Origin: Ruminiclostridium sp.
GTDB taxonomy: Bacteria > Bacillota > Clostridia > Oscillospirales > Ruminococcaceae
Direction of reading: 5' to 3'
Assembly (NCBI GenBank): GCA_017941355.1
Contig: JAGAWN010000284.1
Span: forward strand, 1-43,784
Length of the DNA: 43,784 bases
The notes beneath the pieces were generated by a model, which was not told the DNA's origin, did no database searches, and was given only the letters and a program-made list of their open reading frames with translations. Position 1 is the stretch's first letter. Every line of letters starts with the position of its first letter. A program made the position numbers and the translations under genes. Of the stretch, positions 1 to 43,784 are shown in pieces.

Positions 1-164
1 AGCAGCATCACGAACCAGTACGCAAACAGGAACGCGCTTATGAGCAGCCACCGAAGTGCCGTTTTTGCGGTATCCGCAGCTATCTGCTTCTTTGTCATTC
101 CGGCGTAGTATGAGTTCTTCCGTCTGCGGAAGCCCTCTCTCGGCGGCTTTTTCTTATTCTGCAT
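1..164 (-). CDS. N-terminus of a membrane protein, possibly a sugar ABC transporter permease (partial)
   Basis: The ATG lies at 164 on the minus strand and the frame stays open to the window edge, giving 54 residues. A basic N-terminus (MQNKKKPPREGFRRRKNSYY) is followed by a hydrophobic stretch from about residue 40 (RWLLISAFLFAYWFVML) that looks like a first transmembrane helix. The start overlaps the last 11 bases of the GH43 gene upstream, so the two are probably translationally coupled. A short basic cytoplasmic tail before the first helix is usual in MalF/MalG-type permeases, and a permease would suit an arabinan locus, but the fragment is too short to place in a family. What is seen is a coupled membrane protein; the permease label is inference. 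Confidence 0.5.
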   Translation of the reverse strand, partial: MQNKKKPPREGFRRRKNSYYAGMTKKQIAADTAKTALRWLLISAFLFAYWFVML

Positions 165-1758
165 TTTCAAGGTATTTTACACCCCACACGCTCTCATCGT
201 CCCCGACAGCGGAGAACGTCATGACCGTGGTTCCCGCCTCGTCCGGCATTTCGCAGAACACGCCGCTGTACGTCTTGTCTCCGAGAGTCAGCGTCATATA
301 GCAGGTGCCGTCGGTCATCTTCCATGTACCCTCGGTCTTTTCCGCTGCCGCTGTACCGTCGTCGTTCAGGTAGAGTATCACCGGCTCGGCTACCTTGGCG
401 TCGATCTTCATGCCCTGATCTATGAAGTAGTAGCGCCCCGCTGTCTGCTCAGCCGTGTAACCGGTCTCAGGAGCTTTCTCTCCCTGTGTCTGATACGGGA
501 GCATACACGGCCAGCCTTCCTCATTCACGATGAACTGATGAACGCGGGGTGAATGACGTTCGCTTCCGTCATCGAAACGCGTGTGATATACTATGTATTT
601 TCTCCCGTCGTCATCGACCAGCGCCGAGTTGTGTCCGGTCGCCTTGTACGCTTTTGACAGGCTCGGCAGCATATAGTTGCCGGAGAGTTTAAGTCCGAAG
701 TAAGAGTGGTTGAGTCCCTTTTCCGGCTTTCTTCCGAACATATCGACATACTCGCCGTCCGGCTTGTCGCTGCGGAAAACGCGTATCTGATAACCGCCGT
801 CTCGGTTGAGTCCGCCGTAGGACACGAACAGGTAGTAGTACCCGCTCTCCTCGTCCCACAAGATATACGGTCCTTCTATGGAGTTATGACCGCCGCCGAG
901 AAGTCTCTTGCCGTAGTAGGCATCGACGCTGTTTTCGGGATCGGCTTCCGGGTGTATCACCTTTCCGGTGTTTTCGTCAAGCTCCAGCAGGAAAATGCCG
1001 CCGCTCCACGAGCCGTAAACCATCCACAGTCTGCCGTCCGCATCGTAGAATACCGCGGGGTCTATGGCGTTGGGGTAATCCTCGAATTTGTATTCATCGC
1101 CCTTGAAGTAGGTTTCGAGGGCGTAGTCCTCGCTGACATAATCGAGAACATCTGTAGCCTTTATCGTTTCCTTGTCGTATCCGGAGTAGATGAGCGCGCC
1201 CTGCCACTCAAACGGACCTTCGGGGCTGTCCGAAATGCCGTAGCAGAGATTGGAGGCATTCCACGTCGATGTGGTGCAGTAGTACATAACGTACTTGCCC
1301 ATAGCCTTGTTGTATATAACGTCCGGCGCCCAGACGTGCTCACCGCCCTGCTTGGCGTTATCGGTGGGGATAGTGCTCTTCGGGCTGCCCGCGTAGGCGA
1401 AAGCTTCGTCATATACGCTGTATATCTGTCCGAAAACCGTGTTGCTTGCTCTGTACCCGTCCGCAACGAATCTCCATGTCTTGAGGTCGTCGCAGGAAGC
1501 GCAGGACATATGTGAACCGTATATATAGTATTTCCCGTCAGCTTTCAGAACGGACGGATCATGCACGGACGCTCCCGAGGAAACATTTCCTTTTTTTATG
1601 CCGTCATAGCTTACGGTAAAATCGTAATCCCTGTCTGCCACATCTGCCTCCGCCTGCGTCTGTTCCGATGCAGTTGCCGGTGTCTGCGAACCGCAGCCGG
1701 AAATTGTAATGACAACTGCCGAAAAAGCAGCAAACAACTTGATTATTTCGCCTCTCAT
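154..1758 (-). CDS. GH43 family lipoprotein, arabinan endo-1,5-alpha-L-arabinanase
   Basis: The 534-aa product should cut the alpha-1,5-arabinan backbone at the cell surface. A lipoprotein signal peptide ends at the lipobox ISGC, lipidated on Cys22, followed by a low-complexity linker to about residue 45. The five-bladed GH43 propeller shows the expected three acids: Asp67 in HDPS (base), Asp233 in AIDPAVF (pKa modulator) and Glu295 in IEGPY (acid). His376 in GHNS matches the metal-binding His of Abn2-like arabinanases. From about residue 425 there is a separate beta-rich C-terminal domain, as in the Abn2 type. The start has AAGGAG seven bases upstream. Transcription should come from the promoter at 1818-1847 under AraC-type control. 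Subfamily is inferred from architecture; other arabinan-active GH43 activities are possible. Confidence 0.88.
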   Translation of the reverse strand: MRGEIIKLFAAFSAVVITISGCGSQTPATASEQTQAEADVADRDYDFTVSYDGIKKGNVSSGASVHDPSVLKADGKYYIYGSHMSCASCDDLKTWRFVADGYRASNTVFGQIYSVYDEAFAYAGSPKSTIPTDNAKQGGEHVWAPDVIYNKAMGKYVMYYCTTSTWNASNLCYGISDSPEGPFEWQGALIYSGYDKETIKATDVLDYVSEDYALETYFKGDEYKFEDYPNAIDPAVFYDADGRLWMVYGSWSGGIFLLELDENTGKVIHPEADPENSVDAYYGKRLLGGGHNSIEGPYILWDEESGYYYLFVSYGGLNRDGGYQIRVFRSDKPDGEYVDMFGRKPEKGLNHSYFGLKLSGNYMLPSLSKAYKATGHNSALVDDDGRKYIVYHTRFDDGSERHSPRVHQFIVNEEGWPCMLPYQTQGEKAPETGYTAEQTAGRYYFIDQGMKIDAKVAEPVILYLNDDGTAAAEKTEGTWKMTDGTCYMTLTLGDKTYSGVFCEMPDEAGTTVMTFSAVGDDESVWGVKYLENAE

Positions 1759-1817
1759 ATTACTGCTCCTTTGCTCCGGAAAGAAATATTTTTCTACAAT
1801 GTATTTACGCTGTATTT

Positions 1818-1847
1818 ATTATATACCTTTTTTCGCCGTCGTTTCAA
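1818..1847 (-). promoter_or_regulatory. Promoter of the GH43 arabinanase gene
   Basis: On the minus strand the -35 is TTGAAA (1847-1842) and the -10 is TATAAT (1823-1818), with an 18-bp spacer. The first T of the -35 is also the last base of an operator repeat (1847-1860). The -10 lacks the TG extension seen in most other promoters here, which fits an activator-dependent promoter. The transcript would have a leader of about 55 nt. Confidence 0.7.
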
Positions 1848-1881
1848 TGGATAATAGTCTAATATATATGGATAATTATCT
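1847..1881 (-). promoter_or_regulatory. AraC-type operator pair upstream of the GH43 gene
   Basis: Read towards the GH43 gene, two 14-bp direct repeats lie here: AGATAATTATCCAT (1881-1868), then a 7-bp spacer, then AGACTATTATCCAT (1860-1847). Their starts are 21 bp apart, two helical turns, the spacing typical of AraC-family dimer sites. The inner copy abuts and shares one base with the -35 box. An equivalent arrangement precedes the GH127 operon at 2837-2871. The likely ligand is the AraC-type protein encoded at 1989-2837; assignment is by proximity. Confidence 0.7.
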
Positions 1882-1988
1882 CACGAGATGTTATACTTTT
1901 CACAAACTGCAATTGACCCAAAACTGTACGGACAAATTTTCCGCTCTCATACAGCTATCCGGACTTGTATGCACATAAACCGGCGGTG

Positions 1989-2837
1989 TCAATAGTCGGA
2001 TTTGGCAGAAAAGCGGTATTCTTTCGGAGAAGTGCCGCTGAACGCATGAAAGCACCTGCTGAAATACAATCTGTCCTCAAAGCCCAGCCTGCTTGCGATA
2101 TCCCCTACCGGAAGCAGCGTGGAACGAAGAAGATAAGCCGCTACCTGCATACGGTGCGTATTGTGATACTGCTGCATCGTGACGTTGTACTCCTGCTTGA
2201 AAACCGCCGCCATTCGCTTGTAGCTCAGGAAGAACTCCTTTTCCAGCTTTTCGGCACTGAACGGCTCGGCATAGTGCTTTTCAAGCCACATACGGATCTT
2301 CCGCGACAGCGAATAGTCATTTTTGTCCATATATTTCAAAAGAGCTATATCCGCAAGAAACGAATAGAACATACCGTTCATTCTCATTCGTTTCAGATCA
2401 TCTCCGTTGCGGCTGTAGTCCGCAAGTTCGGAAAATCTTCTCTCTATGTATCCGTTTTTCAGCCCGCTCAGCTTTTTCGGCAGCACCTCATACGCCCGAA
2501 GCGGCTGATTCAGCACCAACGGGCTTGCGTCCGGCTCAAACGGCGGTGTGCCGCTGTCCGGCTCGTCGAGATAGAAATGCGCATAATACCATTTGGTGCC
2601 GCGCTGCGTCTCCTTTGTTCCGTAATGCCGTACATGGTGCTTCAGGAAGAGCAGTTCTCCCTCATTGATATCGTAGTCCGTGCCGTCCTCCGAAACATAC
2701 ATCGTTCCCTCAACAACATAGATAAGATCGTTGAATTCCAGCACCCTGTCAAGGTGGTAAAAAGGCTCGGCTGCCGCAAGGAAATCACAGGCGCAGACGA
2801 TAGGCTGACAAGCCGAAGATAATATGATCTCGTTCAA
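1989..2837 (-). CDS. AraC-family transcriptional regulator of the arabinan locus
   Basis: The 282-aa protein has an N-terminal cupin-like sensing domain (about 20-165, with the EGTMYVSEDG and NEGELLFLKH strands) and a C-terminal AraC DNA-binding domain of two helix-turn-helix units (about 185-280). The family signature is at the end: VGDIASRLGFEDRLYFSRCFHAFSG (given here only as the conserved helix region), followed by PKEYR. The chosen start is a TTG at 2837 with GGAGG six bases upstream; no ATG fits as well. It sits between the GH43 gene and the GH127 operon and has its own divergent promoter at 2893-2921. It is probably an L-arabinose- or arabinooligosaccharide-responsive activator of both; the ligand is inferred from context. 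Confidence 0.88.
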   Translation of the reverse strand: MNEIILSSACQPIVCACDFLAAAEPFYHLDRVLEFNDLIYVVEGTMYVSEDGTDYDINEGELLFLKHHVRHYGTKETQRGTKWYYAHFYLDEPDSGTPPFEPDASPLVLNQPLRAYEVLPKKLSGLKNGYIERRFSELADYSRNGDDLKRMRMNGMFYSFLADIALLKYMDKNDYSLSRKIRMWLEKHYAEPFSAEKLEKEFFLSYKRMAAVFKQEYNVTMQQYHNTHRMQVAAYLLRSTLLPVGDIASRLGFEDRLYFSRCFHAFSGTSPKEYRFSAKSDY

Positions 2838-2871
2838 GACTATCCTCCATATTTATAAGATTATTATCCAT
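2837..2871 (+). promoter_or_regulatory. AraC-type operator pair upstream of the GH127 operon
   Basis: Read towards GH127, AGACTATCCTCCAT (2837-2850) is followed by a 7-bp AT spacer and AGATTATTATCCAT (2858-2871), again 21 bp apart. The inner copy shares its last T with the -35 box of the GH127 promoter, exactly as at the GH43 promoter. The outer copy matches the repeat at 12 of 14 positions and covers the ribosome binding site and first base of the regulator's own TTG start. Binding here could therefore activate GH127 and block transcription of the regulator gene at once. Confidence 0.65.
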
Positions 2872-2900
2872 TGATTTTTACCTTACAATACAATTATAAT
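2871..2900 (+). promoter_or_regulatory. Promoter of the GH127-GH51-kinase-araD operon
   Basis: TTGATT (2871-2876), an 18-bp spacer and TATAAT (2895-2900). Both the 18-bp spacing and the fusion of the -35 to an upstream operator repeat are the same as at the GH43 promoter. The resulting leader to the GH127 start is about 150 nt. The -10 overlaps the -10 of the divergent regulator promoter (2893-2898). Confidence 0.65.
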
Positions 2901-2921
2901 AAAAGCAGCCGCAAATGTCAA
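2893..2921 (-). promoter_or_regulatory. Promoter of the AraC-type regulator
   Basis: On the minus strand TTGACA (2921-2916), a 17-bp spacer and TATAAT (2898-2893). This near-consensus promoter fires towards the regulator gene and its transcript crosses the operator pair at 2837-2871. Its -10 overlaps the GH127 promoter's -10, so the two promoters should compete for polymerase. Confidence 0.65.
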
Positions 2922-2950
2922 TACATATTTACAACATTGATCGACATTTG
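2912..2950. repeat. Inverted repeat over the regulator promoter -35
   Basis: CAAATGTC (2912-2919) is repeated in inverted form as GACATTTG (2943-2950), with 23 bases between. The left arm overlaps the -35 of the regulator promoter. It could be a second operator or chance; no family consensus is recognised. Confidence 0.3.
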
Positions 2951-3058
2951 TCCTGTCATTCACGCAATTACAAACGCGGCAACACACCGCATTTCAGCGG
3001 TATTATATAGACAAAAATCCCACAAGGCACAAAATATCCCCGAAAGGCAGACAAAAAC

Positions 3059-4963
3059 ATGAAAATACAGCATCAGACCGGTCAGGCTGCTTACAGTTCA
3101 GGCGGCTTTATCGGAAAGTATCAGAAGCTTGTCAGCGAAACCGTCATACCGTATCAGTACGCAGTGCTGAACGACAAAGCCGAGGGCGCCGAAAAGAGCC
3201 ATGTGGTGCGGAACTTCATAAACGCCGGCAGAGCGGTGCGCGGCGAAGATACCGGCGACGGCTTTTACGGAATGGTCTTTCAGGACAGCGACGCGGCAAA
3301 GTGGATCGAAGCAGCCGCCTATTCCCTGCGCAATTTCCCGGATCCCGTGCTTGAAAAGCAGGTTGACGATCTCATTGACATAATAGCCGCCGCACAGGAC
3401 GAGGACGGCTATCTCAATACATATTTCACCATAAAGGACAAGGAAAAGCGCTGGACGAATATTCTGGAAGCCCATGAACTTTACTGCGCGGGTCACATGA
3501 TCGAAGCTGCCTGCGCCTGCTGCGAAGCTTTGGGCAAACGGAAACTGCTGGACGTAATGCTGAAAAACGTTTCACATATATATAAGGTATTCGTCGAAGA
3601 TAAGCACGGCGGGTTCCCGGGTCACCCCGAGATCGAGCTTGCGCTTATGAAGATGTACCGCCTCACAGGGGACAGGAAGTGCCTTGAACTTGCGGAATAT
3701 TTCATAAACACCCGCGGCTGTGACACAGATTACTACAAGCGCGAGTGCGAAGCCCGCAAATGGCAGGTGTGGGGCAATGATCCCGGAAACGGGGATTACC
3801 AGCAGAGTGCGGTGCCGCTGCGCAAAGCCTCCGACGCTGTGGGACACGCTGTGCGCGCGGTGTACCTTTACACCGGAATGGCAGATCTCGCCGCCGAGAC
3901 CGGCGACAGCGAGCTTTACGATGCCTGCGTGCGGCTGTGGAACAGCATCACGAAGCGGCAGATGTACGTTACCGGCGGTATCGGCTCCACCGTTCACGGC
4001 GAGGCTTTCAGCACAGACTTCGACCTCCCGCCGGACACCGCGTACGCGGAGACCTGCGCTTCTATAGGACTTATGTTCTTTGCTTCCCGTATGCTGGAAA
4101 ACGAAGTAAAGGGCGAGTACGCGGACGTTATGGAACAGGCGTTCTTCAACACCGTCCTCGCGGGTATGCAGCTCGACGGAAAGCGGTTCTTCTACGTCAA
4201 CCCGCTGGAGGTCGTCCCCGGCATTTCCGGCAAGGTGCAGACCCAGAAGCATGACCTCACACAGCGTCCGGGCTGGTATGCCTGCGCCTGCTGTCCGCCC
4301 AACGCGGCACGGCTGATCTCATCTTTCGGGAAGTACGCCTACGGCGAAAGCGCCGATACCGCCTACTGCCACCTGTTCGCTGCCGGAAGCGTAAGCTTTG
4401 AGAACGGCATACAGCTTTCCTGCGAAACGGAGTACCCCTACGGGTTTACTGTGAAATACAAAGTCTCCGGAAACGGCAATGTCGCGGTAAGGATACCGGC
4501 ATGGAGCAAACAGTTCACCCTCACGGTGAACGGCAGCCCGGTCAACGCGGAACCGGCAAACGGGTATGTGTATATCCCTGTCGCCGGCAGCAGCGAGATA
4601 GTTCTCACGCTTGACGGCACGCCGCGATTCGTGTACGCTTCACCGAAGATACCGAGACTGACCGGCTTTGCCGCAGTTTGCAGGGGTCCGCTGGTGTACT
4701 GCTTCGAGGGCGTTGACAACGGCGGCGATGTGCTTTCGCTGAGACTCGATACTTCCGGAGAGATAACGGTGAGCGACGAGCCGGAAACTCTCGGCGGCAC
4801 CGTAAAGCTCGGAGTTCCCGCGCTGCGGACAGCGCAGACGGACGAACTCTACACCTCACAGAGACCTGCGCAGACCGCCTGCACCGCTTACGCCGTACCA
4901 TACTGCACATGGGGCAACAGAGGCGAAAACCAGATGAGAGTCTGGATCCCGACAGCAAAATAA
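3059..4963 (+). CDS. GH127 beta-L-arabinofuranosidase
   Basis: The 634-aa protein belongs to the DUF1680/GH127 family typified by Bifidobacterium HypBA1, which removes beta-linked L-arabinofuranose from short arabino-oligosaccharides such as those on hydroxyproline-rich plant proteins. The zinc-cysteine active site is complete: Glu315 in GEAF, Glu331 and Cys333 in AETCAS, and Cys411-Cys412 in CACCPPN correspond to HypBA1 Glu322, Glu338, Cys340 and Cys417-Cys418, with Cys412 the presumed nucleophile. An (alpha/alpha)6 barrel occupies about 1-420, with beta-sandwich domains after it. There is no signal peptide, so it acts in the cytoplasm on imported oligosaccharides. The ATG at 3059 has GAAAGG upstream. 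First gene of a four-gene operon; GH51 follows after 38 bp. Confidence 0.9.
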   Translation: MKIQHQTGQAAYSSGGFIGKYQKLVSETVIPYQYAVLNDKAEGAEKSHVVRNFINAGRAVRGEDTGDGFYGMVFQDSDAAKWIEAAAYSLRNFPDPVLEKQVDDLIDIIAAAQDEDGYLNTYFTIKDKEKRWTNILEAHELYCAGHMIEAACACCEALGKRKLLDVMLKNVSHIYKVFVEDKHGGFPGHPEIELALMKMYRLTGDRKCLELAEYFINTRGCDTDYYKRECEARKWQVWGNDPGNGDYQQSAVPLRKASDAVGHAVRAVYLYTGMADLAAETGDSELYDACVRLWNSITKRQMYVTGGIGSTVHGEAFSTDFDLPPDTAYAETCASIGLMFFASRMLENEVKGEYADVMEQAFFNTVLAGMQLDGKRFFYVNPLEVVPGISGKVQTQKHDLTQRPGWYACACCPPNAARLISSFGKYAYGESADTAYCHLFAAGSVSFENGIQLSCETEYPYGFTVKYKVSGNGNVAVRIPAWSKQFTLTVNGSPVNAEPANGYVYIPVAGSSEIVLTLDGTPRFVYASPKIPRLTGFAAVCRGPLVYCFEGVDNGGDVLSLRLDTSGEITVSDEPETLGGTVKLGVPALRTAQTDELYTSQRPAQTACTAYAVPYCTWGNRGENQMRVWIPTAK

Positions 4964-5001
4964 TAATTGTCACAATAAAATAATCATTCAGGAGGATAAC
5001 A

Positions 5002-6465
5002 ATGAAAAAACTCAACGCAGCGGTAAACGCATTTGACAAAAGATCCCACATAAACCGTGATATCTACGGCCACTTCTCCGAACATCTCGGCAGATGTATC
5101 TACAACGGTATCTTCGTGGGCGAGAACTCCCCGATACCCAATACCGACGGTGTACGCAATGACATCATCGAGGCATTCAAGGCAATAAAAATGCCGGTGC
5201 TCCGCTGGCCGGGCGGCTGCTTCGCGGACGAATACCACTGGCGTGACGGCATAGGCGATAAGGCGAGCCGTCCGAAAATGGTGAATACCCACTGGGGCGG
5301 CGTTACCGAGGACAACTCCTTCGGTACTCACGAGTTCTTCAATATGTGCGAGAAGATAGGCTGCGAGCCTTACCTTGCAGGAAATGTCGGAAGCGGTACT
5401 GTCGAGGAACTTGCTGACTGGATAGAATACATAACCTTTGACGGCGTTTCCCCGCTTGCGGACGAGCGCCGCAAAAACGGCAGAGAGAAGCCCTGGAAGC
5501 TGAAATACCTCGGTATCGGCAACGAAAACTGGGGCTGCGGCGGCAATATGCGCCCCGAATACTACGCAGACCTCTACCGCCGCTATCAGACATACTGCCG
5601 CAATTTCAGCGGCAACGAGCTGTTCAAAGTAGCGGGCGGTCCCAACGTTGACGACTACCACTGGACAGATGTTCTTATGAGCATAGTGAACGACTGGCAC
5701 GCAAAGGCGATATCGCTGCACTACTACACTATCCCCTCCGGTGATTTCGAGCATAAGGGAAGTGCCACAAAGTTCACGGACGACGAGTATTACAATACGA
5801 TCAGAAACGCGCGCCGCATGGACGAACTCATCGAGAAGCACAGCGCGATAATGAAGAAGTACAGCGACAAGATGAAGCTTGTTGTGGACGAATGGGGCTG
5901 TTGGTTCGATGTCGAGGAGGGTACGAATCCCGGATTCCTGTATCAGCAGAACACCATGCGCGACGCGATAGTTGCCGCGGTAAGCCTCAACATCTTCAAT
6001 CAGCGCTCCAACGTAGTCTGCATGGCGAACCTCGCGCAGGCTGTGAACGTTCTCCAGTGCCTGCTGATGACCGAGGGCGACAAGCTGCTGAAAACTCCCA
6101 CATATCACGTTTTCGATATGTTCAAGTCTCATCAGGATTCCGAGCTGCTCTACAGCTACACGGACAACGAAGAGACAAACGGTATCCCCGCTGTGTCGCA
6201 GTCGGTATCTATGGACAAGGACGGCAATATGACCATGACTTTTGCCAACGCTTCACTCTCCGAGGATTACGAGATCGACTGCGCGATAATCGGTGCAAAG
6301 CCCGGAAAAGCGGAAGCCCGCGTACTCACCGGAGATGTGAGAGCATACAATGATTTCAGCGCTCCCGAAAAGCTTGCTCCCGCTGCACACAGCGCGGAGA
6401 TCACCGATAACGGCGTTAAGTTCACGCTCCCGAAATGCTCGGTAGTAAGCATAATTCTTTCCTGA
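5002..6465 (+). CDS. abfA: GH51 alpha-L-arabinofuranosidase
   Basis: The 487-aa intracellular exo-enzyme releases terminal alpha-L-arabinofuranose from arabino-oligosaccharides. The TIM barrel shows RWPGGCF (about 69-75), the acid/base Glu175 in GIGNENW and the nucleophile Glu297 in VVDEWG, with a C-terminal beta-sandwich from about residue 385. Length is normal for bacterial GH51 and no signal peptide is present. The start is preceded by AGGAGG. With GH127 upstream it lets the cell process both alpha- and beta-linked arabinofuranose; the kinase follows 15 bp after the stop. The symbol is used by family convention. Confidence 0.92.
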
Positions 6466-6480
6466 CAACGGAGGACAGAA

Positions 6481-8058
6481 ATGACGATAAACGAAAAAAT
6501 AGAACAGGGAAAAACATACCTCGGTATTGAACTCGGTTCCACACGCATAAAAGCGACTCTTATCGACGATACCTTTGCTCCCGCCGCAAGCGGCTCCCAC
6601 GAGTGGGAAAACAGGCTCGAAAACGGGTACTGGACATATTCGCTCGACGACATACACAGCGGGATACAGGCGTGCTTCGCAGACCTGAAAAAGGACGTTT
6701 CCGACAAGTACGGCGTAAAGCTTACCAATATCGGTTCCATGGGTATCTCCGCTATGATGCACGGCTACATGGCTTTCGACAAGGACGGAAAGCTTCTTGT
6801 TCCGTTCCGGACATGGAGAAACACCACCACCGAGCAGGCAGCTTCGGAACTCACAAAGCTATTCGGGTTCAACATTCCTCAGCGCTGGAGCATTGCACAT
6901 CTGTATCAGGTTATACTCAACGGCGAGGATCATCTTCCGCAGCTTGCTCATATCACTACTCTCGCCGGATATATCCACTATCTTCTCACCGGAAAGCGCG
7001 TTATCGGCGTGGGTGACGCTTCCGGTATGTTCCCGATAACCGACGGGAACTACGACAAGACCATGCTCGCAAAGTTCACCGACGCGGCAGCCGTACACGG
7101 CTTCACACAGGAAATCGGTGCAGTCCTGCCGGAAGTGCTTCTTGCCGGCGCGGACGCGGGCGTTCTCACCGAGGACGGCGCAAAGTTCCTTGACCCGGCA
7201 GGTGATCTTAAAGCCGGAATACCCCTCTGCCCTCCCGAGGGCGACGCGGGAACCGGAATGGCAGCCACAAACGCGGTACTTCCCAAGACCGGAAACATCT
7301 CCGCAGGAACCTCGATATTCTCCATGCTTGTTCTGGAAAAACCGCTGAAAGGCGTTTATCCCGAGATCGACATAGTTACAACTCCCGACGGCGCTCCGGT
7401 TGCTATGGTACACTGCAACAACTGCTGCTCCGAGCTTGACGCGTGGGTGAAGCTGTTCGATGAGTTTGCAAAGCTTTCCGGACATGAAATGAAGCGTTAT
7501 GAGATATATGACCTGCTGTACAACAACTCACTGAAAGGCGACACGGACTGCGGCGGTGTAGTATCCTACAACTACCTCTCCGGCGAACCGGTAACAGGAA
7601 TAGATAGCGGCAGACCGATGTATTTCCGTGAGCCGGACAGCTCCATGAACCTTGCAAACTTCTTCCGGGCGCAGATCTACTCCTCTTTCGCGGCATTATG
7701 CTCGGGAATGGATATCCTTTTTGATAAAGAGCAGGTTTCAGCCGAGCAGTTCACCGGTCACGGCGGTCTGTTCAAAACCAAGGGCGTTGCGCAGCAGTAT
7801 CTCGCGGACGCGCTGAAAACTCCCGTTTCCGTAATGAAGACCGCGGGTGAGGGCGGATCATGGGGAATCGCGCTGCTTGCTGCGTATATGGTCTGCGGTA
7901 AAGGCAGGAACCTTTCGGACTGGCTCGAAAACTGCGTATTCACCGATATGGAAAAGAGCACCTTAAAGCCCGACAATACCGGCTCTGACGGATTTGCGGG
8001 ATTCATGAAACGCTACAACGCGGGACTTGCGGCAGAGAAAAAGTTAGGAGATGTCTGA
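6481..8058 (+). CDS. FGGY-family carbohydrate kinase, probable L-ribulokinase
   Basis: The 525-aa kinase has the actin/hexokinase fold of the FGGY family: phosphate-1 loop [11 protein letters not shown] (about 15-25), the substrate-region WR.TT and GDASGMF motifs (105-185), the catalytic Asp255 in EGDAGTGM, and an adenosine motif near AGEGGSWG. It resembles xylulokinase-like FGGY proteins more than the classical AraB. Between arabinofuranosidases and AraD it most likely phosphorylates L-ribulose, as shown for the non-classical ribulokinase AraK of Clostridium acetobutylicum; xylulose is an alternative. GGAGG precedes the ATG. Its last 8 bases overlap the AraD start, indicating translational coupling. 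Confidence 0.82.
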
Positions 8059-8752
8059 TATGCTTGAACAACTGAAACAGGAAGTGCTGGAAGCCAACCT
8101 CATGCTTCCGGCGCACGGGCTTGTTACCTTTACATGGGGAAACGTTTCCGGAGTTGACAGAGAGAGCGGTATGTTCGTCATCAAGCCTTCGGGTGTGGAA
8201 TATGACGGCATGACTGCCGATGATATGGTAGTCGTGAGTCTTGAGACAGGTGAGAAAGTTGAGGGAAAATACAAGCCCTCCAGTGATACTCCGACTCACC
8301 TCGAACTGTACCGCGCTTTCCCGGAACTCGGCGGCGTGTGCCATACGCACAGCCGTTGGGCTACATCGTTTGCCATGGCGGGAAAAGGGATAATCGCCCT
8401 CGGTACTACCCACGGCGACTACTTCTACGGCGAGGTTCCCTGCACACGGAAAATGACTCCTGCGGAGATAGCGGGCGAATACGAAAAAGAGACAGGAACC
8501 GTTATAATCGAGACATTCAAAGGCGTAGATCCCATGTCTATCCCCGCTGTGCTTGTAATGAGCCACGGACCGTTCACATGGGGCAAAAACGCTGCCGACG
8601 CTGTACACAATGCTGTGGTACTTGAAGAAGCTGCATTCATGAACTACCACGCACAGACCATGTCCCCCGGTATAGGACCCATGCAGCAGGAGCTTCTTGA
8701 CAAGCACTACCTGAGAAAGCACGGAAAGAATGCCTATTACGGGCAGAATTGA
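8051..8752 (+). CDS. araD: L-ribulose-5-phosphate 4-epimerase
   Basis: This 233-aa class II aldolase-type enzyme converts L-ribulose-5-phosphate to D-xylulose-5-phosphate, linking arabinose to the pentose phosphate or phosphoketolase routes. The zinc ligands are visible as His98 and His100 in HTHS and His172 in SHGPF, and the phosphate-binding GNVSG (30-34) and KPSG (45-48) motifs are intact. Length matches the E. coli enzyme. It overlaps the kinase by 8 bp and has TAGGAG upstream. It is the last gene of the operon; the isomerase AraA needed between arabinose and ribulose must be encoded elsewhere. Confidence 0.93.
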
Positions 8753-8972
8753 ATGCCACGATACCGAACAGAATAAAAAATGGGCTGTGAACGATCGGAA
8801 CCGTCTTTACGGTTTACCGTCTGCCGCAGCTCTTTTTTACCTGTTTCATATAATACTGGACACATCAGTCTGTCCTGCGCGGACGGCGGCAGGGAGAACC
8901 CTGTGCCCATACCGTTTCACGGAGATCCGTAACTCTGCCAATTGAACACCCAATACTGCTTTATTGACAAAC

Positions 8973-9005
8973 AAAGCCCGGGAACGTTCTCCCGGGCTTT
9001 TCTGT
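8973..9005. terminator. Bidirectional terminator between araD and the ECF gene
   Basis: An 11-bp perfect stem, AAAGCCCGGGA with TCCCGGGCTTT, flanks a 6-base loop, with T-rich sequence after it on the plus strand and A-rich before. It ends the minus-strand ECF gene and probably also the arabinose operon. The preceding stretch 8753-8972 holds no convincing gene. Confidence 0.8.
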
Positions 9006-9521
9006 TCATTTGAATCTCAGATAACTAAGAGCTTTTGTGCGTTCCAGCGCTGTTATAACCGCAACGGAGGACAGCACACCTACCGCGCCTTGTATCAGGT
9101 TTTCGGGAATACCGATCACCGATGTTTCAAAGGTTCCCGTTATGAACAGCCATTCGTACAGGAAATAGCCTGCTGCCATAAACAGTTCGGCTGTAACGGC
9201 GCTTGCGATATGCCCGACAAGTTCGCGGTGTCTGAACGCATACATAACAGCCGCAGCTATGACAGCCATAAGTCCCTTTACCGCAAAGGTACCCGGAGCA
9301 TAAACCGCATACCCCGAAATGATATCCGCAAGTGCGGAGCCTATCCCCGCAGCTGCAAATCCCCACTTTGCGCCGCATATCCAGCCGGCGATCAGCACTA
9401 TGCAGTCTCCGAGATTTACATATCCCTTTGTCAGAGTAGGTATCTGTATCAGCATTGTCGCAGCGCAGGTCAGCGCCGCAAACACTGCCGCTGTAACAAT
9501 TCTCCTGAGTTTATCATTCAT
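9006..9521 (-). CDS. ECF transporter S component (substrate-binding membrane subunit)
   Basis: A 171-aa very hydrophobic protein with five to six predicted helices and the YVNLGD motif after the first helix, typical of the riboflavin/DUF1393-like S components. Such proteins bind a vitamin or precursor and use a shared EcfA/EcfT energising module encoded elsewhere. The ATG at 9521 was chosen because AAGGAG lies 8 bases upstream; an upstream ATG at 9548 lacks a good site. It is transcribed alone from the promoter at 9585-9613 and no riboswitch was recognised in its leader, so the substrate is unknown. Confidence 0.75.
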   Translation of the reverse strand: MNDKLRRIVTAAVFAALTCAATMLIQIPTLTKGYVNLGDCIVLIAGWICGAKWGFAAAGIGSALADIISGYAVYAPGTFAVKGLMAVIAAAVMYAFRHRELVGHIASAVTAELFMAAGYFLYEWLFITGTFETSVIGIPENLIQGAVGVLSSVAVITALERTKALSYLRFK

Positions 9522-9584
9522 AACGTTCACTCCTTGAATGGTTTGCATACAATTCCTATATGCGTGCGGTATGTTCTGTTGAGT

Positions 9585-9613
9585 ATTATATCATAAAATC
9601 AGTGTCATGTCAA
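9585..9613 (-). promoter_or_regulatory. Promoter of the ECF S-component gene
   Basis: Minus strand TTGACA (9613-9608), 17-bp spacer, TGA-extended TATAAT (9590-9585). A 7-bp imperfect hairpin (GCATATA/TGTATGC) lies in the leader before the ribosome binding site. Confidence 0.75.
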
Positions 9614-9617
9614 TAGC

Positions 9618-9660
9618 TTTAAAGGAAAAAAGTCCCCGCTTCGTCTCCGAAACGGGGGCT
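9618..9660 (-). terminator. Terminator of the rpmG-rplA operon
   Basis: On the minus strand AGCCCCCGTTTCG pairs with CGAAGCGGGGACT (13 positions with G-U/mismatch tolerance) and is followed by a run of six T. It lies 20 bases after the rplA stop. Confidence 0.8.
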
Positions 9661-9679
9661 GTAAACGCATTATTGTCAA

Positions 9680-10372
9680 TTACGCACCATACTTGGCAGT
9701 ATTGATCTTGATTCCGGGTCCCATTGTAGAGGTGACAACGCAGCTCTTTACATACTGACCCTTTGCAGCAGCAGGCTTAGCCTTAACGATAGCAGCCATG
9801 AGAGCCTCCAGGTTCTCGGAAAGCTTATCCTGACCGAAAGAAGCCTTTCCTATAGGACAGTGGATAATGTTTGTCTTATCGAGTCTGTACTCGATCTTAC
9901 CTGCTTTTGCGTCTGCGATAGCCTTACCGATCTCGGGAGTAACAGTACCGGCCTTCGGGTTCGGCATGAGTCCTCTCGGACCGAGTACCTTACCGAGACG
10001 TCCTACAACTCCCATCATATCGGGAGAAGCGATAACAACGTCGAAATCCATCCAGCCGCCCTGGATCTTCTTTACGGTGTCGTCATCAGCGATGTAATCT
10101 GCGCCTGCGTCCTCCGCTTCCTTGATCTTCTCGCCCTTTGTGAAAACGAGAGTTCTTACGGTCTTACCTGTACCGTTCGGAAGTACAACAGCGCCTCTTA
10201 CCTGCTGGTCAGCGTGACGGGAGTCAACGCCGAGTCTTATGTGAAGCTCGACAGTCTCGTCGAACTTAGCCTTTGCGGTCTTGCATACGAGATCGCAGGC
10301 CTCGCCTACCTCGTAGAACTTTGTCGAATCGACAAGCTTTACGCTTTCATTATATTTCTTTCCATGCTTCAT
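9680..10372 (-). CDS. rplA: 50S ribosomal protein L1
   Basis: The 230-aa protein matches L1 throughout: the N-terminal [10 protein letters not shown] region, [18 protein letters not shown] with the conserved strand-loop, and the glycine-rich [13 protein letters not shown] segment that contacts 23S rRNA in the L1 stalk. L1 also represses its own operon in many bacteria. The ATG at 10372 has AAGGAGG seven bases upstream, so longer starts were rejected. Last gene of the operon; rplJ and rplL do not follow, and a terminator does. Confidence 0.97.
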
Positions 10373-10439
10373 ATTAAAATCCTCCTTGTGGTTATACGGT
10401 CTGTGACCTCCCACTTATACTCTGTTTGCCTGACTCCTG

Positions 10440-10865
10440 TTAATCAACCACTTCAACGCCCATAGAGCGTGCTGTTCCCGCGATCATCGACATAGCCGCC
10501 TCTACCGAACCTGCATTGAGATCGGGCATTTTGGTTTCAGCTATTTCCTTGACCTGAGCCTTTGTGATCTTGGCAACCTTGGTCTTGTTCGGTGTACCGG
10601 AAGCTGTCTCTATACCGCAAGCCTTCTTGATGAGGACTGCTGCGGGAGGAGTCTTGGTAACAAAGGTGAAGCTTCTGTCAGCGTAAACCGTGATAACAAC
10701 AGGGATTATAAGACCTGCGCTGTTCTTGGTACGCTCATTGAATTCCTTTGTGAACGCCATGATGTTTACGCCGTGCTGACCGAGTGCGGGTCCTACCGGC
10801 GGTGCAGGAGTTGCTTTTCCTGCGGGGATCTGTAATTTGATAAATCCGACTACTTTCTGAGCCAT
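10440..10865 (-). CDS. rplK: 50S ribosomal protein L11
   Basis: The 141-aa protein has the full L11 sequence, including the proline-rich [20 protein letters not shown] region in the N-terminal domain and the C-terminal rRNA-binding domain ending MGVEVVD. It forms part of the GTPase-associated centre that stimulates elongation factors and RelA-type sensing. GGAGG precedes the start. It sits between nusG and rplA in the conserved order. Confidence 0.97.
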
Positions 10866-10920
10866 TTTGTTTTACCTCCAAAAAAAATTAAAAGAACTTT
10901 GTTTACGGAAAAGCTTAAAT

Positions 10921-11463
10921 TCAGCCGGTCACCTTTTCCACCGCTGAAAGCTCGAGAGTTGTGCTTGTTGCGCGTCCGAGCATCATAAGCGCGATAGTTA
11001 CCTTGCCTTCCTCCTCATCGACGGACTGAACCGTACCTTCGAATCCGATGAGGTTGCTTACACCGGAGATGATCTTTACGATATCGCCGACCTGTACCGA
11101 CGGAGCGGAAACCTTCTTCGCAACGCCGAGGTTTTCGATCTCCTCATTGGTAAGCGGGATAGGCTTTGATCCGGGACCTACAAATCCCGTAACGCCTCTT
11201 GTATTGCGGCAGATATACCATGTCTCGTCTGTCATTACCATTTTGACATAAACATAGCACGGGAACAGCTTTTCTTCCTTCTGGTTGCCGTCCTTGTCAA
11301 GAAGGGGCTTGCCGTAATCGTCAACAGCCGGTCCTATCGGAACCATTACGTCCTCAATGAGATCCTGAAGGTTTCTGTTTTCCGCGAGTGTTTTGATGTC
11401 GTTTGCAACCTTGTTCTCGTAACCCGAGTAGGTATGCAGGATATACCAATTAGCTTCCGACAT
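10921..11463 (-). CDS. nusG: Transcription termination/antitermination protein NusG
   Basis: The 180-aa protein has an NGN domain (about 1-110, starting WYILHTYSGYENKV, with GVTGFVG near residue 90) and a C-terminal KOW domain (about 125-175, GDIVKIISG...GFEGTV). It binds RNA polymerase and links transcription to ribosomes or Rho. The length is normal. AAGGAG precedes the ATG, and the gene sits 56 bases downstream of secE. Confidence 0.96.
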   Translation of the reverse strand: MSEANWYILHTYSGYENKVANDIKTLAENRNLQDLIEDVMVPIGPAVDDYGKPLLDKDGNQKEEKLFPCYVYVKMVMTDETWYICRNTRGVTGFVGPGSKPIPLTNEEIENLGVAKKVSAPSVQVGDIVKIISGVSNLIGFEGTVQSVDEEEGKVTIALMMLGRATSTTLELSAVEKVTG

Positions 11464-11519
11464 GGAGTTACTCCTTTACCGATGAATTTAAATGCCTTGC
11501 TTCGCGGGATATCCGCGTA

Positions 11520-11774
11520 TCAATTTCCGAATCTGCCGAGCATCAGCATGAGCAGCGAACCGAAGCCCGTGTCGAGAGCCCAGATTGCTATGCCCGATAC
11601 CACCAAAGCGACGATAACAACTATAGTGTTGTTTACCACCTGTTTCCTTGACGGCCACACTACCTTTTTGAATTCGGATCTTGCGTCTTTGAAATACTTG
11701 ACGATCGAACGCTTCTGCTTGGGAGCCGCAGCAGCGGCAGCTTTAGCGACAGCCGTCGTTTTTTCCTTCGCCAT
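11520..11774 (-). CDS. secE: Preprotein translocase subunit SecE
   Basis: The 84-aa protein has an alanine- and lysine-rich N-terminus, the conserved amphipathic segment YFKDARSEFKKVVWPSRKQV and a single C-terminal transmembrane helix (about 48-68). It clamps SecY in the membrane. AGGAGG lies between the rpmG stop and this start. Position between rpmG and nusG is the usual one. Confidence 0.95.
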   Translation of the reverse strand: MAKEKTTAVAKAAAAAAPKQKRSIVKYFKDARSEFKKVVWPSRKQVVNNTIVVIVALVVSGIAIWALDTGFGSLLMLMLGRFGN

Positions 11775-11786
11775 CAGCGATCCTCC

Positions 11787-11945
11787 TTACTTTGTTTCCT
11801 TGTGGAGAGTGTGCTTGCGGCAGAATCTGCAATACTTGTTCATTTCGATTCTGTCGGGATCGTTCTTCTTGTTTTTCTTGGTGTTGTAATTACGCTGCTT
11901 ACATTCTGTGCAGGCGAGCGTGATCTTGTTTCTCGTTCCGGCCAT
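11787..11945 (-). CDS. rpmG: 50S ribosomal protein L33
   Basis: A 52-aa protein starting [15 protein letters not shown] with two CxxC pairs (Cys12, Cys15, Cys39, Cys42), so it is the zinc-binding form of L33. GGAGG precedes the ATG. First gene of the rpmG-secE-nusG-rplK-rplA operon. Zn-binding L33 forms are often paired with a zinc-free paralogue elsewhere in the genome. Confidence 0.95.
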
Positions 11946-12060
11946 TCTGGCACCTCCTATTTTATTACCGTTTTAAGCCTCCCTCGTGATGACGGGGCGG
12001 GTGCGTTTTTGCTTCCGGAAATACGCACAAAAAAATAAGCCCCTTTTTCGAGGTAAACCT

Positions 12061-12089
12061 ATTTTATCACACTTTTCCGTAATTGTCAA
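12061..12089 (-). promoter_or_regulatory. Promoter of the rpmG-rplA operon
   Basis: Minus strand TTGACA (12089-12084), 17-bp spacer, TGA-extended TAAAAT (12066-12061). The leader of about 110 nt contains GGGGC...GCCCC enclosing GTGCGT...ACGCAC, a nested stem, and a second short hairpin before the L33 start. Confidence 0.8.
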
Positions 12090-12173
12090 TAGTTTTCCGC
12101 AAATTTTTCAAAACAGTGCGGTTTTACCTATCCGCAGGGGTTTTTGAAGCGCAAAAAAGGTAAATATCACCGA

Positions 12174-12202
12174 TTGACAAACGCGCGGGACTGTGATATA
12201 GT
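12174..12202 (+). promoter_or_regulatory. Promoter of the PASTA lipoprotein gene
   Basis: TTGACA (12174-12179), 17-bp spacer, TGA-extended TATAGT (12197-12202), divergent from the ribosomal operon promoter about 85 bp away. Confidence 0.75.
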
Positions 12203-12244
12203 TTATATGTATGATTTTTTGCAGGAAAGGAAAATGATACAGCC

Positions 12245-13273
12245 ATGAAAAAAGCAATTGCGGTACTTGCCGCATTATTAATGGTATTTTGCGCAGCAGG
12301 CTGTGACGGCGGCAGCAAACCGGCAAATACAGAGGAAGTCACCACCACTGCCGATCCCGACAGCGTTGAAGTCCCCGACTTTTCCGGGCTTACCCGCGTG
12401 CAGATCGAGATGAAATACCCGAAGCTCAACATCGTTTTCGACGAGAAGTATGACGATGCCGCCGACGAGGACGAGGTCATCTCACAGTCCCCGCAGCCCG
12501 GCACAAAGATAAACAAGGCAGACGAGATAACAGTTGAGATAAGCCTTGGCGGCAAGCAGGTAGAGGTTGACGACTATACCGGAAGAAGCTATGAGGACGC
12601 AAAGACGCTCATCGAGAAGCAGGGACTTGTCTGCGAAATGGTGTATGACGAAAGCGAAACGGTCGCCCGCAACTGCATCATCAGCACTCTCCCCTCCGCG
12701 CGCACAATGGTGGAAAAAGGCTCCACGGTAATATGCTATGTGAGCCTCGGCTCCGCGGTTCAGGAGATACACATGCCGGACTTCGTGGGAATGACAATCG
12801 AGGATGCCACAAAGCTTGCGACAGAGAACAACATCACATTCTCCATAACCTACGACGATACCTCAAATCTTGAAGCCGGCACAGTTATCAAGCAGGGAAT
12901 CGACCCCGACTATATCGTAGAGCCGAACACAAGAGTCGAAATAACGATAGCAGGTGAGAATGAGTCCGCGGCAAAGCAGACCGCCATTACCGTGACTCTG
13001 AACAATACTGTCGAGGGCGAGTTCGAGATCAAGTATTACATCGACGGCACCCTCCAGTCGGAGAAAACGGAGATAAAGGAACTCAGCCTTACCCGCAAGA
13101 TCGAGTGGGAAGTCAGCGGTACCGATATCCACACCTACTCCACGATAGTCACAAGTCTCACCACGGGCAAGTCCGGCAAGTTCTACGAGATAGAGGTAGA
13201 TTTCACGCAGAATCCGCCAGTCCGCAACCAGCTCTCGTTCAATCCCACGGTATTCACGGAACTGCTGAGCTGA
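12245..13273 (+). CDS. PASTA-domain lipoprotein
   Basis: The 342-aa protein begins with a lipoprotein signal (MKKAIAVLAALLMVFCAAGC, lipidated Cys20), followed by three PASTA repeats at about 41-107, 108-173 and 174-240, each starting VPDF/VDDY/MPDF and ending in a V-E-I-S/T strand. A C-terminal beta-rich domain (about 250-342) is unlike PASTA. PASTA domains bind peptidoglycan stem peptides or lipid II and usually sit on Ser/Thr kinases or penicillin-binding proteins. Here they are on a free surface lipoprotein with no kinase or transpeptidase domain. The start has a weak AAGGAAA site. A peptidoglycan-sensing or wall-anchoring role is inference. Confidence 0.85.
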   Translation: MKKAIAVLAALLMVFCAAGCDGGSKPANTEEVTTTADPDSVEVPDFSGLTRVQIEMKYPKLNIVFDEKYDDAADEDEVISQSPQPGTKINKADEITVEISLGGKQVEVDDYTGRSYEDAKTLIEKQGLVCEMVYDESETVARNCIISTLPSARTMVEKGSTVICYVSLGSAVQEIHMPDFVGMTIEDATKLATENNITFSITYDDTSNLEAGTVIKQGIDPDYIVEPNTRVEITIAGENESAAKQTAITVTLNNTVEGEFEIKYYIDGTLQSEKTEIKELSLTRKIEWEVSGTDIHTYSTIVTSLTTGKSGKFYEIEVDFTQNPPVRNQLSFNPTVFTELLS

Positions 13274-13304
13274 CATGAAAACGCAAAAATTTTGAAAAAA
13301 GTTA

Positions 13305-13333
13305 TTGACAAACCGTGCGGTATGTGATATAAT
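13305..13333 (+). promoter_or_regulatory. Promoter of rpmE
   Basis: TTGACA (13305-13310), 17-bp spacer and TGA-extended TATAAT (13328-13333): a perfect consensus match, suiting a ribosomal protein gene. Confidence 0.85.
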
Positions 13334-13402
13334 TTTTCATTGACAACGGTCATTGGGTTGCTCCCCATTGATGTATTCTTTAAAGGAAAAGGCGGTGACG
13401 GC

Positions 13403-13603
13403 ATGAGAGAAGGTATCCACCCCAAGTATGAAGCTACAACGATAAAGTGCGCGTGCGGAGCTACATTTGAAACACGTTCCACTAAAAAGGACATCAAAGT
13501 TGAAATTTGCTCCAAGTGCCACCCTTTCTTCACCGGTAAGCAGAAGCTCGTTGACGCGGGCGGTCGTGTTGATAAGTTCAAGAAGAAGTACAACATGAAG
13601 TGA
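13403..13603 (+). CDS. rpmE: 50S ribosomal protein L31
   Basis: A 66-aa L31 with the [10 protein letters not shown] start, the conserved [11 protein letters not shown] and [14 protein letters not shown] segments and a C-terminal basic tail. Cys pairs at CAC and CSKC make it the zinc-binding type. The ATG at 13403 is chosen because GGCGGTGA precedes it and the family begins at this Met. Single-gene unit with its own promoter and terminator. Confidence 0.96.
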
Positions 13604-13628
13604 TCGGTGCAAACATCAGAAGCTTCGG

Positions 13629-13664
13629 ACTCCCCGACAGGATATCCTGCCGGGGAGTTTTCCT
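13629..13664 (+). terminator. Terminator of rpmE
   Basis: ACTCCCCGACAGG pairs with CCTGCCGGGGAGT (13 bp, one G-U type mismatch) around a 4-base loop, followed by TTTTCCTT. Confidence 0.85.
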
Positions 13665-13765
13665 TGTCCAAAAGAACCGCACTGCCGTACACCTATCAGT
13701 CAATGCAGCTCCGCTTTTTGTCAATATAGCCAATAATCCGTTCTCCTGTTGTTGCAGTATGTATA

Positions 13766-13795
13766 TTGACATTTAACGTATTAAAATGATAAAAT
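13766..13795 (+). promoter_or_regulatory. Promoter of the 199-aa unknown gene
   Basis: TTGACA (13766-13771), 18-bp spacer, TGA-extended TAAAAT (13790-13795), about 80 bp before the start. Confidence 0.65.
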
Positions 13796-13874
13796 AGGAT
13801 ATAATAACAACCGTATCTCCGCGGAAACCCGGAATCAGCACAGAAAGAATTGTCAGAACACAGGAGGAAGCGAA

Positions 13875-14474
13875 ATGAACAACGAACTCACATTGCACGT
13901 CCACGCTTTTGATTGCAGCGCCATTCCTGCCGAACAGCACGAGAATATCATACGGGCAGTCAAAAAGTACGGTGTCGCACTTAAAGAAACAGGAAGAAAG
14001 CAGCTTGTTTCGGGCATAAGATTCACCAGGCATGAGGAAGCCCGTGTTATGAACTGCCCGCTCGAAAAGTTCAAGGTAAAATCATGGCTCGACAACGACG
14101 GGAGCGGAGCCTGCAATATGCTCGATCAGACATCGAGGATCATGCGGGAAACAGGCGAACACCTTGCTTCGATCCCGGAGGAGGAGCGTCCGTCACAGGT
14201 AATAGTCACTATCATAGTTTTCGGACGCGACAACGCCAGTGTACACTGCACATACGAACAGCTTCGCAATGAAATAGCGCTCCAGCGTGACGTTTATAAG
14301 TGGAAGTTCTTCATGCTTACGGATTTTACTATCAACATGGAAAAGCTGGGCATAGCGGAGGATGATACGATCATCATCAGAAAGAGCGAGCCGGACTGGT
14401 TCAAGCGTCCTTACGAGGAGCTTACGGAAAAAATGACAGCCGAATTGCTGAAAGCTCAGAACGAACAGCAATAA
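13875..14474 (+). CDS. Protein of unknown function, possible degenerate von Willebrand A-like fold
   Basis: The 199-aa soluble protein has no signal peptide or membrane helix and a clear AGGAGG before its ATG. I do not recognise a named family with certainty. The stretch from about residue 75 to 180 follows the layout of YegL-like von Willebrand A domains: an LDNDGSG segment where LDRSGSM would be, a helix, the strand VIVTIIVFG, then YKWKFFMLTDF and LGIAEDD, which mirror the W.F.FLG and A..LGI strands of that family. The metal-site DxSxS is not preserved. It is monocistronic, with its own promoter and terminator. Confidence 0.6.
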   Translation: MNNELTLHVHAFDCSAIPAEQHENIIRAVKKYGVALKETGRKQLVSGIRFTRHEEARVMNCPLEKFKVKSWLDNDGSGACNMLDQTSRIMRETGEHLASIPEEERPSQVIVTIIVFGRDNASVHCTYEQLRNEIALQRDVYKWKFFMLTDFTINMEKLGIAEDDTIIIRKSEPDWFKRPYEELTEKMTAELLKAQNEQQ

Positions 14475-14476
14475 AG

Positions 14477-14508
14477 ACAGCTGCCGCTTTCACGCGGCAG
14501 CTGTTTTA
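14477..14508 (+). terminator. Terminator of the 199-aa unknown gene
   Basis: Perfect 11-bp stem ACAGCTGCCGC/GCGGCAGCTGT with loop TTTCAC, then TTTATC; it begins two bases after the stop codon. Confidence 0.85.
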
Positions 14509-14587
14509 TCATATTCACTGATGTCTCTGCCGCCGGTATGACCCGAAAGCTACGGAAGAAAACCGCCGGAAGGATCGCAGAAAGCTA

Positions 14588-14621
14588 CAGCCCGCAGCTG
14601 TCGCCAAGCCGCTGCGGGCTG
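14588..14621 (-). terminator. Hairpin, probable terminator of the DUF3574-like gene
   Basis: Perfect 11-bp stem CAGCCCGCAGC/GCTGCGGGCTG about 30 bases past the minus-strand stop codon. The U-run after it on the minus strand is poor, so termination may be inefficient or Rho-assisted. Confidence 0.5.
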
Positions 14622-14653
14622 CTTGCTTCAAGCGCCGTACTGAACCGACAGGA

Positions 14654-15115
14654 TCATTGACCCGAGGAATAATACTCAATTTCTATATCTGAACGTTCGA
14701 TAAGCACGGAACTCTGATTGAGTTTCGCGATGAGTTCATCGGCTGCCTTATGGACGTTCACGATATCAGCGTCATCGAAGTAGCATACAAGGGTGTATTC
14801 ATGGGTGATGTTGTTACTTTCATCAGTCCATGCACCTGTAGCTTCCTGCATTGTGTAGCCGTAAGGAAAATACGAAAGGCACACGCTGTCCACGATCTCT
14901 TTTGCTTCTTCGCGCGTCATCTCAAGCTTGTATGTGTCCTTATCATTGGTCCCGACATACATAACATACTGTGCCGTACCTTTCTCTTCGGCAGCTGCCG
15001 CAGATTCCGGTGCAGTCTCACTTTTTGCTGTTCCGGCGGTAATAAAGCATATCACAGAACAGCAAAGGCTGACAACAGAGATAATGATCGCTGCGATACC
15101 GATTTTGTTTGACAT
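14654..15115 (-). CDS. Exported DUF3574-like protein of unknown function
   Basis: The 153-aa protein has one N-terminal transmembrane helix or uncleaved signal (about 7-27, with a Cys-Cys pair), a low-complexity linker rich in Ala and Glu to about residue 45, and a small alpha/beta domain. The domain begins YVMYVGTNDKDT and includes the FPYGYTMQEATGAW segment and the strand HEYTLVCYF, matching the layout of DUF3574 proteins, whose role is unknown. The ATG at 15115 has GGAG upstream. Its promoter at 15433-15461 is separated from the gene by a 254-bp inserted element, which therefore becomes its 5' leader. Confidence 0.7.
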   Translation of the reverse strand: MSNKIGIAAIIISVVSLCCSVICFITAGTAKSETAPESAAAAEEKGTAQYVMYVGTNDKDTYKLEMTREEAKEIVDSVCLSYFPYGYTMQEATGAWTDESNNITHEYTLVCYFDDADIVNVHKAADELIAKLNQSSVLIERSDIEIEYYSSGQ

Positions 15116-15176
15116 GATAATTCTCCTTTGCAGTTATCTTTCAGACCGGAATTGCCGGTCACGAATACACTTATTA

Positions 15177-15430
15177 ATGTCTGCTCATCAACCGCGAAAA
15201 GTCTTCATAGCGCAGCTTGAAGGCTTTTCACGGTTGCAAAAGTGCAAGGAAAATTCCCCATTTTTAAATTTTTCCTTGCACTTTTGTTCGTCCGAAGGAC
15301 GAAATGAACTTGACATCAAGGAATGTGTCCGTTGTTCCAATGCGCCGCAGGTGCATTGGAACAACATCTGAAAGTCTGTTTTACAGACTTTCAGGCAATA
15401 ACTGCCAAAAGGCAGTTATTTAGGACACAT
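15177..15430. mobile_element. 254-bp non-autonomous element made of consecutive hairpins, with 6-bp target duplication
   Basis: Bounded by TTATTA direct repeats (15171-15176 and 15431-15436) and imperfect terminal inverted repeats ATGTCTGC / GGACACAT. It holds six stems: 15191-15207/15218-15234 (about 16 bp), 15237-15253/15270-15286 (17 bp, perfect), 15287-15293/15297-15303 (7 bp), 15331-15343/15353-15365 (13 bp), 15368-15379/15383-15394 (12 bp), 15397-15406/15411-15420 (10 bp). The last three are enclosed by ATGTGTCC (15323-15330) pairing with GGACACAT (15423-15430), forming a cloverleaf. It shares its first 70 bases exactly, and its end AGGACACAT, with the element at 19011. No transposase is encoded, so it behaves like a MITE mobilised in trans. 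Confidence 0.85.
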
Positions 15431-15432
15431 TT

Positions 15433-15461
15433 ATTATATCAGAAATATGGTAAATTGTCAA
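15433..15461 (-). promoter_or_regulatory. Promoter of the DUF3574-like gene, abutted by the inserted element
   Basis: Minus strand TTGACA (15461-15456), 17-bp spacer, TGA-extended TATAAT (15438-15433). The -10 lies partly within the target duplication, and the expected start point falls inside the element's right end, so the element would be transcribed as leader RNA. Confidence 0.75.
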
Positions 15462-15518
15462 CCGGAACAATCCGAAAACACACCGCTAAAACCTTTATGG
15501 GCAATTCAGATATAAGTA

Positions 15519-15547
15519 TTGATTTTTTGTCCGCTTTGCTGTATAAT
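15519..15547 (+). promoter_or_regulatory. Promoter of the substrate-binding/permease fusion gene
   Basis: TTGATT (15519-15524), 17-bp spacer, TATAAT (15542-15547), about 100 bp before the start codon. Confidence 0.65.
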
Positions 15548-15645
15548 AGTATGTATGTGCGATCCCGCGATATCCGGACACACGGAGAATATCAGACGCG
15601 GCATACGCAAATCCGATACCGATAATAAAAGTACAGGAAGTCATT

Positions 15646-17955
15646 ATGAGAAACAAAACTCTAAAAACAGACATTATTATAACAACAGTGATACTTCTGC
15701 TTATTGCAGGCGGGATAATAACGGCAATGATGTCCTCACGCCGGGGCGACGAAAGCGGTTCATCGCAGGAGGTCACCGCGGAAGTGTCATTGTCCGATTT
15801 CAACGGCATGACTGCCGGCGTACAGACAGGTTCATTCCTCGATCAGATAATACGCAGATCGTTCCCGGATTCCGACATACTTGACCTCAACAATCCCTCC
15901 GATCTGCTCACATCACTGAGAATGAACAAGATAGACTATTTTTTAAGCGGCAGGGACACAGCGGAGATCATCAAAAAAGAGAACCCGGATCTGACCTACA
16001 TCGACCTGCCCGTGGAGACACTGTACGTCGGAGCATTTTTCCCGAAAACCGAGGCAGGAGACAAGCTTCGCGCACAGCTTGACGAATACATAACAAAGCT
16101 TGGTGACAACGGAGATCTCGATAAGATGTACGACTACTGGAAGAGCGATGAATCCTCCGGTGACAGCGTTGATATGAGCGGACTCACCGATATCAACGGT
16201 ACGATAGATTTTGCAAACGATCCGATAGACCCGCCGTATTCATTCATCTCCAACGGTGAATTCGCAGGCATCGAACCTGAAATAATGGCAGGATTCTGCC
16301 GGGACTACGGATACGCACTGAACCTGATAAGCGTGGATCTCAGCGGAATGATACCCGGAGTCGAAACGGGAATGTACGACGTTGCAATGGGCGGTATAGT
16401 TATAACCGATGAACGCAGGCAAAGCGTGAATTTCTCCGTACCGTACAATTCGGGCGAGCTTGTGCTTGTGACGTTAAAGGAAAATGAACAGTCAAAGAAA
16501 CACAATACTGCACCGGGATCCGTAGAGGACAGACCGTTCTCATACTACGCCGAAAACAGAAAGATAGGCGCGATAACCGGCGGTCTGTATGAACTGATGA
16601 TAAGGGAGAGATATCCCGGCGCGGACATATCTCAGTTCAACAATCAGACCGATATGGCAGCGGCTCTGGGAGCGGGTGTAATAGATGCGTTCACCTGCCC
16701 CGAATCCACCGCAAAGGATTTCATGAAAGCCGATCCCTCTCTCACTTATCTGAAAGAAGTATTTGCCGAGATACCGTATGGATTTGCTTTTGAAAAAACA
16801 AAAGAAAAGGAATACCTGCGGGATCAGATGAACGAGTTCCTGAAAAAGCTGCACAGCGACGGCACTTACGATGAACTTGTATCAAAATGGTTCGGTGACG
16901 ACGAGAGCGTAAAAACCGTAGATATGTCGGGGCTTACGGGAGAGAACGGTTCGATACGGTATATCACCGCCCCGACAATGCCGCCGTTTTCGTACATAGC
17001 CAACGGAAACAACGCAGGTCTTGAAATTGATATGACGGTTCGTTTCTGCCGGGAGTACGGCTACTCTCTGACGATCGAAAACGCCGAGTTCGCGTCTCTT
17101 ATACCCGGTATAACCTCCGGAATGTATGATATAGCTTCCGGAACGATAATGATAACCCCCGAACGCGCCGAGAGCGTGAATTTCTCGGACGTTTACTACA
17201 CCGCAAATGCTGTGGCGGTTGTCAAGCGGGAAAACATATCTTCCGAATCCGACGGCAGCGGATTCTTCAGAAGCATTGCCGAAAGCTTTGAGAAGAACTT
17301 TATCCGCGAAAACCGCTGGCAGCTTATAGCTGAGGGTATCGGCACAACCTGCGTCATAACACTGATGTCAACGCTTTTCGGCTCGATACTCGCTTTCGGT
17401 ATATGTATGTTCCGCCGCACAGGAAGCGCGCTCGCAAACGCTGTTTCAAACATCTATGTCAAGCTTCTGCAAGGAACTCCGATAGTAGTTCTGCTTATGA
17501 TACTGTATTATGTGCTGTTAGGCAAATCGGGACTTCCCGCGGTATGGGTGGCAGTCATCGGTTTCTCACTTAACTTCGGAGCATACGCCTCGGAGATAAT
17601 GCGTTCCGGCATTGACAGCATAGACGCAGGGCAGCGGGAAGCGGCTCTTGCCCTCGGTTACAGCGAAAACCAGGCGTTTTTCCGTTTCATATTCCCGCAG
17701 GCCGTCGTGCGGTTCCTCCCGGTCTATAACGGTGAGATAATCTCGCTGCTGAAAGGCACATCTGTCGTTGGTTACATCGCAATACAGGATCTCACCAAAA
17801 TGAGCGATATTATCCGAAGCCGCACCTATGAAGCGTTCTTCCCGCTTATCGCAACGGCGATCATTTATTTCGTTCTCGCGTGGATCATCTCGCTGATACT
17901 CAGATTCATTCTGAAACGGGTATCACCCAAAAGTAAGAAGCATACTTCCGGATAA
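15646..17955 (+). CDS. Polar amino acid ABC transporter: fused substrate-binding domains and permease
   Basis: The 769-aa protein has an N-terminal membrane anchor (about 9-29), extracytoplasmic binding modules (35-535) and a C-terminal permease of the HisM/GlnP type (about 555-755, with the EAALALGYSENQAFFRFIFPQA coupling-loop region in the helices' midst). The binding part is unusual: a lone second lobe (about 48-170), a complete SBP_bac_3 module (about 180-420), then a lone first lobe (about 430-530) joined straight to the permease. The two junctions carry the same VDMSGLT...NG linker (175 and 425). Probable substrates are amino acids such as glutamine. No ATPase gene adjoins it. The start ATG has AGGAAG upstream. 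Confidence 0.85.
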   Translation: MRNKTLKTDIIITTVILLLIAGGIITAMMSSRRGDESGSSQEVTAEVSLSDFNGMTAGVQTGSFLDQIIRRSFPDSDILDLNNPSDLLTSLRMNKIDYFLSGRDTAEIIKKENPDLTYIDLPVETLYVGAFFPKTEAGDKLRAQLDEYITKLGDNGDLDKMYDYWKSDESSGDSVDMSGLTDINGTIDFANDPIDPPYSFISNGEFAGIEPEIMAGFCRDYGYALNLISVDLSGMIPGVETGMYDVAMGGIVITDERRQSVNFSVPYNSGELVLVTLKENEQSKKHNTAPGSVEDRPFSYYAENRKIGAITGGLYELMIRERYPGADISQFNNQTDMAAALGAGVIDAFTCPESTAKDFMKADPSLTYLKEVFAEIPYGFAFEKTKEKEYLRDQMNEFLKKLHSDGTYDELVSKWFGDDESVKTVDMSGLTGENGSIRYITAPTMPPFSYIANGNNAGLEIDMTVRFCREYGYSLTIENAEFASLIPGITSGMYDIASGTIMITPERAESVNFSDVYYTANAVAVVKRENISSESDGSGFFRSIAESFEKNFIRENRWQLIAEGIGTTCVITLMSTLFGSILAFGICMFRRTGSALANAVSNIYVKLLQGTPIVVLLMILYYVLLGKSGLPAVWVAVIGFSLNFGAYASEIMRSGIDSIDAGQREAALALGYSENQAFFRFIFPQAVVRFLPVYNGEIISLLKGTSVVGYIAIQDLTKMSDIIRSRTYEAFFPLIATAIIYFVLAWIISLILRFILKRVSPKSKKHTSG

Positions 17956-17962
17956 AACAGAA

Positions 17963-17990
17963 AGGAGCGTGTCTGCACGCTCCTGTTTTT
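17963..17990 (+). terminator. Terminator of the binding-protein/permease gene
   Basis: Perfect 9-bp stem AGGAGCGTG/CACGCTCCT, 4-base loop, followed by GTTTTTGTT. Confidence 0.88.
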
Positions 17991-18001
17991 GTTAAATCGC
18001 A

Positions 18002-18982
18002 TCATTCAGCACTTTCAAAAAAGCCGCTCATAAGGCTTATCACTTCCTGACTCTCTTCCCACTCCGGGTGCTTGACCGCAAAGATATGATCGAGTGTGTG
18101 AGCAGTCCCTTTCGGGTAGTTTTTCAGTTCGTGCTTCAACTGCACTCCCGTGAGGATACCGTCAAGCTTTATCGTCTCGCTCTGTATGAAGTCCCCGTCT
18201 CCGGTAACAAGGAACACAGGCGGGAGCTGCGCCTCATACACAAGAGCCGAAGGATCGAAAAGATACGGGCGGTAAGCTGTATCTTTGTCGCTTTCGTCCG
18301 AGATAAGGCTTGTGATAAAATCCATGAAATCGCGGCGATCTGTTTCCAGCATTATCGAGATCAGCCCCAGCGCCCTGAACCGGATCGACGAGCCTTCTAT
18401 CCCGAAATCCTCCCGAAGCTTATCACTTGAGTTTATGGACGCCGTGAACAGCGAAAGCAGTGCTCCTGCCGAGTCACCGCTAAGATAACATTCGTCAAGG
18501 TCAAGCGATAGTTCGCCGCGGTGAGCGTCTATGTACCTTATCGCCGCCATGCAGTCGTCTATCTGATGCCACAGCGTCGTTTCCGGAAGTCTCCGGTAAC
18601 TTATGTTCACGACCGCATATCCTCTGCGCGCCCACTCATAGCAGTATTTCATATTTACTTCCTTGTATGAAGCCACAAGTCCGCCGCCGTGTATATTGAC
18701 CATGACCGGGATATCGTCCGCCGCGCCTGCGGGACGGTAAACATCTAAAAGATGTCCCCTGTCACCGTCGTCAATGTACGCAATGTCTCTGCTTATAACA
18801 AGATCTGACGTATCTATGTTCTGACTGACGAAATTACGCTCCTTGTCCTCAAACAGCCACCTGACCGGGTACAGCCTCAGTACCGGCACGAACCATACTG
18901 CCGCGCACACGATCAGAAGCAAAACTATCGCTGTCAGTGTTATTTTCAGCGCTTTCGGCGCTCTTTTTCTGTTTTCACTCAT
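18002..18982 (-). CDS. Alpha/beta-hydrolase, membrane-anchored esterase/lipase (HSL-like)
   Basis: The 326-aa protein starts with a single transmembrane segment (about 11-35) and continues as an extracytoplasmic alpha/beta-hydrolase. HGGG (98-101) forms the oxyanion hole, Ser171 in GDSAG is the nucleophile, Asp262 or Asp264 in TGDGD and a His in GTAHTLDH (295 or 299) complete the triad. This pattern is that of the hormone-sensitive lipase/carboxylesterase group, which includes plant-polysaccharide acetyl esterases, but the substrate cannot be read from sequence. The start has GGTGAG upstream. Before element insertion at 19011 it lay about 22 bases downstream of the MATE gene, so the two were probably one operon. 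Confidence 0.82.
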   Translation of the reverse strand: MSENRKRAPKALKITLTAIVLLLIVCAAVWFVPVLRLYPVRWLFEDKERNFVSQNIDTSDLVISRDIAYIDDGDRGHLLDVYRPAGAADDIPVMVNIHGGGLVASYKEVNMKYCYEWARRGYAVVNISYRRLPETTLWHQIDDCMAAIRYIDAHRGELSLDLDECYLSGDSAGALLSLFTASINSSDKLREDFGIEGSSIRFRALGLISIMLETDRRDFMDFITSLISDESDKDTAYRPYLFDPSALVYEAQLPPVFLVTGDGDFIQSETIKLDGILTGVQLKHELKNYPKGTAHTLDHIFAVKHPEWEESQEVISLMSGFFESAE

Positions 18983-19010
18983 CTTTGCTCACCTCATTAT
19001 CCCGTACTTA

Positions 19011-19092
19011 ATGTCTGCTCATCAACCGCGAAAAGTCTTCATAGCGCAGCTTGAAGGCTTTTCACGGTTGCAAAAGTGCATTGAGGACACAT
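19011..19092. mobile_element. 82-bp short copy of the hairpin element, with 6-bp target duplication
   Basis: Flanked by TACTTA direct repeats (19005-19010 and 19093-19098). The first 70 bases are identical to 15177-15246, including the first hairpin, and the last nine (AGGACACAT) match the right end of the long copy; the five internal hairpins are missing. It is inserted precisely at the MATE stop codon: the right-hand duplication contains that TAA. Confidence 0.85.
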
Positions 19093-19095
19093 TAC

Positions 19096-20433
19096 TTATT
19101 CTCTGAGCTTTCTGTAAACCGTAAGTCTCATCGTGATGTAGCACGCCAATCCTCCGACTATGTTCGATATCGGTTCCGCAATGAACACGCCGTTCACGCC
19201 GAACCCTATATGCGGCAGTATGAGCGTAAGCGGGATAACTATTATCACCTTACGGAGCAGAGAGAAGAAGATCGCGTGTCTCGCGTCACCGAGAGCCTGA
19301 AATGTGGATTGACCAGCAAACTGGAACGTCATGAACACAAATCCGAAGAAGTAAGTTTTTATAGCTTCGGCACCCGGCGCTATAAGCGTTGCGTCATCGG
19401 AAAATATCCTGAACCAGAAAGCCGGGAATATAACTATGAGCAGCCATGCCGCCACTGTATATACCGCTCCTGCAAGAGTGTTGAACCGTATCGACTGCCT
19501 GACGCGGTCATACCTCCCTGCCCCGTAGTTGTAGCTCATTACCGGCTGCGCGCCGTTGATAAGTCCGCTTATAGGCAGGAAGAAAACATCGCGGACGGAG
19601 TTCAGAACTGTCATTATGCCGACATAAATATCACCGCCGTACATCTGGAGCGTGGAATTGCAGGCAGCCTGAACGAAACACGCTGTACCCTGCATGACAA
19701 AATTCGATACTCCCAGCTTGCAGATATCCTTTGTTATGGGAAGATCAATACGGACAAAGGATCTTCTCAGCGGTATCGGTGCTTTCCGTATAAGGAAATG
19801 CAGTATCCAGACCGTCGAAACCGCCTGACTTATGACTGTTGCCGCAGCGGCTCCGGATATACCGAATCCGAAAGCGAATATGAACAGCGGGTCAAGCGCT
19901 GTATTCATCGCCGCGCCGATCACGGTGGTAAACATTCCGGTCTTAGGGAAGCCCTGTGCGCTTATGTAGCTGTTAAGTCCGGTGGTGAGCATCGAAAAGG
20001 CCGTTCCGGCAAGATACACTCTCAGGTAATCCGCCGCGTATCCGTATGACACATCGCTTGCACCGAGCATATACAGTATCGGCTTGCATAAAAGATATCC
20101 GGTCACGGTAAGTATCACCGCCGATGTTATCAGCAGACAGCATGAGTTACCGAGTATCTTCTGCGCTCTTTCGGTGTCCCTGCGCCCGTTTGCTATAGAA
20201 AACAAAGGGACTCCGCCTATGCCGAACAATGCCGCAAATGCCACTATGAATGTGATTATCGGGAAAGTCAGCCCCACTCCCGTCAGTGCGGTGCTGTCCC
20301 CGCCGTCCATGTGTCCTATGTATATACGGTCAACTACATTATAAAGGAGCTGAACCAGCTGGGCAAGCATGAGCGGCACTGCCTGAGCCAGCGTGATCCT
20401 CCATACCGGACCTTGTGAAAAATCCCGGTTCAT
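19096..20433 (-). CDS. MATE family efflux transporter
   Basis: The 445-aa protein has about twelve hydrophobic helices in two homologous MatE halves (about 10-170 and 235-400), with the family's N-terminal GPVWRITLAQAVPLMLAQLV and a PVMSYNYGAG motif opening the second half. MATE proteins export drugs or metabolites using Na+ or H+ gradients; the substrate is unknown. The start is a normal ATG but its ribosome binding site is weak (AAAGAAG about 10 bases upstream). Its stop codon is part of the duplication made by the 82-bp element at 19011. Confidence 0.92.
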   Translation of the reverse strand: MNRDFSQGPVWRITLAQAVPLMLAQLVQLLYNVVDRIYIGHMDGGDSTALTGVGLTFPIITFIVAFAALFGIGGVPLFSIANGRRDTERAQKILGNSCCLLITSAVILTVTGYLLCKPILYMLGASDVSYGYAADYLRVYLAGTAFSMLTTGLNSYISAQGFPKTGMFTTVIGAAMNTALDPLFIFAFGFGISGAAAATVISQAVSTVWILHFLIRKAPIPLRRSFVRIDLPITKDICKLGVSNFVMQGTACFVQAACNSTLQMYGGDIYVGIMTVLNSVRDVFFLPISGLINGAQPVMSYNYGAGRYDRVRQSIRFNTLAGAVYTVAAWLLIVIFPAFWFRIFSDDATLIAPGAEAIKTYFFGFVFMTFQFAGQSTFQALGDARHAIFFSLLRKVIIVIPLTLILPHIGFGVNGVFIAEPISNIVGGLACYITMRLTVYRKLRE

Positions 20434-20472
20434 TGTCCATGCACTTCTTTTCTGTTGAAATAGTTCTGAACC

Positions 20473-20501
20473 ATTATATCACATTTTCAGCGGATTTACA
20501 A
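20473..20501 (-). promoter_or_regulatory. Promoter of the MATE gene
   Basis: Minus strand TTGTAA (20501-20496), 17-bp spacer, TGA-extended TATAAT (20478-20473), 40 bp before the start codon. Confidence 0.65.
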
Positions 20502-20550
20502 GCGTCTGAGCTTCAATGCGGCAGTACCCGTCAGATTCCGCTGCTTTGAC

Positions 20551-20581
20551 AAAAACAGCCCCGGCATATCTGCCGGAGCCG
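20551..20581 (-). terminator. Terminator left over from the GGDEF gene
   Basis: On the minus strand GGCTCCGGCA pairs with TGCCGGGGCT (one G-U) followed by GTTTTTG, just after the stop of the GGDEF fragment. Confidence 0.7.
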
Positions 20582-20594
20582 TTCGCTTGCGCGA

Positions 20595-20800
20595 TCAACG
20601 ATAGCTTCCGTTTTTCTCCTTGAATTCCTGTTTATCCTGATACATTGCTTTATCGGCACGCTTGAACACCAGTTCGTATGAGTTGTCGTCCGAAGCGTTT
20701 TCCGCCATTCCCACGGCAGCGGAATACCTGTGCCACGGCTGCAAACTGCTGTCTTTGGAAGCCTTGTCAAACAGACTGCGAAGTTTTTCGAGATGCCCGA
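20595..20800 (-). pseudogene. C-terminal remnant of a GGDEF (diguanylate cyclase) domain
   Basis: About 65 residues on the minus strand read as the end of a GGDEF domain: LEKLRSLFDKASKD, a strand YSAAVGMAE, then VFKRADKAMYQDKQEF and the terminal GSYR. The GGDEF signature and nucleotide-binding half are missing, so it cannot make cyclic di-GMP. Its upstream side is cut at about 20800, where an integrase tail begins on the other strand. Its original terminator survives at 20551-20581. Confidence 0.7.
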
Positions 20801-20801
20801 T

Positions 20802-20954
20802 AGTAATTTTTCTATCACGGCAAATCTTTATAGTCATTTGGAATACAATGCTAAGGTCAACTCGGCGGAAACAATCGCAAGGGTTCTCGGCGGTAAGTCA
20901 GAGGATAAATCCGAAGCTGAAAAGCCTGCCGAAAAGAAAAAGACCACGATATGA
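20802..20954 (+). pseudogene. C-terminal remnant of a tyrosine recombinase (phage/transposon integrase)
   Basis: About 50 residues on the plus strand match the end of tyrosine integrases: SNFSITANLYSHLEYNAK, which holds the position of the catalytic Tyr (in LYSHLEY), then SAETIARVLGG and a charged tail. The HxxR and core regions are absent, so it is inactive. It abuts the GGDEF remnant at about 20800, suggesting an element integrated into, or recombined through, the GGDEF gene and then was deleted. Confidence 0.65.
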
Positions 20955-21024
20955 TATAAGCGGGGAACGCCCCGCCGCGAAAGCTGTCCGGGTCACTCTC
21001 TTCTCTTTCTTTTCTCTTCTGCTA

Positions 21025-21053
21025 TTGAAATCTTCTGCTTATTATGATATAAT
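21025..21053 (+). promoter_or_regulatory. Promoter of the ArsC/Spx-like gene
   Basis: TTGAAA (21025-21030), 17-bp spacer, TGA-extended TATAAT (21048-21053), about 98 bp before the start. Confidence 0.7.
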
Positions 21054-21150
21054 AACATATAGTTACAACCGCGTGTTTATCGCTCACCCGATAAGGAGCC
21101 CACCGGCGCGGAAAGGCAGCGTACCTATTAGATAAAAAGGAATGACAGCA

Positions 21151-21492
21151 ATGAACATACAGATCTTCGGCACGAAAAAAAGCGCGGATACCCGCAAGGC
21201 AGAGCGTTTTTTCAAAGAACGCGGCATTAAATTCCAGTCTGTCGATCTCCGGGAAAAAGGATTGAGCAAAGGGGAATTCCAGTCTGTAATGCAGGCGTCA
21301 GGCGGACTTGACGCAATGCTTGACTCCGACTGCAAGGACAAGGAACTGCTCACACTTATCAGATATCTTGATCCTTCGCAGAAGATCGACAAGGTACTTG
21401 AAAACCAGACCGTGCTGAAGCAGCCCATAGTCCGCAACGGCAGGCAGGCTACCTTAGGCTATGCACCCGATGTGTGGAAAAGCTGGGAATGA
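21151..21492 (+). CDS. ArsC/Spx family thioredoxin-fold protein lacking the catalytic cysteine
   Basis: The 113-aa protein follows the ArsC/Spx fold: MNIQIFGTKKSADTRKAERF, a FFKERGI strand, the DLREKGLS turn and the C-terminal LKQPIVRNG motif near residue 90. In active arsenate reductases and most relatives the KK.xDT.KA loop carries Cys; here it is Ser, so a redox role through that residue is not possible. It may be a regulator-like or alternative-substrate member. The ATG at 21151 is preferred over 21142 because AAGGA lies 8 bases upstream of it and directly touches the earlier ATG. A HAD phosphatase gene follows after 102 bp. Confidence 0.82.
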   Translation: MNIQIFGTKKSADTRKAERFFKERGIKFQSVDLREKGLSKGEFQSVMQASGGLDAMLDSDCKDKELLTLIRYLDPSQKIDKVLENQTVLKQPIVRNGRQATLGYAPDVWKSWE

Positions 21493-21594
21493 TACTGCCG
21501 ATACCGATCCGGCGATCAAATGAGTCCAACAGCTGCCACAAATCGGCTCCGAAAAACAGCAGAGTTATGGGAACTGCGAAAACAGGAGAAAGCG

Positions 21595-22236
21595 ATGTAT
21601 AAATACATACTTTTTGATCTCGACGGAACATTGACAGACCCGGGTCTCGGTATAACAAATTCGGTTATGTACGCGCTGAAAAAATTCGGCATTTACGAGA
21701 ATGACCGGACTTCGCTGTACAGATTCATAGGTCCTCCGCTTAAAGAGTCGTTTGCTGATTTCTGCGGCTTTTCCCCGGAGCAGTGCGAACTTGCTGTAAG
21801 CTATTACCGCGAGTATTTCAGGGACACGGGTATATTTGAAAACTCGGTTTACACCGGGATACCGGAATTGCTGACACAGCTGAAAGAACGCGGCAGAACA
21901 CTCATTGTCGCCACTTCCAAGCCGGAGGTGTTCGCTGTCCGTATCCTGAAACATTTCGGTCTGTACCGGCATTTTGCTTACACAGCCGGCGCGGCAATGG
22001 ACGACAGCAGAAGCCTGAAAGCCGATGTCATAAGATATGCGCTTGAACAATGCGGAGTTACCGATAAGTCGGAAGCCGTAATGATAGGCGACAGGAAGCA
22101 TGATATCATCGGTGCAAAAGAGAACGGCATACATTCCGTCGGCGTACTGTACGGTTACGGAGATATCGCGGAACTGCAGGCTGCCGGAGCAGACTGTATT
22201 GCCGCTGAGCCTGCGGATATTCTGAACTGTGTATAG
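21595..22236 (+). CDS. HAD-family phosphatase (phosphoglycolate phosphatase-like)
   Basis: The 213-aa protein shows HAD motif I DLDGTLTD (nucleophile Asp8), motif II in VATSKP (about 104-109), a motif III Lys near residue 140 and motif IV GDRKHD (about 165), with a helical cap inserted after motif I. It resembles Gph/PgmB-like enzymes acting on small phosphorylated metabolites; the true substrate is not predictable. The ATG at 21595 has AGGAG upstream and begins the family's MYKYILFDLDG; a longer frame from 21520 was rejected. Confidence 0.86.
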   Translation: MYKYILFDLDGTLTDPGLGITNSVMYALKKFGIYENDRTSLYRFIGPPLKESFADFCGFSPEQCELAVSYYREYFRDTGIFENSVYTGIPELLTQLKERGRTLIVATSKPEVFAVRILKHFGLYRHFAYTAGAAMDDSRSLKADVIRYALEQCGVTDKSEAVMIGDRKHDIIGAKENGIHSVGVLYGYGDIAELQAAGADCIAAEPADILNCV

Positions 22237-22390
22237 CAGGCTTACATCACCCGCGGCAGCAGGAATTGTCGTCTGTGCCGCAGCTGCGGTATGCCTTGCG
22301 GAATTTGTCCGCCACGCTGCGGGAGCGGCAGCCGATGAACTGAATGAAATAAGCAGCCGTCTTGCGCAGGACATAATCAGCTTTCATTGA
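22229..22390 (+). CDS. Possible small membrane protein (53 aa), unsupported by family
   Basis: A GTG at 22229 overlaps the HAD stop codon and opens 53 codons encoding one Ala-rich hydrophobic stretch (AAAGIVVCAAAAVCLAEFV) and an amphipathic tail (DELNEISSRLAQDIISF). No clear ribosome binding site is visible, so it would depend on coupling to the HAD gene. I do not recognise it. The sequence composition is protein-like but evidence is thin. Confidence 0.25.
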   Translation: MYSRLTSPAAAGIVVCAAAAVCLAEFVRHAAGAAADELNEISSRLAQDIISFH

Positions 22391-22492
22391 CATCGGGATC
22401 ATTGCGATACGAAAAGCAGCAGCGATCCGGCATTATGACGATAAACTGATATTCCGTACTTTTTCTGCTGAAAGGAACGGGAAAAGCGCATC

Positions 22493-22957
22493 TCATTTTT
22501 CGATACGCTTTTTCATAACTTCATAGCAAAGATGATCCCCGAACAGCGTTTTGATATCATGGTATTCTGCTGTCCTGTAGCCGCGTTTCAGGTATATCCC
22601 CTTTGCGGGGAGCGACGCGTCCAGAGCTATCTCGTCATAGGATCTGCCTATCTCCGTTTCCGCAAATACGATAAGTTCCTTGCCGTACCCCATGCCCTGA
22701 TACTCCGGCAGAACAAAGAGCCTGCATATCTCGTTATCTTTTATTGTAACGGTACCTGCCGCCGCGTTTTCGTCATTGTACAGCAGATAAACGCGTCCCG
22801 CCGAAATATCCTCCGATATGCTTTCATCGCTGTGGTGTCTCAGAAAAAAAGTGACTGTTCCCGCAGGATAGTAATGGGGATATATCCCGGTTATGGTTTT
22901 GCGGACGATCTCTTTGACGATCTCCGAATCCGTTATCTGCGCCTGTATGATATTCAT
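22493..22957 (-). CDS. GNAT family N-acetyltransferase
   Basis: The 154-aa protein has the GNAT fold: an N-terminal IVKEIVRKTITGIYP helix pair, the strand AAGTVTIKDNEICRL and the acetyl-CoA loop PEYQGMGYGKEL (about 88-99), followed by the AKGIYLKRGYR motif. Acceptor unknown. AGGAGG precedes the ATG. It is divergent from the UDP-sugar pyrophosphorylase gene and has its own promoter. No terminator was recognised at 22391-22492. Confidence 0.88.
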   Translation of the reverse strand: MNIIQAQITDSEIVKEIVRKTITGIYPHYYPAGTVTFFLRHHSDESISEDISAGRVYLLYNDENAAAGTVTIKDNEICRLFVLPEYQGMGYGKELIVFAETEIGRSYDEIALDASLPAKGIYLKRGYRTAEYHDIKTLFGDHLCYEVMKKRIEK

Positions 22958-23004
22958 GGTATTCCTCCTGCAATTCAGTATTGTCGTATTTCTGCCTTTC
23001 TGCT

Positions 23005-23033
23005 ATTATATCACATTTGTAAATATATAGCAA
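23005..23033 (-). promoter_or_regulatory. Promoter of the GNAT gene
   Basis: Minus strand TTGCTA (23033-23028), 17-bp spacer, TGA-extended TATAAT (23010-23005). Confidence 0.65.
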
Positions 23034-23066
23034 CAGGTCAATAATAGCGACCGGACAAGTTCTCAC

Positions 23067-23095
23067 TTGAAATACGGCTGTATATATGATATAAT
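23067..23095 (+). promoter_or_regulatory. Promoter of the UDP-sugar pyrophosphorylase gene
   Basis: TTGAAA (23067-23072), 17-bp spacer, TGA-extended TATAAT (23090-23095). The leader to the start at 23224 is about 120 nt. Confidence 0.75.
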
Positions 23096-23223
23096 ACAGG
23101 GGAACCTATGAAAACAGCATGACGGTATAACACGGGTCTGCGCCGGCATGAATCCGGCGGTATGCAGCTTCAGAGATATCCTATGCCGCGGTTTAATACA
23201 ACAGATAAAACAGGAGGCTCATA

Positions 23224-24447
23224 ATGAACTACGAAGAAGCAAGAAAAAAGATGTCCGATATAGGTCAGGAACACGTTTTCAGATACTACGGCGAGCTTTC
23301 GGAGGAACAGAGAGCCTCTCTGATACGTCAGATAGAGGAAACCGACTTTTCTGTACTCTCCCGGATACACGGCAGCACCGACGGGGAGCGCGGAGTATTC
23401 GCGCCGCTTGCCGCAATGCAGCTTGACGAGATAAAAGCACGCGAACATGAGCTTCATGATGCCGGAGTAAGAACTATAAAAGCGGGAAAGACCGCCGCGC
23501 TCCTGCTCGCCGGAGGAATGGGTACAAGACTCGGTTCCGACGATCCGAAAGGAATGTATGACATCGGCATAACAAAGCCGGTTTATATCTTCGAGCGCAT
23601 AATCGGCGATCTTCTCGATACGGTAAACGAGACAGGCACATGGATAAGGCTGTTCATCATGACCAGCGAAAAGAATCACGACAAAACAGCCGCGTTTCTG
23701 AAAGAGCATGACTATTTCGGCTACAAGGAGGATCGCATAGTTTTCTTCAAGCAGGATATGGCTCCTGCCTGTGATTTCGGCGGCAAGCTTTATATGGAAG
23801 CCAAAGACCGCATCTCCGTTTCTCCCAACGGCAACGCGGGCTGGTATTCCTCAATGTGCCGCGCGGGACTTGACAGGATACTGACCGATGAGGGGATAGA
23901 ATGGATAGATGTATTCGCTGTGGATAATGTTCTCCAGCGGATATGCGATCCCTGCTTCGTGGGCGCGACGGTTCTTGCGGACGTTTCCGTGGGAGCAAAA
24001 GTCGTCCGCAAAGCCGCCCCGGACGAGAAGGTCGGCGTGATGTGCCTTGAGGACGGCAGACCCTCGATCGTGGAATACTACGAACTGTCCGAGGAAATGA
24101 TGAACGCGAAAGACGAAAACGGCGCTCCCGCGTACAACTACGGAGTTATACTGAATTATCTGTTCCGCACAAGCGAACTTGCGGGAATAGCGGACGACAG
24201 AATGCCGCTTCACGTCGTAAAGAAGAAGATACCGTATATAGACGATAACGGCAATACGGTGAAGCCCGCAGAACCGAACGGCTTCAAGTTTGAGCAGCTT
24301 GTGCTGGATATGATACATCAGCTTTCTTCCTGTCTGCCTTATGAGGTCATAAGAGAGAAAGAGTTTGCGCCTATCAAGAATCCCACCGGCACGGACTCCG
24401 TTGAGAGCGCAAGGGAACTGCTCAGAAAGAACGGGATCACGCTCTGA
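23224..24447 (+). CDS. UDPGP-family nucleotidyltransferase (UDP-GlcNAc/UDP-hexose pyrophosphorylase)
   Basis: The 407-aa protein belongs to the eukaryote-type UDPGP family, which forms UDP-sugars from UTP and sugar-1-phosphate. The nucleotide loop is LLLAGGMGTRLGSDDPKGMYD (residues 93-113; the loop Gly-Gly and the Lys of PKG are the key residues). A sugar-binding FFKQDMAPA region and a conserved NP/AGN...YSS segment (NGNAGWYSSM) follow. Sequence features are closest to UDP-N-acetylhexosamine pyrophosphorylases; glucose-1-phosphate or galactose-1-phosphate are possible. AGGAGG precedes the ATG. Monocistronic. Confidence 0.87.
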   Translation: MNYEEARKKMSDIGQEHVFRYYGELSEEQRASLIRQIEETDFSVLSRIHGSTDGERGVFAPLAAMQLDEIKAREHELHDAGVRTIKAGKTAALLLAGGMGTRLGSDDPKGMYDIGITKPVYIFERIIGDLLDTVNETGTWIRLFIMTSEKNHDKTAAFLKEHDYFGYKEDRIVFFKQDMAPACDFGGKLYMEAKDRISVSPNGNAGWYSSMCRAGLDRILTDEGIEWIDVFAVDNVLQRICDPCFVGATVLADVSVGAKVVRKAAPDEKVGVMCLEDGRPSIVEYYELSEEMMNAKDENGAPAYNYGVILNYLFRTSELAGIADDRMPLHVVKKKIPYIDDNGNTVKPAEPNGFKFEQLVLDMIHQLSSCLPYEVIREKEFAPIKNPTGTDSVESARELLRKNGITL

Positions 24448-24484
24448 ACAGTTCTGCCGTCAGGCAACACACACAAATAAAAAA

Positions 24485-24520
24485 CCGCAGTACAAAACTG
24501 TACTGCGGGATTTCTTTTTT
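24485..24520. terminator. Terminator between the UDPGP and D-LDH genes
   Basis: Perfect 10-bp stem CCGCAGTACA/TGTACTGCGG with loop AAAC, preceded by an A-run and followed by TTTCTTTTTT, so it probably works in both directions for the two convergent genes. Confidence 0.85.
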
Positions 24521-24550
24521 CATGCGGCTGCGGACGATCTCTGCCCTCCG

Positions 24551-25588
24551 TCAGAAGCATCTTTCCTTGCGGTCTTTGCTGAGAGTCTCTATTCTGCCGT
24601 CTTTGTAACACAGTTCATTGTCACAAATACCGTCGTTCTCATAATATGACCGGATATTGTTCATGGTAGTCTCCGCGATATTGCTGAGGGCTTCCGCCGT
24701 AAGGAATGCCTGATGAGAAGTAACGATCACATTCGGCATGGATATAAGCCGCGCAAGCCGCTCGTCGTTGAGGATATGACCGGATCTGTCCTCGAAGAAC
24801 AGCGAAGCTTCCTCCTCATACACATCGAGGCAAGCCGCTCCCACTTTTCTCGCCCGGATACCGTCAAGCAAAGCGTCAGCGTCGATCAGAGCGCCTCTCG
24901 AGGTATTCAGTATCACAACGCCCTTTTTCATCTTTCCGATGGCGTCCGCATTTATCATGTGCTTTGTTTCGTCTGTAAGCGGGCAGTGAAGCGAAATGAT
25001 ATCGCTCTTCTCAAACAGCTCGTCCAGTGAAACATAGTTTATACCGCTGTCAGCCGCGGGAAAAGCGTCGTATGCTATAATGTTCATACCGAATCCGCGG
25101 CAGATATCTATAAACACTCTTCCGATCCTTCCGGTGCCGACTACGCCGACAGTCTTTCCGTGCAGATCAAAACCTGTAAGCCCGTTGAGCGAGAAGTTGA
25201 AATCCCTTGTTCTGATAAATGCCTTGTGTATGCGGCGGATCGACGTAAGCAGCATTGCCATCGTGTGTTCCGCAACCGCGTAAGGCGAATATCCGGGAAC
25301 GCGCACGACGTGTATTTTACCGAAAGCGTACTTCATATCCACGTTGTTGAATCCCGCGCATCTCAGCGCTATTATCTTCACCCCGTACTCACAGAGCTTG
25401 TCTATGACAGCCGCGTTCACGCTGTCGTTTACGAATACGCACACCGCGTCACATTCCTTTGCAAGACCGGCGGTGATCTCCGTAAGCTTTGTTTCAAGGA
25501 ATCTGAATTCCGTCTCGCCCTCTTTTTCATAAGGCTCAAACGCTGCCTTATCATAATCCTTCGCTTCAAAAAAAGCAATTCTTAACAT
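24551..25588 (-). CDS. ldhA: D-lactate dehydrogenase (D-2-hydroxyacid dehydrogenase)
   Basis: The 345-aa enzyme has the split catalytic domain of D-2-hydroxyacid dehydrogenases and a Rossmann domain with GTGRIG (151-156) and Asp174 (YDAF) for NAD. The active site residues are Arg231 (NTSRGAL), Glu260 region (DVYEEE) and His292 (SHQAF). The SHQAFLT version and RCAGFNNVD motif are those of the LdhA-type fermentative D-lactate dehydrogenases. It regenerates NAD+ by reducing pyruvate. AGGAGG precedes the ATG. It lies 69 bp downstream of the FBPase gene on the same strand and may share its transcript. Confidence 0.88.
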   Translation of the reverse strand: MLRIAFFEAKDYDKAAFEPYEKEGETEFRFLETKLTEITAGLAKECDAVCVFVNDSVNAAVIDKLCEYGVKIIALRCAGFNNVDMKYAFGKIHVVRVPGYSPYAVAEHTMAMLLTSIRRIHKAFIRTRDFNFSLNGLTGFDLHGKTVGVVGTGRIGRVFIDICRGFGMNIIAYDAFPAADSGINYVSLDELFEKSDIISLHCPLTDETKHMINADAIGKMKKGVVILNTSRGALIDADALLDGIRARKVGAACLDVYEEEASLFFEDRSGHILNDERLARLISMPNVIVTSHQAFLTAEALSNIAETTMNNIRSYYENDGICDNELCYKDGRIETLSKDRKERCF

Positions 25589-25657
25589 ATTATATTCTCC
25601 TCCTTATGCTGTCTGAGATCGGACTGTCCGGTTTTTGATCCGTATATACAGCCCGGT

Positions 25658-27601
25658 TCAGTCATTTATCCTGTTCTGACGTTCCTTTATCTCACCTGTG
25701 CGGTATGCGCGCAGAAGCTCCCGCAGGTCATCTATCTGTCCGAGTATGTCCTGTCCCTTGTCGGTATCCGAAACATTCGCCCGCCGTTCAAGCCGTTCAA
25801 CGAGATGTATCTTTGGTGTCCGCTCGCTCTCTCCGGGAATGAACGGATAATGCTCCGCCAGATTGAGACTGTGGGAATCGAAGATAAGCGTGTATCCCGC
25901 GATCCCGGTGGTTTTCTGATATGCTTTCGATATGCCGCCGTCAATAACGAACAGCCTTCCGTCAGCCTTGACGGGATGCTCGCCGTTCTTGATCTTCACC
26001 GGGACATGACCGTTGATGATATGTCCCTTGTTTACATCGCTCACGAACAGTCCCAGCAGTCTCCGGCATACATCGGCATTCTCGGAATAGGTATAATAAG
26101 CGTTGTAATGCTCCGCGTGCAGTTCCTTGTCATCGAGAAAATACCGTTCAAAGAACGCCATCTTGTCCTTTCCGTACAGCGGGGATTTCGCGCCGCACCA
26201 CAGGTAAAGCATATAGTCCCTCGCGTAGTCCTTTTCCGCACCTTTCGGAAGGAAGTACGCCTTGTTGGCAATGTCGTCCAGCTTGTCCATAAGTTCCCGT
26301 CCGCTGTATTCCGCCATATCTATCCACACATTCTGTAGTTCCCCGTTCCCGTCGAGGGGTATGCAGCCGTGAAACAGTACGTTTCCGTTGCTCACCTTGT
26401 ACATTGAGCCGTGGGCGTAAAGGAATCTGATGTGTCTCTGAAGCTTTTCACTGTGACGGAACGAAGCCGAAAGCACGGACATAAGTTCCTCTTCCCCGCC
26501 GGAAAGTTTCAGCGGATCCGCGGGATCGACTGTCGGAAAACTGCTGTCTTTCAGCCTGTGTTCCCTGCCGTTTATCACGATCGTGCCTTTTGCGAAATCT
26601 ACCCGGTCAAACATCACTCTGTCACGCATTTCCCATTCCGGGTATTTTTTCATCAGCTGACCTTCGAGTTTGAGCTGTATCACGGTGATCGCCTTGTGCA
26701 TCTTCGCCACGAGCCGCGTATCCACCGGATCATAGATGTTGTCGTCCAGAGTGCTTGGCATGAACAGAGCGCAGTCGTCGTCCTTGTATGTCTCGGCAGC
26801 AAACACCGACAGCGCCCGGAGGTTCAGCCCGTAGCCGTCCTCAAGAATGTCAAAATTGTTGTAGCGCATGGATATTCGTATAACATTCGCAATAAGCGCC
26901 CGGTTTCCGGCAGCGGCGCCCATCCACGAAATGTCGTGATTGCCCCATTGTATGTCTATGTCATGGAACTTCATAAGCTCGTCCATTATGATATCCGCTC
27001 TCGGTCCGCGGTCATATATGTCACCGATTATGTGCAGAACATCTATCGAGAGCGACTGTATAGTCCTGCACAGCGAGGCGATAAAGCTTTCGGCAATGCC
27101 GGTATCGAGTATAGAGTTGATGATCTCGTCATAGTAAAAATCCTTGTTCACGTCGTCCGTGACATTCAGCAGTTCATCGAGGATATAAACAAGATCCTCC
27201 GGCACACGCTTTCTGATGCGGGAACGGGTGTATTTTGCCGATACGGCTTCCAGCACGATTATAAGACGGTAAATAGTAAGACTTCGCCATTCGTCGGTGA
27301 TCTCCTCTGCCGACGCGAGACGCTTCAGTTCTTTTTCCGGATAATAGATGAGCGCGGCAAGGCGTTCACGGTCATAGTTTGAGACCGTCTTTCCGAGAGC
27401 CGTGTCTATCTTGTTCTTAATCATTCCGGAAGCGCTTCTGAGCATGTGCAGAAAGGCTTCGTATTCGCCGTGCATATCACTGAAAAAGTATTCCGTCCCT
27501 TTCGGCAGGCTTCGTATAGCTGAAAGATTTATGATCTCAGCCGCCGCGCTTTCTATTGTCGGATACTCCTTTGCAAGCATTGTGAGGTATTTTCTGTCCA
27601 T
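25658..27601 (-). CDS. fbp: Fructose-1,6-bisphosphatase class III
   Basis: The 647-aa protein is the Firmicutes-type FBPase III (about 650-670 aa), a calcineurin-like metallophosphatase of gluconeogenesis. Metal-site motifs are present in order: DMHGEY (N-terminal), GDIYDRGPRAD, WGNHDISWMGAAAG and NGHVPVK, with the C-terminal VIDGGISKAYQ that completes the core. The ATG at 27601 was chosen because AAGGAT lies eight bases upstream; an ATG at 27622 is weaker. It has its own promoter (27694-27722), divergent from the ABC exporter gene. Confidence 0.93.
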   Translation of the reverse strand: MDRKYLTMLAKEYPTIESAAAEIINLSAIRSLPKGTEYFFSDMHGEYEAFLHMLRSASGMIKNKIDTALGKTVSNYDRERLAALIYYPEKELKRLASAEEITDEWRSLTIYRLIIVLEAVSAKYTRSRIRKRVPEDLVYILDELLNVTDDVNKDFYYDEIINSILDTGIAESFIASLCRTIQSLSIDVLHIIGDIYDRGPRADIIMDELMKFHDIDIQWGNHDISWMGAAAGNRALIANVIRISMRYNNFDILEDGYGLNLRALSVFAAETYKDDDCALFMPSTLDDNIYDPVDTRLVAKMHKAITVIQLKLEGQLMKKYPEWEMRDRVMFDRVDFAKGTIVINGREHRLKDSSFPTVDPADPLKLSGGEEELMSVLSASFRHSEKLQRHIRFLYAHGSMYKVSNGNVLFHGCIPLDGNGELQNVWIDMAEYSGRELMDKLDDIANKAYFLPKGAEKDYARDYMLYLWCGAKSPLYGKDKMAFFERYFLDDKELHAEHYNAYYTYSENADVCRRLLGLFVSDVNKGHIINGHVPVKIKNGEHPVKADGRLFVIDGGISKAYQKTTGIAGYTLIFDSHSLNLAEHYPFIPGESERTPKIHLVERLERRANVSDTDKGQDILGQIDDLRELLRAYRTGEIKERQNRIND

Positions 27602-27693
27602 TGTGATCCTTTCGGGCATCATTAATGCCGTGACCGCCGTTTATACCGGCTGCCGCTGTCCGGGTCGCGGCACCTGTTCTTTCCTGCTATTCC

Positions 27694-27722
27694 ATTATAA
27701 CATTTCTTTACCCGGTTTTCAA
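27694..27722 (-). promoter_or_regulatory. Promoter of fbp
   Basis: Minus strand TTGAAA (27722-27717), 17-bp spacer, TGT-extended TATAAT (27699-27694). Confidence 0.75.
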
Positions 27723-27838
27723 TACCCATTCAATATATATTGCATAAAAACCGAAGTTCCCAAAGCAGGAACTGCAAAAAAAATAGATTTTTACTATTTT
27801 TAAGCATAAATTTCATACTGCCGAAAGTCAGTCGGTGG

Positions 27839-27844
27839 TATAAT
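27839..27844 (+). promoter_or_regulatory. Probable extended -10 of the ABC exporter gene
   Basis: TATAAT preceded by TGG, 34 bp before the start codon. No acceptable -35 box lies at 16-18 bp, so the extended -10 would have to suffice. Confidence 0.45.
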
Positions 27845-27877
27845 GTATCGTGCAAAAAATGCAGGGAGATAAAAGAA

Positions 27878-29695
27878 ATGAAAGAAAACAAGCCTCATAT
27901 ACTCGAAAAAAAGCTCACAACCGACGAGAACATAGATGAAGATATACTTCTGAAAAGCTTCGAGCAGAACAGACACCACAGTCTCAGAATACTTCTGGGA
28001 CTGTACAAGGGGCAGTATTTACGGCTGTTCCTAGCGGTGGTACTGTTCGCCGTAAAGCACACGCCGGTCTGGGTGCTTCCGATAACGACAGCTAACATAA
28101 TCAACGCCGCCACGGGTCACGACAGCAACGCCGTACAGACTATCATCATAAATACCGTGATAATGGCAGTTCTTATCGTACAGAATGTGCTTACAAACTA
28201 CTTCCACACCTACTTCTACGCGAAAGTCATACGCAATGTCGAATGCAGACTGCGCAGTTCAATGGTGCGCAAGCTCCAGCAGCTTTCGATCACATTTCAC
28301 AACGAGATGCAGTCCGGACGCTTGCAGTCAAAGATAATGCGCGATGTGGAGCAGATCGAGAACCTGTCGTCTCAGATATTTATTTCCGTACTCAGCATTA
28401 TTATGAATATAATCGTTGCTTTTACGGTCGTAGTCAGCTCTTCATGGGTAGTATTCCTGTTCTTCCTTGCAACGATCCCTGTCGCGGTCATTATCCGCAC
28501 CGTGTTCCGCAAGAAGATCAACCTGCGCAATAAAACATTCCGCAAAGAAATGGAAGAAACATCCGTCAAAGTCATGGAAATGGTGGAACTTATCCCCGTC
28601 ACCCGCGCTCACGCCCTTGAGGACAGTGAGACCGAGAAAATGGACAGGCAGCTGCGGAGCGTCGCGGACGAGGGTCTGAAGCTGGACGTGATACAGTCTT
28701 TCTTCGGCTCGATAAACTGGGCTTCGTTCCAGCTGTTTCAGGTGCTTTGTCTCGCATTCACGGGCTGGCTCGCCTTTCAGGGAACTATCAGACCCGGAGA
28801 CGTGGTGATGTACCAGACCTACTTCTCAACGATCGTAAACCAGGTAAGCGGTATCATCACACTAATACCTATAATCTCAAAGGGACTCGAAGCGGTAAGT
28901 TCGGTGAGCGATATTCTCCTTTGCGCGGACGACGAGCAGCCGAAAGGGCTGCCGGATATCGGGGAAGTCGAGGGAAATATCGAGTTCCGCGATCTTTGCT
29001 TCAAGTTCAAAAACGCCGGCAAGCCGGTGATCCGGGATCTTTCGCTGAAAATAAACAAGGGTGAAACAGTAGCGTTTGTGGGAGCTTCCGGTGTCGGTAA
29101 AAGCACGCTTCTCAATCTTGTGATCGGTTTTCTGAAACCCCAGTCCGGGCAGGTGCTTGTTGACGGCATTGACCTGAACAGCATAGATCTGCGGAGCTAC
29201 CGCAAATATATAGCCGTTGTCCCTCAGGCGCCGATACTGTTCACCGGCACCATACGCGAGAACATAACCTACGGCTCCGAGGACATCAGCGACGGGTTTC
29301 TCAATGAAGTTATAAAAGCCGCCAATCTTGAGGAGCTGATACTTTCGCTTCCCGACGGACCGGATACCCTCGTGACCGAACACGGTGCCAACCTTTCGGG
29401 CGGTCAGCGCCAGCGTATCTCCATTGCACGGGCGTTTGTGCGCAATCCGAAAATACTGATCCTCGACGAAGCTACCTCCGCTCTGGATTCCGTTTCCGAG
29501 AAAAAGATACAGGACAGCGTTGACAGGCTGGTCAAAGACCGCACTACATTAATAGTTGCGCACAGACTGTCAACCATTCGCAATGCCGACAAGATAGCGG
29601 TCATAAGCGACGGCGACGTTATCGAGTTCGGCAGCTATGACGAACTTATGGAAAAGAAAGGCGAGTTTTACAAGCTGCGCTCGCTCCAGCTATGA
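27878..29695 (+). CDS. ABC exporter, fused transmembrane and ATPase domains (ABCB type)
   Basis: The 605-aa half-transporter works as a dimer. A six-helix exporter domain spans about 45-340, and the nucleotide-binding domain about 370-600 with Walker A GASGVGKST, Q-loop (VPQAP), signature LSGGQRQRIS, Walker B ILILDEATSALD and H-loop VAHRLST all intact. Such proteins export lipids, peptides or drugs; with no peptidase domain or partner gene here the substrate is unknown. The start at 27878 has GGGAGA upstream and gives MKENKPH; upstream in-frame codons run through intergenic AT-rich DNA and were rejected. Confidence 0.9.
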   Translation: MKENKPHILEKKLTTDENIDEDILLKSFEQNRHHSLRILLGLYKGQYLRLFLAVVLFAVKHTPVWVLPITTANIINAATGHDSNAVQTIIINTVIMAVLIVQNVLTNYFHTYFYAKVIRNVECRLRSSMVRKLQQLSITFHNEMQSGRLQSKIMRDVEQIENLSSQIFISVLSIIMNIIVAFTVVVSSSWVVFLFFLATIPVAVIIRTVFRKKINLRNKTFRKEMEETSVKVMEMVELIPVTRAHALEDSETEKMDRQLRSVADEGLKLDVIQSFFGSINWASFQLFQVLCLAFTGWLAFQGTIRPGDVVMYQTYFSTIVNQVSGIITLIPIISKGLEAVSSVSDILLCADDEQPKGLPDIGEVEGNIEFRDLCFKFKNAGKPVIRDLSLKINKGETVAFVGASGVGKSTLLNLVIGFLKPQSGQVLVDGIDLNSIDLRSYRKYIAVVPQAPILFTGTIRENITYGSEDISDGFLNEVIKAANLEELILSLPDGPDTLVTEHGANLSGGQRQRISIARAFVRNPKILILDEATSALDSVSEKKIQDSVDRLVKDRTTLIVAHRLSTIRNADKIAVISDGDVIEFGSYDELMEKKGEFYKLRSLQL

Positions 29696-30648
29696 GCGCT
29701 TCATATCACGGAATTTTTTCGGCGTAACTCCGCGGTGTTTTCTGAAACTCTTGATAAAATGGCTGCAATCGGAAAATCCCGTTTCCTGCCCGATATAGTC
29801 TATATCATGGTCGGTGAACAGCAGGTATTCCTCAGCTTTGTATATCCTCATGCGCTCTATGTATTCCTTGCAGCTCATGCCGTAGCGTTCACGGAATTTC
29901 ACCGCGAACGCCGAATAGCTCAGGTGGCACTCGTCCGCGATATCCGCAACTCTTATGCCCTCGTTGAGATGCCTGTCTATGTACTCCGTGATATTGTCGA
30001 TACTGCTGTCGGTTTCTTTGACTGCGGGACATTCGCGGATATTCAGGCCGCCGCTCTCCCATGACCGTATTATCATATATATCAGCCGGTAAATGTAAGC
30101 GCGGAGCATAACGTCATACCCGTAGCGGAAACCTTTCATCTCGTTTACGCAGTCGGTGAATATCCTGCCGCACTCCATTTTTTCAGTCTCGTCCGGCATG
30201 AAGCAGATAGGCTTCCCTTTTTCGCGGGCATAGCGGAAAATACTGACCGGCGACGGGGAATAGGAGGAAATGCTCGGGAACTTTCCGAGATCGAATTTCA
30301 GTACCGAGTAAACCGGAAGTCCGCCGTCCGCCGCGGAAACCGAGTGTACGCACATCGGCGGGAATACCGTCAGGCTCCCGGTCTCCGCGGTGAACGCTTC
30401 ATCGTCCGCCGTCATTGCGGCGGCTCCGGACTGTATGTATATTTTAAGTTTCCCCAAAATTTCCCGCGACAGCTCTAAAAGCGTTTAGTCGAGTTTTACG
30501 TTCAATTTTTGGGGAAACTTAAAATGTATATCAGTTCCGCGAAATAGTGCCAGTGCGGCTTTACCGGAAACTCTTCCTTTGACGCGTCAAACTCAAAGCA
30601 CTCGACAGGCATATTCAGGCTTGCAGCTTTTTCAAACAGATTGCTCAT
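29690..30648 (-). pseudogene. AraC-family regulator gene split by an 85-bp inverted-repeat element
   Basis: The true start is an ATG at 30648 with GGAG upstream; it encodes MSNLFEKAASLNM and a cupin-type HWHYFAELIYI before running into the element and a TGA at 30504-30502. The same protein resumes after the element with IYIQSGAAAM, continues through the cupin domain and ends with an intact AraC DNA-binding domain (VADIADECHLSYSAFAVKF, DIDYIGQETGFSDCSHF). Deleting exactly 89 bp (element plus one target copy) joins the two parts in frame into 289 residues, the usual AraC length. As found, only a truncated sensor and a C-terminal piece (possible TTG start at 30457) could be made. The 3' end overlaps the ABC exporter stop by six bases. 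Confidence 0.85.
30441..30525. mobile_element. 85-bp MITE-like insertion with perfect 19-bp terminal inverted repeats
   Basis: The ends are ATTTTAAGTTTCCCCAAAA and its exact inverted complement. The flanks repeat GTAT (30437-30440 and 30526-30529), read as a 4-bp target duplication; because the flank is itself repetitive, 6 or 8 bp with correspondingly shorter ends fit equally, and all readings give the same 89-bp total. The centre carries a small hairpin (CTAAA/TTTAG) and no coding sequence. A full-length relative with a transposase must exist or have existed elsewhere. Confidence 0.82.
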
Positions 30649-30800
30649 ATAATACTCCAAAATAGATTTATACAATTATTATACACCGGATCCGCGCATA
30701 TTTCCATACCCGGACGCCCCGCCGGATAAATTAGTCGATATGCACAGGCAGTCCATACGATATGCGCGGTTGTTTGTCGGTTTTGACGCATATTTTTCTC

Positions 30801-30829
30801 TTGACAAATCCGGAAAAATAGTTTATAAT
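30801..30829 (+). promoter_or_regulatory. Promoter of the ilvB-ilvA-ridA operon
   Basis: TTGACA (30801-30806), 17-bp spacer, TATAAT (30824-30829). The transcript would start near 30836, just before the leader-peptide ribosome binding site. Confidence 0.8.
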
Positions 30830-30862
30830 TCAAATGTATTATTTCGGGAAGGAGACAGAACA

Positions 30863-30967
30863 ATGACATTCACATCTTCCATGATCGTCATTATTATTAC
30901 CGGTACAGTCATTATCAGCGGCTGCGCCATATTTCGTTCTGCCTTTCAAGTACCGATAATTACATGA
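30863..30967 (+). CDS. Ile/Val/Thr-rich leader peptide of the ilv operon (34 aa)
   Basis: A short frame with a strong AAGGAG site seven to eight bases before its ATG encodes 34 residues. They include nine Ile, three Val and five Thr but no Leu, with codons 8-18 reading I-V-I-I-I-T-G-T-V-I-I. It lies between the operon promoter and an intrinsic terminator that precedes ilvB. This is the layout of a transcription-attenuation leader: stalling at scarce Ile/Val codons would change folding downstream and let polymerase read on. A small membrane peptide is the alternative reading. Confidence 0.7.
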   Translation: MTFTSSMIVIIITGTVIISGCAIFRSAFQVPIIT

Positions 30968-30995
30968 GAATAAACTGATGTAAATATTGAACCTG

Positions 30996-31032
30996 AGCCT
31001 CGGCGGAATGTCTGCCGGGGCTTTTGATTTTT
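30996..31032 (+). terminator. Attenuator terminator before ilvB
   Basis: AGCCTCGGCGG pairs with CTGCCGGGGCT (11 bp including two G-U) around a 5-base loop AATGT, followed by TTTTGATTTTT. It ends 12 bases before the ilvB start and 29 bases after the leader-peptide stop. A competing antiterminator pairing is not obvious by eye. Confidence 0.75.
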
Positions 31033-31044
31033 GGAGGAAGATCT

Positions 31045-32721
31045 ATGAAAATGAACGGCGCACGAATCATCATCGAATCCCTTATCGAGCAGGGCTGTGA
31101 CACCGTGTTCGGCTATCCCGGCGGACAGGTGCTTAACATCTTCGATGAGCTGTACCTTAACAGTTCACGCATCACCCACGTTATCGCGGCTCACGAACAA
31201 GGCGCTTCACATGCCGCGGACGGATATGCGAGAGCTTCCGGAAAACCGGGAGTTGTTATCGCAACATCGGGTCCCGGTTCCACCAACATAGTCACCGGAC
31301 TTGCAACGGCGTATCTCGATTCCGTACCGGTGGTCGCGATAACGGGAAATGTCCCGTGTTCTCTGCTCGGACGGGACAGCTTTCAAGAAGTGAACATTGT
31401 TGACATCACCCGCACGGTCACAAAGAAAAACCGGATAGTAAAGAATGTGAACGAGCTTGCTGACACGATCCGTGAAGCCTTTCGCACCGCAATTTCCGGG
31501 AGACCGGGACCCGTGCTTATCGACGTGCCGAAAGACGTTCAGATCGCGGAATGTGAATTTACTCCCCAGCCGGCAGTGCAGCCGGAACCTTTGCTGCGTG
31601 CCGACGGCTGCTCACTGGACGCGGCAGCGGAACTTATAGAAGAATCCGAACGCCCGTACATATACTTCGGCGGAGGTGTGATCTCCGGAAACGCGTCTGA
31701 GGAACTGCTCGCACTGTCGGAAAAGCTGGACGCGCCTATGGGCTGCTCGCTTATGGGTCTGTCGGCAGTTCCGCATGACACACCGCGTTTTCTGGGAATG
31801 CAGGGTATGCACGGTCACTTTGCCTCTTCAAAAGCCGAGGACGAGGCTGACCTTGTTATTGCTGTGGGAGTGCGTTTCAGCGACCGCGCCACCGGTAACA
31901 AGGAACGCTTTGCAAAGAACTTCCGCATTATCCATATCGACATCGACGGCAAGGAACTGAACAAGAACATTCCCGCCGATATCGCTGTCAGAGGGGATAT
32001 CAAAGACGCGCTTGCAAGGCTTTGCGAACGCGTTGATCGGAAACGGCTCCCGGAATGGATATCCCGCATAGAAAAGCTGTGCGCGGAGGAGCAGCGCATA
32101 ACCGGATCATATATGCGCGACACTCCGGAAAACTGTCTTAACCCTTACATCATCATCGACACTGTCAGCAGGTATGCCGCGGACTGCCGTATCGCCACCG
32201 ATGTGGGACAGCACCAGATGTGGACTGCGCAGCGCTACCCGTTCACCGTGCGGCGGCAGTTCCTCACCAGCGGCGGACTCGGCACAATGGGCTACGGCAT
32301 GGGCGCGGCGATAGGCGCCTGCAAGGCTGTCGGACAGCGAACCGTGCTTATCACCGGCGACGGCAGCTTCGGAATGAACCTGAACGAGCTTGCGACGGCT
32401 GTTTCGCAGAACGTTCCGCTGGTCATCGTGATAATGAATAACGGTGTTCTGGGAATGGTGCGGCAGTGGCAGACACTTTTCTACAACGAGCATTACTCCC
32501 ATACCACCCTTGACCGAAAGACGGATTTCGTGAAGCTTGCCGAAGCTTTCGGCGCGGCAGGAACGCGGGTGTTCACGGAAGAACAGCTCGACAGAGCCTG
32601 CAAAGAAGCTTTCGCGTACAGCGGAACATTCGTTATCGACTGCGCGGTGAATTGTGACGAATTTGTGCTGCCTATGCTGCCGCCGGGCGGTTCGATAGAC
32701 GATATGATAACACGGCTTTGA
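31045..32721 (+). CDS. ilvB: Acetolactate synthase large subunit
   Basis: The 558-aa thiamine-diphosphate enzyme condenses pyruvate to acetolactate, or with 2-oxobutyrate to acetohydroxybutyrate, the first common step of valine and isoleucine synthesis. Glu51 (AAHEQGA) activates the cofactor, and the GDGSFGMNLNEL stretch binds ThDP and Mg2+; the QEVNI and YGMGAAIG motifs are typical AHAS. The ATG at 31045 has GGAGG upstream. No regulatory subunit gene ilvN follows; ilvA does. It could function as the biosynthetic enzyme with an ilvN elsewhere, or without one. Confidence 0.92.
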   Translation: MKMNGARIIIESLIEQGCDTVFGYPGGQVLNIFDELYLNSSRITHVIAAHEQGASHAADGYARASGKPGVVIATSGPGSTNIVTGLATAYLDSVPVVAITGNVPCSLLGRDSFQEVNIVDITRTVTKKNRIVKNVNELADTIREAFRTAISGRPGPVLIDVPKDVQIAECEFTPQPAVQPEPLLRADGCSLDAAAELIEESERPYIYFGGGVISGNASEELLALSEKLDAPMGCSLMGLSAVPHDTPRFLGMQGMHGHFASSKAEDEADLVIAVGVRFSDRATGNKERFAKNFRIIHIDIDGKELNKNIPADIAVRGDIKDALARLCERVDRKRLPEWISRIEKLCAEEQRITGSYMRDTPENCLNPYIIIDTVSRYAADCRIATDVGQHQMWTAQRYPFTVRRQFLTSGGLGTMGYGMGAAIGACKAVGQRTVLITGDGSFGMNLNELATAVSQNVPLVIVIMNNGVLGMVRQWQTLFYNEHYSHTTLDRKTDFVKLAEAFGAAGTRVFTEEQLDRACKEAFAYSGTFVIDCAVNCDEFVLPMLPPGGSIDDMITRL

Positions 32722-32782
32722 GATCAGCTTCCTGCCGAACGGCGGGACTGATAACAATAATAAATCAACAGGAGAAAATACC

Positions 32783-33985
32783 ATGCTTACACTCGACAAA
32801 GTTTACCATGCAAAATACGTTCTCGACAAGGTGATACGCCGTACCGACATTATACCCGCGCCGAAGATAGACCCGGACTCCGGGATATATCTGAAAACCG
32901 AGAACCTCCAGATCACAGGCTCATTCAAGGTACGCGGCGCATATTACAAGATGTCGCAGCTCACCGACGAGGAAAAAGCAAAAGGCGTTATCGCCTGCTC
33001 CGCCGGGAACCATGCTCAGGGAGTTGCTCTCGCGGCGGCAAAGAACGGTATCAAATCGGTCATATGTCTGCCGGACGGAGCGCCGATATCAAAAGTTGAA
33101 GCCACACGCAGCTACGGAGCGGAGATATGTCTCGTCAAAGGAGTTTACGACGACGCTTACGCCGAAGCTCTCCGTCAGCGGGACGAATACGGCTACACGT
33201 TCATTCACCCTTTTGACGACGAACTGGTCATTGCCGGACAAGGTACGATCGGACTTGAACTGCTCGAACAGCTTCCCGATCTCGAAGCGGTGATAGTACC
33301 GATCGGAGGCGGCGGACTGATATCCGGCACGGCTTTCACGATAAAGACCCTGAATCCCGCAGTAAAGGTGTACGGCGTGCAGGCTGCCGGAGCGCCGAGT
33401 ATGTTCAACTCCGTACACGACATGAAGATCGAACGTCTCGACAGCGTTTCTACCATTGCCGACGGCATCGCGGTCAAGGAGCCGGGTGAAAACACATTCC
33501 GCTATGTGTCGGATTACGTTGACGAGGTCGTAACGGTCAGCGACGACGAGATATCCGCGGCAATACTCGCTCTCATGGAACAGCATAAGCTTGTGACCGA
33601 GGGCGCAGGCGCGGCTTCCGTAGCTGCAGCTATGTTCGGAAAAGTCCCGATAAAAGGGAAAAAGACCGTCTGCCTGCTGTCAGGCGGGAACATAGATGTG
33701 ACGATACTCTCCCGCGTTATAAGCCGCGGGTTGCTTATGACCGGACGCACATACTCCATGAACATCGAACTTATCGACAAGCCCGGACAGCTGCTCGATG
33801 TTTCCCGCATCTTCGCGGAACTGGGAGCAAATGTCATTTCGGTGCATCACGAACACGCCAACGAGGGCAGTGACGTAAACGGCTGTTACCTGCGGATAAC
33901 GCTCGAGACCCGGAATTACGAGCATATCCGTCAGATAAAGAAAGCACTTGAAGCACACGGCTTCAAAACTGTCAGCAATATTTAA
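32783..33985 (+). CDS. ilvA: Threonine ammonia-lyase (threonine deaminase) with one ACT domain
   Basis: The 400-aa PLP enzyme converts threonine to 2-oxobutyrate and ammonia, the entry to isoleucine. Lys49 in GSFKVRG holds PLP and IGGGGLISG binds its phosphate. A single ACT-like domain (about 325-400) makes this the medium-length form found in many Firmicutes. AGGAG precedes the ATG. Its product is the co-substrate of the acetolactate synthase encoded upstream, and ridA downstream handles its reactive enamine intermediates. Confidence 0.93.
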   Translation: MLTLDKVYHAKYVLDKVIRRTDIIPAPKIDPDSGIYLKTENLQITGSFKVRGAYYKMSQLTDEEKAKGVIACSAGNHAQGVALAAAKNGIKSVICLPDGAPISKVEATRSYGAEICLVKGVYDDAYAEALRQRDEYGYTFIHPFDDELVIAGQGTIGLELLEQLPDLEAVIVPIGGGGLISGTAFTIKTLNPAVKVYGVQAAGAPSMFNSVHDMKIERLDSVSTIADGIAVKEPGENTFRYVSDYVDEVVTVSDDEISAAILALMEQHKLVTEGAGAASVAAAMFGKVPIKGKKTVCLLSGGNIDVTILSRVISRGLLMTGRTYSMNIELIDKPGQLLDVSRIFAELGANVISVHHEHANEGSDVNGCYLRITLETRNYEHIRQIKKALEAHGFKTVSNI

Positions 33986-33998
33986 GGAGGAAAAGACA

Positions 33999-34370
33999 AT
34001 GCAGAAGATCCACACAGAAAACGCGCCGAAAGCGGTAGGACCCTATTCACAGGCGGCGGTCAGCGGAGGGTTTGTGTTCACATCGGGACAGATAGCCATT
34101 GACCCGTCAACGAACGCCGTTGAAGCAACCGACATTACAGGACAGACCGAGCAGGTGATGAAAAACCTCGGTGCAGTGCTTGAAGCTACCGGTTCGTCGT
34201 TTGACAAAGCGGTCAAAACCACCTGCTTTCTCGCGGATATGAACGATTTCGGAACATTCAACGAGATCTACGGGAAATACTTTACTTCCCTGCCAGCACG
34301 AAGCTGTGTTGCAGTAAAGACGCTGCCCAAAAACGTTCTCGTTGAAGTTGAAGTAATAGCGGAAGTCTGA
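33999..34370 (+). CDS. ridA: RidA family enamine/imine deaminase
   Basis: The 123-aa protein has the RidA/YjgF signature: AVGPYSQA near residue 12, FTSGQIAIDP, and the C-terminal PARSCVAVKTLPKNVLVEVE region whose Arg binds substrate carboxylate. RidA hydrolyses 2-aminoacrylate and 2-aminocrotonate released by threonine/serine dehydratases, protecting PLP enzymes. The ATG at 33999 has AAGGAGG upstream and lies 13 bases after ilvA. Co-transcription with ilvA puts the detoxifier beside the source. Confidence 0.95.
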   Translation: MQKIHTENAPKAVGPYSQAAVSGGFVFTSGQIAIDPSTNAVEATDITGQTEQVMKNLGAVLEATGSSFDKAVKTTCFLADMNDFGTFNEIYGKYFTSLPARSCVAVKTLPKNVLVEVEVIAEV

Positions 34371-34510
34371 ATAATTGTTATCCCGACACCGTAATGTGCC
34401 GCCTTTAAGTCCCATCTTTATTATTACTTCGGCAGCTAAATCCTGTTAAAGCCGATAAGTCAGATAACCGTTCTTTTTCCCCGCCGTCGGTTGGGAGAAA
34501 GATCAAAAAC

Positions 34511-34548
34511 ACAATTAATAAATTGCCGAAATAATAATTGTTTTTTTG
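34511..34548 (+). terminator. Weak terminator-like hairpin after ridA
   Basis: ACAATTA (34511-34517) pairs with TAATTGT (34535-34541), a 7-bp stem followed by seven T. It is AT-rich and about 140 bases past ridA, so function is uncertain. The rest of 34371-34715 has no gene; a possible promoter for the spore protein gene lies at 34538-34565. Confidence 0.35.
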
Positions 34549-34565
34549 CAGAACTTTCCTATAAT
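34538..34565 (+). promoter_or_regulatory. Possible promoter of the spore protein gene
   Basis: TTGTTT (34538-34543), 16-bp spacer, TATAAT (34560-34565). A CATAATA at 34584-34590 resembles the -10 of sporulation sigma-G promoters, but no matching -35 was found. Which is used cannot be decided by eye. Confidence 0.35.
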
Positions 34566-34715
34566 ATTGAGCATATCCCGTCACATAATACTTTTGCGGA
34601 AACGAAAGGTTTTCGCAGAAATAACGACAAACCGATATGATTCGGTATCTAAAAGGGAAAACAGGCTGCTCCTGATCCGCAGGACAGCTTCATAATCCCA
34701 CAGGAGGAAAACAAA

Positions 34716-34892
34716 ATGGCAAGCAAAAGAAACAACAATTTAAACAATATCAAGATGCAGGCAGCTAATGAAGTCGGCGTTCCGCTCAAGGACAACGGTT
34801 ATAACGGTGACCTCACTTCCAGACAGGCAGGTTCTGTAGGCGGTCAGATGGTCAAGAAGATGATCGAAAGCTATCAGAACTCTGCCAAGTAA
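34716..34892 (+). CDS. Alpha/beta-type small acid-soluble spore protein
   Basis: The 58-aa protein carries the family hallmarks: the germination-protease site around NEVGVPLKDNGYNGDLTSRQ and the DNA-binding GSVGGQMVKKMIE helix. Such proteins saturate spore DNA and are digested at germination for amino acids. AGGAGG precedes the ATG and a strong terminator follows. It is short compared with the usual 60-75 residues, mainly at the N-terminus. It supports an organism that makes endospores. Confidence 0.93.
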   Translation: MASKRNNNLNNIKMQAANEVGVPLKDNGYNGDLTSRQAGSVGGQMVKKMIESYQNSAK

Positions 34893-34916
34893 CGGAGTCC
34901 CGAAGCTTTAAGAATT

Positions 34917-34950
34917 GCCCCCGTGCAGATGTACGGGGGCATATTCTTTT
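34917..34950 (+). terminator. Terminator of the spore protein gene
   Basis: Perfect 8-bp GC stem GCCCCCGT/ACGGGGGC with an 8-base loop, followed by ATATTCTTTT. Confidence 0.82.
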
Positions 34951-34968
34951 CCGATTCTCCGCAGGCAC

Positions 34969-34997
34969 TTGATTTTCCCGATAGAATATGTTATAAT
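34969..34997 (+). promoter_or_regulatory. Promoter of tex
   Basis: TTGATT (34969-34974), 17-bp spacer, TGT-extended TATAAT (34992-34997), 35 bp before the start. Confidence 0.75.
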
Positions 34998-35031
34998 ATT
35001 CAGACAGATTTTTCATAGGAGACCAGAAAGT

Positions 35032-37188
35032 ATGGACATTTTAACCGTAATATCCGACGAACTCAAAATAAAGCGCACACAGACCGAAGCAGCCGTAAAG
35101 CTTCTCGATGAGGGCAACACTATCCCGTTCATCGCGCGCTACCGCAAGGAAATGACCGGCGCTCTGGACGACGAACAGCTGCGCGATCTTTCCGACAGGC
35201 TGACCTATCTGCGCAATCTCGAAAAGCGCAAGGAGGAGGTAAGAGCCGCAATAGAGGCTCTTGAAAAGCTTACGCCCGAAATAGAAAAAGATCTTTCCGA
35301 AGCCGCGACTCTTGCCGCAGTTGAGGATATCTACCGTCCCTACAAACCCAAAAAGCGCACCCGCGCCGGGATCGCCAAAGAGAAGGGACTTGAACCCCTT
35401 GCGGAATTCATCATGTCGCAGATATCCGGCAATCCATACACCGAGGCCGAAAATTACATATCTGAGGAAAAAGGCGTTGCAACTGCCGAAGAAGCAGTCG
35501 CGGGCGCACTTGACATCATTGCAGAGAACATCTCCGACGATCCTGAGATCCGCAGGATCCTTGGCGGACTTTATGACCGCAGCGCGTTGATCGCTTCCGT
35601 AAAGGCTAAGGAAGATATCACGGAAAGTGTTTATGAGAATTATTACGACTACCGCGAAGCTGTCACGAAGATACCGACTCACCGCATTCTCGCGATTGAC
35701 CGCGGAGAACGCGAGGGAGTGCTTAAAGTCGCGGTCGAGGTCGATACCGACAATATGATCGCAACGATACGCAGCCGCACAGTAAAGGCTAACAACAAGA
35801 ACGCCGAGCTTGTGGAGCTTGCCGCCGAGGACGCCTATAAGCGTCTGATACACCCGTCTATCGAGCGCAGAGTGCGCAGCGACCTGACGGAAAAAGCCTG
35901 CACTGCCGCGATCAAGGTGTTCGGAGACAATCTCCGTCAGCTTCTCATGCAGCCGCCCGTAAAGGGCATGGTCACAATGGGGCTTGACCCGGCGTACAGA
36001 ACGGGCTGCAAAATATCGGTAGTTGACGCGACAGGCAAGGTGCTTGACACGACAGTCGTATATCCTACCCCGCCCCACAACAAGACCGAGGAGGCAAAGC
36101 GCAAACTCACCGCGCTCATCAAAAAATACGGAGTGACAGCGATCTCCATAGGCAACGGCACAGCAAGCCACGAAAGCGAAGTGTTCGTTGCCGACATGAT
36201 ACATGATCTCGATACTCCGGTAAGCTACATGGTCGTATCGGAAGCGGGAGCGTCGGTTTACTCCGCGAGCAAGCTCGCGCAGGAGGAATTCCCGGACTTC
36301 GACGTGACCGAACGAAGCGCCGTATCTATCGCAAGGCGCCTGCAGGATCCGCTTGCGGAGCTTGTAAAGATCGAACCGAAAGCAATAGGAGTCGGACAGT
36401 ATCAGCACGATATGCCGCCTGCTCAGCTTTCCGAAGCGCTCGGAGGAGTTGTCGAGGACTGCGTGAACAACGTCGGAGTAGATGTAAATACCGCGTCTGT
36501 GGCGCTTCTGTCCTACGTTGCAGGCATAAACGCGGGAATTGCGAAGAATATAGTTGCTTACCGCGAAGAAAACGGCGGATTCACAGAGCGCAAGGAACTG
36601 CTTAAAGTAGCCAAGCTCGGCAAGAAGACCTATGAGCAGTGCGCAGGCTTTCTGCGCGTTCCGGACGGCAGTGAGCCGCTTGACAATACCGCAGTTCACC
36701 CGGAAAGTTATGCTGCCGCGCGAAAGCTTCTGGAACTTTGCGGACTTACCGAGGCTGACATAGCGGGCGGAAAAGCCGCATCGGACAAGATAAACGGCAA
36801 GATAAAGGAACTGGGAATAAAAAAAGCTGCCGCGGAAACAGGCGTGGGAGAGATGACCCTTTCCGACATCGTCAAGGAACTTATGAAGCCGGGACGCGAT
36901 CCGCGCGACGAGCTGCCTAAGCCCATGCTCCGCACGGACGTTGTGGATATCAACAGTCTGAAAGAGGGCATGGAACTGAAAGGCACTGTCCGCAACATCA
37001 CCGACTTCGGCGCGTTCGTTGATATCGGCGTTCATCAGGACGGTCTTGTGCATATCTCCCAGCTTGCGGATAAATATGTAAAGCACCCGCTTGACGTAGT
37101 AAAAGTCGGAGATATCGTCAACGTGAAGATACTCGGCATAGACACCAAAAAGAACCGCATCTCGCTCACAATGCGCGGTCTTAACTAA
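35032..37188 (+). CDS. tex: Tex family RNA-binding transcription accessory protein
   Basis: The 718-aa cytoplasmic protein matches Tex: an N-terminal helical region (MDILTVISDELKIKRTQ onwards), a YqgF/RNase H-like domain (about 320-460, GLDPAYRTGCKISVVD), a helix-hairpin-helix region (VDVNTASVALLSYVAGI) and a C-terminal S1 RNA-binding domain (about 645-718, LKGTVRNITDFGAFVDIG). Tex affects transcription and RNA stability in several bacteria. The ATG at 35032 has AGGAG upstream; an open frame from 34915 runs through a terminator and promoter and was rejected. Confidence 0.94.
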   Translation: MDILTVISDELKIKRTQTEAAVKLLDEGNTIPFIARYRKEMTGALDDEQLRDLSDRLTYLRNLEKRKEEVRAAIEALEKLTPEIEKDLSEAATLAAVEDIYRPYKPKKRTRAGIAKEKGLEPLAEFIMSQISGNPYTEAENYISEEKGVATAEEAVAGALDIIAENISDDPEIRRILGGLYDRSALIASVKAKEDITESVYENYYDYREAVTKIPTHRILAIDRGEREGVLKVAVEVDTDNMIATIRSRTVKANNKNAELVELAAEDAYKRLIHPSIERRVRSDLTEKACTAAIKVFGDNLRQLLMQPPVKGMVTMGLDPAYRTGCKISVVDATGKVLDTTVVYPTPPHNKTEEAKRKLTALIKKYGVTAISIGNGTASHESEVFVADMIHDLDTPVSYMVVSEAGASVYSASKLAQEEFPDFDVTERSAVSIARRLQDPLAELVKIEPKAIGVGQYQHDMPPAQLSEALGGVVEDCVNNVGVDVNTASVALLSYVAGINAGIAKNIVAYREENGGFTERKELLKVAKLGKKTYEQCAGFLRVPDGSEPLDNTAVHPESYAAARKLLELCGLTEADIAGGKAASDKINGKIKELGIKKAAAETGVGEMTLSDIVKELMKPGRDPRDELPKPMLRTDVVDINSLKEGMELKGTVRNITDFGAFVDIGVHQDGLVHISQLADKYVKHPLDVVKVGDIVNVKILGIDTKKNRISLTMRGLN

Positions 37189-37262
37189 AGGAAGCATCTA
37201 CCTTCCCCGGATCGTTTTATCCGCATCACCGACAGACCGTAGGATTTCCAAAGCCTATACAA

Positions 37263-37305
37263 AACAGCAGACCCGCCATGCAAGCGGATCTGCTGTTGTT
37301 TTTTG
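37263..37305 (+). terminator. Terminator of tex
   Basis: AACAGCAGA.CCGC pairs with GCGG.TCTGCTGTT (13 bp with one bulge/mismatch), followed by GTTTTTTG. Confidence 0.82.
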
Positions 37306-37365
37306 TAAGATGAATACCGGTGCTGTCGTAAAATGCCGTATCTCTTTTCCTGCAGAAAAGAAATA

Positions 37366-39312
37366 TCAATCGTTGATCTTGAACCTTGCGACCTGATCTT
37401 TAAGGATCTTCGACTGACCGGAAAGTTCCTCGCAGGAAGCGGCAGTCTGTTCTGCCGTTGCGGAGTTCATCTGGATCACCTGAGAGATCTGCTCGATCCC
37501 GGAGTTGATCTGCTTTATCGACTCGTTCTGCTCCTGCGAAGCCTCGGCAATTTCACCGATAAGCTTTGCGGTCTCGGTGGACATCTGCTTCACTTCTTTC
37601 ATGGATTCGGCAGTGGAGAATGCAATCTCAGAACCGTTGCCGACTGCGTCTATCGCGGCTGTAATAAGCGACGATGTGCTTTTTGCAGCTTCCGCGGACT
37701 TGGTTGCGAGATTGCGCACCTCGTCGGCAACGACGGCGAAGCCCTTGCCGGCATCACCTGCACGCGCAGCCTCCACAGCCGCGTTGAGAGCAAGTATGTT
37801 GGTCTGGAACGAAATGTCCTCGATAGCCTTGATTATCTTCTCGATCTCCCTGGAAGTCTCGCTGATATCGTTCATAGCGTCAACCATGCTGCGGATCTGC
37901 TCGTCCTGCTGATCGACCTTGCTTTCGGTGCTGCGTGAAAGCTCGCCTGCTTTCTGGGCATTTTCGGCAGTGCTTGCGATCTGCGTGGACACCTCCGCGA
38001 TCGTTGCGGAGATCTCCTCTATCGCGGAAGCCTGTCTTGTAGTTCCGTCAGCCAGCGACTGAGAACCCTCCGCCATCTGATTTGAACCGGTAAGTACCTC
38101 GTCCGAGGAAATGTTCATACGGCTGAGCGTATCCCCGAGATCGGATTCTATTTTCATAATGCTGTCCTTGATAGCGTCAAATTCACCGGGATATGCAACT
38201 TTCGGCACCTCGGTGAAGTCACCTGCCGCCATGCCGTCAAGTATTGATGAAATGTCGCTTATGCAGCTGCTCAGGTCTTTCTTTGTGTAACGCAGTTTTC
38301 TCGCAAAAGTACCTACCTCGTCGTTCACAAATATGTAATCTACCGCGGTGGTGCTGAGTTGTCCGCGCTCCATTTCCTCCGCAAGCACGGTCACCTGCCT
38401 GATAGGCTCGATAACGCGTTTCTTCGAGAATATGAATATGATCGCAGCGCTCACCGCCACAAGTACGACTGCTACAGACGTAGACGCGAGAGTTACGCTT
38501 ACAAACTCCATATCCGCATCAGTAGATTCCGAGCCTGCGAAGTACGCGCCGACGATCGCTCCCGTGTTGTCGCAAAGCGGTTCATAAGCAACATAATAGT
38601 TTACTCCGCCGATCGCGGCTGAACCCTCGTATGATCCCTTGCTGTCAATGACAGCGCTCTTTACCGCGTCCGGCATCGCTGTTCCGAGGAGATCGCTGCC
38701 GAGAGTCGTTGCATGATGCACCGCACCGTTGAAAATTGTTATATCGCAGTCGGTAAGCTTCTTCACATTATCCAGCCAGCTTGAATCTCTGAGGTCTATG
38801 CCGATTATTACTCCGCCCTGCACGCTGTCCTCACGGATAGGCGCGGCGTAAACGCCGTAAATATTTCCGGAATCTCTGATGATACCGCTTATCACGGCAC
38901 CGTCCTTGACAGCAGTGGTGTTGATCTCTTTCAGCGGATAGTTGGAACTCTGATAAACAGAAGCGCCTGTGCTGTCAACCACGCAGATGAAATCACCGTC
39001 GGTCTGAGCGTATTTCGACCATTCCGAAGAGAAGAACGAAGCATCGCTGTTTACAAATGACTTGAAGAAATTCTTGTTCTCGGTGAGCATCACATAGTCG
39101 TTCTCAAGAACTCCGAGATGATCGCTGAGTGTATCCTCAAGAACTTTCATTCCGATATGGGCGCGTTCGGTGAGAATACCGTCATTGTAGCTCTTGAACA
39201 TTGTCATGGTAACAAATGACGAAAGCACCACTGTTATAAGAATTGCCGTGATAAACAATACAACTATCGTCAGACCCAGCTTTTTGCGCTTATTTGACTT
39301 TTTCTGTCCCAT
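37366..39312 (-). CDS. Methyl-accepting chemotaxis protein
   Basis: The 648-aa transmembrane receptor has a first helix at about 14-36, an extracytoplasmic Cache-type sensor (about 40-270), a second helix (about 275-298), a HAMP region with long linker (to about 390), and the cytoplasmic signalling domain with the highly conserved hairpin tip [20 protein letters not shown] (about 495-515) that contacts CheA/CheW. The Cache domain suggests a small ligand such as an amino or organic acid. GAGGAA precedes the ATG. It implies chemotaxis genes elsewhere; none adjoin it. Confidence 0.93.
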
Positions 39313-39383
39313 AGCTTTTCCTCATTTCATTGCGGTTGTAGCGGCTGCACATAAATCGTATTATTATGAACAGATACACATTT

Positions 39384-39412
39384 AAAATAACATATATGGC
39401 GAATTTTGTCAA
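39384..39412 (-). promoter_or_regulatory. Promoter of the chemotaxis receptor gene
   Basis: Minus strand TTGACA (39412-39407), 17-bp spacer, TGT-extended TATTTT (39389-39384). It is a sigma-A type site; no sigma-28 type promoter was recognised. Confidence 0.6.
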
Positions 39413-39490
39413 CCAAATGAGCAATTTTACCAAGTACAGAGCAATATTGCAGCGCTATTCCGCCGAAAGAATATTTTTTCGCAAAAAGCG

Positions 39491-39519
39491 GTGACAAATC
39501 GTATGAAATGTGTTATAAT
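39491..39519 (+). promoter_or_regulatory. Promoter of the cytidylate-kinase-like/HAD operon
   Basis: GTGACA (39491-39496), 17-bp spacer, TGT-extended TATAAT (39514-39519). Confidence 0.7.
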
Positions 39520-39557
39520 TGGTATAGACATTATATCCCGCAAAGGAGGTTTCGCAC

Positions 39558-40154
39558 ATGAAAAAAACAGTAATTACAGTATCGCGTGAATACGGGTCCG
39601 GAGGGCGGCTTATCGGAAGAAAGCTTGCCGAGGAACTGGGCATAGCATTCTACGACGGCGAACTTCTGTCGCTCGTTGCAAAGGAAAGCGGTTACACAGA
39701 GGAATTCGTCCGCCGGAATGACCAGAAAAAAACACAGTCGCTTCTGTACCATTTATATATAGGGAGCCAGATACTTCCCGCTTCCGACATGATCTTCATT
39801 GCGCAGTCCAGAGTGATAAAGGATCTTTACAGCAAGGAAAGCTGCGTGATCGTCGGGCGCTGCGCGGATTACGTTCTGCGCGGCTGTGAAGGAGTCATAA
39901 ACGTGTTCGTGACTGCCCCCTTTGAAAGCAGGCTTGCAAGAGTGCGCGATGAGTACGGCGAACAGCCCGATAACGGCAATTACCGCGCATATCTCACCAA
40001 AAAGGACAAGAACAGGATCGCGTATTACAACTACTTTGCCGATGACGCATGGGGCAAGGTGCAGACCTACGATATTTCGGTAAACTCCGACATCGGCATC
40101 GACAAGTCCGCCGATCTGCTTGCACAGTACATAAAGGAACGTATAGGCGAATGA
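39558..40154 (+). CDS. Cytidylate kinase-like family protein
   Basis: The 198-aa P-loop kinase begins VITVSREYGSGGRLIGRKLAEEL, where SREYGSGG is the variant P-loop of the cytidylate-kinase-2 family, followed by FYDGELL and an Arg-containing lid (about 125-150). These proteins are distinct from classical Cmk and their substrate is often undefined. AAAGGAGG precedes the ATG. The stop overlaps the start of a HAD phosphatase gene (ATGA), so they are coupled. A nucleotide or phospho-sugar role is inference. Confidence 0.85.
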   Translation: MKKTVITVSREYGSGGRLIGRKLAEELGIAFYDGELLSLVAKESGYTEEFVRRNDQKKTQSLLYHLYIGSQILPASDMIFIAQSRVIKDLYSKESCVIVGRCADYVLRGCEGVINVFVTAPFESRLARVRDEYGEQPDNGNYRAYLTKKDKNRIAYYNYFADDAWGKVQTYDISVNSDIGIDKSADLLAQYIKERIGE

Positions 40155-40816
40155 GCGTGAACCTGAAAAAACCGGACTTTTCCGCTGCCGTGTTCGATCT
40201 TGACGGCACTCTTTTCGACTCAATGGGATTCTGGAACAGCCTGGACGAGGTGTTTCTGAGAAAGCACGGCGTTGATAGGGTACCGGAGGATTATCTGCTC
40301 GACATAGCACATCTCGGGGCATACGATACCGCGCTGTACACGAAGAAGCGTTTCGGCTTTCCGGAAAGTCCGGAAGAGATCATGGAAGAGTGGCACACGG
40401 ATGCGCTGAAATTTTACAGCACCTCGGTGCAGCTGAAGCCCGGAGCGCGCGGGTATATTGAAATGCTCCGCGGCGCGGGGATAATACTCGGTGTCGCCAC
40501 CGCGAACAGCGCGGATCTTTACCTGCCCGCCCTTGACAGGCTGGGGATCCGTAGTCTGTTCTCCGGCTTCGCCGAAGTGAACGAATGCCAGCGCAGGAAA
40601 GGGTTTCCCGACATATACGAGCTTGCCTGCAGCCGCATGGGCGCCGAACCGGCTGACACGGTAGTGTTTGAAGACATTTATATCGCCGTAAAAGGCGCCA
40701 AAGACGGCGGATTCCGCACAGTCGGAGTCTATGATGCCGCCTCTTCGCGCGATACTCAGCGCATACGGGAGGAAGCGGACGGCTTTATATTCAGCTTTGC
40801 GGATCTTTTAAGCTGA
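40151..40816 (+). CDS. HAD-family hydrolase (beta-phosphoglucomutase/phosphatase-like)
   Basis: The 221-aa protein has motif I FDLDGTLFDS (Asp16 nucleophile), a helical cap, motif II VATANS (about 115), a Lys in NECQRRKGFPD and motif IV VFEDIYIAVKGA (about 175). This is the PGMB/Gph subgroup acting on sugar phosphates or glycolate phosphate. The start codon overlaps the preceding kinase stop by four bases, indicating coupled translation. Glycogen phosphorylase follows 287 bp downstream from its own promoter, so a sugar-phosphate substrate is possible but unproven. Confidence 0.85.
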   Translation: MSVNLKKPDFSAAVFDLDGTLFDSMGFWNSLDEVFLRKHGVDRVPEDYLLDIAHLGAYDTALYTKKRFGFPESPEEIMEEWHTDALKFYSTSVQLKPGARGYIEMLRGAGIILGVATANSADLYLPALDRLGIRSLFSGFAEVNECQRRKGFPDIYELACSRMGAEPADTVVFEDIYIAVKGAKDGGFRTVGVYDAASSRDTQRIREEADGFIFSFADLLS

Positions 40817-40969
40817 TCCGGAAACACGCAGATCCTGAGAAACCGTCATCTTTGATAATATAATAACGAAATCGCGCCTTATTTCTGTTGAAAATCACCA
40901 CATCGACCAATTCCGATATGGGGAATATTTACAAAATTTTTAAAAATCCGCGCTAATGTTCAAAAACGG

Positions 40970-40998
40970 TTGAAATTCAACCGGAAATGTGGTATAAT
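40970..40998 (+). promoter_or_regulatory. Promoter of glgP
   Basis: TTGAAA (40970-40975), 17-bp spacer, TGG-extended TATAAT (40993-40998). The leader is about 100 nt; 40817-40969 shows no gene. Confidence 0.75.
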
Positions 40999-41103
40999 CA
41001 TCTTGTATGTGATTGCAGATACCACAACCGGTCAATAATCACCCGACACGCGTAAGCCGTCAGCTTCACTGCGCGTCAACTACTCAGGAAGGATTGATAC
41101 GAT

Positions 41104-43500
41104 ATGAATTCACCTTTTACAGCCGAGTACATCAGCAAACGAATGAAAGAGACCCTTGAATACGAGTTCAGAACAGGTCCCGCAGATGCAACCAGCACAC
41201 AGATCTACAAAGCGCTCTCCAAGCTCGTTGTTGAGCATCTCAAGGAAAAGCGCCACATGTTCATGACAAAGTGCAACTCCGTAGGCAAGAAGCAGGTGTA
41301 TTATATCTCCATGGAATTCCTCATGGGGCGTTCACTCAAAACATCTCTCTATAACATCGGCGCTAACGAGGTCGTAGAAAAAGTGCTCAAGGACGAGTAC
41401 AAGATAAAACCGGAAACTATCTATGACGAGGAGCCCGACGCGGGTCTCGGAAACGGCGGTCTCGGAAGACTCGCCGCTTGTTACCTTGACGGTCTCGCTA
41501 CCTGCGCCTACCCTGCGACCGGCTATTCCCTGCTCTACGAGTACGGCATCTTCAAGCAGAAGATAATCGACGGCTGGCAGACCGAGCTTCCCGATAACTG
41601 GCTCCCCGGCGGCGAAGCATGGCTCAGCAAGGTCGAAGACCAGGCAGTCGAGGTACATTTCGACGGCGAAGTGCGCGAATACTGGAAAGATGATTATCAT
41701 CACATTGACCATGTGAACTACAACACCGTTTACGCGGTGCCTTATGATATGTATGTCTCCGGTTACGACAGCGAGGGCGTTTCCAAGCTGCGTCTCTGGC
41801 AGGCAAAGAGTATGTCATTCGACATGAGCGCGTTCAATTCCGGCGACTACCTCAGCGCTCTCGGCGCAAGCAATATCGCTCATTCACTCACCAAGGTGCT
41901 CTACCCGAACGACAACCACCTCGAAGGAAAGGCTCTCCGTCTGCGTCAGCAGTATTTCATGTGCGCCGCTTCGATCGGCGATATCGTAATGCGTCACATG
42001 AACATCTACGGCACTCTTGAAAACCTGCCCGACAAGGTCGCTATCCATGTAAACGACACCCACCCCACACTCGCTATCCCCGAGCTTATGAGAATACTCC
42101 TCGATGACTGCGGATACGACTGGAACAAGTCATGGGATATCGTCTGCCGTACTTTCGCGTACACCAACCACACCGTTATGGCGGAAGCACTGGAAAAGTG
42201 GGATCAGAACCTGATCGAGAGAATACTTCCGAGAATCTACACCATTATCTGCGAGATTAACCGCCGTTACTGCGAAAAGCTTGCCGAGACACTTCCCGAT
42301 AACAAGGTTTCGGAAATGTCTATATTCAGGAACAATCAGATAAGAATGGCTACACTGTGCGTTGCGGCTTCACACTCCGTAAACGGCGTTTCCAAGCTGC
42401 ACAGCGAGATCATCAAGGACAGTGTGTTCCACGATGAATACGAGCTTACTCCCTACAAATTCACAAACGTTACCAACGGTATCGCGTACAGACGTTGGCT
42501 GCTCCAGTCGAACCCGCGCCTCACAAAGCTTATCTCCGAATGTATCGGGGACGGCTTCAAGAAAGACGGCGGAGAACTGAAAAAACTGCGCCAGTTCGAG
42601 AATGACAGCGAGGTACTCCGCAAGCTTGCCGAGATAAAGCACAAGAACAAGGAGGATTTCGCAAAGTACGTCAAGGACTCCACCGGCACAGTCCTCAACA
42701 CCGACAGCATCTTCGATGTGCAGGTAAAGCGTCTGCATGAATACAAGCGTCAGCAGCTCAACGCTCTGAACATCATAGCGGATTACAACTATCTCAGAAA
42801 CAACCCCGATGCCGATTTCCAGCCCAAGACATATATCTTCGCTTCAAAGGCTGCACCAGGCTACTATATGGCAAAGCAGATAATCAAGCTTATCTGGTGC
42901 ATCGGCGAGGAACTTAAAAGGGATCCGAAGCTTTCCAAGAAGCTGAGCGTGGTATTCCTTGAAGATTACCGCGTTACACTCTCCGAAATACTGATGCCCG
43001 CTGCCGAGATCTCCGAGCAGATATCCCTTGCGGGTACCGAAGCGAGCGGCACAGGCAACATGAAGCTGATGCTCAACGGCGCTGTAACTATGGGAACCTA
43101 CGACGGCGCGAATGTTGAGATCCACGAGCAGGTAGGCGATGACAACATCTTCATCTTCGGTATGTCCACCCCCGAAGTGGGCGTAATGAAGCAGAACGGC
43201 TACTCGCCCGACGGCTACTATGACCGCAACGATGTTATCCGCGGAGCTATAGACGCTATGTACCGCGGCTTCAACGGCGCTACTTTCGATGAGGTAGCAA
43301 ACGCTATCCGCTACGTTGACCAGTATATGTGTCTTGCGGACTTCGACAGCTACCGCGGCACGCAGGCAAAGGCAAGCGCGACATACAAGGACGTTCTCAA
43401 ATGGAACAAGATGTCTCTTGCAAACATTGCCGGCTCCGGCGTATTCAGCGCAGACCGCGCAGTTACCGACTACGCAAAGGGGATCTGGAGGATCTACTGA
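41104..43500 (+). CDS. glgP: Glycogen phosphorylase
   Basis: The 798-aa GT35 enzyme releases glucose-1-phosphate from glycogen or maltodextrin. Motifs include GLGNGGLGRLAACYLD (about 115), HVNDTHP, the active-site NVTNGIAYRRW and the PLP-binding EASGTGNMK with Lys654. Length is normal for the bacterial type, and the phosphorylation site region of animal enzymes is absent. A poor GGAAGG site lies about nine bases before the ATG. It has its own promoter and terminator. It lets the cell draw on stored glycogen. Confidence 0.95.
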   Translation: MNSPFTAEYISKRMKETLEYEFRTGPADATSTQIYKALSKLVVEHLKEKRHMFMTKCNSVGKKQVYYISMEFLMGRSLKTSLYNIGANEVVEKVLKDEYKIKPETIYDEEPDAGLGNGGLGRLAACYLDGLATCAYPATGYSLLYEYGIFKQKIIDGWQTELPDNWLPGGEAWLSKVEDQAVEVHFDGEVREYWKDDYHHIDHVNYNTVYAVPYDMYVSGYDSEGVSKLRLWQAKSMSFDMSAFNSGDYLSALGASNIAHSLTKVLYPNDNHLEGKALRLRQQYFMCAASIGDIVMRHMNIYGTLENLPDKVAIHVNDTHPTLAIPELMRILLDDCGYDWNKSWDIVCRTFAYTNHTVMAEALEKWDQNLIERILPRIYTIICEINRRYCEKLAETLPDNKVSEMSIFRNNQIRMATLCVAASHSVNGVSKLHSEIIKDSVFHDEYELTPYKFTNVTNGIAYRRWLLQSNPRLTKLISECIGDGFKKDGGELKKLRQFENDSEVLRKLAEIKHKNKEDFAKYVKDSTGTVLNTDSIFDVQVKRLHEYKRQQLNALNIIADYNYLRNNPDADFQPKTYIFASKAAPGYYMAKQIIKLIWCIGEELKRDPKLSKKLSVVFLEDYRVTLSEILMPAAEISEQISLAGTEASGTGNMKLMLNGAVTMGTYDGANVEIHEQVGDDNIFIFGMSTPEVGVMKQNGYSPDGYYDRNDVIRGAIDAMYRGFNGATFDEVANAIRYVDQYMCLADFDSYRGTQAKASATYKDVLKWNKMSLANIAGSGVFSADRAVTDYAKGIWRIY

Positions 43501-43517
43501 TAACCGACTATATTTAC

Positions 43518-43547
43518 ACTCCCGCACTTCACTGTGCGGGAGTTTTG
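43518..43547 (+). terminator. Terminator of glgP
   Basis: Perfect 10-bp stem ACTCCCGCAC/GTGCGGGAGT with loop TTCACT and a short T-run. Confidence 0.82.
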
Positions 43548-43548
43548 G

Positions 43549-43577
43549 TTGACAGCAAAAGATAATCGTGTTATAAT
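43549..43577 (+). promoter_or_regulatory. Distal promoter of htpG (P1)
   Basis: TTGACA (43549-43554), 17-bp spacer, TGT-extended TATAAT (43572-43577). It overlaps the end of the glgP terminator. Confidence 0.65.
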
Positions 43578-43607
43578 TAATATGATAATAAAAATTTCAA
43601 AAAAGTG

Positions 43608-43635
43608 TTGACATATTCAAAAAAAGTGCTATAAT
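43608..43635 (+). promoter_or_regulatory. Proximal promoter of htpG (P2)
   Basis: TTGACA (43608-43613), 16-bp spacer, TGC-extended TATAAT (43630-43635). The CIRCE operator begins five bases after the -10, covering the start point. Confidence 0.75.
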
Positions 43636-43639
43636 ATAT

Positions 43640-43666
43640 TTAGCACTCGGAGAACAAGAGTGCTAA
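43640..43666 (+). promoter_or_regulatory. CIRCE operator (HrcA binding site)
   Basis: TTAGCACTC, nine bases, GAGTGCTAA: an exact match to the CIRCE consensus. HrcA binds it and represses heat-shock genes until unfolded protein titrates GroEL away. It lies between promoter P2 and the htpG start. Confidence 0.95.
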
Positions 43667-43691
43667 AAAGATAAACAGGAGACGATGTATT

Positions 43692-43784
43692 ATGGCAAAG
43701 AAACAGTTTAAGGCGGAATCCAAGCGCCTGCTCGAAATGATGATAAACTCGATATACACACATAAGGAGATCTTCCTCCGCGAG
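43692..43784 (+). CDS. htpG: Chaperone HtpG (Hsp90), N-terminal fragment at the window edge
   Basis: The first 31 residues ([20 protein letters not shown], then [12 protein letters not shown]) match the start of HtpG, the bacterial Hsp90 ATPase, up to the edge of the ATP-binding domain. CAGGAG lies 13-18 bases upstream of the ATG. Two promoters and a CIRCE operator precede it, so it belongs to the HrcA regulon here. The rest lies outside the window. Confidence 0.92.

Follow-up and report, generated by a model that had tools for sequence, protein, structure and literature searches.

A MITE of two tandem cloverleafs, with relatives across a bacterial order and probably moved in trans by an IS5-family transposase

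What is the hairpin-rich, gene-less element that lies between a DUF3574 gene (14654-15115, minus strand) and a gene whose product has solute-binding and permease domains (15646-17955, plus strand) in a Ruminiclostridium genome, how is it moved, and why do its stems stay paired? A sequence-only reading of the window, i.e. of the whole stretch of 43,784 nucleotides analysed, had described a mobile element of 254 bp at 15177-15430 with six stems between exact TTATTA duplications. It suggested selection for an RNA or single-stranded DNA structure and proposed a search for further copies in related genomes, empty sites, compensatory changes and a transposase with matching ends. Stems and duplications (15171-15176 and 15431-15436) are located as described, and no predicted gene overlaps the element. 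The RNA fold energy of positions 15165-15445 is -137 kcal/mol as compared to -60.3 +/- 4.5 for 200 dinucleotide shuffles, none of which was as good (0/200; z ~ -17), and the minus strand folds equally well (-139.4). The right closing stem noticed earlier (15323-15330 with 15423-15430) is present. However, the architecture comprises two tandem four-way cloverleafs separated by a 6-nt linker, with six hairpins in all, rather than three hairpins followed by one cloverleaf: the first three hairpins, A, B and C, have a closing stem around them as well, formed by ATGTC.GCTCAT (15177-15188) and ATGAAC..GACAT (15304-15316). The other rows of the alignment described below read ATGAGC in the 3' arm of this stem. 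The window copy is the sole one among 35 distinct rows with a mismatch there (column 8 x column 134), which may be the reason why these hairpins were read as unenclosed. When copies were folded one by one, most other full-length copies adopted the two-cloverleaf fold. The ends are imperfect terminal inverted repeats (ATGTSTSCTCA), and the shorter relative reported at 19011 was confirmed. The features are:

15171-15176, plus strand: left target-site duplication TTATTA, read from the sequence
15177-15188, plus strand: left terminal inverted repeat, at the same time 5' arm of the left closing stem (ATGTC.GCTCAT); folds and covariation, IS5-family ends similar
15189-15236, plus strand: hairpin A; fold, both-side changes in 12 of 22 pairs, apex inverted in copy L113
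15237-15286, plus strand: hairpin B with core GTGCAAGG...CCTTGCAC; its distance from the left end equals that of the hairpin upstream of the IS transposase gene
15287-15303, plus strand: hairpin C; fold and covariation
15304-15316, plus strand: 3' arm of the left closing stem, ATGAACTTGACAT; folds of copies, alignment and covariation
15317-15322, plus strand: 6-nt linker CAAGGA between the cloverleafs; alignment A1
15323-15330, plus strand: 5' arm of the right closing stem, ATGTGTCC; sequence and covariation
15331-15365, plus strand: hairpin D; fold and covariation, loop inverted in L063, double-hairpin insert in L128, L130 and L194
15368-15394, plus strand: hairpin E; fold and covariation
15397-15420, plus strand: hairpin F; fold and covariation, loop inverted in L136
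15423-15430, plus strand: 3' arm of the right closing stem, at the same time right terminal inverted repeat, GGACACAT; sequence, covariation and comparison with IS ends
15431-15436, plus strand: right target-site duplication TTATTA, overlapping a -10 box; sequence and promoter scan
15433-15461, minus strand: promoter-like TTGACA-17-TATAAT, reading leftward into the element and towards the gene at 14654-15115; sequence
19011-19092, plus strand: internally deleted copy of 82 bp that kept hairpin A, with TACTTA at 19005-19010 and 19093-19098; sequence

The element is a real, high-copy MITE. Its own genome yielded at least 81 match pieces, 40 of the 71 first-look candidates being scored; many pieces lie at contig ends, so the element probably breaks assemblies. 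Further copies exist in related genomes, as matches were obtained in 21 of 199 genomes (the own one included, with up to three candidates scored per genome), all belonging to one genus. One of these matches (L051 in G055, E 9e-4) was discarded, the element being absent at that locus. An exact-pattern search of a collection of 84,980 species returned at least 86 stretches; all matches listed belong to MAGs with Clostridia, Ruminococcus, Ruminiclostridium or Ruminococcaceae in their titles, and several of these MAGs come from the rumen. Phages and plasmids gave no match to the element, and viral contigs gave 0 matches to a 28-letter pattern.

Mobility is borne out by the insertion sites. Among 94 candidate insertions with both ends, 54 of which measure 251-255 bp, 59 are flanked by exact 6-bp duplications as compared to a mean of 16.1 and a maximum of 25 upon shuffled pairing; the 94 include a few chance pairings, 12 of them having four or more duplication mismatches. 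Copies diverge from the window copy by up to about 30%. The target consensus is TWNTTAYA, i.e. T-W-N-T-T-A followed by T or C and then mostly A. One natural empty site was found, where the orthologous position of another species has a single target copy beside a stop codon; for the window copies, a search of 41 genomes revealed no clean empty site, and G002:C198 has both an element and, 1.8 kb away, a sequence that matches the downstream gene at 76%. None of the 58 insertions for which genes were predicted to the left and right (drawn from 78 with at most one duplication mismatch) is located inside a predicted gene, and the median distances to the left and right genes are 61 and 99 bp, respectively. 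At one locus (L059), insertion at a stop codon lengthens the gene by codons MSAHQP, the new stop being inside hairpin A.

Tandem copies with a common duplication occur, and in L118, L120, L123, L157 and L079 the newer copy of a tandem sits at the duplication bordering the end of the older one. In the own genome, a different palindromic repeat (GGCAGAAAAAATGCCCGTTACTG...CAACGGGC) adjoins a truncated element copy in L100 and L105 and is present in tandem in L100. Of 82 copies with no more than two duplication mismatches, 29 have internal deletions, which by eye often lie at short direct repeats and affect different backbones; such frequent and varied deletions fit decay after insertion. L128, L130 and L194 carry an extra hairpin-rich stretch of ~68 nt in the loop of hairpin D, on different backbones, as if hairpins accrete, and the chimeric copies L122 and L005 join halves or hairpins of different subfamilies.

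A lead to the mobiliser came from a search of three genomes for the terminal repeat. At the locus thus found (L300), the repeat lies ~120 bp before a truncated transposase frame matching Pfam DUF772 and NCBIfam NF033578 (IS5 family, E 1.6e-97). Matching or similar ends together with 6-bp duplications were present in four of five IS records examined, plus one IS in the genus of the window; the fifth record, ISLrh2 (L309), showed none of these ends. The duplication is TAACTA for a Christensenellales phage IS (L306), TAATTA for an IS on the Ruminococcus albus plasmid pRUMAL02 (L307) and TATTTA for the IS of Enterococcus lactis (L308) and Tetragenococcus halophilus (L310), an 8-bp reading in the latter two (TTATTTAA, ends one base further in) scoring slightly above the 6-bp one. 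The proteins of these four match NF033578 or, including the phage one, pass its cut-off. The ends of the phage IS agree with those of the MITE at 14 of 16 positions on the left and 13 of 16 on the right, and 13 matches were reached by a fraction of 5e-5 of 20,000 random 16-mers. The same-genus IS (L312) has a TAATTA duplication, GTCTCTCCTCA ends and a reading frame that appears interrupted, and its ends match those of the window MITE at only 11 of 16 positions. In another genome (L316 in G334), an IS and a neighbouring 253-bp MITE, separated by TACTTA, have right ends that are identical over 16 of 16 bases. Several further transposase fragments have GTCTCTCCTCA or ATGTCTACTGAA as their end, next to T..TTA or T..CTA, which resemble the target. 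A scan of viral contigs with the phage transposase detected one further locus (L342), which shows the end motifs, as does phage record L311. The latter comes from human faeces, and GTGTCTGCTCAACA, at the end of its transposase region, is also the sequence found at the left end of the G019 MITE subfamily.

IS and MITE also share an internal motif. In six of seven IS left ends (two of one lineage), a motif of the GTGCAAG type begins 66-68 nt in from the end, as compared to 66 nt in the MITE, and in five of the seven it lies in a hairpin of 10-12 bp. The IS gene comes within 4-30 bp of the right end, so that the right cloverleaf is without counterpart in the IS. The left ends of L312 and L314 contain CTCTCCT, which is complementary to the ribosome-binding region AGGAGAG; other IS elements hide this region in read-through transcripts, and these might do likewise.

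Transposase and element tend to occur together: matches at E < 1e-9 were obtained in 11 of 41 element-bearing genomes, being absent from the remaining 30, vs 0 of 39 without the element (Fisher p = 0.0005), this line having been chosen after the data were seen and the element-free set being all of one genus. At E < 1e-30, seven of the 41 were left, three of 20 in the genus of the window, and weaker matches occur in four element-free genomes. Two of 80 genomes pass the curated cut-off of NF033578, many matches being fragments at contig ends. This co-occurrence is support, not proof. With respect to the transposase proposed earlier, an IS group with fitting ends was thus found, but the window's own genome (G000) yielded no NF033578 transposase. 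Its one DDE_Tnp_1 match, which we take to be IS1182-like, has ends unlike those of the MITE. Five DDE_Tnp_1 matches in four of 17 related genomes revealed nothing convincing as to MITE ends beside them at first look; one of them (L218 in G007) turned out to be a transposase tail (NF033578) whose right end reads GTCTCTCCTCA. The left-end pattern hit G000 41 times. Re-reading confirmed a match at 15 of 16 further places fetched there; inspection of 330 nt at each identified them as MITEs, truncated copies or chance matches. G011 and G058 together had 40 hits, of which 20 among the matches listed were all MITE copies; six more copies were already in the collected set. A search of 0.97 Mb of loci for elements of 420-8000 bp with matching ends and duplications returned just one pair of neighbouring MITEs. 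We conclude that the element is very probably served by an IS5-family transposase.

Relatives were detected outside the genus. A covariance model (R1) built from 22 sequences of the left cloverleaf had hits in 14 of 126 genera of the family (19 of 396 genomes) and in 12 of 295 genomes of the order, families f14 and f20 among them; the own genome and G019 count in both tallies, and we doubt the hits in the four weakest genomes (E > 2e-4). Folding of 25 loci, judged by eye, gave 16 with three hairpins per half, three reduced or unclear ones, three cut at contig ends and three weak ones without the architecture; matches L257, L258 and L279 (E > 2e-4) were rejected since the architecture is absent. 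GTGCAAG...CTTGCAC is found in hairpin B of 16 of 19 complete relatives (by eye). Identity to the window copy is 47-74% in an alignment of 23 relatives, 15 of which have exact duplications, a figure that is biased upward as the right end was the best of about 160 positions. The superfamily is spread over one bacterial order, its carriers including many related bacteria from gut and rumen, and its shape is kept despite extensive sequence replacement. The G019 subfamily (L048, L091, L092) has a left closing stem of 9 bp (GTGTCTGCT/AGCAGACAC) and, in two of the three copies, duplications TAATAA and TACATA (by eye).

How stems change was followed in alignment A1, comprising 37 copies (35 distinct) and omitting the duplicate loci L001, L031 and L052 and the deleted copy L010. 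Pairing is retained in 94.3% of 3627 stem cells, and 40 of 104 pairs have changed on both sides. The compensatory changes sought are there: both-side-changed cells number 255, vs 82.8 +/- 7.3 in shuffles and at most 70 when partners were slid. Within subfamilies, we counted 91 single, 22 double Watson-Crick and five other double stem changes, but 45, 43 and 13, respectively, between nearest subfamily consensuses (p = 2e-5 vs within). One-sided changes therefore arise but seldom found new subfamilies, although double changes increase with divergence by themselves; the rarity of one-sided founders reflects selection, slow repair or both. Between near neighbours, 39 changes fall in 50 unpaired and 103 in 208 paired columns.

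The strands behave alike. Stem cells with G.T and A.C number 73 and 55 in A1, and the two strands are equally stable in 48 full-length copies (p = 0.20; ~3 G.U pairs per fold) as well as in 23 relatives from other genera (p = 0.35; 3.3 and 4.4% G.U). G.U tolerance limited to one strand, the mark of a one-strand functional RNA, was not observed, the distribution being near-symmetric, and Rfam families at gathering score gave 0 matches in the window or in four relatives. Since both strands fold equally well and contain few G.U pairs, pairing looks like a property of the DNA. Of the selected structure suggested at the outset, the covarying stems are supported, whereas a one-strand RNA function is not.

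That the element nevertheless yields a structured RNA acting in transposition control, mRNA stability or a host role, with the -10 box of promoters abutting its right end, was considered because of its stable, covarying fold and its flanks. On the minus strand, a perfect TTGACA-17-TATAAT directly borders the right end of the window copy and is directed into the minus strand of the element, so the transcript of the DUF3574 gene may start inside the element. Right flanks with a -35 match of at least 5/6 at spacings of 15-19 were found in 10 of 76 cases vs 2.1 in shuffles, and the left gene is correctly oriented in six of six promoter-bearing insertions with genes called. However, at spacings of 16-18 the rate for insertions (9/76; eight distinct flanks, L118 counted twice) is equalled by that of empty noncoding TWNTTAYA sites (11/91). 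We therefore reject promoter targeting: promoters get hit because the target resembles a -10 box, not through promoter recognition. In view also of mismatches and energies lacking strand asymmetry and of the absent Rfam matches, we regard the RNA reading as improbable. Far more improbable still, to the point of deserving hardly any credence, is movement as single-stranded DNA by a Y1/HUH transposase of the IS200/IS605 or REP/RAYT type. It would suit the richness in hairpins and the conserved TTA left of the left end, yet the clear 6-bp duplications already largely refute it and set the element apart from IS200/IS605 or REP elements. We know of no Y1/HUH mechanism that makes target duplications, and Y1_Tnp was present in six of 18 genomes searched, two of these matches being partial, with none in the genome of the window.

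A more serious contender is replication template switching (quasi-palindrome correction) as the main reason why the palindromes persist, one arm being copied onto the other; covariation would then be explained without the fold having a selected function. Homogenised arms and inverted spacers are named among its outcomes (PMC8604942, available part), and such patterns are reported in RNA genes (PMC8794818, available part). Indeed, hairpins A, D and F exhibit exact loop inversions in one copy each (L113, L063 and L136, respectively), changes also come as blocks in both arms, and the equal stability of the strands with G.U pairs at only about 3-4% would agree with it. However, differences between nearest neighbours are mostly one-sided (73 single vs 11 double Watson-Crick and four other double), so that arm correction is not fast, and three hairpins per half are kept in 16 of 25 distant loci (by eye) despite frequent internal deletions. 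We consider template switching as the main cause quite possible but lean against it; it may help to preserve pairing.

A more tentative idea, which we think rather unlikely, regards the twin cloverleaf as the working DNA structure of a two-unit transposon. Its halves would derive from one inverted-end MITE, the linker would be the relic of a shared duplication, and the closing stems, by folding back, would offer the transposase double-stranded terminal repeats also while the element is single-stranded in replication. The linker measures 6 nt in 37 of 37 rows of A1 (CAAGGA in 31, CAAGAA in three, three others once each), and its agreement with the duplication length suggests an origin as a tandem dimer. 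Other subfamilies, e.g. that of G019, have different spacings between the halves. A strict pattern detected no solo half-elements with flanking duplications in the collected loci, which counts against the idea. If true, this would be a transposon class selected for DNA shape rather than sequence.

Taken together, the element is probably a non-autonomous DNA transposon (MITE) of an order-wide superfamily, moved in trans by an IS5-family (NF033578) transposase, its ends and hairpin B being relics of such an IS. A transposase of this group would act on the imperfect inverted ends (ATGTCTGCTCATCAAC / ATGTGTCCTCAATAAC), cut the element out and join it at AT-rich intergenic TWNTTAYA sites, which would result in the 6-bp duplication. 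While ends and hairpin B look like IS remnants, the remaining hairpins would be the MITE's own. The closing stems are predicted to pair each terminal repeat with an inverted copy inside the element, giving the two cloverleafs. An intact folded DNA form would favour transposition, broken copies would then decay and rarely found new families, and replication template switching might help to repair the arms.

As in MITEs, the element is short and gene-less and has terminal inverted repeats, fixed 6-bp duplications and ends in common with an autonomous IS. With the IS of the NF033578 group it has in common terminal repeats that match or are similar, duplications of 6 bp that are of the TWNTTA type and, for five of seven left ends, a GTGCAAG/CTTGCAC-type hairpin at equal distance; in contrast to these it has no transposase gene, and its hairpins other than B are without counterpart in the seven IS left ends folded. 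The bcr1 repeat of the Bacillus cereus group has traits of a mobile element. It is likewise dispersed with a predicted conserved fold but shorter (147-167 bp; PMC2267715, available part), being set apart from our element by description only. RUP of pneumococcus, tied to IS630-Spn1 through its ends, and Correia elements are also short, gene-less and repeated, with terminal repeats and base-paired transcripts, but form long stem-loops in units of ~100-200 bp according to the available part of PMC2229807, whereas ours comprises 254 bp, two cloverleafs and six hairpins and, unlike RUP and Correia as described there, has 6-bp duplications and relatives across an order. CIR elements (Caulobacter, Brucella) resemble it in having two paired arms and a linker, but are described in the same part as two long inverted repeats, no multi-hairpin cloverleafs, with duplications marked unknown (PMC2229807). 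We found no described equivalent of the element in the literature searched, whose coverage mostly excludes subscription journals. The twin-cloverleaf DNA architecture with relatives across an order is unusual. It illustrates that covariation in a repeated palindromic element is by itself no proof of a functional RNA, and the six-hairpin shape, outlasting its sequence, offers many natural copies in which to ask whether it is selection or template switching that maintains perfect hairpins, as has been asked for RNA genes (PMC8794818, available part).
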